Below, piece by piece: positions 1 through 64,000 of a stretch of DNA of 64,000 nucleotides. The DNA lies in assembly GCF_900110535.1 (NCBI RefSeq), contig NZ_FOJA01000001.1, forward strand, positions 992,001-1,056,000. Reading direction: 5' to 3'. Within the stretch, counting starts at the first letter, position 1. Every line of letters begins with the position of its first letter. Origin of the DNA: Halobacterium jilantaiense (GTDB taxonomy: Archaea; Halobacteriota; Halobacteria; Halobacteriales; Halobacteriaceae). Made by a program: the position numbers and the translations under genes. The notes below the pieces were generated by a model that did no database searches, was not told the DNA's origin, and saw only the letters and a list, made by a program, of their open reading frames with translations.

Positions 1-1
1 G

Positions 2-337
2 CAGATTCACTACGGACCGATAATAGATAGCCACAAGGAAATGTTCGTCATCCTGACTGATTGCGAAAATGATGGAAAAGTGGGGCTTGAGTGGGGCGGC
101 GCTGACGCCTTTGAGGCCGAACAGACAATCGATCGGGAGACGTTCGCCACCGAAATCCTGACTACCGGCGAGGAATTTGTGAAGTTTATTGAAACTGAGG
201 TCATCCCGTACTGCGAGGATCACCCCAATACGCTTGGAGTTCGGGATATACGCATGTTCCTCCCGGATTTCAAGGAGCCCGTCGAGGACCTCGCGAATCA
301 CCTGGGACGCCAGCCAGCCTGGCAGAACGACTCGTAA
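2..337 (+). CDS. Unknown protein, 5' end cut off by the window
   Basis: The frame is open from the first bases of the window, so the visible 111 codons are probably the C-terminal part of a longer protein; an internal ATG at 41 would give 98 residues. The protein is acidic, has no membrane segment or signal peptide, and matches no family I recognise. Bases 1-60 hold only 27 G+C, far below the rest of the window, which hints at recent acquisition or an unusual gene. It converges on the DUF790 gene that ends at 383. No function is proposed. Confidence 0.55.
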   Translation, partial: QIHYGPIIDSHKEMFVILTDCENDGKVGLEWGGADAFEAEQTIDRETFATEILTTGEEFVKFIETEVIPYCEDHPNTLGVRDIRMFLPDFKEPVEDLANHLGRQPAWQNDS

Positions 338-382
338 CCGGATTCGACCAATTCTAGCGTCGCCGTTCCTCCTCTGGCCCGG

Positions 383-1885
383 TCACTGCTCGCGGAGCGT
401 CCCGCCACTGAGTCCTTCCCACTCGACCCGGTAGCCGAGCCGGGAGAAGACGGCGCTGGCGTCGTCGACGCCGTGGTCGGCGACGACCGCCTCGGCGTCG
501 TCCTTCGAGAGCCCGGCGGCGAGGTCGGCGTCGATTGCGTCGAGCACGTCGGGACGGACGAGCGTGCGGCCAACGCGCTCGTGGTCGGGGAAGCCGACAT
601 CCTCGATTGCGTCCTCGCTGACGCCGTGGCGGGCCGCGAGGTCGGCCAGCGTCACCGCGTCGTCGTCGGGGGCGAGTTCGGCTGGGAGGGTGCTGGCCTG
701 CTCGGCGACGAGGTCGGCTTCGAGGTCGCGGAGCGCGTCCACGACGTCCTTGACCCGCACCGACCCGGAATACTCGACGACCCGGTGGTCGCGGGCCGCG
801 ATTTCCTCGCCGACGCCCAGCGACTGGTCGACCGCGACGAGCAGCGTCTCGTCGGTCTGGTCGAGCTGGTCGAGTTTCTTCGCGACGTACTCGGGCGTCC
901 AGAACCCCATAATCTCGAAGTAGACGCGGGCGTCGCCGTGGACGTACTCGAAGGCGAAGTCCGGCACCATCAGGCGCTCGCCGGCCGCGAGCACGTCGGG
1001 CTCGCGGACCAGCGTCCAGTCGAGGTCGAGGCTCTGGAAGCGCTGGGCGAACTCGCGCTCGACGCCGCTGTCGAACGACACCTCGGCCACGGGGTCGGCG
1101 TCGGGCACCGCGAGGTCGTCGTCGGTGAGGACGAGGTGGCGCTCCGTGCTGCGGTCGTCGACGGTCGCCTCGACCCGCCAGTCGGCGGTCTCGGCGACGG
1201 TCCGCAGCACGCGCGCGAACCGGGTGCCGTACCGGCGCGTGTGCCGGAAGACGGCGTCCGGCCCCGTCAGCACGACCTCGCGGCCCTCGTCGGTCGGGAC
1301 GACCTCGTACAGCAGGCCGAGGCGTTTGACCGCCGAGACCAGCCGCCGGGGGTCCGAGCACCGTACCCGGACCTCGGTGGCGTCGAACAGCGCCGTCTGG
1401 GCCAGCGAGAGGTTGTACTGCGCGACCAGGCTCGCGGGCGTCCAGCGGTCGGGGACCTCGACGAGCACCTCCCGGGTCTCGCGGTCGGCGTACAGCGCGT
1501 CGGCGAGGTCGTCCGGCGAGAGATCGCCGGGGAAGCGACCCGCGGCCTCGGCGAGCGCCGTCTCGCGCTTGTCCTCGCAGACGACGCCCACGTCTTCCGC
1601 GGCGTCGAAGGCCGTCCTGCGGGCGCGCTCCGGGTCGACCGGAGACTGGACTTCGAAGCGGGCGTCGCGCTCGACGAGGTGCGCGAACCCCCGGACGAGT
1701 TTGAAGTCCTCGGCCTCCCCTTCGAGGTCGCGAAGCGCGTCCCGCAGCGCGCCGCGCTCCTCGCCGACGTGGCCCTGGAACACGCCGAGCACGCGGCCGG
1801 CCAGCGCCTCGTCGTCCCCCGTTGCGAACTGGGGGTGGTAGCCGCCGCCCGCGCGGGACACTCGGAGGAGGTCCTTCGTGAGCAC
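383..1885 (-). CDS. bax1: Bax1, DUF790 nuclease partner of XPB
   Basis: A 500-residue DUF790 protein. In archaea this family (Bax1) binds the XPB helicase and supplies a structure-specific nuclease for nucleotide excision repair. A restriction-like core is visible in the C-terminal half: a PDFAFEY stretch followed by an acidic YFEIMGFWT strand. I chose the GTG at 1883-1885 because the typical N-terminus LTKDLLRVS follows it. The frame stays open further upstream but there runs through the neighbouring lipoprotein gene. xpb lies upstream on the same strand, separated by that opposite-strand gene, so the usual direct xpb-bax1 coupling is broken. Family call firm, start likely. Confidence 0.88.
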   Translation of the reverse strand: MLTKDLLRVSRAGGGYHPQFATGDDEALAGRVLGVFQGHVGEERGALRDALRDLEGEAEDFKLVRGFAHLVERDARFEVQSPVDPERARRTAFDAAEDVGVVCEDKRETALAEAAGRFPGDLSPDDLADALYADRETREVLVEVPDRWTPASLVAQYNLSLAQTALFDATEVRVRCSDPRRLVSAVKRLGLLYEVVPTDEGREVVLTGPDAVFRHTRRYGTRFARVLRTVAETADWRVEATVDDRSTERHLVLTDDDLAVPDADPVAEVSFDSGVEREFAQRFQSLDLDWTLVREPDVLAAGERLMVPDFAFEYVHGDARVYFEIMGFWTPEYVAKKLDQLDQTDETLLVAVDQSLGVGEEIAARDHRVVEYSGSVRVKDVVDALRDLEADLVAEQASTLPAELAPDDDAVTLADLAARHGVSEDAIEDVGFPDHERVGRTLVRPDVLDAIDADLAAGLSKDDAEAVVADHGVDDASAVFSRLGYRVEWEGLSGGTLREQ

Positions 1886-1955
1886 ACCGACAGTTGGCGA
1901 CCGGGCGTGAAAAGGATGGCAGAAGATACTTGCCACGCGCCCGGAATCTCCGGGT

Positions 1956-2315
1956 ATGAATCGGCGGACCCTGCTCGGGCGGGCGGCCGCGGCGGCGGGC
2001 GCGAGCCTCGCGCTCGCCGGCTGCCTGCGGGACGGCGCTGACGACGAAGTGCTGGAGGTCGTCGACTCGGAGTTCGGCGAAGACGACGAGGGGTACCTCC
2101 AGTACACCGTGACCGTCTCCAACCCCAGCGACCGCGCGGCGTCGGGGACGCTGTACGTGAACAGCGAGCTGAACGACAACCCAATCACGAAAGTGCAGGA
2201 GGTGTCGCTGGACGCGCACTCGACGCAGAGTGTCACCGTCACGTACGACGTGAAACGCGACGAACTCTCCGGGAGCTTCAGCCCGGAGGTCGACCTGCAG
2301 GAAGACGACGACTAG
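1956..2315 (+). CDS. Small Tat-type lipoprotein wedged between bax1 and xpb
   Basis: A 119-residue secreted lipoprotein. The N-terminus has twin arginines at residues 3-4, an alanine-rich hydrophobic stretch and the lipobox LAGC with the lipidated Cys at 23, so it should sit on the outer face of the membrane. The mature part is acidic and reads like a single beta-sandwich (FxxE/CARDB type, with phrases such as VSNPSDRAASGTLYV), a fold often used for binding or assembly; the fold is an inference. It lies opposite to the repair genes and its stop overlaps the stop of xpb by three bases. No enzymatic motif is seen. Confidence 0.75.
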   Translation: MNRRTLLGRAAAAAGASLALAGCLRDGADDEVLEVVDSEFGEDDEGYLQYTVTVSNPSDRAASGTLYVNSELNDNPITKVQEVSLDAHSTQSVTVTYDVKRDELSGSFSPEVDLQEDDD

Positions 2316-3661
2316 CGCCGGCGGGCGGCCACGCGCTCTTCTGCGGTGTCCGCGCTCACGAGTTCGTACAGCAGCGCGCGCCCGCCGTCGTCTTTCGGCC
2401 GGAGGATGCGGCCGAGGCGCTGCGTGAACTCGCGCTCGCTGCCGCTGCCGGCGACGACGACGGCGACGTTCGCGTCCGGCACGTCGACGCCCTCGTCGAG
2501 AACGTTGGCCGTCACGACCCGCGAGTAGTCGCCGCGCCGGAAGCGGTCGAGGATGTCGTCGCGCTCGCTCGCCGTAGTCTCGTGCGTGATTGCGGGAACG
2601 AGGAACCGCTCCGAGAGCCGGTAGACGAGGTCGGTGGATGCTGTGAAGACGATGACGCGGTCGTCGCGGTGGGCGTCGAGGATGGCTTCGAGTTCCGCGA
2701 CCTTGGCGTCGCTCTCGCGAACGATGCGGCGGGCGCGCTGCTTCGCGAGCAGCGCCTCTCGCGCCCGGGGGTCGGTGCCCGAGCGTTTGACGAGTTCCTG
2801 GTAGTCGCTGCCGGACCGGAACTGGATGTTCGACTGCGTGAGGTAGTCCGTGAACGTCCCCTGGGCGTCCTCGTAGGCCGCGCGCTCCTCGTCGGTGAGC
2901 GGGACTTCGAGGCGTTTGACGTCGTAGTCCGCGAGGTGGTCGCCCGCGAGGTCGTCCACGTCGAGGTCGTAGACGAGCGGGCCGACCAACTCCGCGACGA
3001 CCTCGTGCGCGCCGTCCGGGCGCTCGAACGTCGCTGTGAGGCCGAGACGGGCGGGCGCGGCGAGCATGCGGGCGATGTCCCGGAACCCCTCGCCGCCGAG
3101 GTGGTGGACCTCGTCGAAGACGACGAGTCCGAAGCGGTCGCCGAGGTCCTCCGCGCGCAGGTACGCCGAGTCGTAGGTCGCCACCGTCACGTCGCCGACG
3201 ACCTGCTCGCCGCCGCCCAGCTGTCCGACCTCGCAATCGAACTCGGCGGCGAGTTCGCGCCGCCACTGCACCAGGAGGTCGATGGTCGGGACGACGACGA
3301 GCGCGGCCTCCCCGACCGCCTCGATGGCCTTCAGTCCGATGACCGTCTTCCCCGACCCCGTGGGGAGTTCGAGGACGCCCCGGCGGTCGCTGGTCGTCCA
3401 AGCGTCCAGCGCGTCCTGCTGGTACCCTCGGAGTTCGTAGTCCGAGGCGACGGCGAGCGGGGCGGCATCGAGGGCGTCGTCCTCGTAGTCGACGCCCCGG
3501 CCGTCGAGTGCGGCGACCACGTCGGCGTACCGCATCGCGGGTGCCCGGCCCGTGGCCGTGCGTTCGTCGAACGCGACGCCCGGGAGACTCGTCACGTCGA
3601 ATCCGTCGCCGTCGCTCTCGACGCGCAGCGTCCCGTCGGCGAACGCGAGTCGGACCGTCAC
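2312..3661 (-). CDS. xpb: XPB/Rad25-type DNA repair helicase
   Basis: A 449-residue superfamily 2 helicase of the archaeal XPB group, a 3'-5' DNA translocase thought to open DNA around damage with Bax1. Visible motifs are Walker A LPTGSGKT near 99-106, the DEVH box at 183-186, the LTATFERPDG motif III region, and the motif VI RLGRILRP near the C-terminus. An N-terminal damage-recognition-like domain precedes the helicase core. The GTG at 3659-3661 gives the usual archaeal length; the open frame beyond it runs antisense to grpE. It would be followed by bax1 but for the inserted lipoprotein gene. Confidence 0.9.
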   Translation of the reverse strand: MTVRLAFADGTLRVESDGDGFDVTSLPGVAFDERTATGRAPAMRYADVVAALDGRGVDYEDDALDAAPLAVASDYELRGYQQDALDAWTTSDRRGVLELPTGSGKTVIGLKAIEAVGEAALVVVPTIDLLVQWRRELAAEFDCEVGQLGGGEQVVGDVTVATYDSAYLRAEDLGDRFGLVVFDEVHHLGGEGFRDIARMLAAPARLGLTATFERPDGAHEVVAELVGPLVYDLDVDDLAGDHLADYDVKRLEVPLTDEERAAYEDAQGTFTDYLTQSNIQFRSGSDYQELVKRSGTDPRAREALLAKQRARRIVRESDAKVAELEAILDAHRDDRVIVFTASTDLVYRLSERFLVPAITHETTASERDDILDRFRRGDYSRVVTANVLDEGVDVPDANVAVVVAGSGSEREFTQRLGRILRPKDDGGRALLYELVSADTAEERVAARRR

Positions 3662-3751
3662 ACTCCGGCGTGAGCGCGGGACGCACTTAGTCGCCGCGGG
3701 CCGTCGCGCCGTCCCGAAATCCGTAAACGGTCGCGGCCCCCTCTCCCGGAT

Positions 3752-4393
3752 ATGAGCGAAGACGCCGAGCACGCGGCCGAGGCGGCCGACGCCGACGGGA
3801 CGGCCGCGGGCGACGAGGAGCAGGCAGCCGACGCCGAGGACACGCTCGCCGAGCGCGTCCGGGCGGCGGCCGGCGACGACCTCGGTGACGAGGTCGCCGA
3901 CCTGGAGGCCCGCGTCGAGGAACTGGAGCGCGACCTCGACGAGGCGGAGACCGAGGTCACGGACCTCACGGAGCGCCTGCAGGCCAAGCAGGCGGAGTTC
4001 AAGAACTACAAGCAGCGCGCGAAGCGCAAGCAGGAGGACATCCGGGAGCGCGCCACCGAGGACCTCGTGGAGCGCCTGCTGGACGTCCGGGACAACCTCG
4101 GCCGGGCGCTCGACCAGGACGGCGACGGCGAGAGCATCCGGGAGGGCGTCGAACTCACGCGCAAGGAGTTCGACCGCGTGCTGGACAGCGAGGGCGTCTC
4201 CGAGATTCGCCCCGAGGCGGGCGACGAGGTGGACGCGACGCGCCACGAGGTGATGATGCGTGTCGACAGCGACCACCCCGAGGGCACCGTCGAAGACGTC
4301 TACCGGCCGGGCTACGAGATGGCCGGGAAGGTGCTGCAGACGGCGCAGGTCACCGTCAGTGACGGGACCAGCGAGAGCGACGACGACAGCTAG
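3752..4393 (+). CDS. grpE: GrpE nucleotide exchange factor
   Basis: A 213-residue GrpE, which releases ADP from DnaK. A very acidic N-terminal tail of about 45 residues, typical of halophile proteins, precedes a long coiled coil (about 45-95, heptad-like ARVEELERDLDEAE) and the C-terminal beta domain ending near VYRPGYEMAGKVLQTAQVTV, the hallmark GrpE signature. It stands before dnaK in the same direction with a 194-base gap that holds dnaK's own promoter. A TAAAC box at 3722-3726 lies about 28 bases before the ATG. Confidence 0.95.
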   Translation: MSEDAEHAAEAADADGTAAGDEEQAADAEDTLAERVRAAAGDDLGDEVADLEARVEELERDLDEAETEVTDLTERLQAKQAEFKNYKQRAKRKQEDIRERATEDLVERLLDVRDNLGRALDQDGDGESIREGVELTRKEFDRVLDSEGVSEIRPEAGDEVDATRHEVMMRVDSDHPEGTVEDVYRPGYEMAGKVLQTAQVTVSDGTSESDDDS

Positions 4394-4550
4394 GCAGCCG
4401 GAGCGAGCGACGACGAGTGACCGGGACCGCGGGAGGGCGATACGGTAGTCCACCGGTTCGACATAAATTCCCCGGACAACCGGTGGTCGCGCGCGCTGAA
4501 TCGCCGGACTACGGGCGTCTCCGGCGTCGTGGGAGTCGGTCACACTAGCA

Positions 4551-4563
4551 AGGCTTAAACGGA
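4551..4563 (+). promoter_or_regulatory. dnaK promoter, TATA-like box
   Basis: The sequence GGCTTAAACGG is centred about 30 bases before the dnaK ATG at 4588. That spacing fits a haloarchaeal TATA box driving a leaderless or near-leaderless transcript. It suggests dnaK can be transcribed independently of grpE. Confidence 0.6.
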
Positions 4564-4587
4564 AAACGCCGCTACACTTCTGGTAAC

Positions 4588-6501
4588 ATGGCGACCGAGA
4601 AGATTCTGGGCATCGACCTCGGCACCACGAACAGCGCGTTCGCGGTGATGGAGGGCGGTGACCCGGAGATCATCGTGAACGGCGAAGGCGACCGAACGAC
4701 GCCGTCCGTCGTCGCGTACGACGACGGCGAACTGCTCGTCGGGAAGCCGGCGAAGAACCAGGCCGTCCAGAACCCCGGTGAGACGGTCGCCTCCATCAAG
4801 CGCCACATGGGCGAGGGCGACTACACCGTCGAACTCGGCGGCGAGGAGTACACGCCCGAGGAGATTTCGGCGCGCATCCTCCAGAAGATCAAGCGCGACG
4901 CCGAAGAGTACCTCGGCCACGACGTCGAGAAGGCCGTCATCACGGTACCCGCGTACTTCAACGACCGCCAGCGGCAGGCGACGAAGGACGCCGGCGAAAT
5001 CGCCGGCTTCGAGGTCGAGCGCATCGTGAACGAGCCGACCGCCGCGTCGATGGCGTACGGCCTCGACGAGGACCAGGACCAGACAGTCCTCGTCTACGAC
5101 CTCGGGGGCGGCACCTTCGACGTCTCCATCCTCGACCTGGGCGCGGGCGTCTACGAGGTCGTCGCGACGAACGGCGACAACGACCTCGGCGGCGACGACT
5201 GGGACGAGGCCATCATCGACCACCTCGCCGACGAGTTTGAGGCCGACCACGGCATCGACCTCCGCGAGGACCGGCAGGCCCTCCAGCGGCTCACCGAGGC
5301 CGCCGAGGAGGCCAAAATCGAGCTCTCCAGCCGCAAGGAGACCACGGTCAATCTGCCGTTCGTCACGGCGACCGACTCCGGCCCGGTCCACCTCGAACAG
5401 GACATCACGCGGGCGACCTTCGAGAGCATCACGCAGGACCTCATCGAGCGCACCGTCGGCCCGACGGAGCAGGCCCTCGAGGACGCCGGCCTGAACAAGG
5501 GCGACATCGACGAGGTCATCCTCGTCGGCGGGTCCACGCGGATGCCGCAGGTCCAGGACAAGGTCGAGGACCTCGTCGGTCAGGAGCCGAAGAAGAACGT
5601 CAACCCCGACGAGGCCGTCGCGCTCGGCGCGGCAGTTCAGGGCGGCGTGCTCTCCGGCGAGGTCGACGACATCGTGCTCGTCGACGTGACACCGCTCAGC
5701 CTCGGTATCGAGGTGAAGGGCGGACTGTTCGAGCGCCTCATCGAGAAGAACGAGGCTATCCCGACGACCGCCTCGAAGGTGTTCACGACCGCCGCGGACA
5801 ACCAGACGAACGTCCAGATTCGCGTGTTCCAGGGCGAGCGCGAGATCGCCGACGAGAACGAGTTCCTCGGTGACTTCCACCTCTCGGGCATCCCGCCCGC
5901 GCCCGCCGGCACGCCCCAGATCGAGGTGACGTTCGAGATCGACGCCGACGGCATCGTGAACGTCGAGGCCGAGGACCAGGGCTCGGGCAACGCCGAGTCC
6001 ATCACCATCGAGGGCGGTGCCGGTCTCAGCGACGACCAGATCGAGGAGATGCAGGAGGAGGCCGAGGCGCACGCCGAGGAGGACGAGGAGCGTCGCCGCC
6101 GCATCGAGGCCCGCAACGAGGCCGAGACGGCGATTCAGCGCGCCGAGAACCTCCTCGACGAGAACGAGGAGCTCGTCGACGAGGACCTCGAATCCGAGGT
6201 CGAGGCCGCCATCGAGGACGTGCAGGAGGTCCTCGACGAGGACGAGCCCGACGCCGACGACCTCGAAGCCGTCACCGAGGACCTCAGCGAGACGCTTCAG
6301 GAGATCGGCAAGCAGGCCTACCAGCAGGAGGCCCAGGCCGGCGCGGCCGGCGGTGCTGGCGGTGCCGGCGCGGGCGGCATGGGCGGTATGGGCGGCGCTG
6401 GCCCCGGTGGCATGGGTGGAGCCGGCCCCGGCGGCGAGGACGGCGACGGCGAGGAGTACGTCGACGCCGACTTCGAGGACGTCGACGACGACGAGGAGTA
6501 A
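4588..6501 (+). CDS. dnaK: DnaK (Hsp70) chaperone
   Basis: A 637-residue Hsp70. It uses ATP to bind and release unfolded protein, with DnaJ delivering substrate and GrpE exchanging nucleotide. The ATPase domain starts with [10 protein letters not shown] and carries the phosphate-2 motif [11 protein letters not shown]; the substrate domain begins around residue 370 ([13 protein letters not shown]). The C-terminus has the Gly/Met-rich linker repeats GMGG/GAGPGG and the acidic tail that replaces EEVD in prokaryotic Hsp70s. It is complete and of normal length. Confidence 0.97.
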
Positions 6502-6617
6502 GTCGCCGGCTGCGACGCCAAGGAATCGCTTCCCCGGTGTATCCCACCCGGCGAGCGTCGTACTGACGGGAGACCGAGGACAGAAAACTTTTCCCCGAGA
6601 GCGTTGGCGTTTCGGGC

Positions 6618-9032
6618 ATGTCGGAAGTCGCGCTCGTCGCTCGCTGGCTGCTGTTCTACGCCGGGCTGACGCTGGCCGGGCTGCCGGTCGCGCGGCTCGC
6701 GTTCCCGTCGGCACCGGACGACGGTGCCGGGTTCGCGCTGCCCGTCGCGACCGGCGTCGTGACGATGACTGCGTTCTACATCGGGCAGTTCTCGTTCGGA
6801 CCGTGGACGGCGCTCGCGAGCGTCGTCGTGCTCGCTGCGCTCGGCGGGCTCGCCCACGTCGCGGGTGAACGCCGCGGCCGCGGCGGCTACGCCTGGCGTC
6901 GGGCCGCCGGCGCGTTCGGGGTGTTCGCCGCGGGGTTCCTGTTCGTGCTGTCGTTCCGGGCGATGAACCCCGTGATGAGCGGATGGGGCGGCGAGAAGTT
7001 CCTCCACACCGGGCTCCTGAACGCCATGCTGCGAACCGACGCGCTCCCGCCGGAGGACATGTGGTACGCCGGCGAGGCGGTGCGGTACTACTACGGGCTG
7101 CCGACGTTCAACGCCGTCGCCGCCCTGTTGACCGACACCAGCGTGGAGTACGTCCACAACCTCACCATCGCCGGCTACTTCGGGACGCTCGTCGTCGCCG
7201 CGTACTCGCTGACCGGCTGGCTCACGCACGACCGCGGCTACTCGCGGCGGCTCGGCGGCGCGCTCGGCGTGTTCTTCGTCGCGCTCGCCGGGAACACCGT
7301 CACCGTCGTGCGGTTCGCGCTGAACCAGTTGCCCCGGGACCTCGCCGTCGAGTACGGTCGCGCGGCGTTCAACGTGAACCGAGCCGACTACCCCCAGGTG
7401 CTGTTCGAACAGGGCAGCCTCGGGACGTGGGGCTGGTGGGACACCCGGTACGTCGTCGAGGGCACGCTCCAGGAGTTCCCGCTGTACTCGTTCGTGAAAG
7501 CCGACATGCACGGCCACACCGTCACCACGGGGTTCCTCGTGCTGTCGGCGGCACTCGCGTACGCCTACGTGCAGACGCCCGAAGACAGGCGGGGGCGGCG
7601 GCTCGCCCTGCTGTTCGGCGGGCTCGGTGCGGTCGCTGGCTACTTCGGCGTGACGAACACGTGGTCGATGCCGAGCGCCGTCGGGATGGCGTGGCTGGCG
7701 TGCGTCTACGCCGACCCGCACCCCGCTACGCTCCTCCCGGGGAGCCTCGGAACCAGCGTCCGGGCGCTCGCTCCCGACCCCAACGAGTCTGCGCTCGCGC
7801 GGGTCGTCGCCGAGGCGTGGCGGACCGTCCTCGCGGCCGTCGTCGCGGTCGGCGTCGGCGTCACCGGGTACGCGCTGGCGTCGCCGTTCCTGCTGGCGAG
7901 CGTCCCGCCGAACGACGGCGTCGGGCTGTTCCCGCCGCGCACGACGGCGGTCGGCGTGCTCCTGCTGTACGGCGCGCTGCTCGCGCTGTTCGTCGCGTAT
8001 CTCGTCACCCGGTACGCCGCCATCGAGGACGCCAGCGCGAGGGGCGTCGCGCTCGCCGCTGGCGGACTCGTCGCCGCCGTCGCGGTCACCACCCAGCTCG
8101 GCGACCTCGGCGGCATCGCCGTGCTCCTCCCGGTCGTCGCCGCCGCCTGGATAGCGATGCGCACCCGTGCGTCGACGGGCTTCGAGACGACGCTCGTCGT
8201 CGCCGGCGTCGGCCTCCTGCTCTCGATGGAACTCGTCCACGCGAAGGTCCACCCGTTCGAGCTGGCGCGCTGGAACACCACGCTGAAGGTCGCCATCCAG
8301 GGCTGGGTGTTCGCCGGGCTCGCCGCCGGCCCCATCGCCGCCGTGCTGCTGCGGGACGTCTACGACGCCGCAGGCGGCCTCTCGCTGGACTCGATTCGGG
8401 AGTCGGCTGGGCCCGCGCTCTCCGTCAGCGTGGTCTCGGTCGTCCTCGCGTTCGTGCTCGTCGCGTCCTCAATGTTCGCGCCGCTGGTCGTCGCCACCGA
8501 CGTCGTCGAACCCCACGACGCCGGCGTCGAACCGACTCTCGACGGCTACGCCGAACACCGTGCCGACCACCCGGAACAGGTCGCCGCGATGTCGTGGTTC
8601 AAGGAGGCGGTCGGCGAGACGCAGTCCGTCCTCTGGATGGAGCGCGAGACCGGGCACCCGACGTTCGTGGAGAAACCGGGGCTGAGCAGGGGCTGGCAGA
8701 ACCCCGTGTCCACGCTCACCGGGCTGCCGACCGTCGCCGGCTGGTTCCACGAGACCGGCTACCGGGGCGACGCGCCCTACGAGCAGCGCGTCAGCGACGT
8801 CAGCGTCCTCTACGAGACGACCGACGACCGCTCGCGGGCCGCCCAGCTCGCGAAGTACGACGTCCAGTACGTCTGGGTCGGCCCCCTCGAACGCGAGAAC
8901 TACGACGTCGCCGACCTCGGTGCCGACCCCGGCATCGAGCCCGTCTACGAGAACGACGCCGTCACCATCTATCGCGTGACCCACGACGACCTCGCCGGCG
9001 TCACCGACGGCGCGAACGCGTATCGGCCGTAA
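6618..9032 (+). CDS. DUF2298 polytopic membrane protein
   Basis: An 804-residue integral membrane protein of the DUF2298 family (Chlor_Arch_YYY), named for the YYYG motif that is visible here at residues 156-159. About a dozen or more hydrophobic segments fill residues 10-650, and a soluble C-terminal domain of roughly 140 residues follows. In general layout the family resembles GT-C membrane glycosyltransferases, with an acidic and aromatic first loop (EDMWYAGEAV), but its reaction is not established. It lies between dnaK and dnaJ on the same strand, 43 bases before dnaJ. That placement could reflect co-transcription with the heat-shock genes or be incidental. Confidence 0.85.
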   Translation: MSEVALVARWLLFYAGLTLAGLPVARLAFPSAPDDGAGFALPVATGVVTMTAFYIGQFSFGPWTALASVVVLAALGGLAHVAGERRGRGGYAWRRAAGAFGVFAAGFLFVLSFRAMNPVMSGWGGEKFLHTGLLNAMLRTDALPPEDMWYAGEAVRYYYGLPTFNAVAALLTDTSVEYVHNLTIAGYFGTLVVAAYSLTGWLTHDRGYSRRLGGALGVFFVALAGNTVTVVRFALNQLPRDLAVEYGRAAFNVNRADYPQVLFEQGSLGTWGWWDTRYVVEGTLQEFPLYSFVKADMHGHTVTTGFLVLSAALAYAYVQTPEDRRGRRLALLFGGLGAVAGYFGVTNTWSMPSAVGMAWLACVYADPHPATLLPGSLGTSVRALAPDPNESALARVVAEAWRTVLAAVVAVGVGVTGYALASPFLLASVPPNDGVGLFPPRTTAVGVLLLYGALLALFVAYLVTRYAAIEDASARGVALAAGGLVAAVAVTTQLGDLGGIAVLLPVVAAAWIAMRTRASTGFETTLVVAGVGLLLSMELVHAKVHPFELARWNTTLKVAIQGWVFAGLAAGPIAAVLLRDVYDAAGGLSLDSIRESAGPALSVSVVSVVLAFVLVASSMFAPLVVATDVVEPHDAGVEPTLDGYAEHRADHPEQVAAMSWFKEAVGETQSVLWMERETGHPTFVEKPGLSRGWQNPVSTLTGLPTVAGWFHETGYRGDAPYEQRVSDVSVLYETTDDRSRAAQLAKYDVQYVWVGPLERENYDVADLGADPGIEPVYENDAVTIYRVTHDDLAGVTDGANAYRP

Positions 9033-9056
9033 GCGGTCGTTTCAAGTGTCTCAACG

Positions 9057-9068
9057 GGATACGTATCC
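9057..9068. promoter_or_regulatory. Perfect 12-bp palindrome before dnaJ
   Basis: GGATACGTATCC reads the same on both strands and sits 7 bases before the dnaJ ATG at 9076. A dimeric regulator could cover the transcript start there. No known haloarchaeal consensus is claimed. Confidence 0.35.
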
Positions 9069-9075
9069 GCAACGA

Positions 9076-10227
9076 ATGAGTGAGGACTTCTACGACGTCC
9101 TCGGCGTGAGTCGGGACGCCGACGAGGACGAGATCATGGCTGCGTACCGCGAGAAGGTGTCGGAGTACCACCCCGACGTGAGCGACGAGCCCGACGCCGA
9201 AGAGACGTTCAAGAAGATTCAGAAAGCCAAGGACGTCCTCACCGACGACGAGAAGCGCCAGCAGTACGACCAGCTCGGTCACGACCGCTTCACCGAGGCC
9301 GAGAAGCGCGGCGGTGCCGGCGGCGGCGCGGGCCGCGGCGGCATGGGCGGCGGCAACCCCTTCGGCGGGGGCGGTGGCGGCATGGGCGACATCTTCGACC
9401 AGTTCTTCGGCGGCGGCGGCCAGGGCGGCCGCGGCCAGTCCCGCCCACAGCAGGGCCGGGACCTGCGCACTAACCTCACCGTCACGCTCGAAGAGGCATA
9501 CGAGGGCGTCTCCAAGCAGGTGACCGTCCGGCGGCCCGAGCGCTGTTCGGACTGCGGGGGCAAGGGCTACCCCGACGACGCGGACGTCCGCACCTGCCCG
9601 CAGTGCGACGGCCAGGGCGTCGTCACCCAGGTCCGACAGACCCCGCTCGGCCGCGTCCAGCAGCGCCAGGAGTGTTCGCGCTGCGGCGGCGAGGGCGAAA
9701 TCCACTCCGAGTCGTGTTCGACCTGCAACGGCCAGGGGCAGACCCGCGAGCGCGCCACGCTCACCGTCGACGTCCCCGAGGGCATCCGCACCGGGCAGAC
9801 GCTCCGCATGGACGGCGAGGGCGCGCCCGGCGACCGTGGCGCTCGCAACGGCGACCTCCTCGTCGACGTCACCGTCGAGGAGCACCCGGACTTCGAGCGC
9901 GAGGGCGACGACCTCCACCACCGCCACGCCGTCTCCTTCCCGCAGGCCGTCTTCGGCGCGGACATCGAAGTCCCGACGCTCGACGGCGCAGCCACCTTCG
10001 ACCTCGACGCCGGCACTCAGAGCGGCGAGACCTTCCGCCTCGAAGGGAAGGGCATGCCCCGCCTCCGTCGCCGCGGCCACGGTGACCTCTACGTCACGGT
10101 TCAGGTCGTCACCCCGGACTCCCTGAACGACGAGCAGCGCGACGCCCTCGAAGCCTTCGCGGAAGCCGGCGGCGAGGAAATCGACGTCGAACAGGGGTTC
10201 TTCGAGAAACTCAAGAACTCGTTCTAA
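9076..10227 (+). CDS. dnaJ: DnaJ (Hsp40) co-chaperone
   Basis: A 383-residue type I DnaJ that stimulates the DnaK ATPase and presents substrates. The J domain (1-70) has the HPD loop in EYHPDVS. A Gly/Phe-rich linker follows, then four CxxCxGxG zinc repeats (CSDCGGKG, CPQCDGQG, CSRCGGEG, CSTCNGQG) and the C-terminal beta domains. I start at the ATG at 9076, where the J domain begins. An in-frame ATG ten codons earlier would add residues not typical of the family and would include the palindrome at 9057. Confidence 0.96.
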   Translation: MSEDFYDVLGVSRDADEDEIMAAYREKVSEYHPDVSDEPDAEETFKKIQKAKDVLTDDEKRQQYDQLGHDRFTEAEKRGGAGGGAGRGGMGGGNPFGGGGGGMGDIFDQFFGGGGQGGRGQSRPQQGRDLRTNLTVTLEEAYEGVSKQVTVRRPERCSDCGGKGYPDDADVRTCPQCDGQGVVTQVRQTPLGRVQQRQECSRCGGEGEIHSESCSTCNGQGQTRERATLTVDVPEGIRTGQTLRMDGEGAPGDRGARNGDLLVDVTVEEHPDFEREGDDLHHRHAVSFPQAVFGADIEVPTLDGAATFDLDAGTQSGETFRLEGKGMPRLRRRGHGDLYVTVQVVTPDSLNDEQRDALEAFAEAGGEEIDVEQGFFEKLKNSF

Positions 10228-10241
10228 CGTACCGTTTGCTG

Positions 10242-10320
10242 CGCTCGGTCGCTTCGCTCCCTCGCTGGCAAAAGCTACGCTAAAAGCACTCCTCGCTCCC
10301 GTCGCGCGCCGGTGGCGCGC
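10242..10320. repeat. Intergenic block shared with the korB downstream region
   Basis: The 248-base gap between dnaJ and the next gene contains GCAAAAGCTACGCTAAAAG (10268-10286), closely matched by GCAAAAAGCTGCGCTAAAA at 26464-26482. Similarity extends on both sides: TCGGTCGC and CGCTCCCT before it, TCGCTC and CGCGCGCC after it. Both copies sit downstream of a highly expressed gene. The repeat may mark a 3' processing or termination region, or be a decayed mobile sequence. The rest of the gap is rich in alternating CG/CTCG runs with no gene. Confidence 0.4.
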
Positions 10321-10475
10321 GGTGGTCGCTCGTCGGCCCGCGCTCACTTCGTTCGCGCGGAGAACCGCTCGCCTCGCGCTCTCCGAGCCACTCGGCTCGC
10401 GGATGCCTGCCTGTCGGTTGGTCTGTCGGGCTGTGACGCGTCAGTTGTAAGCCGGCGGCGTCCCCAGGTCGCGGT

Positions 10476-11165
10476 ATGGAGACAGTCGCGGACGTCGTCG
10501 CGGGACTGGACGACCCCGAACAGCCGGCGCTGCGGCACACGCGGACACAGGACGCCCGTTCGACCCGGGCACGGGTGTACAAAACCGGGAACGCGCTCCG
10601 GCACCGCGGCGTCCGGGTGGACGCCGGCGTCGCGATTCTGGACGTGCCCGAGCCGGAGGCTGTCCACACTCTCCTCGGGGCGTCGCTGCTCGGTGCGAGC
10701 GTCGAGTTCGGGCCGGACCCCGTGGTGGACGCGCGGGTGCTCGCCGGGCCGACGGCCGAACTCGGGGCGTACGACCTGCCGGCGGGCGGGCAGCGCGTCG
10801 GCTGGGGCGACCCGCCGGCGGACCCGTCGTGGATGTACTTCGAGCGCGACGTCTGGAGCGAGAACCCCGCGTTCCCCGAGCCCGAGATAACCGGGGAGAC
10901 GGGGCTTCTCGGCGACGCGACCCACGGTGAGGTCGTCGCGGCGGCCGGGCGCGTGGCCGAGCAGTACGACAGCTCCGACGAGGTGGCGGTGCGCGCGCCG
11001 CTGTCGCACCCCGGAACGGTCGTCGCCGGCGTCGTCGCCCCGCTGATTGCAGGTGCGACCGTCGTGCTACCGCCGGCGGGCGGCGAGGGAACGGTCGCGG
11101 TCGCCGCCGACGACGAGACCCCCGAGGAGCGCGTGGTGTCGCCCGAGAACGCGACGCCCACGTAA
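10476..11165 (+). CDS. Haloarchaeal protein resembling part of an AMP-binding enzyme
   Basis: A 229-residue acidic soluble protein without signal or membrane segments. The stretch around residues 165-205, with APLSHPGTVVAGVVAPLIAG and then ATVVLPPAGG, resembles the fold segment of AMP-forming acyl-CoA ligases that follows the nucleotide loop, but the P-loop, the adenylation motifs and the catalytic C-terminal lysine are absent. It is therefore most likely a non-catalytic relative or a remnant. A TATA-like TTGTAAGC lies about 30 bases before the ATG. Role unknown. Confidence 0.65.
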   Translation: METVADVVAGLDDPEQPALRHTRTQDARSTRARVYKTGNALRHRGVRVDAGVAILDVPEPEAVHTLLGASLLGASVEFGPDPVVDARVLAGPTAELGAYDLPAGGQRVGWGDPPADPSWMYFERDVWSENPAFPEPEITGETGLLGDATHGEVVAAAGRVAEQYDSSDEVAVRAPLSHPGTVVAGVVAPLIAGATVVLPPAGGEGTVAVAADDETPEERVVSPENATPT

Positions 11166-11218
11166 GTGGGTCGCAGAGTCTCGGAACCACTATACGGGAC
11201 GCCAGTGACCGAGGACGT

Positions 11219-11797
11219 ATGCCAGGTCCTATTCTCGAAGTGAGCGATAGCGAGGACAGCGACCTCGTGTTGCGGACCGTCGAACGCGAGGACGCACCGT
11301 TCCTCCAGCGGGTGTTCACCGACCCGTACGCCCGCCTCGGGCTCCACGAGGCGACCCACAAGAGCGAGGCGGAGGTCGAGGAGTTCGTCGAGGAGCAGGT
11401 CGAGGACGACAGCAACGCGGCGTACTTCGCGTGCGTCGACGACGAGGACGCGCCGTTCGACCACCCCGACGAGGACGAGACCGAGGTGGTCGCGTTCGTG
11501 TACGCCAACCACGTCGACCGCGACCGGCCGGGGCTCGTGGTGTGGGTCCCCGAGGAACACCGGGGCGACGGCCACGCCGAACCGGCGCTCGAACTCGTTC
11601 TGGACGCGCTGTGGCGGACTTACGACGCCCACACCGTGGGTGCGACCGTCCTCGGCGGCGACGAGTTCACGCAGAACCTCGTGGAGTCGGTTGGGTTCGT
11701 CGACGAGGGGCGCGGCCGAGAGGTCCAGTTCGTGGACGGCGCGTACCGCGACGAGATCGAGTACGGACTGCTCCGCGAGGAGTGGGGGGGCCAGTGA
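11219..11797 (+). CDS. GNAT N-acetyltransferase, first of a tandem pair
   Basis: A 192-residue GNAT acetyltransferase of the RimJ/RimL-like group, which transfers acetyl from acetyl-CoA to an amine. The early motif VLRTVEREDAPFLQRVFTDP, the central strand VVWVPEEHRGDGHAEPALELV (a weakened acetyl-CoA loop) and the closing NLVESVGFVDEGRGRE helix-strand match the family. The substrate cannot be inferred. It overlaps the next paralogue by one base (TGATG), so the pair is translationally coupled. Both begin MPGPI, which points to a recent tandem duplication. Confidence 0.82.
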   Translation: MPGPILEVSDSEDSDLVLRTVEREDAPFLQRVFTDPYARLGLHEATHKSEAEVEEFVEEQVEDDSNAAYFACVDDEDAPFDHPDEDETEVVAFVYANHVDRDRPGLVVWVPEEHRGDGHAEPALELVLDALWRTYDAHTVGATVLGGDEFTQNLVESVGFVDEGRGREVQFVDGAYRDEIEYGLLREEWGGQ

Positions 11798-12381
11798 TGC
11801 CGGGACCGATTATCACCGAGGGCGACCGGGTCACGTTCCGGACCGTCGAGCGCGACGACGCGGCCCACCTCCAGCGGTCGAGCACCGACCCCCGGGTCCG
11901 GTACTCGCTGGGCTCTATCCACCACCGGTCGCTCGGCGAGCAGGAAGACGGCATCGAACACTGGGTCGAGCAGGACGGGAGTTTCGTCACGGTCGTGTGC
12001 GCCGACGCCGAGGACGCGCCGGCGGGCCACCCCGACGACGACGAGACCACACCCATCGGGTCGTTCAGCGCTCGCCACGTCGACGGTGACCGGGCGTGGC
12101 TCGCGTACTGGCTGCTCCCCGAGCACATCGGCGAGGGGTACGGCCGCGACATGGCCACCACCGGCATCGACTACGTCTTCGAGCACTACGACCTCCGCGG
12201 CATCTCAGCGGGCGCGTACGAGTTCAACGACGCCTCCCGCGGCCTCCTCGAAGACATGGGGTTCACGCAGGTGGCGCGCCGCCGCGAGGCCCGGTACATC
12301 GACGGCGACTACTACGACGAAGTGCGGTACGACGTGCTCCGCGACGAGTGGATGGCCGAGCACGGCGACGGCGAGACCTGA
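11797..12381 (+). CDS. GNAT N-acetyltransferase, second of a tandem pair
   Basis: A 194-residue GNAT protein. It keeps a better acetyl-CoA loop than its partner (LLPEHIGEGYGRDMATTGIDY) and the C-terminal NDASRGLLEDMGFTQVARR region typical of RimJ/RimL acetyltransferases. The start ATG overlaps the stop of the upstream paralogue. The two proteins align over their whole length but differ at many sites, so they probably have separate substrates or form a heterodimer. The target is unknown. Confidence 0.84.
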   Translation: MPGPIITEGDRVTFRTVERDDAAHLQRSSTDPRVRYSLGSIHHRSLGEQEDGIEHWVEQDGSFVTVVCADAEDAPAGHPDDDETTPIGSFSARHVDGDRAWLAYWLLPEHIGEGYGRDMATTGIDYVFEHYDLRGISAGAYEFNDASRGLLEDMGFTQVARRREARYIDGDYYDEVRYDVLRDEWMAEHGDGET

Positions 12382-12466
12382 GATGTCCCGGCCGGTCGTC
12401 TCCGGGGGTGACCGCGCGCCGGCCGAACAGTAATTCTTTTTTGCGAGTGTTCGGTCGGTGCGAGCA

Positions 12467-12880
12467 GTGACCGACGGAGCCACCGACGCGAGCGACGACG
12501 CGGCGGGGACGCGAGCCGCCTGCGTCGTCCGCAGCCTGGAGGAACTGCTCGTCGAGGAGACCGTCGACCCCGAGCGCGGGCACGTCTTCCGCCCGCTGAC
12601 CACCGGCGTCGCCGACGGCGAGAGCCCGGAACACGCCGTGCGACAGGCGTTCGCGGACCTGCTCGGCGTCGAACTCGAATGGGTGACGGAGCTGGGAACT
12701 TACGGCGGCGTCCGCGTCCTCGAAGCGAGCGCCGACCAGTCGTGGTTGTACGACGACGACGGCTTCACGGTCTTCGACCCGGAGTCCGGGGAGACGACGC
12801 GGCTGACGTGGCTGCACCGCGAGGACTTCGAGAAGTACGGGGAGACCCTGGAGCCGCCGGGTCTCCTCGACGCGCTCTGA
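12467..12880 (+). CDS. Degenerate Nudix-fold protein
   Basis: A 137-residue protein with a Nudix-like layout. The expected Nudix box is recognisable as GESPEHAVRQAFADLLGVEL (residues 51-70), but the REUxEE glutamates that bind metal are replaced (RQAFADL), so hydrolase activity is unlikely. I prefer the GTG at 12467, because the AT-rich box CTTTTTTG at 12437-12444 lies about 28 bases upstream. A GTG at 12458 is an alternative. It converges on the acyl-CoA ligase gene, with the two stops abutting. Confidence 0.65.
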   Translation: MTDGATDASDDAAGTRAACVVRSLEELLVEETVDPERGHVFRPLTTGVADGESPEHAVRQAFADLLGVELEWVTELGTYGGVRVLEASADQSWLYDDDGFTVFDPESGETTRLTWLHREDFEKYGETLEPPGLLDAL

Positions 12881-14860
<1,980 letters not shown>

Positions 14861-14952
14861 GTTCGGCACCTCTTGCCTTCGTTGCAAAGTTGTTTCGCTG
14901 TCACCGAGCCGAGGACACAATTACTAATAGGCCGTCATACAGACGAACGCAC

Positions 14953-16125
14953 ATGCTACGGAGCCGGCTGCGCTCCGCGCGACTCCTCGCGGTACTCGCA
15001 GTCCTCTCACTCGTCGTCCTCGCCGCCGCGTTCGTCGCGTTCGGGACGCCGGGCGCGTCCAGCGGCGCGCCCATCGGCGACGACGCCGGCGACACCTACG
15101 AGGCCATCGACGGCGTCGACGCCACCCGCACCACGGTCCTACAGCGCGGCGGCGACATCCAGCGCACGGTCGCCAGTGTGCAGCTTCGGCCCGGCAGCAG
15201 CCACCGCCGCGTCGAAGTCCTCGAAACCACCGACCGCCGCCACGAGGTCCTCGTGGAGAACGACTCGACGGTCTGGATGTACGACCGCGACGCGAGCAAG
15301 GTGACGCGGTTCTCGGTGTCGGGGCCAGTCGTCGGTCCGACGTTCGGCGACCGAGTCGAGCGACTGTTCGAGCGGCTGAACGTCACGGCGGCCGACGACT
15401 CGGCGACCGTCGACGGCGTCTCGCCGCTCCCGGTCGTCCCGCAGAGCGCGGCGGGCCCGACAGCCACCACCGACGCGGCCGGCCTGCGGCTGTCCTTCGA
15501 GGGGACGGCGTCGGTCGACGGCCGCGAGGCGTACGTGCTGGAGCTGTCGGCCCCGGGCAGTGAGTCCGACACCTTCCAGCAGACGCTCTGGGTGGACACG
15601 CAGCGATTCTTCGCGCTGCAGCGTCAGACGTCGTGGACAGCGGACAGCCAGCGGATGACTGTCACGACCACCTACGAGAACGTCACCTTCGACCCCGGAC
15701 TCGACGAGGGCACGTTCACCTTCGACCCGCCCGAGAACGCCACCGTCGAGACACTGGAGACGCCCGAGCGGACCGCGTACGCCTCCGCTGAGCAGCTCCG
15801 GGCGGCGACGAACATCTCGGTCCCCGACCCGGACGTGCCGGCGTCGCTCCGGCTCACCGCCGCCACCCAGACCACGGGCGAGGTCGACGGCGTCGGCCTC
15901 CGGTACGTCAACGACACGGCCTCGGTGTCGGTCGCAAAGTACGACCGGACGTTCCCGCCGCGCGGCGACCGCGAAGTCACGGTGGCGGGTCAGGACGCCG
16001 CCGTCTCGTTCGGGTCGACCACGTCGGTGTCCTGGAACTGCGGGGAGTACCGGTACACCGTCCGGGGCAGCGGCGTCTCCGTGGAGGCGCTGCTGGCCGT
16101 CGCGGAGTCAGTCGGCTGCGAGTAG
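14953..16125 (+). CDS. LolA-like secreted or membrane-anchored protein
   Basis: A 390-residue protein with an N-terminal hydrophobic segment (about 11-31, signal anchor or signal peptide) and an extracytoplasmic beta-rich region. It resembles haloarchaeal proteins annotated as outer-membrane lipoprotein-sorting (LolA/LolB-like), seen in the VWMYDRDASKVTRF strand and the later TFTFDPPENA phrase. No lipobox Cys is present. The C-terminal 110 residues look like a DUF4367-type repeat. Haloarchaea lack an outer membrane, so the role is probably lipid or lipoprotein handling at the cell surface, by inference. TTACTAATAG at 14921-14930 is a well-placed TATA box, divergent from acs. Confidence 0.72.
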   Translation: MLRSRLRSARLLAVLAVLSLVVLAAAFVAFGTPGASSGAPIGDDAGDTYEAIDGVDATRTTVLQRGGDIQRTVASVQLRPGSSHRRVEVLETTDRRHEVLVENDSTVWMYDRDASKVTRFSVSGPVVGPTFGDRVERLFERLNVTAADDSATVDGVSPLPVVPQSAAGPTATTDAAGLRLSFEGTASVDGREAYVLELSAPGSESDTFQQTLWVDTQRFFALQRQTSWTADSQRMTVTTTYENVTFDPGLDEGTFTFDPPENATVETLETPERTAYASAEQLRAATNISVPDPDVPASLRLTAATQTTGEVDGVGLRYVNDTASVSVAKYDRTFPPRGDREVTVAGQDAAVSFGSTTSVSWNCGEYRYTVRGSGVSVEALLAVAESVGCE

Positions 16126-16169
16126 TCGGCCCACAAACGCTTTTCCCGGGTGCCGTCCAAGGGTCTCTC

Positions 16170-16757
16170 ATGTTCGCCCGGGACGCGAAGAACCACGAGG
16201 AGGTGTGGCTGCTCGACAGGCTCGACGAGTACGGGTTCGAGGACCCGGCGTTCCGGTCCCGGGACTACGTACTCGCCGTCGACGAGGACACGAACGAGCG
16301 AGCGGGCTTCGCGCGCCTCCGCGTCCACGCCGGCGACGCCACGGACGGCGAGGAGCGCGTCTGCGAGTTCACGAACATCGGCGTGCTGGCCGACTGGCGG
16401 GGCCGCGGCGTCGGAGCCCACCTCCTCGAGTACCTCGTGGAGGACGCCCGCACGCAGGGCCTCGACGAGGCGTACGCGCTGACGGACGAGCCGGCGTACC
16501 TCGAGCAGTTCGGCTTCGAGCGCGTCGACGAGTCCGACCTGCCGGCACCGCTGGGTGACCGGCTGTCCGCGACCCGAGAGTACCAGCCGGACGCAGAGCC
16601 GCTTCGCGTGGCGTTCGACGCCTTCGAGATGCCAGAGCGGCTCCGCCGCCGGTTCGCGGACGACCACGGCGAGGACGGCGGCGACGACGCGGACACCGCC
16701 GAGGACTTCGGCATCGACTCGGACTCCGCGACCTACAAGTACGACACTGGCGGGTGA
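16170..16757 (+). CDS. GNAT N-acetyltransferase
   Basis: A 195-residue GNAT protein. The acetyl-CoA binding motif is clear (FTNIGVLADWRGRGVGAHLL, about residues 68-87), followed by the EAYALTDEPAYLEQFGFERV strand-helix. The last 40 residues form an acidic tail with no known function. The substrate is unknown. The core resembles amino-acid or ArgA-like acetyltransferases as much as protein acetyltransferases. The stop overlaps a possible GTG of the next reading frame, but that gene probably starts later. Confidence 0.86.
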   Translation: MFARDAKNHEEVWLLDRLDEYGFEDPAFRSRDYVLAVDEDTNERAGFARLRVHAGDATDGEERVCEFTNIGVLADWRGRGVGAHLLEYLVEDARTQGLDEAYALTDEPAYLEQFGFERVDESDLPAPLGDRLSATREYQPDAEPLRVAFDAFEMPERLRRRFADDHGEDGGDDADTAEDFGIDSDSATYKYDTGG

Positions 16758-16807
16758 CTGCGGCGCAGCCCACAAGATACTCCCCGGCACGCTGCGACCG
16801 CCGGGAC

Positions 16808-17035
16808 GTGACCGACAGCCACCCCGACGACCCGGTGGACCGCGTGGCGGCAGCGGAGGCAGAGATGGAGGACGACGCCACAGACCGGGTGACTGACGCA
16901 CTCGCCGGGCTCGCGTTCTGTCTCGTGGCGCTCCAGTTCACCGTCGCCGGCGTGTTCGACGGCAGCAGCTTCCTCACCGTTCTCGCGGGCGTCGGACTGG
17001 GCGGGTTCGGCGTCGTGAAGGCGCTAAACGCGTGA
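16808..17035 (+). CDS. Small two-helix membrane protein
   Basis: A 75-residue protein with an acidic N-terminal half (AAAEAEMEDDATD) and two hydrophobic segments near the C-terminus (LAGLAFCLVALQFTVAGVF and SFLTVLAGVGLGGFGVV). I chose the GTG at 16808. A GTG at 16754, inside the preceding stop, would add 18 residues unlike a normal start. No family is recognised and no function is proposed. Confidence 0.55.
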   Translation: MTDSHPDDPVDRVAAAEAEMEDDATDRVTDALAGLAFCLVALQFTVAGVFDGSSFLTVLAGVGLGGFGVVKALNA

Positions 17036-17089
17036 GCGCCCCGCACGCCGCCCCCGGCGTTCTTGGCGAGCGAGCGTAACACTCCGGGT

Positions 17090-18145
17090 ATGACCGAGTT
17101 CGTTACGCCGCCAGCGATGACTCCCGGCGACCGGGTCGCCGTCCTCGCGCCGTCCTCGGGCGGTGCCCGGGACGCCCCGCACCTCCTCGAACTGGCGCTC
17201 GACCGCCTCCGAAACGTCTTCGACCTCGACCCAGTCGTCTACCCGACCGCCCGCCAGAGCAACGAGTTCCTGTCGAGCCACCCCGAGGCGCGAGCCGCCA
17301 ACCTCCACGCCGCGTTCCGCGACCCCGAGATTTCGGGGGTGTTCGCGACTGTCGGCGGCAGCGACCAGCTGCGCGTCCTCCGGCACCTCGACCCCGGCGT
17401 GTTCCGCGAGCACCCGACGCGCTTCTACGGGATGAGCGACAACACGAACCTCGGCCTCTATCTCTGGCGCGAGGGCGTCGTCTCGTTCAACGGTGCCCAG
17501 TTGCTGAACGAGATTGCGACCCCGGGCGACGTCCCCGCGTACACGGAACAGTACTGCCGGCGAGCCTTCTTCGAGGACCCCGCCGGCGAACTCGAACCGA
17601 GCGACGAGTGGACCGACGAACCCAGCCACTGGTGGACGGACCCGAGCCTGCTCGGTGACCGACCGGAGTACGAGCCGAACCCGGGCTGGCGGTGGGCGGG
17701 CGGCGACCGGACCGCCACGGGCCGGCTCTGGGGCGGCTGCCTGTCGGTGCTGGACTGGCACCTCGCCAGCGACCGCTACCTCCCGGAACCCGAACGCCTC
17801 GACGGCGCGGTGCTCTGCATCGAGACCGCGGAGGGGCTGCCGAGCCCGGACGACGTGGGCGGCAGCCTGATGGCGATGGGCGAGCGCGGCCTCCTGGAGC
17901 GCTTCGACGCGGTGCTCGTCGGCCGGCCGCCGACCCGGAGTTTCGCTGCCGACCCGCCCGGCGGCGACCGCAAGGCGTACCGGGCAGCGCTCTACGACGC
18001 GGTCGCCGAGCAGGTCGCGCGGTACGACCCCGACGCGCCGGTCGTGCTGGGCCTCGACTGGGGGCACACGAACCCTGTCGCGCCGATACCTGTCGGACGC
18101 GAAGCCACGGTGGACCCCGGCGAGCGGCGACTGGATATTCACTGA
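17090..18145 (+). CDS. S66 family carboxypeptidase (LdcA/MccF-like)
   Basis: A 351-residue serine peptidase of family S66. The catalytic Ser is S116 in GMSDNTN, with the expected Glu in CIETAEG and His in DWGHTNP near the C-terminus, so the Ser-Glu-His triad is intact. Bacterial relatives cleave L,D-peptides in murein or inactivate microcin C-like aminoacyl nucleotides. Archaea lack murein, so an MccF-like detoxifying or peptide-trimming role is the better guess. No signal peptide, so it is cytoplasmic. An in-frame ATG at 17063 would add nine residues; the ATG at 17090 fits the family. Confidence 0.85.
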   Translation: MTEFVTPPAMTPGDRVAVLAPSSGGARDAPHLLELALDRLRNVFDLDPVVYPTARQSNEFLSSHPEARAANLHAAFRDPEISGVFATVGGSDQLRVLRHLDPGVFREHPTRFYGMSDNTNLGLYLWREGVVSFNGAQLLNEIATPGDVPAYTEQYCRRAFFEDPAGELEPSDEWTDEPSHWWTDPSLLGDRPEYEPNPGWRWAGGDRTATGRLWGGCLSVLDWHLASDRYLPEPERLDGAVLCIETAEGLPSPDDVGGSLMAMGERGLLERFDAVLVGRPPTRSFAADPPGGDRKAYRAALYDAVAEQVARYDPDAPVVLGLDWGHTNPVAPIPVGREATVDPGERRLDIH

Positions 18146-18214
18146 TTGCCCACGAGAGCGACACAAGCTCGCTCGAACCAGTCGAACCAGCTGGCACCGA
18201 GCTTCGTGCCGGTG

Positions 18215-18940
18215 TCAGTACACGTACAGCAAGCCCAGAATCAGGACGAAGAACTCCGAGTACAGAACAGATAGCATCACAAAGTAAGCGGGCATGAAGC
18301 TCCCGTAGTCAAGGTTGCCGTTCTGGTACTGGAACGTCAGCCAGAAGACGAGCGGCGCGGATATCAACGCGGTGACGAACTGGAGCGTGGAAATCGCAGT
18401 CCCGTAACCGACCACGCCAGCCTGGAGTGTGATGAGCATGAGGAGGTTGAACGCGAGGTTCGATTCGAGGATGAACACCTCGAAGCTGGAGCCGACTGCC
18501 CAGTGAGAGAGGCCGAACAGTATCACGAAGAGAGCCGAGATGTCAACCACGAAGGTGCGCGTAAACGTCCCCGGAAACGTGAGCAAGTACCGCGTCGCAA
18601 GGACTGCACCAAGTCCGTACACGAAGGCCGACGCGTAGGCGTAGTAGAGGTTCGTCGCGTGGAGCCCGAGCAGTCGATAGAGGCCAGTCGTGTCCGACGG
18701 CGGCATCTGGTAGTGGGGGAGTGTCCACGGTAGTCGGTGTGGTCGTTTGAGTGGTCTGAACAGGGTTTTCAGTTGGTCGGAGTGAGGGTCGTCGCGTTCT
18801 GTGAACGATTCGAAGGGACGCGGCCACTCTAGCCAACGGACCTGTTTTTGCCCGTAGGCCGTCGCAGCGTGAACTGTGTGCAGCGTCTGGATTAGTGCGA
18901 GACCTCCGCCGAAGTACAGCGCGTTTGTCCAGCTCACCAT
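18215..18940 (-). CDS. AT-richer orphan membrane protein
   Basis: A 241-residue protein with about six hydrophobic segments: one near the N-terminus (NALYFGGGLALIQTLHTVHA), then a soluble loop of some 80 residues, then five closely packed segments to the C-terminus. It is weakly acidic and aromatic-rich. Bases 18241-18300 contain 29 G+C against 43 in 17761-17820, so base use differs sharply from both neighbours. I recognise no family. Transfer from an AT-richer relative or element is likely. No transposase or attachment repeats flank it. Confidence 0.65.
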   Translation of the reverse strand: MVSWTNALYFGGGLALIQTLHTVHAATAYGQKQVRWLEWPRPFESFTERDDPHSDQLKTLFRPLKRPHRLPWTLPHYQMPPSDTTGLYRLLGLHATNLYYAYASAFVYGLGAVLATRYLLTFPGTFTRTFVVDISALFVILFGLSHWAVGSSFEVFILESNLAFNLLMLITLQAGVVGYGTAISTLQFVTALISAPLVFWLTFQYQNGNLDYGSFMPAYFVMLSVLYSEFFVLILGLLYVY

Positions 18941-19100
18941 GACTGTATCCAGCTAATTGAGTTAAATATCGTCTGCTGAGTAATTATTGTGCTTTGCCGG
19001 AGCGAGCCACGCGCCACGGTGTCGGGACCGGGATTGCGCTACCACGCGCAGTACGCGACCGACGAGCGCCCATGGAATAGCACCGTCGAAACGTACAAGG

Positions 19101-19107
19101 ATTAAGG
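19101..19107 (+). promoter_or_regulatory. TATA-like box of the mutase gene
   Basis: ATTAAGG lies about 27 bases before the ATG at 19131, the spacing expected for a leaderless haloarchaeal transcript. Confidence 0.5.
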
Positions 19108-19130
19108 CGGCGTCCGCCGTCCGTTCGGGT

Positions 19131-20816
<1,686 letters not shown>

Positions 20817-20900
20817 GCCGCCGCGGTACGCGAGCCACGAGTCGCGGCAGGCGTGGCCGCGGCACACCGTGTTTTCCGGCTGGGCGACGAGGACTGCCAC

Positions 20901-21851
20901 ATGACCGACGACAACTGGACAGCGGCGGCGATGCCCGACCAGTCCGGCCGCACCGTCGTGGTGACGGGCGCGAACAGCGGCATCGGCCTCGAAGCGACGA
21001 AGGCGTTCGCCAGCGCCGGTGCACACGTCGTGATGGCGTGCCGGAGCACCGACCGCGGCGAGGCCGCTCGCGACGAGGTGACCGAAGCGTACCCCGGGGC
21101 GTCGCTGACGGTGCGGGAACTCGACCTCGCTGACCTCGACTCGGTGGCGGCGTTCGCCGACTGGTTCGAGACCGAGTTCGACGCGCTGCACGTCCTCGCG
21201 AACAACGCCGGCGTGATGGCGATTCCGCGCTCGGAGACCGCTGACGGCTTCGAGACGCAGTTCGGCGTGAACCACCTCGGGCACTTCGCGCTCACCGGCC
21301 GGCTGCTCGGTGTGCTCCGGCGGACGAGCGGACAGACCCGCGTCGTCACGCAGTCCTCCAGAGCCCACGAGAGCGGCCGAATCGACTTCGAGGACCTCCA
21401 GCACGAGGCCGAGTACGGCAAGTGGGAGGCCTACGGCCAGTCGAAGCTCGCGAACGTCCTGTTCGCCTACGAACTCGACCGCCGGCTGCGGGCCGCGTCG
21501 GCGAGCGTGACGAGCGTCACCTGTCACCCGGGGTACGCCGCGACGAACCTCCAGCTCCGCGGCCCGCAGGCGGAGGGGTCGCGGCTGCGGCTGCTCGCGA
21601 TGAAGGCCGCGAACGCGCTCGTCGGGCAGAGCGCCGAGCAGGGCGCGTGGCCGCTGCTGTACGCCGCGACCGACCCGAGCATCGACGGCGGCGAGTACGT
21701 CGGCCCCGGCGGCCTCCTGCAGATGCGCGGCCACCCCGAGCGACAGCAGTCCAGCGAGCGCTCGCGCGACGAGGCCACCGCACGCCGCCTCTGGACTGTC
21801 TCGGAGGACCGCACCGGCGTCGCATTCGACCTGCCCGAGCCGTCGGCGTAG
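20901..21851 (+). CDS. Short-chain dehydrogenase/reductase
   Basis: A 316-residue SDR of the retinol dehydrogenase / protochlorophyllide reductase-like group. The NAD(P) motif TGANSGIG is at residues 22-29, NNAG follows, the catalytic serine is in VTQSSRAHES and the active-site YxxxK is YGQSK. An Arg after strand two (CRSTDRG) suggests NADP preference. The substrate is unknown. It sits between the mutase and the epimerase on the same strand, but that does not by itself tie it to methylmalonyl-CoA. The ATG at 20901 is chosen; in-frame sequence before it is not family-like. Confidence 0.86.
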   Translation: MTDDNWTAAAMPDQSGRTVVVTGANSGIGLEATKAFASAGAHVVMACRSTDRGEAARDEVTEAYPGASLTVRELDLADLDSVAAFADWFETEFDALHVLANNAGVMAIPRSETADGFETQFGVNHLGHFALTGRLLGVLRRTSGQTRVVTQSSRAHESGRIDFEDLQHEAEYGKWEAYGQSKLANVLFAYELDRRLRAASASVTSVTCHPGYAATNLQLRGPQAEGSRLRLLAMKAANALVGQSAEQGAWPLLYAATDPSIDGGEYVGPGGLLQMRGHPERQQSSERSRDEATARRLWTVSEDRTGVAFDLPEPSA

Positions 21852-21897
21852 CCGGTCGGTCGGTGGCTTGATGGGCGACGCCGAGCCACCTGCGAGT

Positions 21898-22287
21898 ATG
21901 CACGTGGACCACGTCGGCGTCGCAACCGAGGACGCCGAGAGCCTCGCCGACCTGTACACCGAACTGCTGGACGCGCCGGTCGCCCACGAGGAGGTCTTCG
22001 ACGGCCTCCGCGTCGTCTTCCTCGACCTCGGCGGCGACGGCTACGTCGAACTCCTCGAACCAGTCGACGACGACACGACTATCGGGCGCTACCTCGAGAA
22101 CGAGGGCGGCGGCATCCACCACGTCGCGTTCGCCACCGACGACATCGAGGCCGCGCTGGAGACCGCCCGCGAGGCTGGCGTCGGTCTCATCGACGAGGAG
22201 CCACGGGACGGGGCCTGGGGCCACGACGTGGCCTTCCTGCACCCCAAGGACACGGGCGGCGCGCTCATCGAGTTCGTCGAGCACTGA
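21898..22287 (+). CDS. mce: Methylmalonyl-CoA epimerase
   Basis: A 129-residue vicinal oxygen chelate protein that racemises methylmalonyl-CoA between S and R forms. The paired beta-alpha-beta modules start at MHVDHVGVATED and GGGIHHVAFATDD. The metal ligands are expected at H5, the His pair in GIHHVAF and the Glu in ALIEFVE. Length and order match archaeal epimerases. The start at 21898 places the metal His at the usual position. Co-location with the mutase supports the assignment over other glyoxalase-fold enzymes. Confidence 0.92.
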   Translation: MHVDHVGVATEDAESLADLYTELLDAPVAHEEVFDGLRVVFLDLGGDGYVELLEPVDDDTTIGRYLENEGGGIHHVAFATDDIEAALETAREAGVGLIDEEPRDGAWGHDVAFLHPKDTGGALIEFVEH

Positions 22288-22291
22288 CTGG

Positions 22292-22873
22292 TCAGTTCTC
22301 ACTCACCGCGTCCCGCTGCGGGATATCGGGGTCGGTGACGAATCCGGCGGCGTTCTCCGGTGGGTCGTCGAACCACGCCGCCTCGAGGATCTCCTCGTCG
22401 GTCTCGTCGTCCCACCGCTCCGGGTAGCGACCCGCTTCCCCACCGACGTAATCCGCTGTGAAGAACACCGACAGCAGGTAGCCGCGGCGTTCGGGGTCCT
22501 CACGGTGGACGAACCGGCGGCGCTTGGTCTGCCAGACGCCCGTGACTTCGCACTCGACGCCGGTCTCTTCCCAGACTTCCCGGACGGCCGTCTCCGCGAA
22601 CGTCTCACCGGGCTCGTGGCCGCCGCCCGGGAGCACCCACTGGTCGGGGTCGCGTGGGTGACGAATGAGCAGGACGCGGCCCTCGCTGTCGGTCACGCGT
22701 GCACCCGAACCGCCGCGACCACCGGCTGCGACGAGTTCTCGCCCGTGTGCGAACAGTTCGGGGTTGTTCTCGACAGTCTCGGTGTGGAACGGGAACGGGC
22801 CGTGGGCGTCACGGAGCCTGTCGAGTCGCTGGTCGACCGCGCGCCGACTCCTGACGCTGATTGGTGCCGACAC
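22292..22873 (-). CDS. Nudix hydrolase
   Basis: A 193-residue Nudix protein. The box GGGHEPGETFAETAVREVWE then ETGVE (about residues 83-107) is complete with all catalytic glutamates. The N-terminal 50 residues form a helical extension common to haloarchaeal members. It hydrolyses a nucleoside diphosphate linked to another group; the substrate is not predictable. It converges on the epimerase gene with a four-base gap, and the flavin reductase lies upstream on the same strand, separated by 14 bases. Confidence 0.9.
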   Translation of the reverse strand: MSAPISVRSRRAVDQRLDRLRDAHGPFPFHTETVENNPELFAHGRELVAAGGRGGSGARVTDSEGRVLLIRHPRDPDQWVLPGGGHEPGETFAETAVREVWEETGVECEVTGVWQTKRRRFVHREDPERRGYLLSVFFTADYVGGEAGRYPERWDDETDEEILEAAWFDDPPENAAGFVTDPDIPQRDAVSEN

Positions 22874-22887
22874 GGGAGAACCCCGAT

Positions 22888-23529
22888 TCAGGGCGCGGGA
22901 CCGAAGCTCTCGACTTTCGCGGCGTCGGTGTCGAACCCCTCGTTCTCCAGAGCGTCCACGGCGGCCTCGCAGAACTCCGCGAAGCCGTAGACGAACGCGG
23001 CCTGGTCGCCGGCGTCGGCGAGCGACGCGACGGCGTCACCGACGTTCTCGCTCACGACGAGGACCTCTGCGCCGGCGTCCGCGAGCGCGGCGAGGCGCGC
23101 CTCGTGAACCGGCTGGTCGTCCTCGTAGACGACGGTGACCTCGGAGCCGGCGTCGAGCGCGCGCTCGCCGATAGCGACAGCGGGACCGACGCCGGGGCCA
23201 CCGGCGAGCACGAGCACGGACGGCTCGCCCTGATAGTAGTCGTCCCCGAACGGCCCCTCGATGCGGACCTCGTCGCCGGGCTGGCGGTCCGCGAGCCACG
23301 GGCCGAGCGTCCCCTCGGGGTCGACGCCGACAGTCACTTCGAAGGTCTCCGCGACGGTCGGCGACGAGAGCGTGTAGTACCGGCCCTCGTCACCGTCCTC
23401 GAACTCCCCGACGACGCGCACGAACTGCCCGGGTTCGGCCGCGAAGCCCTCGGGCGTCTCGAACGTCACGGCGACCGTCTCCGGTCCCACGTCCTCGACC
23501 GCGCGCACCGTCACCGGTGTCTCGTCCAT
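22888..23529 (-). CDS. Ferredoxin/flavin reductase-type FAD-NAD(P) oxidoreductase
   Basis: A 213-residue member of the ferredoxin-NADP reductase superfamily. The FAD domain carries RYYTLSSPT (flavin-binding RxYS/T) around residue 50, and the NAD(P) domain carries VLVLAGGPGVGPAVAI near residue 106. A C-terminal VYGFAEFCEAAVDAL helix replaces the usual CGP motif region. No iron-sulfur domain is attached, so it needs a separate electron partner. It is likely transcribed with the downstream Nudix gene. The physiological partner is unknown. Confidence 0.82.
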   Translation of the reverse strand: MDETPVTVRAVEDVGPETVAVTFETPEGFAAEPGQFVRVVGEFEDGDEGRYYTLSSPTVAETFEVTVGVDPEGTLGPWLADRQPGDEVRIEGPFGDDYYQGEPSVLVLAGGPGVGPAVAIGERALDAGSEVTVVYEDDQPVHEARLAALADAGAEVLVVSENVGDAVASLADAGDQAAFVYGFAEFCEAAVDALENEGFDTDAAKVESFGPAP

Positions 23530-23744
23530 ACCCCGGCGACGTGACCCAGCCTCCTAATCCGTTCGTTTCCGCCCCGGGGACCAGTCACGCCCACCCCGAT
23601 ATGCTCGCGTCGACAACTTCCAGCGTTCACGGTTCCCCGGCAGACGACCCGTGGTCGTCCGGAGGCACCGCGCCGAGCCGGACGCGCGTCCAGTTTCGTT
23701 CCGCCCCACAGGCGTATCGTTCCGTTCTACCCTAACTACGCCTT

Positions 23745-23757
23745 CAGAAGCCTTTTT
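23745..23757 (+). promoter_or_regulatory. korA promoter, TATA-like box
   Basis: A pyrimidine-rich CCTTTTTGCTG run lies about 30 bases before the korA ATG at 23785. The rest of the 255-base gap from 23530 holds no convincing gene. A 45-codon frame at 23601 has no start signal or family match. Confidence 0.4.
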
Positions 23758-23784
23758 GCTGGCGGCACGGGTAGCCACCGATAC

Positions 23785-25530
23785 ATGCACGACGACCTGA
23801 ACTGGGCCATCGGCGGCGAGGCCGGCGATGGAATCGCGTCCACCGGCAAGATCTTTGCGCAGGCGCTGTCGCGCGCCGGCCGGCACGTGTTCACCTCGAA
23901 AGACTTCGCGTCCCGAATCCGGGGTGGCTACACTGCCTACAAGGTCCGCACGTCGGTCGACCAGGTGCAGAGCGTGGTCGACCGCCTCGACATCCTCATC
24001 GCGCTCACGGAGCGCACCGTCGACGAGAACCTCGACGAACTCCACGAGAACTCCGTCGTCATCTACGACGGCGACCGCACGGAGTTCTCGGACTTCGAGG
24101 CCCCCGGCGAGGTCACGGGCCTCGACGTCCCCCTGAAGGACCTCGCCGAGGATGCCGGCGGTGCCATCATGCGCAACATCGTCGCGCTCGGCGCGGTCTG
24201 CGCCGTCGCGGACTTCCCCATCGAGAACCTCGACGAGTCCCTCGAGAAGCGCTTCGGCGGGAAGGGCGAGAGCATCGTCGAGAACAACAAGCAGGCGGCT
24301 CGGCTCGGTGCCGAGTACGTCGAGGAGAACTACGACGACGAGGGGCCCCGGTACTCCCTTGAGACCACCGACGAGGACTACGTCCTGCTGAACGGCGACG
24401 AAGCCATCGGCATGGGCGCTATCGCCGCCGGCTGCCGGTTCTACGCCGGCTACCCCATCACGCCCGCGACGGACGTGATGGAGTACCTCACCGGCCGCAT
24501 CGAGCAGTTCGGCGGGCACGTCGTCCAGGCCGAGGACGAACTCGCCGCCATCAACATGGCGCTCGGTGCCGCGCGCGCCGGCGCTCGGTCGATGACCGCG
24601 ACATCCGGACCGGGCATCGACCTGATGGCCGAGACGTTCGGCCTCGTCGCCACCAGCGAGACGCCGCTGGTCATCGCGAACGTCATGCGCTCGGGCCCCT
24701 CGACGGGGATGCCGACCAAGCAGGAGCAGGGCGACCTGAACATGATGCTGAAGGGCGGCCACGGCGAGATTCCGCGCTTCGTCGTCGCGCCGACCTCGGT
24801 CGCGGAGTGCTTCCACAAGACCGTCGAGGCGTTCAACCTCGCCGAGAAGTACCAGCTCCCGGTCTACCTCACCGCGGACCTCTCGATGGCGGTCACCGAG
24901 CGCACGTACCCGCCCGAGGAGTTCGACATGGACGCGGTCGAAATCGACCGCGGGAAGCTCGTCGACGAAGACGAGATTTCGACCTGGCAGAACGAGAAAG
25001 ACCAGTTCAAGCCCCACGCCGTCACCGCCGACGGCATCAGCCCGCGTGCCGTACCGGGCACCGAGGGCGGCGTCCACATGTCCACCGGTCTCGAACACGA
25101 CGAACTCGGCCGACGCACCGAGGACACGGACGTCCGCGTCGAACAGGTCGACAAGCGCTACCAGAAGGTCGACACGGCCCGCGAGCGCGAGGACTTCGAC
25201 TACCGCGAGTTCGGTGACGGCGACGCCGACAACCTCGTCATCTCGTGGGGGTCCAACGAAGGGACCATCGTCGAGGCGCTCGACTACCTCGACGAGGACG
25301 ACCCCGACGTGCGGGTCGTCTCGGTACCGTACATCTTCCCGCGGCCGGACCTCACCGAGGAGGTCGAGGCCGCCGATCAGGTCGCTGTCGTCGAGGCCAA
25401 CGCCACTGGCCAGTTCGCCGACGTCATCGAACACGACGTCCTCGAACGCGTCGAACGAATCAACAAGTACGACGGCGTCGACTTCAAGGCAGACGAACTC
25501 GCCGCCGAAATCACGGAGACCCTAGCATGA
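23785..25530 (+). CDS. korA: 2-oxoacid:ferredoxin oxidoreductase, alpha subunit
   Basis: A 581-residue subunit of a thiamine-diphosphate enzyme that oxidatively decarboxylates a 2-oxoacid to acyl-CoA and reduces ferredoxin. Residues 1-190 are the gamma domain (IGGEAGDGIASTGKIFAQ) fused to the alpha domain, which begins near 195 and contains FYAGYPITPATDVMEYL. A gamma-alpha fusion with a separate beta subunit is the archaeal KorA/PorA arrangement. 2-Oxoglutarate is the likely substrate, but pyruvate cannot be excluded by reading alone. The stop overlaps the korB start by four bases (ATGA). Confidence 0.92.
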   Translation: MHDDLNWAIGGEAGDGIASTGKIFAQALSRAGRHVFTSKDFASRIRGGYTAYKVRTSVDQVQSVVDRLDILIALTERTVDENLDELHENSVVIYDGDRTEFSDFEAPGEVTGLDVPLKDLAEDAGGAIMRNIVALGAVCAVADFPIENLDESLEKRFGGKGESIVENNKQAARLGAEYVEENYDDEGPRYSLETTDEDYVLLNGDEAIGMGAIAAGCRFYAGYPITPATDVMEYLTGRIEQFGGHVVQAEDELAAINMALGAARAGARSMTATSGPGIDLMAETFGLVATSETPLVIANVMRSGPSTGMPTKQEQGDLNMMLKGGHGEIPRFVVAPTSVAECFHKTVEAFNLAEKYQLPVYLTADLSMAVTERTYPPEEFDMDAVEIDRGKLVDEDEISTWQNEKDQFKPHAVTADGISPRAVPGTEGGVHMSTGLEHDELGRRTEDTDVRVEQVDKRYQKVDTAREREDFDYREFGDGDADNLVISWGSNEGTIVEALDYLDEDDPDVRVVSVPYIFPRPDLTEEVEAADQVAVVEANATGQFADVIEHDVLERVERINKYDGVDFKADELAAEITETLA

Positions 25531-26396
25531 GCTCAGAGAACGTTCGCTTCACCGACTTCAAGTCCGACAAGCAGCCCACGTGGTGTCCCGGCTGTGGTGA
25601 CTTCGGCACGATGAACGGTATGATGAAAGGCCTCGCCGAGACCGGGAACTCGCCGGACGACACGTTCGTCGTCGCCGGCATCGGCTGCTCCGGGAAGATC
25701 GGCACGTACATGCGGTCGTACGCGCTCCACGGCGTCCACGGCCGCGCGCTCCCCGTCGGCACCGGTGCCAAGCTCGCCAACCCCGACCTCGAAGTGATGG
25801 TCGCGGGCGGCGACGGTGACGGCTACTCCATCGGTGCGGGCCACTTCGTCCACGCCGTCCGCCGCAACGTCGACATCACGTACGTCGTGATGGACAACCG
25901 CATCTACGGCCTGACGAAGGGGCAGGCGTCCCCGACCAGCCGGCCCGACTTCGAGACGTCGACGTCCCCGGACGGCCCGAAGCAGCCCCCCGTGAACCCG
26001 CTCGCGCTCGCGATGGCCGCCGGCGGCAGCTTCATCGCACAGAGCTTCTCCTCGGACGCCCTCCGCCACCAGGAGATCGTTCAGGAAGCCATCGAGCACG
26101 ACGGCTTCAGCCTCGTCAACACGTTCTCGCCGTGTGTCACGTTCAACGACGTGGACACGTACGACTACTTCCGCGACAGCCTCGTGGACCTCAGCGAGGA
26201 CGACGACTACGACCGCCACGACTACGACCAGGCGAAAGACGCCATCCTCGACGCCGACAAGGAGTACATGGGCGTCCTCTACCAGGACGAGGACTCCACG
26301 CCGTACCACGAAGCCCACGGCGTCACCGAGAACATGGCCGAGATTCCGGACGGCGCGCCCGACGGAGCCACCGACCTCGTCCGCGAGTTCTACTGA
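25527..26396 (+). CDS. korB: 2-oxoacid:ferredoxin oxidoreductase, beta subunit
   Basis: A 289-residue thiamine-diphosphate subunit. The iron-sulfur ligands appear as WCPGCGDFG (C20, C23), GIGCSGKIG and a later SPCVTF; the thiamine/magnesium motif is GGDGDGYSIGAGHF followed by MDNRIYGLTKGQ. It forms the heterodimer or heterotetramer with KorA and is translationally coupled to it. A run of five T follows the stop (26403-26407), probably the terminator. In halophilic archaea this complex replaces NAD-linked 2-oxoacid dehydrogenase. Confidence 0.94.
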   Translation: MSSENVRFTDFKSDKQPTWCPGCGDFGTMNGMMKGLAETGNSPDDTFVVAGIGCSGKIGTYMRSYALHGVHGRALPVGTGAKLANPDLEVMVAGGDGDGYSIGAGHFVHAVRRNVDITYVVMDNRIYGLTKGQASPTSRPDFETSTSPDGPKQPPVNPLALAMAAGGSFIAQSFSSDALRHQEIVQEAIEHDGFSLVNTFSPCVTFNDVDTYDYFRDSLVDLSEDDDYDRHDYDQAKDAILDADKEYMGVLYQDEDSTPYHEAHGVTENMAEIPDGAPDGATDLVREFY

Positions 26397-26401
26397 CGGA
26401 C

Positions 26402-26515
26402 CTTTTTCGGTCGGTGGGTTTCCTCGGTCGCGCCTGACGGCGCTCCCTGTGGGAACCCACCTCGCAAAAAGCTGCGCTAAAAATTTCCTGCTCGCTCACA
26501 CTGTTCGCGCGCCGA
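26402..26515. terminator. korB 3' region: T-run, hairpin and shared block
   Basis: After korB come CTTTTTC, then an 11-base imperfect inverted repeat (GGTGGGTTTCC at 26413-26423, GGGAACCCACC at 26451-26461, one mismatch). Immediately after it is GCAAAAAGCTGCGCTAAAA (26464-26482), the block also found after dnaJ near 10268. The T-run plus hairpin suggests transcription termination or a 3' stability element. Confidence 0.4.
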
Positions 26516-26549
26516 TGCTGCGTGGACCGCTACCGGTTGGCTGCGATTC

Positions 26550-26822
26550 TCAGAAGAACGTCCGAATCTGCCAGTACAACCCCTGGAGTGCGTTCCGCAG
26601 GCCGCCGATGGGGTCGAGGCCGGCGTCCGGGTCGTCCGCTGGTTCGAAGTGGTCGGCGAGGTCGTCCTCTGGGACGCGTTCGAGGTGACCGGTGTGGCGT
26701 CGCCGGCCGTCGTCGTCCGTCACTCGGAGGAGCGCGACTGGGTTGCCGGTGCCGACGACCCGGTAGACGCCCGACGGGTAGGCGTCGGTCGTCGACCGGT
26801 AATGTGCGCGGATGTCGACCAT
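26550..26822 (-). CDS. Haloarchaeal conserved hypothetical protein
   Basis: A 90-residue soluble protein with a compact beta-rich N-terminal half (SGVYRVVGTGNPVALLRVTD) and an acidic linker ending in an aromatic tail (LYWQIRTFF). I believe it belongs to a small family found only in haloarchaea, with no assigned function. The start MVDIRAHYRSTTDAYPSGVY looks conserved. It is divergent from the DUF2178 gene, with a 95-base gap that contains the palindromic operator. Confidence 0.65.
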   Translation of the reverse strand: MVDIRAHYRSTTDAYPSGVYRVVGTGNPVALLRVTDDDGRRRHTGHLERVPEDDLADHFEPADDPDAGLDPIGGLRNALQGLYWQIRTFF

Positions 26823-26890
26823 ACCGGCACGAGGGCGGCCAGTGAGATAGCAGTGGGGTCCGCCGAGAGGAAACCTACAAGCGGGCCGAG

Positions 26891-26908
26891 CGTAAAGCGC
26901 GTTTTACG
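26891..26908. promoter_or_regulatory. Palindromic operator before the DUF2178-HTH operon
   Basis: CGTAAAGCGCGTTTTACG matches its reverse complement at 16 of 18 positions. It ends nine bases before the ATG at 26918 and would straddle the transcription start of a leaderless message whose TATA-like box is near 26873. The core GTAAA-N6-TTTAC recurs at 27608-27623 and, imperfectly, at 27591-27606. It is a likely binding site for the HTH protein encoded at 27331. Confidence 0.6.
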
Positions 26909-26917
26909 ATTGTGTCC

Positions 26918-27334
26918 ATGAGCGACCACGAGCCGACCGGGACGGGGCGAATGGCGAAGGTTCGGCGGTACCGGCGGCTGCTGTTCGCGTGCATCGGCGT
27001 CGGCGTCGGCGGGTTCCTCGTCGCTGTGGAGTTCGACTACCCGCTGGTCGGGCTGGTGGTGTACTGGGCGGGCATCCTCGCAGCCCTGGGCGTCTGGAAG
27101 GGGACGTCCGTCACGCTGTACGACGAGCGCGACCTCGACCTGGAGCGCCGGGCGAGCCTGCTCACACTCCAGATTGCGGGCGTCGTAGGTGTACTGGCAA
27201 TGACCACGCTCGTCGTCACTGACCAGATGCCGTCGGTGGACGTCCCCGAGCGAATCGTCGGTGGCTTCCTCACCATCTCGGCCCTGTTCATCGTCTACGG
27301 CGTCGTCTACACCGTCGTTCGCTACCGACGATGA
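26918..27334 (+). CDS. DUF2178 membrane protein
   Basis: A 138-residue protein with four hydrophobic segments in two pairs (LLFACIGVGVGGFLVAVEF, LVGLVVYWAGILAALGVW; LLTLQIAGVVGVLAMTTLVV, GGFLTISALFIVYGVVYTVV) joined by the loop YDERDLDLERRASL. That charged loop and layout are typical of DUF2178. Archaeal DUF2178 proteins are often encoded beside a small Xre-type repressor, as here. The ATG at 26918 is preferred over a GTG two codons earlier. The stop overlaps the HTH gene (ATGA). It may sense the membrane and control the repressor, by inference. Confidence 0.78.
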   Translation: MSDHEPTGTGRMAKVRRYRRLLFACIGVGVGGFLVAVEFDYPLVGLVVYWAGILAALGVWKGTSVTLYDERDLDLERRASLLTLQIAGVVGVLAMTTLVVTDQMPSVDVPERIVGGFLTISALFIVYGVVYTVVRYRR

Positions 27335-27531
27335 GAAACCACGTGCGCGAACGCCGCGACGAGGCGGACCTGAGCCAGGCCGACCTCGCGGCCGCCGTCG
27401 GCGTCACTCGGCAGACAATCAACGCCATCGAGCGCGACCGCTACGACCCCAGCATCGAACTCGCGTTCAAGCTCGCGGACTTCTTCGACTGCCGGATAGA
27501 GGACCTCTTCGACCCCGAACTCAACGGGTAG
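27331..27531 (+). CDS. Small Xre/Cro-type repressor
   Basis: A 66-residue single-domain helix-turn-helix protein. The recognition region is LSQADLAAAVGVTRQTINAI (residues 14-33), followed by the typical DRYDPSIELAFKLADFFDCRIEDLF closing helices. Proteins of this type bind short palindromes as dimers. It is translationally coupled to the DUF2178 gene and flanked on both sides by near-identical palindromes, so autoregulation plus control of the downstream ABC exporter operon is the simplest model. Confidence 0.9.
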   Translation: MRNHVRERRDEADLSQADLAAAVGVTRQTINAIERDRYDPSIELAFKLADFFDCRIEDLFDPELNG

Positions 27532-27575
27532 CTGAGGCGGCAGTTCTGTTCGTCGCTCCGTTCGGACCACCGACA

Positions 27576-27623
27576 GCTTTACCTTGGAGTGTAAAACAAG
27601 CCTTACTGTAAAGCTCGCTTTAC
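27576..27623. promoter_or_regulatory. Tandem palindromic operators before the ABC exporter
   Basis: GTAAAGCTCGCTTTAC (27608-27623) is a perfect palindrome apart from its two central bases. GTAAAACAAGCCTTAC (27591-27606) is a weaker copy one base upstream, and GCTTTAC at 27576-27582 is a further half-site. The core matches the site at 26891-26908. The distal arm overlaps the likely TATA element (TTTACA, 27619-27624) of the ABC operon, so binding should repress transcription. Confidence 0.62.
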
Positions 27624-27642
27624 ACGCGAGTCGAGTCGAATC

Positions 27643-27768
27643 ATGTCCCCCCACCGACCTCGACACCACGACACGACGCCGGCCGCAGACGACCGCTCCG
27701 GCACTGACGCACCGACGACCGACTGCTCAACCACCGACCACGTCGCCGCCAGACCGAATCACCGATGA
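27643..27768 (+). CDS. Possible 41-residue leader peptide of the ABC operon
   Basis: An ATG at 27643 opens 41 codons that end in a TGA overlapping the ATG of the ABC ATPase (ATGA). The product is rich in His, Arg, Thr, Asp and Pro and has no family. The ATG lies 19-24 bases after the TATA-like TTTACA, as expected for a leaderless gene. It could be a real small protein, a leader for translational coupling, or just 5' leader sequence. Confidence 0.3.
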   Translation: MSPHRPRHHDTTPAADDRSGTDAPTTDCSTTDHVAARPNHR

Positions 27769-28523
27769 CCGACCCCGCCATCCGCGCAGACGGCCTGACG
27801 AAGCGCTACGGAGACGAAGTTGCGGTCGACAGCCTCGACTTCGCTGTGCCCGCGGGCAGCGTCTACGGCTTCCTCGGGCCGAACGGTGCCGGGAAGACGA
27901 CGACGATGCGCCTGCTCACCTCCCTCACCGACCCCACCGCGGGGAGCGGCGAGGTGGCCGGCGTTCCAGTCACCGATCGGGCGGCGCTCACCCCGCGAAT
28001 CGGCTACCTGCCCGCCGACCCACCCGTCTTCGACGAGCTGACGGGCTGGGAGCAGCTCCGGCACGTCGCCCGACTCCACGGGCTCGGCGACGACGAGGCG
28101 GACGCCCGCATCGAGTCGCTGCTGGAGCGCTTCGACCTGCTCGCAGACGCCGACCGCCGCATCGAGTCGTACTCCACGGGCATGACGAAGAAGGTCGGCG
28201 TGGTCGCCGCGATGCTCCACGACCCGGACGTCCTCTTCCTCGACGAACCCACGTCGGGGCTGGACCCCCGGGCCGCCCGCACCGTCAGAGACACCGTCGC
28301 GGACCTCGCGGCGGGGGATGCGACCGTTTTCCTCTCCACGCACGTCCTCCCCGTCGTCGACGAACTCGCGGACACCATCGGCGTCATCGACGACGGCGTC
28401 CTCGTCGCCGAGGGTGACCCAGAGGACCTCAAATCGACCGCCCGCGAGGGCAGCGCGGCCGACCTGGAGACCGTCTTCATGGAGGTGACTGCGGATGCCG
28501 ACGCCCCGCTCCCGGACGCGTGA
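27765..28523 (+). CDS. ABC transporter ATPase (ABC-2 type)
   Basis: A 252-residue ABC ATPase. Walker A is GPNGAGKTTT (about 38-47), the Q-loop region is GYLPADPPVFDEL, the signature is the variant YSTGMTKKVG, and Walker B is VLFLDEPTSGLDP. This pattern is typical of ABC-2 exporters for drugs, lipids or peptides, not of importers. It overlaps the permease gene by 29 bases. Expression probably depends on the palindromes at 27576-27623. The substrate is unknown. Confidence 0.92.
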   Translation: MTDPAIRADGLTKRYGDEVAVDSLDFAVPAGSVYGFLGPNGAGKTTTMRLLTSLTDPTAGSGEVAGVPVTDRAALTPRIGYLPADPPVFDELTGWEQLRHVARLHGLGDDEADARIESLLERFDLLADADRRIESYSTGMTKKVGVVAAMLHDPDVLFLDEPTSGLDPRAARTVRDTVADLAAGDATVFLSTHVLPVVDELADTIGVIDDGVLVAEGDPEDLKSTAREGSAADLETVFMEVTADADAPLPDA

Positions 28524-30177
28524 GGCGGTCCCCGACGCCGGGGCCGCGGTCGAACTGGCGCGCGTCGACCTCGTGCGGGGCTACCGGTGGGTCCGCAGCC
28601 AGGACTTCTGGCTCCTGTACGGCTCGTTCACGGCCGTCGGCTTCGCGTTCATCACGGTGTACGCGTACTCGCTCGGCCGCGACACCGGCGTCGCGCTGGC
28701 GGCCGGTGAGACGCCGTGGTTCGCGGCCGGCGGCGCGGCGACCGCTTGGAGCGTCGTCTGGCTGTTCACGGCGGCGACACTGGCCGGCGGCGCTTTCGGT
28801 TCGAGCGGCGACCTCGACAACGACGGCCACTACCTCACGCTCCGCCCGACCGCCGACGTCGCCGCCGGGAAGCTCGCGAGCGCCGCGGTCAAGTTCGCTG
28901 GATTCGTCGTCCCCCCGGCGCTGGGGCTGGCTCTCGGGCTGAGCCTGGGGCTGGGAACGCCAGTCCCCGTCCTCGGCGTGGTCGCCGCGGCGACAGTCAC
29001 CGTCACGTCCGCGGCAGCCGTCGGCTACCCAGCCGGTTTCCTGCTGAAGGGCGTCGTCCGCCGGTCGAACGTGCTCACGCGACTCAAGCCCGTCGTCGGG
29101 GTCGGCATCTTCGCCGCGTACTTCACCGTGATGTTCACCGGCAACTTCACGACTGTCGTCGAGGCGCTCCGGCCGGCGCTCCGCGCGCCCCCGCTCGGCT
29201 GGCTCGGCGACCTCTCGCTGGCCACGACGCCCGGCGTGACCCCCGGCGCCGTCGGCGTCGCCGGGGCGCTCGCTCTCGGTGTCGCCGTCACGGGTGTCGG
29301 CGTCCTCCTCGCCGTGCCGGCCGCACGGTACGCCTGGCGCACCGACCGAACGGTATCGACCGAGGGTGACGACGGCCCCACGACCGCGCCCGACCACGCG
29401 GTCGACCGCCTGCTCGGCGCGGTGACGCGGGCTCCGGCGACCCGCGGCCTCGCGAGCACTGCACTGCTGCGGGTCTACCGGTCGCCGCTCCAGCTCGTCT
29501 TCGTCTCGTTCCCGCTGCTCGCCGCAATTCCCGTCGGCGAGCAGATGCTCGCGAGCGGGACCGTGCCCTGGTACGCGCCGTGGCTCGCGGTCTGGTACGG
29601 GGCGTGGGCGGCCGGCGCGACGCTTCCCCTGAACCCACTCGGGAACCAGGGGAGCGCGCTCCCGTCGCTGCTGACCGCTCCCGCCGACGGACGCCACGCG
29701 GTCCACGGCTACGTCGCCGCGACGGCAGTCGTCGCCGTCCCGGTCACTGTGGCGGCCGCCGTCCTGCTCGCGTGGCTATCGGGTGCCACCGCCCTCGCGA
29801 CCGCTGGTGTCGGGGCCGGGGCCGTCGGTGCCGTCCTCGCCGCGTCCGTCCTGGCGGCGGGCGTCGGCAGCGTCTTCCCGCGGTTCGAGGGCGTCGACTT
29901 CGCGGGCTCCCGCCGCGCCGTCCCACCGAGCAAGGTGGCCTACGGTGCGTTCTCGGCCGCGCTCACGGCGACGGTCGTGAGCGTCGCCGCCGTCCAGAGC
30001 GCACTCGCCAGCGAGGTGGTCGCCGTGCTCGCCTCCCGCGCGCTTCCGTTCGGCTGGAGCGCGAACGCTGGCGGCGTCGAGTCGGCGGCCTGGGTCGTGC
30101 TGGTCGCGGTGGCCGTCTCGCTCCCGGTCGCCTACCGGGTCGCCGTCGGCCGGCTCCGAGATTACCGGCTGTCCTGA
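28495..30177 (+). CDS. ABC-2 type permease
   Basis: A 560-residue membrane protein with about 12 hydrophobic segments in two halves, separated near residues 280-300 by an acidic loop. It is the membrane partner of the ATPase just upstream. The length and two-fold layout suggest that a single chain forms the whole channel. It has no extracellular binding domain and no solute-binding protein gene is nearby, which fits export. The ATG at 28495 lies inside the ATPase gene. The substrate is unknown. Confidence 0.8.
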   Translation: MPTPRSRTREAVPDAGAAVELARVDLVRGYRWVRSQDFWLLYGSFTAVGFAFITVYAYSLGRDTGVALAAGETPWFAAGGAATAWSVVWLFTAATLAGGAFGSSGDLDNDGHYLTLRPTADVAAGKLASAAVKFAGFVVPPALGLALGLSLGLGTPVPVLGVVAAATVTVTSAAAVGYPAGFLLKGVVRRSNVLTRLKPVVGVGIFAAYFTVMFTGNFTTVVEALRPALRAPPLGWLGDLSLATTPGVTPGAVGVAGALALGVAVTGVGVLLAVPAARYAWRTDRTVSTEGDDGPTTAPDHAVDRLLGAVTRAPATRGLASTALLRVYRSPLQLVFVSFPLLAAIPVGEQMLASGTVPWYAPWLAVWYGAWAAGATLPLNPLGNQGSALPSLLTAPADGRHAVHGYVAATAVVAVPVTVAAAVLLAWLSGATALATAGVGAGAVGAVLAASVLAAGVGSVFPRFEGVDFAGSRRAVPPSKVAYGAFSAALTATVVSVAAVQSALASEVVAVLASRALPFGWSANAGGVESAAWVVLVAVAVSLPVAYRVAVGRLRDYRLS

Positions 30178-30229
30178 CCTGTCGGGCGCTCGTCGTCTCC
30201 CACCCCATTCCGCCCTCTCGCGGGCGTCA

Positions 30230-30263
30230 GGAACGTTCCCGCGTGTTTTTTGGTTCCCGCGTG
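30230..30263. repeat. Direct 11-base repeat around a T-run
   Basis: GTTCCCGCGTG occurs at 30235-30245 and again at 30253-30263, with a T-run (six T at 30246-30251) between them; GGAACGTTCC at 30230-30239 is a perfect palindrome. The element lies 53 bases after the permease stop and 127 bases before the next gene. It may be a terminator or a regulator site for the downstream reductase. The remainder of this gap shows nothing else. Confidence 0.35.
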
Positions 30264-30389
30264 GCTCCAATCCGACAACCAGACTCGCGCGGGTCGCCGC
30301 CGCCCCAGTGTACGGGGCCGGCGGCAGGCTGTTGCGGCCGGTCACAGTGCTGTGTCCGGCCCGCGTCGACTGCGAGACCGAATCTATCC

Positions 30390-31622
30390 ATGTCCGACCA
30401 CCACGACGTCGTCGTCGCCGGCGCCGGCCCGGCAGGAGCACAGTGTGCGCGGGACCTCGCACAGCGAGGCTACGACGTTGTCGTCCTCGAAGCCGAACCC
30501 GAGGCCGAGTTCCCCCGCCAGTCCAACAAGTCCACCGCAGGCACGTTCGCGTCCATGATGGGCGCGTTCGGCGTCCCCGACGACGTCGTCATGCAGTACA
30601 CCGACGACGTCGTCCTCGAATCCCCGAACCGGCACTTCGTCCAGCAGCAGCCGGGGGCCGTCCTGGAATTCGCGGACTTCAAACAGTGGCTCGTCGCTGA
30701 AGGCCGCAAGCACGGCGCGGAGTACCGCTTCCAGGCGCGGGCGAACAACCCCATCACGGAGAACGGGAAGATTGTCGGCGTGAAGTACGCCGGCGACGAG
30801 GAGGTGTACGCGGACATAATCGTCGACGCGACGGGGCCGGCCGCGCCGCTCGCGAAGAAACTCGGTGTCACGAACCTCAAACGCCGCAATCAGGCGATCG
30901 GCATCGAGTGGGAGATGGAGGGCGTCGACGTCGACCACGACGGCTACGCCGACCTCCGCGACTCGATGATGCTGCGGCTCGACCACGACCTCGCGCCCGG
31001 CGGCTACTCGTGGATATTCCACACCGGCGGCGACACGGCGAAAGTCGGCGTCTGCTACATTCAGGACGAGAGCTTCCAGCAGTACGGCGACCCCGAGAAG
31101 GGCATCGACGACTACCTCGAGTACTGGCTGGAGACCGACCCGCGGTTCGCGAACGCGGAGAAGATCGACGGGAAGCAGCACCGCGGCTCCGCGCACATCC
31201 AGATGCCGTCGAGCCTCTCGACGGACAACTTCATGGCCATCGGCGACACCGTGCCGACCGTCGACCCGCTGTGGGGCGAGGGCATCCACAAGTGCATGGA
31301 GTCCGCGCGAGCGGCCGCCATCACTGCCGACCGCTGTTTCATGGAGACCGACCCCGACACGTCCGCCGAGGCGCTGTCCATCTACGACGACCTCTGGCAC
31401 AAGCGCGTCGCGCCGAACATGCGCACCCGGCTGACGATGACCCAGCTGCTCTACCTCGCGTCGAACGAGCGCTACGACCGCCTGATGGCGGACCTCCAGT
31501 CCGCCGACATCGAGACGCTCTCGGGCGCTAACGAGGGCGGCTGGCGGTCGCTGCTCCAGTTCATTCACACCAGCGACATCCCGCTGCTCGCGCAGTTCGC
31601 CCGGGAGCGCCTCGCGGAGTGA
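30390..31622 (+). CDS. Geranylgeranyl reductase family flavoprotein
   Basis: A 410-residue FAD protein of the geranylgeranyl reductase family. The FAD Rossmann motif is VVVAGAGPAGAQCARDLAQ at residues 8-26, and the second FAD motif is FMAIGDTVPTVDPLWGEGIH. Members saturate prenyl chains of lipids or menaquinone. This is the more divergent of two such proteins in the window; the one at 46586 looks like the canonical archaeal lipid enzyme. The present one may act on another isoprenoid or a hydroxylated substrate. Confidence 0.82.
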   Translation: MSDHHDVVVAGAGPAGAQCARDLAQRGYDVVVLEAEPEAEFPRQSNKSTAGTFASMMGAFGVPDDVVMQYTDDVVLESPNRHFVQQQPGAVLEFADFKQWLVAEGRKHGAEYRFQARANNPITENGKIVGVKYAGDEEVYADIIVDATGPAAPLAKKLGVTNLKRRNQAIGIEWEMEGVDVDHDGYADLRDSMMLRLDHDLAPGGYSWIFHTGGDTAKVGVCYIQDESFQQYGDPEKGIDDYLEYWLETDPRFANAEKIDGKQHRGSAHIQMPSSLSTDNFMAIGDTVPTVDPLWGEGIHKCMESARAAAITADRCFMETDPDTSAEALSIYDDLWHKRVAPNMRTRLTMTQLLYLASNERYDRLMADLQSADIETLSGANEGGWRSLLQFIHTSDIPLLAQFARERLAE

Positions 31623-31703
31623 CTGCCTGCCCGCTGTCACCGACGACCCCGCTCGTTCGCCGGAGTCCCAACCCCTAACCGCGCGTCCGTCGTTGACTCG
31701 TCC

Positions 31704-32531
31704 ATGGCACAGGACTCCCAGCAGCGCGCACCGCTCGCGAACGACATGCCGATTCTCGGCCTCGGTACCTGGCAGAACGACGACCCACAGGACTGCACGG
31801 ACAGCGTGCAGGCCGCCCTGGAGATGGGGTACCGACACGTCGACACCGCGCAGGCGTACCAGAACGAAGACGCCGTCGGTGACGGTCTCGCCGCCGCCGA
31901 CGTAGACCGCGAGGACATCTTCCTCGCGACGAAGGTGTGGACGAGCGAGCTCGGTCACGACGACGTACTCTCCTCGACCGAGGAGAGCCTCGACAAACTC
32001 GGCGTCGACTACGTCGACCTCCTCTACGTCCACTGGCCGGCCGAGGAGTACGACGCCGAGGACACCCTCTCGGCGTTCGCGGAACTGAGAGAGCGCGGCG
32101 ATATCGATCGCATCGGCGTGAGCAACTTCGAGCCCCGCCACCTCGACGAAGCGAAGGACGTGTTCGGCGAGCTGCCGTTCGCGAACCAGGTCGAGCTCCA
32201 CCCGCTGCTCCCCCAGACGGAGCTTCGGGAGTACGCCGACGGTGAGGACATCGAACTGGTGGCGTACTCGCCGCTGGCGCGCGGCGAAGTCTTCGACGTG
32301 CCGGAGATTCAGGATGTCGCAGAGAAGCACGGCGTCAGCGAGGCGCAGGTGAGTCTGGCGTGGGTGCGCGAGAAGGGCGTCACCGCAATCCCGAAGGCAA
32401 CCGGCGAGGACCACATCGCGGACAACTGGGCGAGCCTCGACGTCGACCTCGACGACGAGGACGTCGCAAAAATCGACTCCATCGACCGCCGCGAGCGCCA
32501 GGTCGACCCGGACTTCGGTCCCTGGAACTGA
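31704..32531 (+). CDS. Aldo/keto reductase
   Basis: A 275-residue NADPH-dependent AKR with an intact tetrad: D47, Y52, K77 and H110 (HVDTAQAYQNE, FLATKVW, LLYVHWP). The cofactor region IPKATGEDHIADN sits near the C-terminus in place of the common IPKS...R motif. It reduces an aldehyde or ketone, as in the 2,5-diketogluconate reductase group. It stands alone between the reductase and the second ABC locus. The substrate is unknown. Confidence 0.9.
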   Translation: MAQDSQQRAPLANDMPILGLGTWQNDDPQDCTDSVQAALEMGYRHVDTAQAYQNEDAVGDGLAAADVDREDIFLATKVWTSELGHDDVLSSTEESLDKLGVDYVDLLYVHWPAEEYDAEDTLSAFAELRERGDIDRIGVSNFEPRHLDEAKDVFGELPFANQVELHPLLPQTELREYADGEDIELVAYSPLARGEVFDVPEIQDVAEKHGVSEAQVSLAWVREKGVTAIPKATGEDHIADNWASLDVDLDDEDVAKIDSIDRRERQVDPDFGPWN

Positions 32532-32617
32532 GCGGGGCGTAGCGCCGGCCAACCACACGCAGTATTTCTCGACGAGCGCCCGAATCGAACCGACACCGTT
32601 GCCCGGCGAGCCGCCAC

Positions 32618-32655
32618 TTTGCGCTGCAAGGTAAGTTTGTGGTGCAAAGTTATTT
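32618..32655. promoter_or_regulatory. Direct-repeat operator and promoter of the second ABC operon
   Basis: TTTGCGCTGCAAGGTAA (32618-32634) and TTTGTGGTGCAAAGTTA (32636-32652) match at 13 of 17 positions and repeat every 18 bases, so they fall on nearly the same helix face if read as two turns. Each holds an inverted TTG/CAA core. The second overlaps the likely TATA element AGTTATTT, 26-32 bases before the ATG at 32681. A similar TGCAAAGTTGTTT occurs at 14883-14895 before acs. A good candidate site for the winged-helix protein at 35031. Confidence 0.5.
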
Positions 32656-32680
32656 GTCAGTCGATGACGGTGGCGTAGGT

Positions 32681-33532
32681 ATGAGCATCGAGACACGCGG
32701 CGGCCCGCCCGTGGGTCGGCTCCTCGAACAGACCACGGCGTTCGCCGTGCGAACCCTCCAGACGCTCCGCCGGAACGGCGCTGTCGCCTTCTGGGCGGTG
32801 GCGTTCCCCGCGATGTTCTACCTGCTGTCCGTGTACCTCTTCATCGACACCAGTGGGATGCCGGCCGAGGTCGTGAGCGCCGTCAAAGCCACGAACGCCG
32901 TCTCGTACGGCACCTTCGCGGCCCTCACCGTGTTCCTGAACACGTTCTCGCAGTCGCTCGTCGCGGACGTCGAAGACGGTCGATACCGTCAGTTCCGAGC
33001 ACTACCCGTGTCGCCGGCAGCGGACTTCCTCGGGCGGTTCGCGGCCGCCTACCTGTTCGCTGTCGCCGCCGTCCTCGCTGTGCTGGGCGTCGGTGCCGTC
33101 ACGGGAGCAGAGTTCGCGCTCCGGTCGGCCGCCTCGATTCCCGTAGCCCTGCTCGGTCTGCTGGCGCTCGGCCTGTTCGCCGCCAGCATCGCGGTCGTCC
33201 TCGTCGCTGTCGTGCCCGACGCGAAGTTCGCGAGCATCGTCGCCGTCAGCGTCGTCATGCTCGCCTTCTTCCTCACCGGCTACAACGGCATCCAGCCCGG
33301 GATGCTCGCCGGCGCTGCCGACTTCGTGAACGTCGTCCCGAACGCGCTCGCCACCCGGCTGGCCGTCCACCACCTCGTCGCCGCCGGCGGGTGGGCGCAA
33401 GCCGGACTGGCACCGCCCGGCGCGCCGACGAGCGCGGGCCACGTCGCGCTGCTCGCCGGCTACGCGGCGGCCGGGCTCACGCTCGCCGTCGCCGCCACCC
33501 GCCGCTCGCTCTACGGGGGTGAGGTCCGGTGA
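32681..33532 (+). CDS. ABC-2 type permease
   Basis: A 283-residue membrane protein with six hydrophobic segments and the ABC-2 permease phrase DVEDGRYRQFRALPVSPAA in the cytoplasmic loop, typical of exporters of drugs or lipids. It is the first gene of a four-gene operon with an ATPase (GTGA overlap), a second membrane protein and a winged-helix regulator. The ATG at 32681 fits the promoter and removes 14 non-family residues that an earlier start would add. Confidence 0.86.
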   Translation: MSIETRGGPPVGRLLEQTTAFAVRTLQTLRRNGAVAFWAVAFPAMFYLLSVYLFIDTSGMPAEVVSAVKATNAVSYGTFAALTVFLNTFSQSLVADVEDGRYRQFRALPVSPAADFLGRFAAAYLFAVAAVLAVLGVGAVTGAEFALRSAASIPVALLGLLALGLFAASIAVVLVAVVPDAKFASIVAVSVVMLAFFLTGYNGIQPGMLAGAADFVNVVPNALATRLAVHHLVAAGGWAQAGLAPPGAPTSAGHVALLAGYAAAGLTLAVAATRRSLYGGEVR

Positions 33533-34419
33533 GCGTCGACCGGCCCGCCGTCGAGGCCCGGAACGTCCACAAAGCCTACGGCGAGGACGGCGTCCTCGAC
33601 GGCGTCGACCTCACCGTCGCCGAGAACGAAGTGCTGCTGTTGATGGGGCCTAACGGCACCGGGAAGACGGTGTTGCTGTCGTGTCTCGCCGGTGCCACCG
33701 AGCCCTCCGAGGGCTCGGTGTCGGTGTTCGGGACGCCCGTCAGCGAAGACGGCGGCCACAGCCTCTCGCTGCTGCTGCAGGGCGGCGCGAGCGTCGAAAC
33801 GCTCTCGGGCCGCGAGACGGCCGCGTTCTACTCTCGGCTCCACCCCGAGTTCACGGACCGCTGGCGGACGTACGTCGACGACCTCGGCATCGGCGGCGAC
33901 CTCGACAAACGCATCAAGTACTACTCGGAGGGCATGAAACGCAAGCTCGAACTCTCGCTGGCGCTGTCCGTCGACGCGCCGCTGTACCTCCTCGACGAAC
34001 CGACCGCGGGCGTCGACCTCTCGATGGTGCAGTCGTTCCACCGCGTCATCCGCGACCGCGTCGCGGACGGCGGGACCGTCGTCGCCACGAGCCACCGGCC
34101 CGTCGACGCCGACCTCGCCGACCGCGTCGCGTTCGTGAACGGCGGCGGCGTGCTCGCCGTCGACACCCCCGAGGCGCTGCTGGACGGCGTCCCGACCGTC
34201 GTGCGAGTGGTCGGCCGGGCTGCCACCGGCGACGCCCTCTCCCCGCACGTCGTCGGCGAGCCGTTCTACCACGGCGACGAACGCCGCGGATTCCTCCGTG
34301 AGCACGCGACTGTGGCGGACGTCCGCGAACACGCCGGCGACGCCACCGTCGAAACCGTGGAACCGAGCTACACCGACGCGTTCAACTACTACGTCCACGC
34401 AGCCGCCGACGATGAGTGA
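33529..34419 (+). CDS. ABC transporter ATPase (ABC-2 type)
   Basis: A 296-residue ABC ATPase starting at a GTG that overlaps the permease stop. Walker A is MGPNGTGKTVL, the signature region is YYSEGMKRKLELS, Walker B is LYLLDEPTAGVDL, and the H-loop is VVATSHRP. After residue 215 comes a C-terminal extension of about 80 residues (VVRVVGRAATGDA) of the kind found in drug and lantibiotic exporters. It powers the neighbouring permease. The substrate is unknown. Confidence 0.9.
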   Translation: MSVDRPAVEARNVHKAYGEDGVLDGVDLTVAENEVLLLMGPNGTGKTVLLSCLAGATEPSEGSVSVFGTPVSEDGGHSLSLLLQGGASVETLSGRETAAFYSRLHPEFTDRWRTYVDDLGIGGDLDKRIKYYSEGMKRKLELSLALSVDAPLYLLDEPTAGVDLSMVQSFHRVIRDRVADGGTVVATSHRPVDADLADRVAFVNGGGVLAVDTPEALLDGVPTVVRVVGRAATGDALSPHVVGEPFYHGDERRGFLREHATVADVREHAGDATVETVEPSYTDAFNYYVHAAADDE

Positions 34420-35029
34420 GGACGTCGACCCCCAGGCGCTCCAGCAGGATCTCGACCGCATCAAGGACGCGATGGGCATCGCGGAGCGCTACGAGAGCGC
34501 GCCCGAACAGTGGCTGCTGTTCAGCGTCCTCGTGGCGGCCGGGAGCGCCATCTCTCAGGCCCTCCTCTTCGAGCGGGCGGCCGGCTTCTGGTTCCCCGTC
34601 GTCTGGTTCGGGCTGTTCGGTGCCGGCTCCGTCGCGCTCTCCCGGCGCTACGACTACGCCTTCGGCCCAGGCCACAGCGAGCCGAACGTCGGCTTCCAGA
34701 TTCTCGTCGTCTACCTCGGGTCGTTCGCCGCGCTGTTCGCCGTCGACCCGTTCCTCCCGGAGCTCGGCTACCTGACGGAGAACGCGCTCACACTCGGACT
34801 CGTCGCCGTGATGCTCGGGCTCGGGTACCTCGTCGCCGGCGAGACGCTGAAGGCCTACCGCATCCGCGCACGGGACCGCTACGTGCTGCACGGTGGGGGC
34901 GTCCTCCTGGTCGTCCTCGGCGTCGCCATCCCGAACGTCGATGTCCTGCACACGTGGGGCTACGCCGCCTTCGGCGCATCGTACGTGGTTTACGCCGCAG
35001 CCTCCTACCTCGTGTTGACCCGAACGTAG
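34412..35029 (+). CDS. Membrane protein of the ABC operon
   Basis: A 205-residue protein with a 45-residue acidic cytoplasmic N-terminus (QQDLDRIKDAMGIAERYESA) and five or six hydrophobic segments. The ATG overlaps the ATPase gene by eight bases, so it is part of the same transcript. I recognise no named family. Position suggests an accessory or sensor subunit of the exporter, or a membrane partner of the winged-helix regulator encoded two bases downstream. Confidence 0.72.
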   Translation: MSEDVDPQALQQDLDRIKDAMGIAERYESAPEQWLLFSVLVAAGSAISQALLFERAAGFWFPVVWFGLFGAGSVALSRRYDYAFGPGHSEPNVGFQILVVYLGSFAALFAVDPFLPELGYLTENALTLGLVAVMLGLGYLVAGETLKAYRIRARDRYVLHGGGVLLVVLGVAIPNVDVLHTWGYAAFGASYVVYAAASYLVLTRT

Positions 35030-35030
35030 G

Positions 35031-35315
35031 ATGGACCTCGACAAGCTCGTCCACCAGCCGACCCGGCTCGAACTGTTCGCGTACCTCTACCGCCACGGCG
35101 AAGCCAGTTTCGGCGACCTCACGGACGAACTGGACCTCACAGAGGGGAACCTCTCCAGTCACCTCCAGCGCATGGAGGACGCCGGTGCCGTCGAGGTCCG
35201 CAAGGAGTTCGTGGACAAGCGGCCGCACACGACGGCGGTGCTCACCGAGGACGGCGAGGCGATGTTCGAGGACCACGTCCAGACGCTCCAGGGGCTCATC
35301 GACGACCTACAATAG
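35031..35315 (+). CDS. Winged-helix transcriptional regulator (ArsR/MarR-like)
   Basis: A 94-residue winged helix of the HTH_27 or ArsR-like type. The helix-turn-helix is ASFGDLTDELDLTEGNLSSH (residues 25-44), and the wing is VRKEFVDKRPHTTAVLTEDG. The Lys-rich wing and single-domain size match archaeal PadR/MarR-like operon regulators. It is the last gene of the second ABC operon and probably controls it through the direct repeats at 32618-32652. No metal-binding cysteines are present. Confidence 0.86.
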   Translation: MDLDKLVHQPTRLELFAYLYRHGEASFGDLTDELDLTEGNLSSHLQRMEDAGAVEVRKEFVDKRPHTTAVLTEDGEAMFEDHVQTLQGLIDDLQ

Positions 35316-35352
35316 CCGAAAAGCGAGTCGTTCGACGGGCTGTCCGAACCGT

Positions 35353-36663
35353 CTACGGTTCGAGGCGGTCGGGGTCCCGCGGGAAGAGGATGGCTTCCTT
35401 GATGTTGTCGAGGCCGGCGAGCTGCTGGACGAGGCGGTCGATGCCGAGCCCGTAGCCGCCGTGGGGCGGGACGCCGTAGCGGAACGCGTCGAGGTAGAAC
35501 TCGAAGTTCTCCGGCTCGACGCCCTGCTCGCGCATCTTCGCCGTCAGGCGCTCGATGTCGTGTTCACGCTGCCCGCCGGAGGACAGCTCCTGGCCGAGGT
35601 ACAGCAGGTCGAACTTCCGGGACGCGATGTCGTCGCCCTCGACGTCCTGCCGGTAGTAGAACTTCTCGTTCGGGTAGCCGACGACGAACACCGCGGGGTG
35701 GCCCTGCTCCTCGAAGTACTTGCCGAGCAGGCGCTCGCCCTTCGTGTCGAGGTCGTCGTCGTCCTCGGGGACGTGGTTGTACTCGTCGGCGAGAATCTCG
35801 CGGGCCTCCTCGAAGGTGATGCGCGGGAAGTCCTCCTCGGGGACCGAGAGGTCCGAACCGAGTTCGTCGAGTTCGCGCTGGGCGTGCTCGACGACGTGCC
35901 GGATGGTGTGTCGCAGGGACTCCTCCTGGACGTCCATCACGTCGTGGTGGTCCTCGACGTAGCCGAGTTCCACGTCGAACATCGCGATTTCGGAAACGTG
36001 CCGGGAGGTCCCGAAGTCCTCGGCGCGGAACGCGTGCCCGACCTCGAACAGCCGGTCGAAGCCAGAGGCAACGAGAATCTGCTTGTAGAGCTGCGGGCTC
36101 TGGGAGAGGTACGCTTCCTTGTCGTAGTAGACGACCGGGAAGAGGTCCGCACCGCCTTCTGCGCCCGCGGTGGAGAGTTCGGGCGTGTCGACCTCCTCGA
36201 AGCGGTTGTCGTAGAACCAGTCGGTCATCGCCTGCATCGCCTTCGAGCGCAGCGAGAAGACGGCCTTCGTCGACGGCTTCCGCACGTCGAGGTGGCGCTC
36301 GTCGAGGCGCGTCGAGAGGTCCGCGTCGACGTCCTTCGAGATTTCGATGGACGGCACGTCCGTCGCCTCGCTGACGACGGTGAGTTCGGTCGGCGCGAGT
36401 TCGACGCCGCCCGGAGCCTGGTCGCTGGCTTCCAGCGTGCCGGTGACCTGCACCACGTCCTCGCTGTCGAGGTCTTCCGCCGTCTCGAACAGGTCGGGGG
36501 TGTCGTCTTCCTTCGCGACGACCTGCAGGCGGCCGGTGCCGTCCCGCACGATGACGAACAGGATGCCGCCGAGGTCGCGCAGTTCGTGGACGTGGCCGGC
36601 GATGGTGGTCTCGTCGCCGTCGTCCTCGGGCGTTACGTCTTCGATGTAGGTTCGTTCGAGCAT
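35353..36663 (-). CDS. aspS: Aspartyl-tRNA synthetase, archaeal type
   Basis: A 436-residue class II synthetase that charges tRNA with Asp. The N-terminal OB domain ([15 protein letters not shown]-like, residues 18-105) reads the anticodon. The catalytic domain shows motif 2 ([18 protein letters not shown]) and motif 3 ([15 protein letters not shown]). The length is that of the archaeal/eukaryal form, without the bacterial insertion domain. Whether it also charges tRNA-Asn is not evident here. An upstream in-frame stretch is not family-like, so I use the ATG at 36663. Confidence 0.96.
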
Positions 36664-36982
36664 TGGTGGAGTGTCGTCTGGATGTTCGTCGGCGCGTCGC
36701 GACGGCGAGTCCGGTCGGTCGGGAGAATGTCTGGTGGCCTGCTCACGCAGGCGCAGTACCGCAGGCGACACCCCGACCACGACCACAGCGACACCGCGGC
36801 GGGCGTCGCGCGATTCGACCGGTGTGTGTCGCCGTCATCGTCGCTACTGCCGAGTCGTGCGCCCACCTACGTATGATTTGCGAACCTGCGTGGCGTCGCG
36901 GCCGCGCGGCGGAGCCGGGCGGCGCACCGCGCCCGCAAGCAGACGGGTGCGTACAGAGCGCGCACCCCCGAGCAAAACGGTG
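36664..36982. other. 319-base gap between aspS and tfs
   Basis: No coding frame with family character was seen. The region holds the aspS promoter at its left end and one AT-richer patch (CTACGTATGATTT, 36869-36881). The sequence next to tfs, GAGCAAAACGG, may be the tfs 3' end. Confidence 0.5.
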
Positions 36983-37297
36983 TTAGTTGTCGTCTTCCCG
37001 CCAGCGGTGTTCGCACTCGGTGCAGATGAAGAAGCGCGTCTCGGACTCGTCGGCGGAGCGAATCTGCTGCATGTACCAGTGTGCGCTGTCGTTCTCACAC
37101 TGGGGGCAGACGACCTCGGTGGTGGGGAGGCCCTTGTCTTCGGCGTCGCTGACGTCGACGATGTCGGTCTCTTCCTGGCCTTCGGTGACGACGAAGCTGG
37201 CGTTCGGGTCCTTGGGCTGTTTGTTCCCGCAGCTCCCACACACCCAGAGCTCGTCGTCGGCTTTCATCATCGAGCCGCAGTCGTCGCAGAACTCCAT
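36983..37297 (-). CDS. tfs: Transcription factor S (TFIIS/RPA12-like)
   Basis: A 104-residue zinc protein that helps stalled RNA polymerase cleave its transcript. The N-terminal zinc ribbon has C4, C7, C20 and C23 (FCDDCGS, VCGSCGN). The C-terminal TFIIS ribbon has CPQCEN and CTECEH with the catalytic acidic loop RSADESE, required for cleavage. The length is that of archaeal TFS. The TTAAG box at 37324-37328 is about 29 bases before the start, giving a near-leaderless transcript. Confidence 0.95.
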   Translation of the reverse strand: MEFCDDCGSMMKADDELWVCGSCGNKQPKDPNASFVVTEGQEETDIVDVSDAEDKGLPTTEVVCPQCENDSAHWYMQQIRSADESETRFFICTECEHRWREDDN

Positions 37298-37426
37298 AGT
37301 CGTCGGCTAGCGCGGCCCGGATGTTAAGCGACGCGTTTCAGCCGCCGTCCGGGTGCGGGTGCGTGTTCCCCGCGTGGCGTGCCTGCTCCCGAACTGTCAA
37401 ACCCTGTGGGTCCGAGAACGGTTGTG

Positions 37427-38692
37427 ATGGGTATCCTCGACACCGACAGACGGGTGCTGGTGTTGGCGATGGCGCGGATGGCCGACGCGCTCGGCAACTC
37501 CTTTCTCATCGTCGTGCTCCCGGCGTACATCGGCGCTGAAGGCCGGGTCGCTGTCGACTCGTTCACCGGCCAGTTGGCCGTAGCGGGCGTCGACGTGCTG
37601 GTGGTCACGCCCGCGCTGCTCATCGGGCTCGTGCTCTCGATGTTCGGGTTCCTGAACAGCTTCCTCCAGCCGCTGTCCGGCCGGCTCTCCGACCGCGCCG
37701 GCGTCCGGAAGCCGTTCATCCTCGGCGGGCTCGCGCTGCTCGCGGTCGCCTCGGGCGCGTACTCGTTCGTCTCCGACTACCGGCTGGTGCTGGTGTTGCG
37801 CGCCCTCCAGGGCGTCGGCGCTGCGCTCACGGTCCCGGCGACGGTCGCGCTCGTGAACGAACTCGGCACCACCGACACCCGCGGGAACAACTTCGGCGTG
37901 TTCAACACCTTCCGACTCATCGGGTTCGGGTTCGGTCCAATCGTCGCCGGTGTGGTGCTGACGCGGTTCGGGTTCGACGCCGCGTTCGCCGTCGCGGTCG
38001 TCGGCGCGCTCGTGTCGTTCGCGCTCGTCGAGTGGCTCGTCGAAGAGCCACCGCGGGCCGACGCCGAGGCCGGCGAGGACCTCTCTATCGCCGTCCGTGG
38101 CGACCGGAGCCTCCTCGACCCCGTGTTCGCGCTCGGTATCGCGACCGTCTGCATGGGCATCTGCATCGCGCTGTTCGCGACCCTCGAAGCCACCATCAAC
38201 GACCGCCTCGGGCAGTCCTCGGTCCTGTTCGGCGCGCAGTTCGGCGCGGTGACGCTGGCGAACGTCGTCTTCCAGGTCCCGATCGGGGACGCCAGCGACA
38301 CGTACGGCCGACGGCCGTTCATCGTCGCCGGGTTCGTGCTCCTGATTCCCGCGACGCTCGCCCAGGGGTACGCGCCGACGCCCGCGACGATGGTGCTCGC
38401 GCGGTTCGTGCAGGGCATCGCCGTGGCGGCGGTGTTCGCGCCCTCGCTCGCAGTCGCCGGCGACCTCGCGCGCAAGGGGGCGTCCGGCAGCACGCTGTCC
38501 GTGCTCACGATGGGGTTCGGGCTCGGCACCGCTATCGGGCCACTGGCCTCCGGATTCCTCGTCCGGTTCGGGTTCGCGGTGCCGTTCGCCGTCGGGAGCG
38601 CGCTCGCGGCGCTCGCGCTCGCCGTCGTCTACACGCAGGTCCGGGAGACCGTGGAGGACGCGGAGTCGGTGCGGGCCGTGCCCGGCGACTAG
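37427..38692 (+). CDS. Major facilitator superfamily transporter
   Basis: A 421-residue MFS protein with 12 hydrophobic segments. The conserved loop between segments 2 and 3 is PLSGRLSDRAGVRKPFI, and the equivalent loop in the second half is PIGDASDTYGRRPFI, both with the G-x-x-x-D-x-x-G-R-R pattern. It resembles drug or sugar efflux carriers. The substrate is unknown. The stop abuts that of the convergent enoyl-CoA hydratase gene. The ATG at 37427 precedes the first hydrophobic segment. Confidence 0.9.
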   Translation: MGILDTDRRVLVLAMARMADALGNSFLIVVLPAYIGAEGRVAVDSFTGQLAVAGVDVLVVTPALLIGLVLSMFGFLNSFLQPLSGRLSDRAGVRKPFILGGLALLAVASGAYSFVSDYRLVLVLRALQGVGAALTVPATVALVNELGTTDTRGNNFGVFNTFRLIGFGFGPIVAGVVLTRFGFDAAFAVAVVGALVSFALVEWLVEEPPRADAEAGEDLSIAVRGDRSLLDPVFALGIATVCMGICIALFATLEATINDRLGQSSVLFGAQFGAVTLANVVFQVPIGDASDTYGRRPFIVAGFVLLIPATLAQGYAPTPATMVLARFVQGIAVAAVFAPSLAVAGDLARKGASGSTLSVLTMGFGLGTAIGPLASGFLVRFGFAVPFAVGSALAALALAVVYTQVRETVEDAESVRAVPGD

Positions 38693-39463
38693 TTACTCGA
38701 AGTCGGGGTCGCGGTCGTCGAGGAACGCCTGCATCCCCTCGCGCTGGTCGTGGCTGCCGAACAGCCCCGCCCACGCCCGCGCCTCGAAGTCGAGGCCGGC
38801 GGCGAGATTGGTCTCGTGGCTCGCGTTGATGGCTTCTTTCGCGGCGCGGAGCGCGGTCGCGGGCTGGGCGGCGAGGTCGGCGGCGAGGTCGGCGACGTGG
38901 TCGTCCAGTTCGTCGTGCGCGACGACCTCGCCGACGAGCCCTTCCTCGTAGGCGTCCGTGGCGTCCAGGCGGTCTCCGAAGTAGATGAGGCGGCGCGCCG
39001 TCTCGTCGCCGACGAGCCGCGGGAGCCGCTGGGTGCCACCCCAGCCCGGGACGATGCCGAGGTCGATTTCGGTCTGCCCGAGCAGCGCGCGCTCGCTGGC
39101 GACCCGGAGGTCGCAGGCCAGCGCGAGCTCCATCCCGCCGCCGAACGCGTAGCCGTTGATGGCCGCGACGGCGGGCGCGGGGAACTCCTCGATGGCGCTC
39201 GCGACGCCGTGGCCGAGCTCCGCGTACGCCTGCGCCTCGGCGGTGTCCATGTCCACCATGTAGGAGATGTCCGCGCCCGCGACGAACGCGTCGTCGCCCG
39301 CGCCCGTCAGGACGAGCGCGCGGGCGTCCTCGTCTTCGGCCGCCTCGATGGCGTCCTCCAGCGCGTGCAGCGTCGGGACGTTCAGCGCGTTCAGACTCTC
39401 GGGCCGGTCGATGGTGATGGTCGCTACGCCGTCTTCGACGGTGAGGTCGACGGTGTCTGCCAT
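38693..39463 (-). CDS. Enoyl-CoA hydratase/isomerase family protein
   Basis: A 256-residue crotonase-fold protein. The oxyanion-hole motifs are FVAGADISYM and GYAFGGGMELALACDLR, and the catalytic glutamate region is GQTEIDLGIVPGWGGTQRLPR, all intact. It hydrates a 2-enoyl-CoA in beta-oxidation or a related route such as 3-hydroxybutyryl-CoA formation. It is not in a fatty-acid operon here. The ATG at 39463 is chosen because the family starts at about this point. Confidence 0.93.
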   Translation of the reverse strand: MADTVDLTVEDGVATITIDRPESLNALNVPTLHALEDAIEAAEDEDARALVLTGAGDDAFVAGADISYMVDMDTAEAQAYAELGHGVASAIEEFPAPAVAAINGYAFGGGMELALACDLRVASERALLGQTEIDLGIVPGWGGTQRLPRLVGDETARRLIYFGDRLDATDAYEEGLVGEVVAHDELDDHVADLAADLAAQPATALRAAKEAINASHETNLAAGLDFEARAWAGLFGSHDQREGMQAFLDDRDPDFE

Positions 39464-39542
39464 ACCCGGGCGGACGGGTGCCGGGACAAAAGCCTCCGGG
39501 GTCTTCGCAAATCCGATATACCGGTCTCCCGAACGACGCCAC

Positions 39543-40025
39543 ATGACTCTCTCCGAGGAGGAGCGCGAGCGCCTGGCGGACCTCGTGGCCCTCCAGCCGA
39601 CGAAGAACAGCGACCTCCAGGACCGCTGGGGGCTCGAGTCCGGCAGTGACGTCCACCAGTACCTCGAAGACCACCTGCGGGACTACTACTACCGCGACGA
39701 GAACTCGATGATTCGCGCGACCGCAGAGGCCTCCGAACTCGTCGGGGACGTCGACGAGGACGGCGAAGCGCCCGCCGTCCACATGTCCGACACCGAGCAG
39801 ATGGTGTTCGCGGTCATCGCCGGTCCCGAGGAGCGCTCCGAGAGCGTCGTCTCCGTCCTGCACGCCGTCCGGGACGCGTACGACGACGCCGACCTCGAAT
39901 CCGGAGACGTGCGGCGCGCGCTCCAGACGCTCAAACGCAAGGGCATCGTCGAAGTCGAGAACCGCACCGTCCCCACCTACCGCCTCGCGGTCCCGCGCGA
40001 GGATGTCACCGTCGCAGACGACTGA
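39543..40025 (+). CDS. DUF5797 haloarchaeal protein
   Basis: A 160-residue soluble protein that I place in DUF5797, a family restricted to haloarchaea. Residues 1-50 look like a helix-turn-helix-like module (LVALQPTKNSDLQDRWGLES), and residues 85-150 like a second winged-helix-type module (ALQTLKRKGIVEVENRTVPTYRL), so DNA or RNA binding is plausible. It is divergent from the hydratase. Family call moderate; function unknown. Confidence 0.68.
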   Translation: MTLSEEERERLADLVALQPTKNSDLQDRWGLESGSDVHQYLEDHLRDYYYRDENSMIRATAEASELVGDVDEDGEAPAVHMSDTEQMVFAVIAGPEERSESVVSVLHAVRDAYDDADLESGDVRRALQTLKRKGIVEVENRTVPTYRLAVPREDVTVADD

Positions 40026-40048
40026 CGCCACACTCGTTTCTGCTCCGC

Positions 40049-41062
40049 CTACCGCTGTCGGTCCCGTCGCTCCGAGAGCACGTCTCTGACCGTCGCTCCC
40101 GGGCCGCCCTCGATCGGCCACCCTCGCTGCCGCCACGCCGGGGGCTCGGGCTCGTATTCCGGACACGACCCCGAACACTCGGCTGCCGTCTGCTCTCGCT
40201 GCTTGGCCGCACAGCGCGGCACGTACCCGTGGTCGGCTTCGACCACGCGGAAGTGCCGGCAGTCCGGCCGCATCGTGTCGACGTACGACCGCCACCCCCG
40301 CTCGTAGGCGCGCTCCGCGAGTTCGAGGCGTTTGTCGGCCTTCCAGTCGGCGTCGACGTACTCGAAGCCCGCGGCCGACTGGTCGAACGCACCGCCCGAG
40401 GGTCGGTCGGTGATTCTCGTTCCGGTCGCGTCGGCGTCCAGCGACTGCGGCAGCCACTCGACGGACGCCGCGCCGTCGTCGAACGCGAGGATGCCGGCCT
40501 CGACGGGAATCTCGGTGAGCAGCGCGCGCTCCACGTCCCCGTCCGATTCGGTCGCGAGCCACACCTCGTCGGCCAGTCCGAGCGCCACGTCGCGCTCCAG
40601 TTGGTCCGCGAGCGCGTCCGCCGCCGACGCGTCCAGGTCGGGCTTGTTCTCGATGGCGACGATTCGCTCTACCCAGTCGGGGTACGGCCACTTCCGTCTG
40701 AGCTCTATCTTGTTGCCGTTTCGCCGCGTCTCCACGACGCCGCGGTCGGCGGCCTGATGGACGGCCGCCCGGACGTACCGCCACGGGTACCCCGGATGGG
40801 GGAGCGCGTCGCGGTAGTACTGCCAGTCGGCGGGCGCGTGCCGGACGACGTGCAGGAGGTCCGAGTCCAGACGCTGCTCGCCGAAGCGGCGTCGCTGCGC
40901 GAGGCCCTCGGGGTCGACCTCGACGACGACCGTGTCCCAGCGGCGGTTCCGTGTGCCGAGTTGCCGCGCGACGATTCGCGGCACGTCGTCGCCCTCGGGC
41001 CGCCAGCGCTGCTCGGCCCACGCGCACACGCGAAGCTCGAACCCGAACTCGTGGCCGGTCAC
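40049..41062 (-). CDS. DUF5787-like protein with nuclease-like motifs
   Basis: A 337-residue acidic haloarchaeal protein, probably DUF5787. A winged-helix-like region (AVHQAADRGVVETRRNGNKI, about 100-119) is followed by P128-D129 and E138-x-K140 in PDWVERIVAIENK, the spacing of a PD-(D/E)xK nuclease core. The C-terminus has four cysteines at 268, 284, 296 and 300, with another at 13, recalling the iron-sulfur clusters of Cas4- or AddB-type nucleases, though the spacing differs. It converges on DUF5797. Nuclease activity is inferred from motifs only. Confidence 0.7.
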   Translation of the reverse strand: MTGHEFGFELRVCAWAEQRWRPEGDDVPRIVARQLGTRNRRWDTVVVEVDPEGLAQRRRFGEQRLDSDLLHVVRHAPADWQYYRDALPHPGYPWRYVRAAVHQAADRGVVETRRNGNKIELRRKWPYPDWVERIVAIENKPDLDASAADALADQLERDVALGLADEVWLATESDGDVERALLTEIPVEAGILAFDDGAASVEWLPQSLDADATGTRITDRPSGGAFDQSAAGFEYVDADWKADKRLELAERAYERGWRSYVDTMRPDCRHFRVVEADHGYVPRCAAKQREQTAAECSGSCPEYEPEPPAWRQRGWPIEGGPGATVRDVLSERRDRQR

Positions 41063-41167
41063 GGCCGGAGTGGGGCCGCCGACCTACCTACGTCTTTCGA
41101 CGCACGGACAGAATCGAGGCGGGTGCTGTGGCTCCTGACGCGAGTGCGTCGACCGGCGGCCGGCCGG

Positions 41168-41596
41168 TCAGACGTCGGCTTCCTCGTCGATGAAGTCGTG
41201 GGCGTCCTCGAGGATTTCGCGGGGGCCGTCCTGCGTGATGGTGTTGACCGCCTGCTCGTAGTCACGCCACTGGAGGTCGGAGTGCTCGCTGGACAGCTCG
41301 GCGCTCGCCTCGAAGGACTTCGCGATGAACAGGTGGACCGTCTTGTGGATGCGGTCGCCGTTCGCCTCGAACACGTAGTCGTACTCGTCGCGGAAGCCGT
41401 CAACGAGGCGGAAATCCTCGATGCCGGCTTCCTCCTGTACCTCTCGAATTGCCGTCTGCTGGAGTTCCTCGTCCCCCTCCACGCCGCCCTTCGGGAACTC
41501 CCAGTCCCCGGGCCGGCTCTTCAGGAGGAGGTACTCGCGCCGGTCCCGCGTGTTGCGGAACAGGATCGCACCGGCGCTCGTCGCTTCAACCGTCAT
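41168..41596 (-). CDS. Nudix hydrolase, Ap4A-hydrolase-like
   Basis: A 142-residue Nudix protein. The box GGVEGDEELQQTAIREVQEE then AGIE (about residues 37-60) is complete. The start SAGAILFRNTRDRREYLLLKS and the phrase WEFPKGGVE resemble bis(5'-nucleosyl)-tetraphosphatases, which clear Ap4A. In the later helix region E is followed by WRDYEQAVNTI as in that group. It is a single gene with a short divergent region before the S10-like gene. Confidence 0.88.
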   Translation of the reverse strand: MTVEATSAGAILFRNTRDRREYLLLKSRPGDWEFPKGGVEGDEELQQTAIREVQEEAGIEDFRLVDGFRDEYDYVFEANGDRIHKTVHLFIAKSFEASAELSSEHSDLQWRDYEQAVNTITQDGPREILEDAHDFIDEEADV

Positions 41597-41669
41597 TACC
41601 GAACGGTAGAGGCGCGGCCGTTAAGTGAATGTCGGAGTGCGGGACAGTCGCACGCGCTCGGCGGCAAGC

Positions 41670-41691
41670 CACACGCTTTAACAGTGTGGGC
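41670..41691 (+). promoter_or_regulatory. Promoter box within a small hairpin before the S10-like gene
   Basis: GCTTTAAC (41676-41683), a TATA-like box, is enclosed by the inverted arms CCACAC and GTGTGG. It lies about 40 bases before the ATG at 41721, leaving a short leader. A regulator could occlude it. Confidence 0.35.
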
Positions 41692-41720
41692 CGCGTCACT
41701 CGCTGCTAGCACACCCAGCT

Positions 41721-42056
41721 ATGACCTTCGTAACCAAACTATCCCTCGAGAGTGGGGACCGAGCGGCCCTCGACGCCGTCGTCTCCGACATCAAGGAGAC
41801 GTGCCGGCGGAAGGGCGCACAGCTCAAAGGCCCACACTCGGACGCACCCGCGGAGATTCGGGTGCCGCTGTACGCCCGACTCGGCGGCGACCCGGAGGAG
41901 AAGACCAACGACTGGCACTACACCGTCTACCGGCGTCGCGTGGCACTCCACGGCCACGACGACCTCGCGCGGACGATTATGGAGCGGGACTTCCCGTCCA
42001 GCGTCCACGTCGAGGCCGAGGTCGAGCGCATCGAACCGCTCGGCTCCTCTGTCTAG
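41721..42056 (+). CDS. uS10/mL48 family ribosomal-protein-like
   Basis: A 111-residue protein with the ribosomal S10 fold: MTFVTKLSLESGDRAALDAVVSD, a variable loop, VPLYARLGGD and HGHDDLARTIMERDFPSSVHVEAEVE. It lacks the RPS10 signature and is not in a ribosomal operon, so it is a stand-alone paralogue of the type annotated uS10/mL48 in haloarchaea. It may bind RNA or a ribosome variant; that is an inference. Confidence 0.78.
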   Translation: MTFVTKLSLESGDRAALDAVVSDIKETCRRKGAQLKGPHSDAPAEIRVPLYARLGGDPEEKTNDWHYTVYRRRVALHGHDDLARTIMERDFPSSVHVEAEVERIEPLGSSV

Positions 42057-42168
42057 ACGGCGTCTCTCTGCGTTCTCTCTCAGCTGACCGCAAACAGGTA
42101 GCGACGGCGCTGTTCAGAACAGCCAACCAAACCGCAGACAGCGGGAGAGCGCGGCGGCCATCGGCGAC

Positions 42169-42435
42169 CTAGAACGCGCTCTCGCCGACGGTCTCGACGT
42201 ATTCGGCCTCGCCGACGTGCGCGTCGTCGTCGAAGCTCGTGATTTTCAGCCGGACGCGCTTGTCCAGCAGGTCGCCCGGAGCGTCGGCGATGCGGAGCTT
42301 CGAGTCGCCGACGCGAGCAATCTGCCCGCCGTCTTCGCGGCCGGTGACGAACAGCTCGACCTCGTCGCCGGCGTCGAACGTCGGGTAGTTCGACCGGAAC
42401 GTCCAGCCCGCGAGGTACTTCTCGAGGACGCTCAT
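42169..42435 (-). CDS. TRAM-like small protein (DUF7513 type)
   Basis: An 88-residue beta-barrel-like protein (ELFVTGREDGGQIARVGDSK, KRVRLKITSFDDD), consistent with a TRAM or OB RNA-binding fold. It seems to belong to a haloarchaeal family annotated DUF7513, but I hold that name loosely. The ATG overlaps the stop of nhaC (ATGA), so it is the downstream gene of an nhaC operon. Its link to sodium transport is unexplained. Confidence 0.6.
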   Translation of the reverse strand: MSVLEKYLAGWTFRSNYPTFDAGDEVELFVTGREDGGQIARVGDSKLRIADAPGDLLDKRVRLKITSFDDDAHVGEAEYVETVGESAF

Positions 42436-43979
42436 GCGCGAGCCACCTCCTCGCTCTCGCGGTCACTGATGTACTCCAGCCCGAATCCAGTGAGCGCGGC
42501 CGCCAAGAACACGAAGAACAGGATCCAGCCGTGGAAGACGAACGGCCAGACCTCGATGGGGTTGACGGTGGTGATTCCCTCGTCGATGCCCTGCATCGCC
42601 CCGTAAGCGGCGAGGACGCCGCCACCCCACGGGAAGATGTACCCGAGCGCGCTGGTGTTCGCGTCGAGGATGTTCGCCCGCCGGTAGCCGTTGACGTTGA
42701 ACCGCTCTCCGATGCGCGCGATGTACGGCGCGATGGCGATTTCGGCGGCGGTGTTGATAGTTATCATTGCGTTGACGGACGCCGTCCCGAGGACCATCGT
42801 GGTCTCGGCGCGGCGGACGGTGGTGGCGACGCGGTTCAGGAGGAACGACTGGATGGCGGCGAAGCCGCCGCCCTGAATCATGATGCGTGCCCCGGCGACA
42901 ATGAGCAGCGTGAGGACGATGAGCGGGAAGAAGCCGGCGGCCCCCGAGTAGAGGCTGCCGGTGACGCCGCCGCCGTCCTCGACGAGAACGACGAACGGCA
43001 GCCACTCGAAGGCGCTCGCCAGCCCGCCGGAAGCCGGCGCGCGGAACAACAGCGCGGGCGCGCTCTGGAGTCCGGTCTCGATGACGCCCCAGGAAGCGAG
43101 GACGGTCGACCCGACGTTGAACACGAGCGCGACGATGATGCCCCACGAGATGGCTTCGACGATGTGCCGACCAGCGACGGCGAGCCCGATGACGACCAGC
43201 ATCGAGACGACGTGAGCGAGCCCCAGCGGCTGGCCGTCGAGGGCGGCCGACCCTGCGGCCTCCGACCCCGGCATCACGAAGCCGGCGACGACGTAGCCGA
43301 CAAAGGCGATTACCGCGGCGACGACGGCGTACTTGAACCGGGAGGCGACGACACCACCGATGTCGGCGTCCTGAGTGACTGCACTGACGATGGTCGTGTC
43401 GCTGACCGGCGCGATGTTGTCCCCGAAGACGGCCCCGGAGAGGATTGCGCCGAACAGCAACACGGGGTTTGCGCCGAGCAGGACGCCCGCGGGGTAGAAC
43501 AGCGACGTGAACGCGATGGCTCCGCCATACCCGGTGCCGATGCCGGTGGTGAACAGCGCCGCGAGCAGGAAGGTGGCGGCGGGGAACAGCGGCCCGGAGA
43601 TGCTGGCGACGTCGGCCGCCCAGACCAGCCCTTCGACGAAGCCGCCGTCCTGGAGGAGCTGGGCGAACATGCCGGCCCACAACCACGCGACGATAGCGGT
43701 GGCAGCGACGCGCTGGGTCATGCCCTCGAAGATGGTGTTCGCGTACGTTGCCCACGACCCCTTCGTGAAGAACATTCCGACGACGAGGGACCCGAGCATC
43801 CCGATGACGAGCCCGGTCGTGTCGCTCACTTGGAGGACGCCGCTCTGGAACACTGCCCATACGACGAACAGCGCGAGCGGAATCGCGCTCGCGGCCGGGC
43901 CGCCGTAGAACTCGATGTTCGGCCCGTCGTCATCGGCCATCGGGTCGTCGCCGAACCCGTCCGTCTGGTCGGTACTCAT
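42432..43979 (-). CDS. nhaC: NhaC-type Na+/H+ antiporter
   Basis: A 515-residue membrane protein with about 12 hydrophobic segments. The phrase SGAVFGDNIAPVSDTTIVSA is diagnostic of NhaC family antiporters. The N-terminal 20 residues form an acidic cytoplasmic tail. Exchange of sodium for protons is expected, although relatives can move lactate or malate with sodium. It is divergent from an M20 amidohydrolase gene. Confidence 0.88.
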   Translation of the reverse strand: MSTDQTDGFGDDPMADDDGPNIEFYGGPAASAIPLALFVVWAVFQSGVLQVSDTTGLVIGMLGSLVVGMFFTKGSWATYANTIFEGMTQRVAATAIVAWLWAGMFAQLLQDGGFVEGLVWAADVASISGPLFPAATFLLAALFTTGIGTGYGGAIAFTSLFYPAGVLLGANPVLLFGAILSGAVFGDNIAPVSDTTIVSAVTQDADIGGVVASRFKYAVVAAVIAFVGYVVAGFVMPGSEAAGSAALDGQPLGLAHVVSMLVVIGLAVAGRHIVEAISWGIIVALVFNVGSTVLASWGVIETGLQSAPALLFRAPASGGLASAFEWLPFVVLVEDGGGVTGSLYSGAAGFFPLIVLTLLIVAGARIMIQGGGFAAIQSFLLNRVATTVRRAETTMVLGTASVNAMITINTAAEIAIAPYIARIGERFNVNGYRRANILDANTSALGYIFPWGGGVLAAYGAMQGIDEGITTVNPIEVWPFVFHGWILFFVFLAAALTGFGLEYISDRESEEVARA

Positions 43980-44075
43980 TATGTTACGGTTGCCAATTTC
44001 CGACCACGGGGAAATATGTTACTGGGGCTCGCCGGGACTCCCACATTTATGCCAGCGCCCGCCCCGCGGTAGGGC

Positions 44076-45356
44076 ATGGACTACACGGACCGCGAGACGC
44101 TCGTCGACCTCCGGCGGACGCTCCACCGCGTCCCGGAGCCGGCGTGGTGCGAGTTCCAGACGACCGCACGCGTCGTCGAGGCCTGCGAGGACATCGGCGT
44201 GGACGAACTGCACGTCGGCCCGGACGTGGTCGACTCAGACGCGCGGATGGCCGTGCCAGACGACGAGACGCTCGCCGAGTGGATCGAGCGCGCCCGAGAG
44301 GCTGGCGTCGACGAGTCCCTCCTGGAGCAGATGGCTGGCGGCCACACCGGGGCTGTCGCCGTCCTCGAACGCGGCGAGGGGCCGACTGTCGGCCTGCGCG
44401 TGGACATCGACGCGCTCCACATCACGGAGAGCGACGAGGCCGACCACCACCCGGCCGGCGAGGGGTTCCGGTCTGAACACGAGGGCTGCATGCACGCCTG
44501 CGGGCACGACGGCCACGCCACCATCGGCGTCGGCGTGCTGGCGGCGGTCGCCGACAGCGACTTCCAGGGCACGCTGAAGGTCGTCTTCCAGCCGGCGGAG
44601 GAGCGCGTCGGCGGCGGGAAGGCCGTCGCGGAGAGCGGCCACCTCGACGACATCGACTACCTGTACGCCGTCCACCTCGGCCTCGACCACCCGACGGGCG
44701 AGGTAGTCGCGGGCGTCGGCGGCTTCCTCGCCGTCAGCCACCTGCTCGCCGAGTTCGAAGGGGCCGGCGCGCACGCCGGCGCACACCCCGAGCAGGGACG
44801 GAACGCGGTGCAGGCGATGGCGACCGCCGTCCAGAACCTCTACGCGATTCCGCGCCACGACGACGGCGCGACGCGCGTGAACGCCGGGCGCGCGGGCGGC
44901 GGCACCGCGACGAACATCATCCCGGAGGACGCGTTCGTGGAGGGCGAGGTCCGCGGGGAGACGACAGAGCTGATGGAGTACATGAAGGAGAAGGCCGACC
45001 GCGTCGTCCGCTCCGCCGCGGAGATGCACGAGTGCACGGTCGAGACCCACACCGAGGGCGAGGCACCGAGCGCGGAGAGCGACGAGGCGCTCGCGGCCGC
45101 CTTCGCGGCGGTCGCCGACGACCACGCTGGCGTCGACACCGTCCTCGACCACGACGCACTCGGCGGCAGCGAGGACGCCACCTACCTCATGCAGCGCGTC
45201 CAGAACACGGGCGGGCTGGCGTGTTACGTCTGCGTCGGCACCGACCACCCCGGCGGCCACCACACGCCGACGTTCGACGTGGACGAGGACTCACTCGATA
45301 TCGGCGTCGACGCGCTCACGGACGCCATCCGAGGCGTCGCAGCGGACCGGCCGTAG
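44076..45356 (+). CDS. M20 family amidohydrolase
   Basis: A 426-residue metal-dependent amidohydrolase of the M20 / AbgB-HipO group. Metal ligands are seen in HACGHDGHATIGVG, in the catalytic PAEERVGGGKAVAE region, and the final His in GGHHTP. Members split N-acyl amino acids or p-aminobenzoyl-glutamate. An insert of about 45 residues near 50-100 (VVDSDARMAVPDDET) is unusual and hints at a distinct substrate. It is divergent from nhaC, with a 96-base gap. Confidence 0.87.
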   Translation: MDYTDRETLVDLRRTLHRVPEPAWCEFQTTARVVEACEDIGVDELHVGPDVVDSDARMAVPDDETLAEWIERAREAGVDESLLEQMAGGHTGAVAVLERGEGPTVGLRVDIDALHITESDEADHHPAGEGFRSEHEGCMHACGHDGHATIGVGVLAAVADSDFQGTLKVVFQPAEERVGGGKAVAESGHLDDIDYLYAVHLGLDHPTGEVVAGVGGFLAVSHLLAEFEGAGAHAGAHPEQGRNAVQAMATAVQNLYAIPRHDDGATRVNAGRAGGGTATNIIPEDAFVEGEVRGETTELMEYMKEKADRVVRSAAEMHECTVETHTEGEAPSAESDEALAAAFAAVADDHAGVDTVLDHDALGGSEDATYLMQRVQNTGGLACYVCVGTDHPGGHHTPTFDVDEDSLDIGVDALTDAIRGVAADRP

Positions 45357-45371
45357 CGGACGCCGAACTGA

Positions 45372-45866
45372 CTATCGCGCTTCTGACTCCGACGAGAACC
45401 GGTCCGTGAGCCACCGCAGTCCAGCGCCAGCAAGGTAGGTGAGGATGCCGAGCACGACGGCGGCCAGTAGTCCGAACTCCGTGGCCGTCTCGACGCCGTG
45501 TCGGAGGTCGCCGAACGCGGACCGGTGCGCGACCCCCATCATCCGGGGGTGTGCGTACCGCGACGCCGGCTCCCACTGACCGGTGAAGTAGCCCACCAGC
45601 GGCGGGAACACGTACCCCCAGAGAGCGACGAGCCACAGCGACCCGACGGTGGGGACGAGGCCGGCGGTGCGGACGCCCGCGACCACGCCGAGCACGAGCG
45701 CGAACACGGTCCAGCCACCGAACTCGTAGAGGCCGACGGGGAGTCCGGCGACGAAGACGAGCGAGCCGGCGAGCACGGCGGCGACGGCGATACCGACGAC
45801 TCGCAGTCGCGGCCGCGGGCGTCCGGCGATGAACCGCCAGACAGTCCGCCATTCCGGCGCTTCCAT
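45372..45866 (-). CDS. Four-helix membrane protein
   Basis: A 164-residue protein with about four hydrophobic segments: VVGIAVAAVLAGSLVFVAGL, TVFALVLGVVAGV, a third at VGSLWLVALWGYVFPPLVGY, and FGLLAAVVLGILTYLAGAG. A loop of about 35 residues between the third and fourth carries HPRMMGVAHRSAFGD. No family recognised. It converges on the amidohydrolase, with 15 bases between the stops. The ATG at 45866 precedes a short basic N-terminus. Confidence 0.65.
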   Translation of the reverse strand: MEAPEWRTVWRFIAGRPRPRLRVVGIAVAAVLAGSLVFVAGLPVGLYEFGGWTVFALVLGVVAGVRTAGLVPTVGSLWLVALWGYVFPPLVGYFTGQWEPASRYAHPRMMGVAHRSAFGDLRHGVETATEFGLLAAVVLGILTYLAGAGLRWLTDRFSSESEAR

Positions 45867-46010
45867 AGCGCCCCTTTCGTCGGCCCGACACGTAACGGTC
45901 GGGGTGGCGACAGTCGCCACAGACCACCGACCGCGCCAGCCGATACGACGCGTGGCGGGCTTAAGCACGCCAGCCAGACCTTCTTGTGGGCAGTCAGCGA
46001 ACGACTGTGC

Positions 46011-46589
46011 ATGGACGACGGCACCACCCGACGCGGCTTCTTCGCCGGCGTCGCGGGCGCGGGCGGGCTCGCAGCGGCGGACAGCGCCGCCGGCCAGGAG
46101 TAGACGACCACCGTCGACATGACCGACAGCCTCGTCTTCGACCCGGAGGAGGTCACCGTTCAGGTCGGCACAGAAGTCGTCTGGGAGAACGTCGGGTCGG
46201 TCGGCCACTCTGTCACGGCCTACGCGGACGAGCTTCCCGACGGCGCGGAGTACTGGGCGTCCGGCGGCTTCGGCGACGAGTCGTCGGCCCGGAGCGCCTA
46301 CCCCAGCCGGGGCGACGTGCCCGGCGGCGAGAGCTACAGTCACACCTTCGAGACGACGGGCACGCACGGCTACTTCTGCATCCCCCACGAGTCCGTCGGG
46401 ATGGTCGGCGAAGTCGTCGTCACTGAGGACCCGCCACCGGAGGACACCGGCTTCGAGACGCTCGTGCCGAACAGCGCGCAGACCCTCGTCGCCACGCTCA
46501 CCGCCGCGCTCACCGCGATTCTGGCGCTCGGCTGGGCGTTCATGAAGTACGGCGGCGACTACCGAGAAGGCAGCGGCGGCGAATCCTAG
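46011..46589 (+). pseudogene. Halocyanin-type blue copper protein with in-frame TAG
   Basis: ATG at 46011 opens a Tat signal (TTRRGFFAGVAGAGGLAAA) that reads up to AAGQE; then TAG at 46101-46103 interrupts the same frame, and the blue copper domain continues immediately (MTDSLVFDPEEVTVQVGT, WENVGSVGHSVTAY, and the Cys ligand in GYFCIPHESVGMVGEV). A C-terminal helix (VATLTAALTAILALGWAFMK) would anchor it. Intact, it would be a membrane-bound electron carrier. As read, secretion is uncoupled from the copper domain. A second ATG at 46119 would restart a cytoplasmic fragment. It could be a true nonsense mutation or a base error. Confidence 0.8.
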
Positions 46590-47956
46590 TACTTCGCGTC
46601 GGCTCCCGTGACCTCGTAAACGTCGGTCATGATGTCGTCCCGGCGGTCCTGCCAGGTCGGCAGGCCCTCGGGCGAACTCGGGTAGTCTTGGTAGTGCTCC
46701 AGCAGGCGGTCGGCCTGCTGTTTCGCGCGGTAGAAGTCCGCAATCTCGGACCAGTAGCCGAAGGACTTCAGCGCGGTCACGAGCTTTAGCTTGAGGCCGA
46801 ACTCGGTGGAGCCGTCGTAGAGGGCTTCGGCGAGCTTCTGGCCGGGGAGCGCGGCGAGCAGCCCCATCAGGTCGTCGACATCGATGGCGGTGGCCATGAT
46901 GTTGTAGACGTCGAGGGCGGCGTACCGCGCGCCGAAGTGGTCCATGACCTGCTCGTTGTACTCCCAGAGCATCGACTCGGAGGCGTCGCCGGTCTCGATG
47001 GCGCGAATCGCGCGCTCGCCGGCGTACTTCCCGGCGTACGCAGCGCCCGCGATACCGCCGCCCGTCGTCGGGTTCACGTGCCCGGCTGCGTCACCGACGG
47101 CGACGAACCCGGGCGCGGTCGCGGAGTCGTAGGGGCGTCGGGTCGGCAGCGCGGCACCGAGCTTGTCCTTGACTTCGGCTCCCTCGAACTCGGGTCGCTG
47201 CTGGAGGTCGGCTTTCAGGTCGTCGACGAGCTGCATCGGCTCCTCGTTCATCTGGAAGCCCAGCCCGGCGTTGATCTCGGTGTCGGTGCGCGGGAAGTAC
47301 CAGAGGTAGCCAGCGGCGCGGTCGGTCGGTTTGAAGACGAGCGCGTCGTCCCACTCCACCGGCTCCGGTACCTCGACGATTTCGCGGTACGCCGAACAGA
47401 ACTGGGAGTACGAGACGTTCGTGTCGAAGGTGGCGTCGGCCACGTCGACCTTGTCCTGGAGGACGGACAGCGAGCCGGCGGCGTCCACCACCACGTCGCC
47501 GGTGAACTCGTGGACGCGACCGTCGCGCTTGCCTTTCACGCCGGTGACGCGTCCGCTGTCGTCCTGCTGGACGTCCTGCACGACGACGTCGTAGCAGAAG
47601 TCGACGCCCGCCCGCTCGGCACCCTCGATGACGCAGCGGCCGTACTCCCAGCGGTCGATGACCGCGAGTTCGCCCGGGACGGGGATGTCGAGGACGGTGT
47701 CCTCGCGCGGAATCTCGAAGCGGCCGTGGTCGACGCCCGTGTTGGTGAACGCTGGTTCGAGCTGGGACTTCGGGATGACCTCCGGGAAGTTGTCGGCACC
47801 CTTGAGCGCGTCACCGCACGCGATGTGGCCGGCTTCCTCCTCGGTCTTCCGCTCGACGATGGCGACGTCGTACCCCGCGTCGGCGACCGTCGCAGCCGTG
47901 TAGCAGCCGGACGTCCCGGCACCGACGACGACGACGTCGTACTCGTGGGTGGGCAT
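46586..47956 (-). CDS. Digeranylgeranylglycerophospholipid reductase
   Basis: A 456-residue FAD protein that saturates the geranylgeranyl chains of archaeal lipids to phytanyl chains. FAD motif 1 is VVVVGAGTSGCYTAATVADA (residues 8-27), the conserved CGDAL phrase follows, and the second FAD motif is VAVGDAAGHVNPTTGGGI. The YxWYFPRTDTEINAGLG region is typical. The start ATG at 47956 is the family start. A 2Fe-2S ferredoxin gene lies divergently 123 bases away, a sensible electron donor. A promoter-like CTTTATGAGA is near 47986. Confidence 0.9.
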   Translation of the reverse strand: MPTHEYDVVVVGAGTSGCYTAATVADAGYDVAIVERKTEEEAGHIACGDALKGADNFPEVIPKSQLEPAFTNTGVDHGRFEIPREDTVLDIPVPGELAVIDRWEYGRCVIEGAERAGVDFCYDVVVQDVQQDDSGRVTGVKGKRDGRVHEFTGDVVVDAAGSLSVLQDKVDVADATFDTNVSYSQFCSAYREIVEVPEPVEWDDALVFKPTDRAAGYLWYFPRTDTEINAGLGFQMNEEPMQLVDDLKADLQQRPEFEGAEVKDKLGAALPTRRPYDSATAPGFVAVGDAAGHVNPTTGGGIAGAAYAGKYAGERAIRAIETGDASESMLWEYNEQVMDHFGARYAALDVYNIMATAIDVDDLMGLLAALPGQKLAEALYDGSTEFGLKLKLVTALKSFGYWSEIADFYRAKQQADRLLEHYQDYPSSPEGLPTWQDRRDDIMTDVYEVTGADAKY

Positions 47957-48079
47957 ACCCCCGAGTTGCCGCCCGCGAGGAAAACTCTTTATGAGACCGC
48001 TCGGCTCGCCGGAATCCGTCGGCGACGCGGGGACACGGGGGTGGAAAGCGTTTTGTCGGCGCTCGTGCAAGCCGCTGGC

Positions 48080-48406
48080 ATGACCGAGTACACCGTGGAG
48101 TTCGCCGGCACCGGCGAGACCATCGAGGTGTCGGACACCGAGACCATCCTGAAGGCGTGCCTGCGCGAGGGCGTCGCACAGGAGTACTCCTGCCGGGTGG
48201 GGATGTGTCTCGCGTGCTCCGCGAAGATAGAGGACGGCGACGTGGTCCAGCCCGCGGCCCGCGGCCTCACCGACGAGGAGGCCGAGGAGTACGCGCTCAC
48301 CTGCATGGCGCGCCCGCAGAGCGACCTCGTGCTCGACCGCGGAAAGTATCCGCCGAGCATCGAGGAGGACGCCGCCGCGGGCCACGCGGCCGCCGACGAC
48401 GACTGA
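48080..48406 (+). CDS. 2Fe-2S ferredoxin
   Basis: A 108-residue plant/halobacterial-type ferredoxin domain. The cluster ligands are C38, C43 and C46 in SCRVGMCLACS and C75 in ALTCMARPQ, the C-x4-C-x2-C-xn-C pattern. An acidic C-terminal tail follows. It transfers single electrons in the cytoplasm. The start ATG at 48080 gives a normal length without the long acidic insertion of the main halobacterial ferredoxin, so it is a specialised one. The divergent lipid reductase is its probable partner. Confidence 0.93.
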   Translation: MTEYTVEFAGTGETIEVSDTETILKACLREGVAQEYSCRVGMCLACSAKIEDGDVVQPAARGLTDEEAEEYALTCMARPQSDLVLDRGKYPPSIEEDAAAGHAAADDD

Positions 48407-48420
48407 CGCCTCGCTCCCGC

Positions 48421-49545
48421 TTACTGCACGGCCGACACCGCGCAGTTGTTCGGCCCGCGCTCCAGTTCCAGCGTCTCCTCGGCCACCGGTTCTCGGCCGA
48501 GGTTCACCGCCACGATCCGCTCGTAGTTCGCGGGCCGCGGCGGCAGGTCCGTCGTGACGCGGTCGACGAACGCCTCGCGGTCCAGCGAGCGCAGCGACAG
48601 CCCAGCACGCACTTCGCCGAGCGAGCGCGCGAAGCCGCCATCCGGACCGTCCCGGGTCGTCGACGGTTCGACGTGCCCCGGCAGAACCCGGTTGTCGTCG
48701 TCCCCGTCGAGCAGCCGCTGGAGCGTGTCGTACTGCTCGCCCGCCAGTTCGCGGGCGGCGTCCTCGGCTTCGAGGTCTGGACGGCCGACGCTGTCGAGGA
48801 ACAGGCAGTCCGCCGTCAGCAGGTCGCCGCCCCACGCGAGCACGGCCTGCTCGGTGGTGTGGCCGGGCGCGTGCTCGACCGCCAGTGCGCGCTCGTCGAC
48901 CGGGAGCGTGTCCCCGTCGCCGACCAGCGTGGCGTCGTAGTCCAGCCCGCGGTCGGTCGCGCCCGCGGGGAGGACGCGCTCGGCACCCGTCGCGTCGGCG
49001 AGCGCCCGAACCCCCGAGACGTGGTCGGCGTGGACGTGCGTGTCGACGGCGTACTCGACGGAGACGCCGCGGTCCTCGGCCGCAGCGACGTACTCGTCGA
49101 CGGCGGCAGCCAGCGGGTCGACGACCGCCGCCTCGCCGCCGTCGGCGAGGAGGTAGGAGAGACAGCCCGACGAGGGCCGCTCGAACTGGACGACGCCGCC
49201 GAGGTCGTGGGCGACGACGAGGTCGCCCCAGGCCGCCATCCCGCCGTTCAGATTCACCGCGTCGACGCCCTCGCCTCGGAGGTCCTCGGCGACCTCCGCA
49301 CTGGCCTCGCCGACCCCGCAGACCACGACGACCGGCTCGCCGAGGTCGTCCGGCACGAGGTCGGCTGCGTCGCCGGTCACGCCCGCGGCCACGAACTCCA
49401 TGTAGGGGACGTGGCGGGCGGTGACGCCGGGGCCGTCGACGTGCCAGGCGTCGAACTCGTCGCGGTCCCGGACGTCGAGAACGCTCGCGCCGCCCTCGCG
49501 GATGCGGTCGTGGAGTTCGCGGGCGGAGATGGCTGGCGTGCTCAT
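48421..49545 (-). CDS. Rhodanese and metallo-beta-lactamase fusion protein
   Basis: A 374-residue protein with a rhodanese domain first (residues 1-110; VLDVRDRDEFDAWHV, catalytic Cys in VVVCGVGEAS) and a metallo-beta-lactamase domain after (115-374; THVHADHVSGV metal site). In bacteria the fused families act in persulfide dioxygenation and sulfur transfer, so sulfur or thiol detoxification is the likely role. The usual order in such fusions is often reversed. The ATG at 49545 fits the rhodanese start. It converges on the ferredoxin gene. Confidence 0.87.
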   Translation of the reverse strand: MSTPAISARELHDRIREGGASVLDVRDRDEFDAWHVDGPGVTARHVPYMEFVAAGVTGDAADLVPDDLGEPVVVVCGVGEASAEVAEDLRGEGVDAVNLNGGMAAWGDLVVAHDLGGVVQFERPSSGCLSYLLADGGEAAVVDPLAAAVDEYVAAAEDRGVSVEYAVDTHVHADHVSGVRALADATGAERVLPAGATDRGLDYDATLVGDGDTLPVDERALAVEHAPGHTTEQAVLAWGGDLLTADCLFLDSVGRPDLEAEDAARELAGEQYDTLQRLLDGDDDNRVLPGHVEPSTTRDGPDGGFARSLGEVRAGLSLRSLDREAFVDRVTTDLPPRPANYERIVAVNLGREPVAEETLELERGPNNCAVSAVQ

Positions 49546-49604
49546 ACGCTCCGCTTGGACGCCCGGGGCCAAAAGCTCACGTCAGCCGGCGACCAAGGCG
49601 AGGT

Positions 49605-50228
49605 ATGGACGCCGACAGCTTCCGGGACGCGGTCGTGACGGCGACGCAGACCGAACTCGACCGCCTCGGTTCCTCGAAACGTCTCGTGGCCGTGACGGGT
49701 GCCGACCTCTCGCCGGAGACCGTCCTCGAACGCGCCGCCGCGAGCGAGGCCGCCGCGGCCGAGACGTTCTGGGCGCTCGCCGACGCCAGCGAGGGCGACG
49801 CCGCCGAGACGTTCGAGACGCTCGCCGAGACCGAGTGCGACCACTACGACCGCGTCGTCGACGACCTCGGCGAGGACGTGGACGCAGACGCGGGGGCCGT
49901 CCACGAGTTCCTCCGCGAGCAGGGCGACGCCGTCTCGCGGGCCGGCGCGACCGTGGGCCGCGGACTCGTCGCCGACCGCACGCTCGCGCAGTTCGTCGGC
50001 TTCTTCGTGAACGACGCCGACGAGGCGCGCGCCGACCTGTTCCGGGACCTGCGACGCGACACCGAAGACGACACCGACGAGGCAGTCGCCTTGCTCGCGT
50101 CACTCTGCGAGACCGAGGCGGACTGGGAGCGCGCCGAGGCCGCCGCTACCGCGGCCGTCGACGCCGTCTACGAGGAGTACGTCGCCGCACTGAACGAGAT
50201 GGGCGTCGACGCGAAGTCGGTCTGTTGA
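49605..50228 (+). CDS. Haloarchaeal helical protein, rubrerythrin-like
   Basis: A 207-residue, very acidic all-helical protein. It resembles proteins annotated as rubrerythrin family or, earlier, transcription anti-termination protein in haloarchaea. Glutamate-rich helices (ASEAAAAETFWALADASEGD, FETLAETECDHYDRV) could form a ferritin-like bundle, but the paired ExxH metal motifs are not clearly complete, so iron binding is uncertain. The stop overlaps a possible TTG of the next gene. Confidence 0.62.
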   Translation: MDADSFRDAVVTATQTELDRLGSSKRLVAVTGADLSPETVLERAAASEAAAAETFWALADASEGDAAETFETLAETECDHYDRVVDDLGEDVDADAGAVHEFLREQGDAVSRAGATVGRGLVADRTLAQFVGFFVNDADEARADLFRDLRRDTEDDTDEAVALLASLCETEADWERAEAAATAAVDAVYEEYVAALNEMGVDAKSVC

Positions 50229-50245
50229 CCCGCCACAGTGCGTCC

Positions 50246-50647
50246 GTGCGCGACGAGGACGGCTGGTTGGCGGTGACTCGCCGGGTCGTGGACCGGTGGT
50301 TCGCGCTCGGTCCGACATTCTACCCGCTAGTGCTGGCGGTGCAGGCGGTCGGCGTCGAGTCACCGGCAGCGATCTGGGTCGCGCTTGCCGTCGTGGCCGT
50401 CGCGGCCGTGACGCTGGTCGCGTTCGGTCCGGCGCACGAAAGCGACGAGGCGTGGTGGTTCGGCCTCTCGACGGCGGTCGCGTTCTGGGCGCTCGCCGTC
50501 GCAATCGAGCGCGGGCTGGGCTACCCGGTCACCAGCCAACTCGGGCCGATACTCGCGGTGTGGGCGGCTTCCCTGACGGTCGCGTTCGGCGTGGTCGTGC
50601 GCCGCCGCGGCCGCCGCACCCGGGCACAAGACACTTTTCGGCGGTGA
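50246..50647 (+). CDS. Four-helix membrane protein
   Basis: A 133-residue protein with about four hydrophobic segments (FYPLVLAVQAVGV, WVALAVVAVAAVTLVAF, FGLSTAVAFWALAVAI, ILAVWAASLTVAFGVVV) and a basic C-terminus RRRGRRTRAQDTFRR. The GTG at 50246 is the best start; the frame is open a few codons earlier and nearly touches the preceding stop, so the two genes may be co-transcribed. Family unknown. Confidence 0.62.
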   Translation: MRDEDGWLAVTRRVVDRWFALGPTFYPLVLAVQAVGVESPAAIWVALAVVAVAAVTLVAFGPAHESDEAWWFGLSTAVAFWALAVAIERGLGYPVTSQLGPILAVWAASLTVAFGVVVRRRGRRTRAQDTFRR

Positions 50648-50662
50648 GCGAACAGCCGTGGC

Positions 50663-51559
50663 GTGAAGCGACGTGCCCTCCTCGCAGCCGCCGGCGGCGG
50701 TGTCGCCGCCGCGCTCGCCGGCTGCGTCGAAACCGATTCCACACCCGGTGGCGTCGGACCGACACCGGAACGCCAGACGCCCCCGGCCAGTGAGACGACT
50801 TTCGACGGTACGCTGGCCAGCGAGCTGGCGCGCCGCGAGGTTCCCGAACCGCCGGACGCAGTCACCCCGGAGTCGGCCCGCGAGTTCGTGCGGGCCTACG
50901 AACGCGCCGTCCTCTACAACGATCTCGTTGAGTACGCCGACAAGCGGGGCGAGCCAGTGCAGACCGAAGTCAGACCGATACGCACCGACGTCGTCGCCGA
51001 CTTCCGGAACGGCGAGGATGGAAGTCCCGGTGGTGGCTTGCTGGTCGTCAGCGACGGGTCGGCGCGCGCCCGACGCGACAGCGGCGGGTACACGGTCCAC
51101 CGCGCGCTGGTCGTACACTACCTCGCCGACAGCGTCCACCGTCCCCGGCAGTACACCGCCTACCAGTGCGTGCCGCCAGCACTCGGTGACGACGCCGAGC
51201 GCGACCCGGCAGACGCGGCGTCGCTGCAGGTCTACGACTTCGCCGACGACGACCACGAGGTCAGTGTCGCCGTCCACGAGCAGGACGGCGGCGACCGAGT
51301 GTTCTTCGCCAGGTACGACCCGTCTGACCTCCGGCTCGTCGTCCAGCCCGGTGTGGTCGCGTCGGCGGGCGAGTACGAGGTTTCGGTCGCGCGGCAGTCC
51401 GGCGCGCTGGCGGACGTGGCCTGGAAACCCCAGCCGGAAACGCCGTCCTGGGGCGGTCTGACCGTCGTCTTGCTCCCGGGCGGTCGCCTGTTCGCCGCCG
51501 TCCTCGACCCCGACGTGCCGGCGTCGTTCGACGGCGGGCTCTGCGGCCGAGCCTACTGA
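50663..51559 (+). CDS. Secreted lipoprotein
   Basis: A 298-residue lipoprotein starting at a GTG. The signal has KRR, a short alanine/glycine stretch and the lipobox LAGC with Cys near residue 21. The mature region begins with a Pro/Thr-rich linker (GGVGPTPERQTPPASE), then a globular acidic domain. No catalytic motif is evident. It follows the small membrane protein by 15 bases and may share its transcript. Function unknown; a ligand-binding or cell-surface role is only an inference. Confidence 0.7.
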   Translation: MKRRALLAAAGGGVAAALAGCVETDSTPGGVGPTPERQTPPASETTFDGTLASELARREVPEPPDAVTPESAREFVRAYERAVLYNDLVEYADKRGEPVQTEVRPIRTDVVADFRNGEDGSPGGGLLVVSDGSARARRDSGGYTVHRALVVHYLADSVHRPRQYTAYQCVPPALGDDAERDPADAASLQVYDFADDDHEVSVAVHEQDGGDRVFFARYDPSDLRLVVQPGVVASAGEYEVSVARQSGALADVAWKPQPETPSWGGLTVVLLPGGRLFAAVLDPDVPASFDGGLCGRAY

Positions 51560-51563
51560 CTGG

Positions 51564-52520
51564 CTACGGGAAGATGCTCTCTGGGACGTAGGCGGTGACC
51601 GTCCAGTTCGGCGCGTCGACGACCTGACTGACTTTGAGGTCGACGATGGCCGAGCAGAGGATGTACGCCTCGCCGCGGGTGAGGTCGCGCTCCTCGCTGA
51701 GGTGGGTGATCATGTGCCGGATGGCCGACTTCGTCGCGTCCATCAGGTCGTCCTCGATGCCGGTCGTTGCGTACATCGGTTCGTCCGCGCCGCTGGCGGT
51801 GTAGGGGTGGTCGGACTCGAACTCCGGCTGCTCGATGTTCACGTCCGTCCGGACCTCGAAGCGTGCGGTGACATCCATCGGTGCCTCGATGCCCGTCACG
51901 CAGACCTCGCCGTCGCCCTGTCCGGCGTGGCAGTCCCCGGTGGAGAACAGCGCGCCCTCGCACTCGACGGGGAGGTAGACCGTCGACCCCTCGGTGAGGT
52001 GTTTCACGTCCATGTTCCCGCCGACATCGCGGGGCGGGAGGGTGTCGTGTTCGCCGTCCTCGGCGGGCGCGTTCCCGATGGTGCCCGGGAACGGGTCCAG
52101 GGGGACCTCGATGCCGTTCACGAAGTGTCCGACGTCGCCGTCGAGGTCCCAGGCGTGGTAGCCGGGCTCCTCGAAGTCCTCCGGTAGCAGCCCGAGGCCC
52201 ATGTCGCCCGGCATGAAGCCCGTGTACCCCCAGCCGTGGTGTTCGAGTTCCAGCAACTCGACTTCGAGAACGTCGCCGGGCTCGGCCCCGTCGACGTACA
52301 CCGGGCCCGTGAGCGGGTGGACTGGGTCGAAGCTCACGTCCCCGAACTCCTCGTCCGTCGTGTCCATGTCGACCTGCCCGTCGACCGCGTCCCGGCACTC
52401 GAATTCCACCACGTCCCCGGATTCGACCGTGAGAACGGGGTCGAGAGAGTTGTCCCACGCGTGGTGGACGTTCTCGTCGTCGTCGCTCAGCTCGTAGTCC
52501 GGACTGACATCTGTTGACAT
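51564..52520 (-). CDS. Acetamidase/formamidase family protein
   Basis: A 318-residue FmdA/AmdA family amidohydrolase. It hydrolyses formamide or acetamide to ammonia and the acid. The conserved region LPPRDVGGNMDVKHLTEG and the following LPVECEGALFSTGDCHAGQGDGE are clear family hallmarks, including acidic and Cys/His metal-site candidates. The ATG at 52520 removes 16 residues that are not family-like. It is next to gnaD on the same strand, but a functional link is not evident. Nitrogen scavenging is likely. Confidence 0.88.
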   Translation of the reverse strand: MSTDVSPDYELSDDDENVHHAWDNSLDPVLTVESGDVVEFECRDAVDGQVDMDTTDEEFGDVSFDPVHPLTGPVYVDGAEPGDVLEVELLELEHHGWGYTGFMPGDMGLGLLPEDFEEPGYHAWDLDGDVGHFVNGIEVPLDPFPGTIGNAPAEDGEHDTLPPRDVGGNMDVKHLTEGSTVYLPVECEGALFSTGDCHAGQGDGEVCVTGIEAPMDVTARFEVRTDVNIEQPEFESDHPYTASGADEPMYATTGIEDDLMDATKSAIRHMITHLSEERDLTRGEAYILCSAIVDLKVSQVVDAPNWTVTAYVPESIFP

Positions 52521-52593
52521 ACGTCGAACAGTACCGACGGGGGCAACATAAAGCCGGACCCGGTTCAATCCGGGTCGTCGGTGTATCTCCGGG

Positions 52594-53832
52594 TCAGGCC
52601 TCGTCGAAGAGCGTCTCGCCGTCGACCATGTGTTCCTCGACGGCGTCCATGTCCAGCGTGATGCCGAGGCCGGGCTGTTCCGGAATCTCGATGTAACCGT
52701 CCTCGATGACGTCCTCCTCCACGAGGTCCGACCACCAGTCGAGTTCGTAGCTGTGGTACTCGACGGCCAGGGAGTTCGGGATGGCCGCGCCGACGTGCGC
52801 GCTCGCCATCGTCGCTACCGGCGAGGAGACGTTGTGCATCGCGACCGGGACGTAGTACTGGTTCGCCACGTCCGCGACCTTCCGAGTCTCCCGCATCCCG
52901 CCGACCTTCGGCAGGTCGGGCGCGACGATGTCCACGGCCTGATTCTCTATCAGGCGGCGCTCCTCGGTCACTCTGTACCGGTTCTCGCCGACCGCAATCG
53001 GGGTCGTCGTGGACTTCGTGACCGCCTCCTGCACCTCCAGATTCTCCGGGGGCACGGGGTCTTCGAGCCACCAAACGTCGTACTCCTCCAGTTCGCTCGC
53101 GAGGCGTTTCGCTGAGCCGCCGGAGAACGTCCAGTGGCAGTCGAAGGCGACGTCCGCGCGGTCTCTGACTCGCTCCGTGACCGCCTCAACGATGTCGACC
53201 TTGTGCCGAATCTCGCCCGGTCGCAGGTGGCGGTTCGCGCGGTCCTTCTCCAGCCCCGACGGCACGTCGAGGTCGAACTTGAGGGCGTCGTATCCCAGCT
53301 CTTCGACGACGCGTTCGGCCTCGTCCGCACACGCCTCGGGGTCGGCCTCCGCTTCGGTGTGGCAGTCACAGTACACCCGCACCTCGTCGCGGTACTTCCC
53401 GCCGAGCAACTGGTAGGCGGGGACACCGAGTACCTTCCCGGCGAGGTCGTGCAGCGCGACCTCGATGCCGGAGATGGCAGTCACAGTGATGCCTTCGACG
53501 GAGCCCTCGCCGCTCATCTTCTGGACGAGGTGCTCGAACAGCCGGTCGATGTCGAGGGGGTTCTCGCCGACGACGAACGGCTTCATGCGCTCGATTAGCT
53601 CGGGGACACCCGCGCCCCAGTAGGCTTCGCCGGTGCCGACGACGCCCGCGTCGGTGTAGACGCGGACGAGCGTCCACGGGAAGTTCCCGTCGACCATCGT
53701 CGTCTGGACGTCCGTGATTTCGAGGTCGCGGGGCGCGGGCCGGTCGCCGTCGACGCCCATCGTCCCGGCGGAGAGCTCCCGCATCGTGTACTCCGCGTTC
53801 GGGTCGTGGAGGTCAGCGTAGTTCTTCGTCAT
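52594..53832 (-). CDS. gnaD: Gluconate dehydratase (enolase superfamily)
   Basis: A 412-residue mandelate racemase/enolase superfamily dehydratase. The barrel metal ligands are visible as D in VAFDCHWTF, E in WLEDPVPPE and E in IAVGENRY, and the catalytic acidic/His motifs lie near KFDLDVPS and PVAMHNVSSP. Beside KdgA and Gdh it should dehydrate gluconate to 2-keto-3-deoxygluconate in the semiphosphorylative Entner-Doudoroff route; sister enzymes act on xylonate, so that substrate remains possible. Its own TATA-like box, read as GATTTACACC on the minus strand, is near 53855. Confidence 0.87.
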   Translation of the reverse strand: MTKNYADLHDPNAEYTMRELSAGTMGVDGDRPAPRDLEITDVQTTMVDGNFPWTLVRVYTDAGVVGTGEAYWGAGVPELIERMKPFVVGENPLDIDRLFEHLVQKMSGEGSVEGITVTAISGIEVALHDLAGKVLGVPAYQLLGGKYRDEVRVYCDCHTEAEADPEACADEAERVVEELGYDALKFDLDVPSGLEKDRANRHLRPGEIRHKVDIVEAVTERVRDRADVAFDCHWTFSGGSAKRLASELEEYDVWWLEDPVPPENLEVQEAVTKSTTTPIAVGENRYRVTEERRLIENQAVDIVAPDLPKVGGMRETRKVADVANQYYVPVAMHNVSSPVATMASAHVGAAIPNSLAVEYHSYELDWWSDLVEEDVIEDGYIEIPEQPGLGITLDMDAVEEHMVDGETLFDEA

Positions 53833-53870
53833 GGCTGAATGTTCACTCGGTTCGGTGTAAATCTATGCCT

Positions 53871-54785
53871 TCACAGCAGGTCGAGGTCGGCGAGGTCGGC
53901 TTCGAGCGCGGCGCGCTGCTCGGCGTCCATCCCGCGCAGCGGCGAGCGCAGCGGCCCCGCGTAGAACCCCTGCAGGTCGAGTGCGGTCTTCACGCCCGCC
54001 ATGTACGGGCCGCGCTTGAGCGCCGACCGGACGTCGTAGACGGTGCTCTGGAGGGATTTCGCGCGAGCCACGTCGCCGTCGTCGTAGGCCTCGTAGAGGT
54101 CGACGACCAGTTCCGGAAAGGCGTTGGCGACGGCAGACACCATCCCCGCGCAGCCGAGGTCCAGTCCGGGCGCGAGCAGCGAGTCCGAGCCCGCGAGGAA
54201 CGTCAACTCGGGGTGGGCGTCGATGGCCTGCCCGAGCCACGGCACGTCCTTCGAGGAGTCCTTGAGCCCCGCGAGGTTGTCGATGGCGGCCAGTTCGTCC
54301 AGTGTCTGCAGGGAGAGCGCGTTGCCGGTCTTCGATGGGATGTGGTAGACGTACACCGGGCAGTCGACGGCGTCGGCGACCTCGCGGTAGTGCCGGACTG
54401 CGGCCTCGCCGTCGAGGGGGTAGTAGTACGGCGTCACGACGACGACGCCGTCCGCGCCGACCGACTCGGCGTGCTCGGCGTGCGCGACCGTCTGCCGGGT
54501 GGCGGGCGCGCCGACCCCGGCGATGACGGGCACGTCGCCGCCGACCTCGTCGACGACGGCCTCAACCACCTGGTCGCGCTCGCCGGGCGTCAGCAGCGGG
54601 AACTCGCCGTTCGTGCCGAGCGGGAAGACGCCGTGAGCGCCGCCGTCGACGACGTACCGGGCGTGTTCGGCGGTCGTCTCCGCGTCCAGACTCCCGTCCT
54701 CGTCGAAGGCCGTGACCGTCGGTGGGACGACGCCGTGGAGGTCCAGCGGGTCGTCGCTTCCGGGTGCGGGCGCGTGCGTGGGCAT
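53871..54785 (-). CDS. kdgA: 2-keto-3-deoxygluconate aldolase (DHDPS superfamily)
   Basis: A 304-residue class I aldolase of the dihydrodipicolinate synthase superfamily. The substrate loop is PLGTNGEF (residues 55-62), the catalytic Tyr is Y147 in VYVYHIPSKTG and the Schiff-base Lys is K175 in AGLKDSSKD. Next to gnaD and gdh it should cleave 2-keto-3-deoxy(phospho)gluconate to pyruvate and a glyceraldehyde. A TATA-like element (ATAAACGC on the plus strand, 54810-54817) sits about 28 bases upstream of the start. A dapA role is less likely given the neighbours. Confidence 0.86.
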   Translation of the reverse strand: MPTHAPAPGSDDPLDLHGVVPPTVTAFDEDGSLDAETTAEHARYVVDGGAHGVFPLGTNGEFPLLTPGERDQVVEAVVDEVGGDVPVIAGVGAPATRQTVAHAEHAESVGADGVVVVTPYYYPLDGEAAVRHYREVADAVDCPVYVYHIPSKTGNALSLQTLDELAAIDNLAGLKDSSKDVPWLGQAIDAHPELTFLAGSDSLLAPGLDLGCAGMVSAVANAFPELVVDLYEAYDDGDVARAKSLQSTVYDVRSALKRGPYMAGVKTALDLQGFYAGPLRSPLRGMDAEQRAALEADLADLDLL

Positions 54786-54809
54786 GGCTGGTGGGTCGCC
54801 CGCCGCGAG

Positions 54810-54862
54810 GATAAACGCGGGGATTCCACGACAACTATTCCGGAACTGAGTAAACTTTTAGT
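54810..54862. promoter_or_regulatory. Divergent leaderless promoters between kdgA and the MoaD-like gene
   Basis: On the minus strand, GCGTTTATCC (54809-54818) is about 28 bases before the kdgA start at 54785. On the plus strand, AAACTTTTAG (54853-54862) is about 28 bases before the ATG at 54886. The two promoters are about 40 bases apart and could share a regulator. Confidence 0.5.
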
Positions 54863-54885
54863 CAGTAGGGTCGCTGGAGTGTACC

Positions 54886-55152
54886 ATGGACGTCGAGGTG
54901 AAGCTCACCGGCACGCTCGCCGCCCGCACGGGCACCCACCGCGCCCGCGTCGGCGTCGGGCCGAACGCCACCGTCGCGGACGTCGTGGACGCGCTCGTCG
55001 AACAGTTCGGGCCGCAGGTCCGGTCGGGCGTCCTCGTCGGCTCCCGACTCCGCACGGACACGGTCGTCGTCCGGGAGTCCCCGGACGCGGAGACGCTGTC
55101 TGCGGGGAGCACCGTCCGCGACGGTGACACGGTGCGCTTCAAGCTCGCCTAG
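54886..55152 (+). CDS. MoaD/ThiS-like beta-grasp protein without diglycine
   Basis: An 88-residue ubiquitin-like protein. The beta-grasp outline is clear: VEVKLTGTLAARTGTHRARV, ATVADVVDALVEQFGPQVRS, and the closing STVRDGDTVRFKLA. Archaeal SAMPs and MoaD end in Gly-Gly for activation by an E1 enzyme; this one ends in RFKLA, so it cannot be conjugated or carry sulfur in the usual way unless processed. It lies between kdgA and a HAD gene; its stop overlaps the HAD stop. A scaffold or sensor role is possible but only inferred. Confidence 0.75.
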   Translation: MDVEVKLTGTLAARTGTHRARVGVGPNATVADVVDALVEQFGPQVRSGVLVGSRLRTDTVVVRESPDAETLSAGSTVRDGDTVRFKLA

Positions 55153-56357
55153 GCGAGTCGTTCGAGCGCCCACACTGTTCTGAGGACTTCGTCGGCCGCG
55201 CCCTCGTCGAACACGAGGTCGTCCGTCGACTGGACGTGGTCGAGCACGCGACCGGAGGCGTGCTCGGGCGCTGCGGCGACGCCGGCGTCGTGTTCGTGGA
55301 CGTACTCCATGACGCGCAGGTCGCTCTTCGAGTCGCCCATCACGAGCGCGAACGGGTCGTCGACGTCGAGCACGTCGAGGGCGGCCTCGACGCCGACGAC
55401 CTTGTTGAGTTCGCGGGACGCGATTTCGGCGGCGTCGGCCTCGTAGTACGCTACGTCGACGCGGTCGAGCGTCGCCCGGAGGTCGTCGGAGACGGCGTCC
55501 GGGTTCCCGGCAGCCACGCCCTCGGAGTCGAGGACGCCAGCGATCTCGGGGTCCGCGTCGGCGTAGTACGCGCGGACCGCCTCCGCGTCCGCGTCGAGGC
55601 AGTCAGCGAGCAAGTCCAGCAGGTGGACGAGCGCGTCGTCGATGAGGCCACGGGCGCGCTCGCTGCCGGTCTCGTAGTTCGGTTTGAGGGTGACGTTGAA
55701 CTCGTTGCCCTGGAGGTGGCAGCCGCGCCGGACGTCGTCGGGCGCGGACGGCAGCACGCGGGAGCGCACCTCGTCGAAGACGCTCCGGACGGACTCGTCG
55801 AGGTCCTCGTACAGCAGCTGTTTCGTGTCGGGGCCGTGGCCGGGCGTGAACACGCCGGTCCCGGCCTCGTAGACGACCGAGAGGTCCCCCGAGTGGACGA
55901 GTTCGTTCCCGAGGCCCTGGCTCAAGAAGCCCTTGACGTTCTCCAGGGTCTGGCCGGTGCAGATGACGATGGGGATGCCCGCCTCGTGGAACTCCGTGAG
56001 CAGGTGCAGGGTCGCCCGCGGAATCTCGTTGTCCGTGCTGCCCGCGGAGCGCAGCGTCTCGTCGACGTCGAGCACGAGGACGTTCACCGCGCGGTCGTAC
56101 TTCCCGAGGAGGTCGAGCGCGGTGAACGCCTGGTCGCGGGTGGCGCGCGCGGCGACCGCGGCGAACGCCGGGTCGTCGGGGAACGCCGCCCGAATCTCGT
56201 CTTTGCGGTCGGCGAGCTCTTCGCTGGCGGACTCCCAGTACTCCAGCGCGACCCGGGAGTCGACCGGCGGGAAGAGGTCCACGAAGTCCTGGTGGGCGCG
56301 GAGGGCGTCGGCGTCGAAGTCGTCGTAGAGCGCGTACAGCCGGTCGTGGCGCTGCAT
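55149..56357 (-). CDS. HAD superfamily hydrolase with N-terminal helical domain
   Basis: A 402-residue protein. Residues 1-85 form a helical extension. The HAD core starts with LVLDVDETLRSAG, where D97 and D99 are the nucleophile and acid; later motifs include VICTGQ and the MGDSKSDLRVM metal site. A cap domain of about 120 residues (near 215-330) is inserted. It should be a magnesium-dependent phosphatase of the sugar-phosphate type, and its place between glucose genes favours a sugar phosphate. The exact substrate is unknown. Confidence 0.82.
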   Translation of the reverse strand: MQRHDRLYALYDDFDADALRAHQDFVDLFPPVDSRVALEYWESASEELADRKDEIRAAFPDDPAFAAVAARATRDQAFTALDLLGKYDRAVNVLVLDVDETLRSAGSTDNEIPRATLHLLTEFHEAGIPIVICTGQTLENVKGFLSQGLGNELVHSGDLSVVYEAGTGVFTPGHGPDTKQLLYEDLDESVRSVFDEVRSRVLPSAPDDVRRGCHLQGNEFNVTLKPNYETGSERARGLIDDALVHLLDLLADCLDADAEAVRAYYADADPEIAGVLDSEGVAAGNPDAVSDDLRATLDRVDVAYYEADAAEIASRELNKVVGVEAALDVLDVDDPFALVMGDSKSDLRVMEYVHEHDAGVAAAPEHASGRVLDHVQSTDDLVFDEGAADEVLRTVWALERLA

Positions 56358-56422
56358 ACCGACTCCTGGGTCGGGACGCACTTCAATACCCCAGGCGTGA
56401 CAGAAACTTACTCGGAGTAGAA

Positions 56423-56431
56423 TGAATTTTT
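56423..56431 (+). promoter_or_regulatory. gdh promoter, TATA-like box
   Basis: TGAATTTTT lies about 30 bases before the gdh ATG at 56457, in the 99-base gap to the divergent HAD gene. It also drives gfcR, which overlaps gdh. Confidence 0.5.
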
Positions 56432-56456
56432 GTACGTGGGGCGTGGAGGACGAGGC

Positions 56457-57527
56457 ATGGACGCGATTGTCGTGACGCGGGACGACCGACAGCCGCGGGT
56501 CGTCGACCGGCCGCGGCCCGAGCCCGGACCCGGAGAGGCGCTCGTGCGCACGCTGCGCGTGGGCGTCGACGGCACCGACCACGAGGTCGTCGCCGGCGAC
56601 CACGGCGGCTTCCCCGACGGTTCGGACGAGCTCGTGCTCGGCCACGAGGCGGTCGGCGTGGTCGCCGACGCGAACGGCACCGGCCTCACGAAAGGGCAGG
56701 TCGTCGTACCGACCGTCCGGCGGCCCCGGGGCGAGCCGTCGTCGGCGTTCGAGCGCGGCGAAGCCGACATGGCCGCCCCCGGCGACTACGTCGAGCGCGG
56801 CATCGACGGCGCGCACGGCTTCATGGCCGAGTACTTCACGAGTCCCGCCGACTGCCTCGTCCCGGTCCCAGACGACCTCGCAGACCGGGGGTTCCTCGTC
56901 GAACCCATCTCCATCACGGAGAAAGCACTCGAACTCGCGTTCGCGTCGCGGTCCGCCTTCGACTGGCAGCCCGAGACCGCGCTCGTGCTCGGGAACGGGT
57001 CGCTCGGGCTGCTGACGCTCGGGATGCTCGACCAGCGTGCGGACTTCGAGTCGCTGTACTGTCTCGGCCGCCGGGACCGCCCCGACCCCACCATCGACAT
57101 CGTCGAGGAACTCGGCGCGACGTACGTCGACTCCCGGGAGACGCCGGTCGGCGAGATTCCCGACGCCCACGAGCCCGCAGACCTCGTCTACGAGGCGACC
57201 GGGCACGCCAGACACGCCTTCGAGACCGTCGAGGCGCTCGCGCCGAACGGCGTCGGCGCGCTGCTCGGCGTACCCGCCGGCGACTGGCGCTTCGAGGTCG
57301 CCGGCAGCGACATCCACCGGCAGCTCGTCCTCCAGAACAAGGCGCTGGTCGGGAGCGTGAACTCGAACGCCGGCCACTTCGCGGCCGCCGTCGACACGCT
57401 CGCCGCCCTGCCGGACTGGCTCCTCGACGACGTGGTGACGAGCGTCCACGACCTCGGCGACGTTCAGGCAGCGTTCCGCGACGACGAAACGACCATAAAA
57501 ACGGCGCTGCAATTTCACTCCCAATGA
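56457..57527 (+). CDS. gdh: Glucose 1-dehydrogenase, zinc-dependent
   Basis: A 356-residue medium-chain dehydrogenase that oxidises glucose to gluconolactone, the first step of the haloarchaeal Entner-Doudoroff route. Catalytic zinc ligands match the halophilic enzyme: D38, H63, E64 and E149. The NAD(P) motif is LVLGNGSLGLLTLGM near residues 175-189. It overlaps gfcR by four bases (ATGA). Its strand is opposite to kdgA and gnaD, a few kilobases away. NADP preference is known for relatives but not shown here. Confidence 0.93.
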   Translation: MDAIVVTRDDRQPRVVDRPRPEPGPGEALVRTLRVGVDGTDHEVVAGDHGGFPDGSDELVLGHEAVGVVADANGTGLTKGQVVVPTVRRPRGEPSSAFERGEADMAAPGDYVERGIDGAHGFMAEYFTSPADCLVPVPDDLADRGFLVEPISITEKALELAFASRSAFDWQPETALVLGNGSLGLLTLGMLDQRADFESLYCLGRRDRPDPTIDIVEELGATYVDSRETPVGEIPDAHEPADLVYEATGHARHAFETVEALAPNGVGALLGVPAGDWRFEVAGSDIHRQLVLQNKALVGSVNSNAGHFAAAVDTLAALPDWLLDDVVTSVHDLGDVQAAFRDDETTIKTALQFHSQ

Positions 57528-58171
57528 AGAACGTGGACGACCTCATCGACGACGCGGCGGAGCTCGCCGCCCGCGGCCTCTCCCGCGGCGAGATTGCCGA
57601 CGAACTCAACGTCTCCCGCGAGACCGCGTCCTGGCTCGTGGACCGCGCCGACACCGCCGCCTCCGTCGACTCCGACGACCGCGACGGTGGCGACGACGAC
57701 GGACCGCAGGACGTCCACGTGGACTGGAGCAACATCGGCGAAGCCGGCGCGCGCCTCTCCGCCATCGGCGTCGCGCTCGCGGACGCCCTGCGGGACCACA
57801 GCCACGACGTCGACCTCGTCGTCGGCATCGAGAAGGCCGGCGTCCCGCTCGCGACGGCCGTCTCGAACGAACTGAAGACCGACCTCGCCACCTACACGCC
57901 CCGCAAGCACCAGTGGGAGGAAGGCGACATGGCGGACCTCGGCGGGAGCTTCTCCCGGAACTTCGCGCAGGTCGACGGCCGCGAGTGCTTCGTCGTCGAC
58001 GACACCGTCACGTCGGGCACGACCATGACCGAGGCCGTCGACGCCGTCCGCGAGGCGAACGGCACCCCGGTCGCCTGCGGCGTGCTCGCCGACAAGCAGG
58101 GCCTCGGCGACGTTGACGGCGTCCCCATCGAGGCGCTGCTGCAGGTCATCCGCGTCGGCAGCGACGACTGA
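57524..58171 (+). CDS. gfcR: GfcR, phosphoribosyltransferase-like transcription regulator
   Basis: A 215-residue protein with an N-terminal helix-turn-helix (GLSRGEIADELNVSRETASW, residues 18-37), an acidic linker, and a phosphoribosyltransferase domain with the PRPP loop VVDDTVTSGTTM near 157-168. In haloarchaea this family (GfcR) controls glucose and fructose degradation genes. Its overlap with gdh supports that role, probably activating gdh, gnaD, kdgA and other sugar genes in response to a sugar-derived ligand. The older annotation as an orotate phosphoribosyltransferase-like protein reflects the fold. Confidence 0.9.
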   Translation: MKNVDDLIDDAAELAARGLSRGEIADELNVSRETASWLVDRADTAASVDSDDRDGGDDDGPQDVHVDWSNIGEAGARLSAIGVALADALRDHSHDVDLVVGIEKAGVPLATAVSNELKTDLATYTPRKHQWEEGDMADLGGSFSRNFAQVDGRECFVVDDTVTSGTTMTEAVDAVREANGTPVACGVLADKQGLGDVDGVPIEALLQVIRVGSDD

Positions 58172-58207
58172 CGCAAAGCCTTTCCTCGCCGTTCCCCAAG
58201 TCGAGGT

Positions 58208-58618
58208 ATGGCATTCGACCCCCTCGACTCCTCGATGGACCAGGAGGCCGTCGACGACATCGTCGACGCCGCCATCGAGAACAACGACGTCGTGCTGTTC
58301 ATGAAGGGGACGCCCGCCGCGCCCCAGTGTGGGTTCTCCGAGCGCGCCATCCGGCTGGTCTCGGAGCACCGGCCGGACGTCCACACCGTCGACGTGCTCC
58401 AGAGCACCGAGGAGTTCCGGACCGCCCTCGAACGCCACAGCGGCTGGGAGACCACCCCGCAGGCGTTCGTCGAGGGCGAGTTCGTCGGCGGCAGCGACAT
58501 CCTCGCGGAACTCGACGAGCGCGGCGACCTCGCCGACGAACTCAACGCCGACGACGTCGACCCGGACGAGGTCGGCGGAGACGACGACCTCGACGCTGAC
58601 GTCGACGCCCCCTTCTAG
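58208..58618 (+). CDS. Monothiol glutaredoxin, CGFS type
   Basis: A 136-residue Grx4-like protein. The active site is CGFS (C41) in PQCGFSERAI, with the conserved K in FMKGTP and the glutathione loop TTPQAFVEGEFVGGSDIL. CGFS glutaredoxins bind and transfer 2Fe-2S clusters. The last 35 residues are an acidic halophilic tail. Haloarchaea often use gamma-glutamylcysteine in place of glutathione, so the thiol ligand may differ. The stop overlaps that of the DUF47 gene. Confidence 0.92.
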   Translation: MAFDPLDSSMDQEAVDDIVDAAIENNDVVLFMKGTPAAPQCGFSERAIRLVSEHRPDVHTVDVLQSTEEFRTALERHSGWETTPQAFVEGEFVGGSDILAELDERGDLADELNADDVDPDEVGGDDDLDADVDAPF

Positions 58619-59337
58619 CGGCCGCCCGCGGCGGGGGCCACCTCGATGCCGACCTCCGAGCCGCTGACTCGCACGACGCAGTCCGTCACGTCCTCCATCG
58701 CGTCCACGACGCCGTCGAGCAGCCACGCCTGCTCTCGGTACACCACGGGGTAGGCGTCCTCGTGGTCGCTGAACGCCGCCGACACCGCCTCGTTCCGGTG
58801 CCGGTCGCAGTCGCTCTCGGCGGCCCGCACGCGCTCGACGGCGTCCGTGATGTCGACGCCGGCGTCCGGCGACCGGATGACGCCGAGGTAGCTCGTGACG
58901 ACCGCCCGCATCGCCGCGAACGCCTCGCACGCCCGCTCCCCCATCGCCTCGAAGGCGTCGAGGAGGACAGGTATCCGCGGCGGCGCGGTCGCGGCGAGGT
59001 CCTCGGCGAACCGCTCGGCGGCGTTCGCCACCTCGTCGAGGCTCTGGTACAGCTCGATGGTCTGCCCGGCGTGGAGGTGAACGTGCGTCAGCTGGATGCC
59101 GAGGTCTCTGACGTCGGCGTTCGCGACTAGCGCCGTCACGGCCCGCACCGACTCGTCGCAGTCGCTCTCCAGTCGGCGCACGCGCTCCACGACCGCTTCG
59201 AACGCCTCGTCGTCGCCGGCGGCGTACGCCGCGACGACCCGGGGAAGCAGGCGAACGCAGTTCTCCAGCTGGTCAAGGTACGCGTCCGTCGCCGACACCA
59301 GCCGCTCCTCGAAGGTCGCGTCAGTCTGGTCGGGCAT
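58615..59337 (-). CDS. DUF47 / PhoU-like protein
   Basis: A 240-residue all-helical protein of the DUF47 (PhoU-like) type. Paired repeats such as LESDCDESVRAVTALVA and AESDCDRHRNEAVSAAF place the E/DxxxD metal-binding helices of the PhoU fold. DUF47 proteins usually regulate a Pit-type phosphate transporter. No pit gene is adjacent, but the pst-phoU cluster is. A phosphate-signalling role is therefore likely. It overlaps the glutaredoxin stop by four bases. Confidence 0.78.
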   Translation of the reverse strand: MPDQTDATFEERLVSATDAYLDQLENCVRLLPRVVAAYAAGDDEAFEAVVERVRRLESDCDESVRAVTALVANADVRDLGIQLTHVHLHAGQTIELYQSLDEVANAAERFAEDLAATAPPRIPVLLDAFEAMGERACEAFAAMRAVVTSYLGVIRSPDAGVDITDAVERVRAAESDCDRHRNEAVSAAFSDHEDAYPVVYREQAWLLDGVVDAMEDVTDCVVRVSGSEVGIEVAPAAGGR

Positions 59338-59469
59338 CGTCCGCTCCCTCGCCAGCAGACAGCAAGGCGCTTGCTATGAGGGGTATCCAGCCGTCCGTAC
59401 GGGAACAGAACACACGGTCGGCGGCGCGACGACCGGAAACGGAGCGTCGACGCCGCGAAGCGGTCCCGA

Positions 59470-60150
59470 CTAGTAGATGAGTTCGTCGTCGTTCTCCACC
59501 ATGTAGACGGTGCGGGCGGAGATGTTGACGGCGTGGTCGCCGATGCGTTCGAGGTCGCGGACGGTGAGCAGCATCCGGGAGACCTCCTGCATCAGCGGCT
59601 CGACCTCGTCGTCCGCGGTTGCGTCGTCGATTTCGGTCTCGATGAGGTCCCGCATCACGGTCTCGGAGGCGCGCCGGCAGCGGTCGTCGAGGTCGTCGTC
59701 TCGGCCCGCAATCTCGTAGCAGGCGTCGACGTCCGACTCGGCGTACGCGTCCATGGCGTTCTCGACCATCTCGATGGTGGTGTCGCCGATGGCCTGGATG
59801 TCGACCTCGGGGAACATGTCGCGCTCGGCGTCCAGCGTGTACTCGGCGAGGTTCGCGGCGAGGTCGCCGATGCGTTCGAGGTCGGTGATGATCTTGAACG
59901 ACGACGCGATGAGCCGGAGGTCGCCGGCGACGGGCTGCTGGAGCGCGAGCAGGTCGATGCAGTCGTCCTCGAGGTCGAGGTAGAGCTGGTTGACCTCGTC
60001 GTCGCCGTCGATGACCTCCCACGCCGTGTCGTCGTCCTTCTGCGCCATGCCCTCCAGCGCCATTCGGAGGCGGTCGGTGACGACTTCGCTCATGTAGAGG
60101 ACGTCGCTCTGCAGCGTCTCGAGTTTCTCTTGGTAGCTGTCTCGTGCCAT
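59470..60150 (-). CDS. phoU: PhoU phosphate-signalling protein
   Basis: A 226-residue PhoU. Two three-helix repeats are clear: ITDLERIGDLAANLAEY and TVRDLERIGDHAVNISART, each with the conserved E-R-I-G-D-x-A metal-binding motif. It links the Pst transporter to control of phosphate genes and blocks uptake when phosphate is plentiful. It follows pstB by five bases on the same strand and is the last gene of the pst operon. Confidence 0.95.
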   Translation of the reverse strand: MARDSYQEKLETLQSDVLYMSEVVTDRLRMALEGMAQKDDDTAWEVIDGDDEVNQLYLDLEDDCIDLLALQQPVAGDLRLIASSFKIITDLERIGDLAANLAEYTLDAERDMFPEVDIQAIGDTTIEMVENAMDAYAESDVDACYEIAGRDDDLDDRCRRASETVMRDLIETEIDDATADDEVEPLMQEVSRMLLTVRDLERIGDHAVNISARTVYMVENDDELIY

Positions 60151-60155
60151 GTTCG

Positions 60156-61037
60156 TTACCCGAATTTGCCCGTAATGTAATCTTCGACGCGCTGGTGGTC
60201 GGGGTTCTCGAAGATGCGTTCGGTGTCCCCGAACTCGACGAGCTCGCCGCCCGTGAGGAAGACCGCCGTCTTGTCGCTGATGCGGGCAGCCTGCTGCATG
60301 TTGTGCGTGACGATGACGACCGTGTAGTCCTCGGCGAGCTCCTCGATGAGGTCCTCGACCTGACTTGTCGCCACGGGGTCGAGGGCCGACGCGGGCTCGT
60401 CCATCAGGATGACCTCGGGGTCGGGCGCGATGGCGCGCGCGATGCAGAGCCGCTGCTGCTGGCCGCCCGAGAGCTCCAGTCCGGAGCTGTCGAGCTGGTG
60501 GCTGACCTCGTCCCAGAGCGCGGCGCGCTTCAGTGACTGCTCGACGATTTCGTCGTAGTCGCCCTCGACGTTCTGGATTTCGAGGCCGTAGGCGACGTTG
60601 TCGTAGATGCTCTTCGGGAAGGGGTTGGGCTCCTGAAACACCATCCCGACCTTCCGCCGGAGCGCCACCGGGTCGACGTCGGGGTCGTAGACGTTCTTCC
60701 CGCGGAGCGTGAGTTCGCCATCGACGCGGCAGGCGTCGATGCGGTCGTTCATGCGGTTGATGCACCGGAGGAACGTCGACTTCCCGCAGCCCGACGGCCC
60801 GATGATGGCGGTCACGCGGTTCTCCGGGATGTCGATGTCGACGCTGTCGAGGGCCTGTTCCTCGCCGTAGAAGACGTCGAGGTCCCGCGACCGAATGACC
60901 GGGTCGGGGGTCGCAGTCGAGTTCCGGCCGTCGGTCGCGCTCGCGACGTCGGTCTCGATGGCCATCTCGTCGTTCGTCGGGTCGGCGGTCGTGTTGCCGT
61001 CCGGTTCGCCTGTGGTCTCTGTCGTGTTCTCTGTCAT
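60156..61037 (-). CDS. pstB: PstB phosphate transporter ATPase
   Basis: A 293-residue ABC ATPase that powers high-affinity phosphate import. Walker A is [19 protein letters not shown], the Q-loop region is [20 protein letters not shown], the signature is [14 protein letters not shown], and Walker B is [13 protein letters not shown], all diagnostic of PstB. The first 45 residues are an acidic, Thr/Asn-rich extension not found in bacterial PstB. It is seven bases after pstA. Confidence 0.96.
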
Positions 61038-61044
61038 TGTGTAC

Positions 61045-62700
61045 TCACTCTCCGGTCTGGTACTTGTTTCTGAGGACGATGGCGACGGAGTTCATCGCGA
61101 GCAGCACCGCGACCAGCACCACGACGCCGGCCGGCACCACCTTGTTGTAGAAGTCCGGGCCGGCGTAGAGGCTCGACCAGGCGTACACCTGCAGGGGCAT
61201 CGCGCTGGCGGCCTCCGAGATACCGGTCGGCAGCGAGTACTTGACGTTCGGCGCGCCGATCATGATGAGCGGCGCGGTCTCGCCGATTGCGCGGCCGAGC
61301 GCGAGAATCGTCCCGGTAAGGATGCCGGAGAACGACCGCGGCAGGACGACGTTCTTCACGGTCTGCCACTTGGTCGCGCCCATCCCGTAGGACGCCGCTC
61401 GCTGCTCCTCGGGCACGGACCGGATGGCCTCCCGGGCGGAGATGATGACGATGGGGAGGATGAGCAGACCGAGTGTGAGGCCGCCGAGCAGGACTGTGCC
61501 CGCGGACTGGCCGAGGTAGGTGACGAACAGCCCGAGGCCGAGCAGCCCGTAGACGACGGAGGGGACGCCCGCGAGGTTCGAGATGTTGACGTCGATTGCG
61601 CGCGTGAAGGCGTTGTCCGGCGCGTACTCTTCGAGGTAGACGGCGGCACCGACGCCGACCGGGAACGCGAAGACGGCGACGGTCAACATCAGGAGGATGG
61701 AGCCGCCGATAGCGGGGTAGAAGCCGGCGTTTTCGGCGGTGTTGCTGTGTGCGCTCGTGAGGAACGCCCAGTCGATCCACGACTGCGGGCCGGCGAACGC
61801 GAGGGCGTCGACGGCGACCGCGCCGACGAGCGTTCCGACGACGATGGTGGCCGGCAGGAGGAGGCCGACGCGCTCCCGGGGTGCGTTGAGCGCGACGTTC
61901 GCGGCGTAAACGACCGGCGGGACGAGTCCGACGGACGCGACGACAGTCGCCGGCAGCGGGTGGACGCCCAGAACGGGGCCGAGGACGCCGCCGCCGCCGG
62001 CGACAGCGAGGAAGCCGACGCCGGCCAGCAGTTGCGTGCGGCGGCCGCGGTCCCGGGAGACCGCAGTCGCACCGATTGCAGCGATGGGACCGCCGACGGT
62101 GAGCGCGACGAGCATCCACGGCGCGGGTGCGACGGGGACGCCCGCGAGCAGGCCGTAGACGCCCGGGACAATCGTCGGGGCGTCTGCGAGCGACCCGAGG
62201 GGACCGGGGAGACCGAACAGCGAGAGGTAGAACGCCGCGGTCGTCACCGCGAACTGCGCGGCGAACGGGAGCCGGTGGTCGTAGGCGACGACAGCGATGG
62301 TGACCGCGGCCGGCACCGCGAGCGCGACCAGCAGCGCGAGCCACGTCAGCGGCTCGACGATGTCCACGAAAATCATCGACGCGCCGCCGCTGAACATGAG
62401 CGCGACGACGACCAGCCCGACGGCGAGCGCGCCCGTGGTGAACGCGTCCGCATCTCGGCGGTAGACGAACGCACTGACCGCCAATGTCGGCGTGACGAGC
62501 GTCAGGAAGAACGTGAGGTGCCAGCCGGGGTCGGCCGTCAGCGGCTGGATTGCGTCGTTCGCGACGTACACCAGGAGGATGGTGACGAAGACGATGCCGA
62601 ACAGGGTCGCCGCCAGCAGAAGGTACCGGAACAGGCGGCCGACCGACCGGCTGACCTGCCCGAACCCCTCGGTGACGTCTGTGGTAGTGTCTGCTGCCAT
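61045..62700 (-). CDS. pstA: PstA phosphate transporter permease, extended form
   Basis: A 551-residue permease of the phosphate importer. The standard domain is at residues 325-551 ([20 protein letters not shown], the EAA loop [20 protein letters not shown], and [14 protein letters not shown]). Typical bacterial PstA is about 290 residues; here about 270 extra residues with some eight hydrophobic segments are inserted after the first membrane segment. Start and operon position are normal. The extra segments may be an archaeal accessory domain. Confidence 0.92.
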
Positions 62701-62701
62701 C

Positions 62702-63661
62702 TCAGTACTCCTCCCTGTACCGCTGTGCGACGATGTCGCTGATGACGTTCATGACGAGTGTGATGACGAAGAGGGTGATGCCGATGGCGAACACGCTCCG
62801 GTAGGAGATTCCGCCGCCGGTCACGTCCCCGCCGACGAGTTTCACCATCGCGGCGGTCATCGGGAGCGCGCGCTCCGTGTACGCCGCGGGGTTGACGACG
62901 TTCAAGAACTGGGCCGTCGACCCGGCGGCGATGGTGACCGCCATCGTCTCCCCGATGGCTCGCGAGAGCGCGAGGATGAACGACGAGAAGATACCGGACA
63001 GCGACGCGGGGACCACGATACCGGTCGACACCTCGAACTTCGTCGCGCCCATGCCGTAGCCGGCCTGCCGGAGCGCCTCCGGGACGGCCGACATCGCGTC
63101 CTCGCTGATGGACGCCACCATCGGGATGATCATGATGCCGACGACGATGCACGCCGACAGGATGTTGAACGTCCCGAGCCCCGGCACGAACGGCTGGAGC
63201 GCGGGCGTGATGTAGATGATGGCGAAGAAGCCGTAGACGACCGTCGGGATGCCCGCGAGAATCTCGAGGCCGGGCTTGAGAATCGACCGGAGCCGCGGGC
63301 TGGCGTACTCGCTGAGGTAGATGGCGGTGCCGACGCCCAGCGGCAGCGCGATGAGCGACGACCCGATCATGATCATCAGCGTCGCGGACACCAGCGACAG
63401 CACGCCGAAGTTGCCCTCGGTCGGCTCCCAGACCGTGCCCGTGAGGAACTCGACGACTGACGCCGTCTCGCCGGTGACGCCGACGAGCGGGGCGGAGAAC
63501 GAGAAGAACTTCGCCGCCTCGGTCGTGAGCAAGACGATGAGTCCGATGGTCGTGGCGATCGAGAGCGCGGCGCAGACGAAGAAGAACGTCCGGGAGAGCA
63601 ACTCGGGGGGCGCGTTCTGTGTTCGTCGCGTGAGCGCCTCCTCGAGACTGTCTCCGCTCAT
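62702..63661 (-). CDS. pstC: PstC phosphate transporter permease
   Basis: A 319-residue permease with six hydrophobic segments. The family phrases are LVGVTGETASVVEFLTGTVW, LPLGVGTAIYLSEYASPRLR, the EAA loop LRQAGYGMGATKFEVSTGIV and AIGETMAVTIAAGS. It pairs with PstA. Its ATG is 53 bases after pstS, with a short T-run in between (63661-63666, TTGGTTTG). Confidence 0.95.
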   Translation of the reverse strand: MSGDSLEEALTRRTQNAPPELLSRTFFFVCAALSIATTIGLIVLLTTEAAKFFSFSAPLVGVTGETASVVEFLTGTVWEPTEGNFGVLSLVSATLMIMIGSSLIALPLGVGTAIYLSEYASPRLRSILKPGLEILAGIPTVVYGFFAIIYITPALQPFVPGLGTFNILSACIVVGIMIIPMVASISEDAMSAVPEALRQAGYGMGATKFEVSTGIVVPASLSGIFSSFILALSRAIGETMAVTIAAGSTAQFLNVVNPAAYTERALPMTAAMVKLVGGDVTGGGISYRSVFAIGITLFVITLVMNVISDIVAQRYREEY

Positions 63662-63714
63662 TGGTTTGAGTCGGTCATAGTATCCCTATAAGCGCTTCGT
63701 TGGGCGTCTCGCGG

Positions 63715-64000
63715 CTAGTTACTGGCGTCCTCGATTGCGGCTTCGAGGGTGTCGAGTTGCTCCTGCTGGTCGTCCTCGTCGAGCGGGACGTAGCCGACGT
63801 TCTCGGCGACCAGTTTCTCGCTGGTGGCGTTCTCCAGCCAGAACCGCGCGAACTCCGCGACGTGCTCCTCGGTGAGCGAGGACTTCGCGGGGTACGTGAA
63901 CAGCGGCCGGGAGAGGGGCGTGTACTCGCCGCTCCGGGCCGTTTCGAGGCTCGGTTCGACCGGCTCGCCGTCGCCGTCGTCGATGGCGAGTGCCTTCACG
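63715..64000 (-). CDS. pstS: PstS phosphate-binding protein, 3' part only
   Basis: The last 95 codons of a gene that continues beyond the window's right edge. The fragment includes a PLSRPLFTYPAKSSL region and AEFARFWLENATSEKLVAENVGYVPL, the usual C-terminal helix and strand of PstS. It is the extracellular phosphate-binding subunit, tethered to the membrane in archaea. The start, signal peptide and promoter are outside the window. Confidence 0.9.
   Translation of the reverse strand, partial: VKALAIDDGDGEPVEPSLETARSGEYTPLSRPLFTYPAKSSLTEEHVAEFARFWLENATSEKLVAENVGYVPLDEDDQQEQLDTLEAAIEDASN

Follow-up and report, generated by a model that had tools for sequence, protein, structure and literature searches.

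A predicted CylR2-like repressor with a DUF2178 membrane partner and a conserved palindromic operator in Halobacterium and related archaea

Genes of the locus

The window analyzed here, a stretch of 64,000 nucleotides from the genome of Halobacterium jilantaiense, contains an operon of two overlapping genes, encoding a DUF2178 membrane protein and a small Xre-type regulator, followed by the genes of an ABC exporter (Table 1). The presence of a DUF2178-HTH pair had been proposed in an earlier note on this DNA, and both families were confirmed by Pfam: the membrane protein scored 25.7 bits against PF09946 (gathering cutoff, 22.8), and the regulator was assigned to HTH_3 (1.6e-18). The AlphaFold2 model of DUF2178 consists of four helices with a mean pLDDT of 87.5, and a fold search with this model retrieved no solved structure alike. 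For the exporter ATPase, the score against the DrrA-type model TIGR01188 was 243.8 bits, below the cutoff of 312.45, and the Pfam search yielded no family for the permease. The 90-residue ORF that adjoins the operon on the opposite strand has a counterpart in the same position at two further Halobacterium loci.

Table 1. Coordinates of the genes, promoter elements and predicted operator sites
Feature	Position	Strand	Description
ORF, 90 aa	26550-26822	-	adjoins operon; no Pfam family
BRE/TATA-like element, DUF2178-HTH operon	26870-26881	+	GAAACCTACAAG; identical in three Halobacterium species
Predicted single operator, DUF2178-HTH operon	26891-26908	+	CGTAAAGCGCGTTTTACG; palindrome GTAAA-N6-TTTAC
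DUF2178 four-helix membrane protein	26918-27334	+	PF09946; stop overlaps HTH start
Xre/HTH_3 regulator, 66 aa	27331-27531	+	CylR2-like; recognition helix TRQTINAIE
BRE/TATA element, exporter	27570-27583	+	CCGACAGCTTTACC; fits consensus upstream of 103 tandem operators
Predicted tandem operator, exporter	27591-27623	+	two palindromes and linker T at 27607
First exporter palindrome	27591-27606	+	GTAAAACAAGCCTTAC; one mismatch, degenerate copy
Second exporter palindrome	27608-27623	+	GTAAAGCTCGCTTTAC
Leader ORF, 41 codons	27643-27768	+	TGA overlaps ABC ATG (ATGA)
ABC exporter ATPase	27765-28523	+	PF00005; DrrA/BcrA-like
ABC exporter membrane subunit, 560 aa	28495-30177	+	gene overlaps ATPase gene
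Third exact site	G000:C1:22490-22505 (L001 1501-1516)		upstream of secreted beta-lactamase-family serine hydrolase (PF00144)

In a phmmer comparison with solved structures, the closest relative of the regulator was 9k3w (2.1e-16), a 65-residue transcriptional regulator of the "PbsX family", for which neither a publication nor an operator was found in a literature search. The CylR2 protein of Enterococcus faecalis (PDB 1utx, 1.5e-12; also 2xiu) is likewise a 66-residue HTH_3 protein with a nearly identical recognition helix region (RQTINxIE), and 59 of the 66 residues of the Halobacterium regulator align to it, an alignment that covers almost the whole of this single-domain protein. In 59 relatives, a clear gap divides the orthologues of the regulator, with E values no worse than 1.4e-13, from the other HTH domains, which reach 2.7e-7 at best. 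An antitoxin identity was rejected, all matches to HipB, HigA and other NCBIfam models being under cutoff.

Palindromic sites and promoter geometry

The three palindromes that the earlier note had described upstream of the operon and the exporter were all recovered at their positions. In the window, three matches to GTAAA-N6-TTTAC with at most one mismatch were found versus 0.05 expected from dinucleotide shuffles, and in the 2.95 Mb genome the exact pattern occurs three times, versus zero for the pattern read backwards. The exact sites precede the DUF2178-HTH operon, the ABC exporter and, outside the window, a gene for a secreted beta-lactamase-like hydrolase. A chance origin of the palindromes is ruled out by the shuffles and backwards controls; many unrelated copies across the genome, which the earlier note had named as evidence that would count against it, are ruled out for the exact sites, with just three in total. 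When one mismatch is allowed, the whole genome contains six matches versus four in the backwards control, so the single-mismatch sites elsewhere in it are noise. Such counts are also near control in most of the 13 Halobacterium genomes, and therefore no regulon members are claimed from sites of this kind.

Both palindromes upstream of the exporter are real, and their description can be refined to one 33-bp unit with a 17-bp register and the layout 16+T+16. Upstream of its DUF2178 operon, Halobacterium has just one site. The third genomic site ends four bases 5' of the start codon of the hydrolase gene, and reading of the sequence revealed a degenerate first copy, GTAAGCCCCACTTTGG, before it in the same 17-base register. 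A homologue of this hydrolase from another family (58% identical, locus L168) bears the tandem operator, and the other 12 Halobacterium genomes lack the hydrolase itself at E 1e-60; the gene was perhaps acquired together with its own operator.

Alignment of 103 promoters on the tandem operator revealed a BRE/TATA element whose TTTAA has its centre about 10 bases 5' of the operator, with TATA at -12 to -8 relative to it. The TATA element of the DUF2178-HTH operon is less typical and weaker than that of the exporter promoter. The usual distance from TATA to start in archaea is about 25 bases, so that transcription would be expected to start near the T between both palindromes. The sites, which the earlier note had placed over likely promoter elements, leave the TATA box uncovered, about 8 bp upstream, and lie over the predicted transcription start. 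A site downstream of TATA and over the start is a position taken by repressors in archaea, such as those of the MDR1 and LrpA types. Since a protein occupying such a site would prevent polymerase from being recruited, the operator position, on which this assignment is based, suggests that the HTH regulator is a repressor rather than an activator. Immediately behind the tandem, or 1-2 bases beyond it, there is often a weaker third palindrome (L081 5635-5650; L169, L185 and others), which suggests that three repressor dimers could bind in some promoters.

Conservation in haloarchaea

Orthologous loci were selected by protein similarity alone. At these loci the site is nearly always present, most often as the tandem 16+T+16, so the palindromes are conserved where the earlier note had asked for conservation to be checked. 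The four closest Halobacterium orthologues (L009-L012) have it at the same place, one exactly and three with one mismatch; a few haloarchaeal loci (L102, L255 and L264) have no recognizable site. Among haloarchaeal genomes with the HTH gene, 30 of 32 contain an exact site (71 sites versus 6 in the backwards control), compared with 8 of 27 genomes without the gene (14 sites versus 15). The association over these 59 genomes is significant by Fisher's test (p = 2.4e-7, uncorrected for kinship). Of the 391 genomes covered from this class, 124 contain the exact tandem and none its backwards control.

The presence of the operator also seems to depend on the type of recognition helix, since genes with a helix of the RQTINAIE type usually have a site and those with divergent helices (SRQTIGSLE, ARQTINLIE, RRETIGFLE and others) are mostly without one; few divergent helices were available for this contrast, and one of them, SKQTILVME, is accompanied by an exact site.

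Composition of the predicted regulon

In total, 103 distinct exact tandem sites were read, in a sample that favours genomes with multiple sites, so that the proportions are not frequencies. All but four precede DUF2178-HTH, exporter, hydrolase or lone DUF2178 genes (99/103). The DUF2178-HTH pair is downstream of 73 sites, in three cases followed by a serine hydrolase; exporter genes follow 13, a secreted DUF3887-alpha/beta hydrolase 6, a serine hydrolase of beta-lactamase fold alone 3, a lone DUF2178 gene 4 and something else the remaining 4. Exporters located far from any HTH gene (L139, L147, L150, L163 and L207) retain the tandem site, and the complete layout of the window, site-DUF2178-HTH-tandem-exporter, recurs in another family (L073). 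Because of these two observations, the earlier suggestion that one regulator serves both promoters of the window is now better supported, and the tracking of sites with the HTH gene points in the same direction. Overall, the comparison strongly supports the predicted operator, with its conservation, and the membership of the regulon, and it also speaks for the gene pairing. What is added here to the earlier note is the tandem architecture, the third genomic site, the extension of the regulon to hydrolases and the related bacterial loci described below.

Most exporter loci contain a counterpart of the membrane subunit, 45-78% identical, and the stop of the leader ORF also overlaps the ABC start at 11 of the 13 other exporter loci. 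The counterpart of the leader at L070 and L073 is a protein of 80-95 aa with a hydrophobic, membrane-like stretch. At L071 the tandem operator (6190-6222, on its reverse strand) and the small ORF are kept, the ABC and permease genes being gone.

Related loci in bacteria and other archaea

A scan of 84,980 species genomes with the HTH protein yielded 80 loci, for which 1000 bases upstream were examined. Exact sites were found at 39 of 45 haloarchaeal loci, at 6 of 15 loci from bacteria and at 5 of 20 from other archaea, against 0 to 0.1 expected from shuffles. With at most one mismatch, sites are present at all 15 bacterial loci (versus 0.9 expected) and at 9 of the 20 other archaeal loci (versus 1.15); about half of the methanogen loci are missing a recognizable site. 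A further set of 249 Bacillota genomes, drawn separately, added nine new loci, seven of them with a site at no more than one mismatch, including one that is weak and far upstream. One of the 45 loci counted as haloarchaeal, L246, is labelled as a Gemmatimonadetes MAG and looks haloarchaeal; it is probably a mis-binned haloarchaeal contig.

At 70 of the 80 loci, in two domains, the HTH gene is directly preceded by a short ORF (85-190 codons), which in nearly all cases encodes a hydrophobic protein of membrane type, named by Pfam as DUF2178 or, weakly, as DUF6442 or DUF3796. Outside the closest relatives, DUF2178 diverges much faster than the regulator, with identities of mostly 11-45% versus 55-80%. 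In an alignment of 49 archaeal and bacterial partners, D69 and E70 do not vary and R71 is almost constant. Cassettes of the HTH gene with DUF2178-, DUF6442- or DUF3796-like partners in Bacillota and methanogens (for example Bhargavaea L258, Lacrimispora L282 and Methanolobus L286) have the same type of helix, a DE-motif membrane partner and a GTAAA-type operator, and the Bhargavaea cassette is also followed by a pair of ABC ATPase and membrane protein genes. The bacterial cassettes differ in that the sites often take the form GTAAA..TTGAC and do not, as a rule, occur as the 17-bp tandem. A literature search returned no described function for the Bacillota and methanogen cassettes, and likewise nothing on DUF2178, this operator or a CylR2-like regulator in archaea.

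Comparison with the CylR system

The CylR1/CylR2 pair likewise combines an HTH protein with a small predicted membrane protein. CylR2 is a promoter-bound repressor that is relieved by an extracellular signal requiring the membrane partner; CylR1 is needed for induction, and its way of signalling to CylR2 is not understood (PMC3709268). The pairing known from CylR2-like repressors is represented in the window by the overlapping DUF2178 gene, and a conserved inverted repeat is present, as a predicted binding site, in the promoters studied here. The comparison covered the HTH protein and the pairing. The CylR genes are divergent from the lantibiotic operon that they control, whereas the Halobacterium genes overlap in a single operon. 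A role as a lantibiotic regulator was rejected, no lantibiotic synthetase having been seen among the proteins that happened to be examined; the operon is co-directional and followed by an ABC exporter, in contrast to the divergent position of CylR. The Halobacterium system also differs in its predicted exporter and hydrolase targets, its archaeal promoters and the tandem operator with 17-bp register. It would be a variant of the CylR2-type membrane-paired repressor, with an archaeal regulon and an operator in common with the bacterial relatives.

Proposed mechanism and alternative explanations

In the mechanism that we propose, the 66-residue protein would act as a dimeric CylR2-like repressor. 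Its operator would be GTAAA(G)-N4-(C)TTTAC, and this operator assignment is highly probable. The repressor would shut its own operon through the single site and the exporter through the tandem, where two dimers would be bound side by side, and, being placed just downstream of BRE/TATA and over the expected start, the bound repressor would block the recruitment of RNA polymerase. DUF2178 would sense an envelope-acting compound or state in the membrane, and its conserved acidic DE(R) loop would relieve repression; the regulon would in turn expel the compound and break it down by means of the exporter and the secreted hydrolase of beta-lactamase fold, to which the regulon of relatives would add the secreted DUF3887-alpha/beta hydrolase. 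We infer binding and repression, the sensor function of DUF2178 and its signal. The membrane linkage of the regulator is suggested by the frequent pairing with DE-motif partners together with the CylR1/CylR2 precedent. Because CylR1 is needed for induction in that system, DUF2178 is somewhat favoured as the component that lifts repression. This physiological role, in which a compound that acts on the envelope is pumped out and broken down, is proposed from the nature of the targets alone and is tentative. Taken as a whole, an autorepressor of CylR2 type that is relieved via a DE-motif membrane partner and runs an export and hydrolase regulon is considered a very probable explanation.

The main competing explanation concerns the partner: the HTH protein may bind the sites and sense a cytoplasmic ligand or its own level, DUF2178 being co-regulated cargo, for instance a protein that protects the membrane or assists export. 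DUF2178 genes that stand alone behind a tandem operator, without an HTH gene in the vicinity (L076, L166 and L210), as expected of an effector, and the fast divergence of DUF2178 are in its favour, but the partner adjoins the HTH gene at most loci in both domains and its DE pair is invariant, and we regard this explanation as rather unlikely. That small HTH proteins can activate transcription would allow an activator or dual regulator recruiting the transcription machinery at tandem sites; in the aligned promoters the sites cover the predicted start, with TATA upstream of them, which speaks against this and makes it improbable. Reading of the palindromes by another protein, with the HTH gene as a passenger of the locus, is the least credible and highly improbable, given that site counts are at background in genomes without the HTH gene, that sites away from the HTH gene are nonetheless followed by genes of the same set, and that homologous HTH genes of bacteria have the same site amid otherwise different genes.

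Conclusions

The preferred explanation, relief of a CylR2-like repressor via its membrane partner, places parts of the same kind as CylR1/CylR2 in Halobacterium; H. salinarum, which is genetically tractable and not pathogenic, has an orthologous locus. The predicted operator, the target set and the invariant DE motif make the old question of the membrane-linked switch easy to test, and a regulon and a testable mechanism are provided for DUF2178 and DUF3887, domains of unknown function. With the operator code, regulators of this kind can be annotated in many genomes of archaea and in some of bacteria. With the chances about even, archaea and bacteria may have in common a phosphorylation-free switch from membrane to DNA, composed of a CylR2-type repressor, one operator code and a DE-loop partner, which here would control an archaeal envelope-defence regulon made up of the exporter and the secreted hydrolases.
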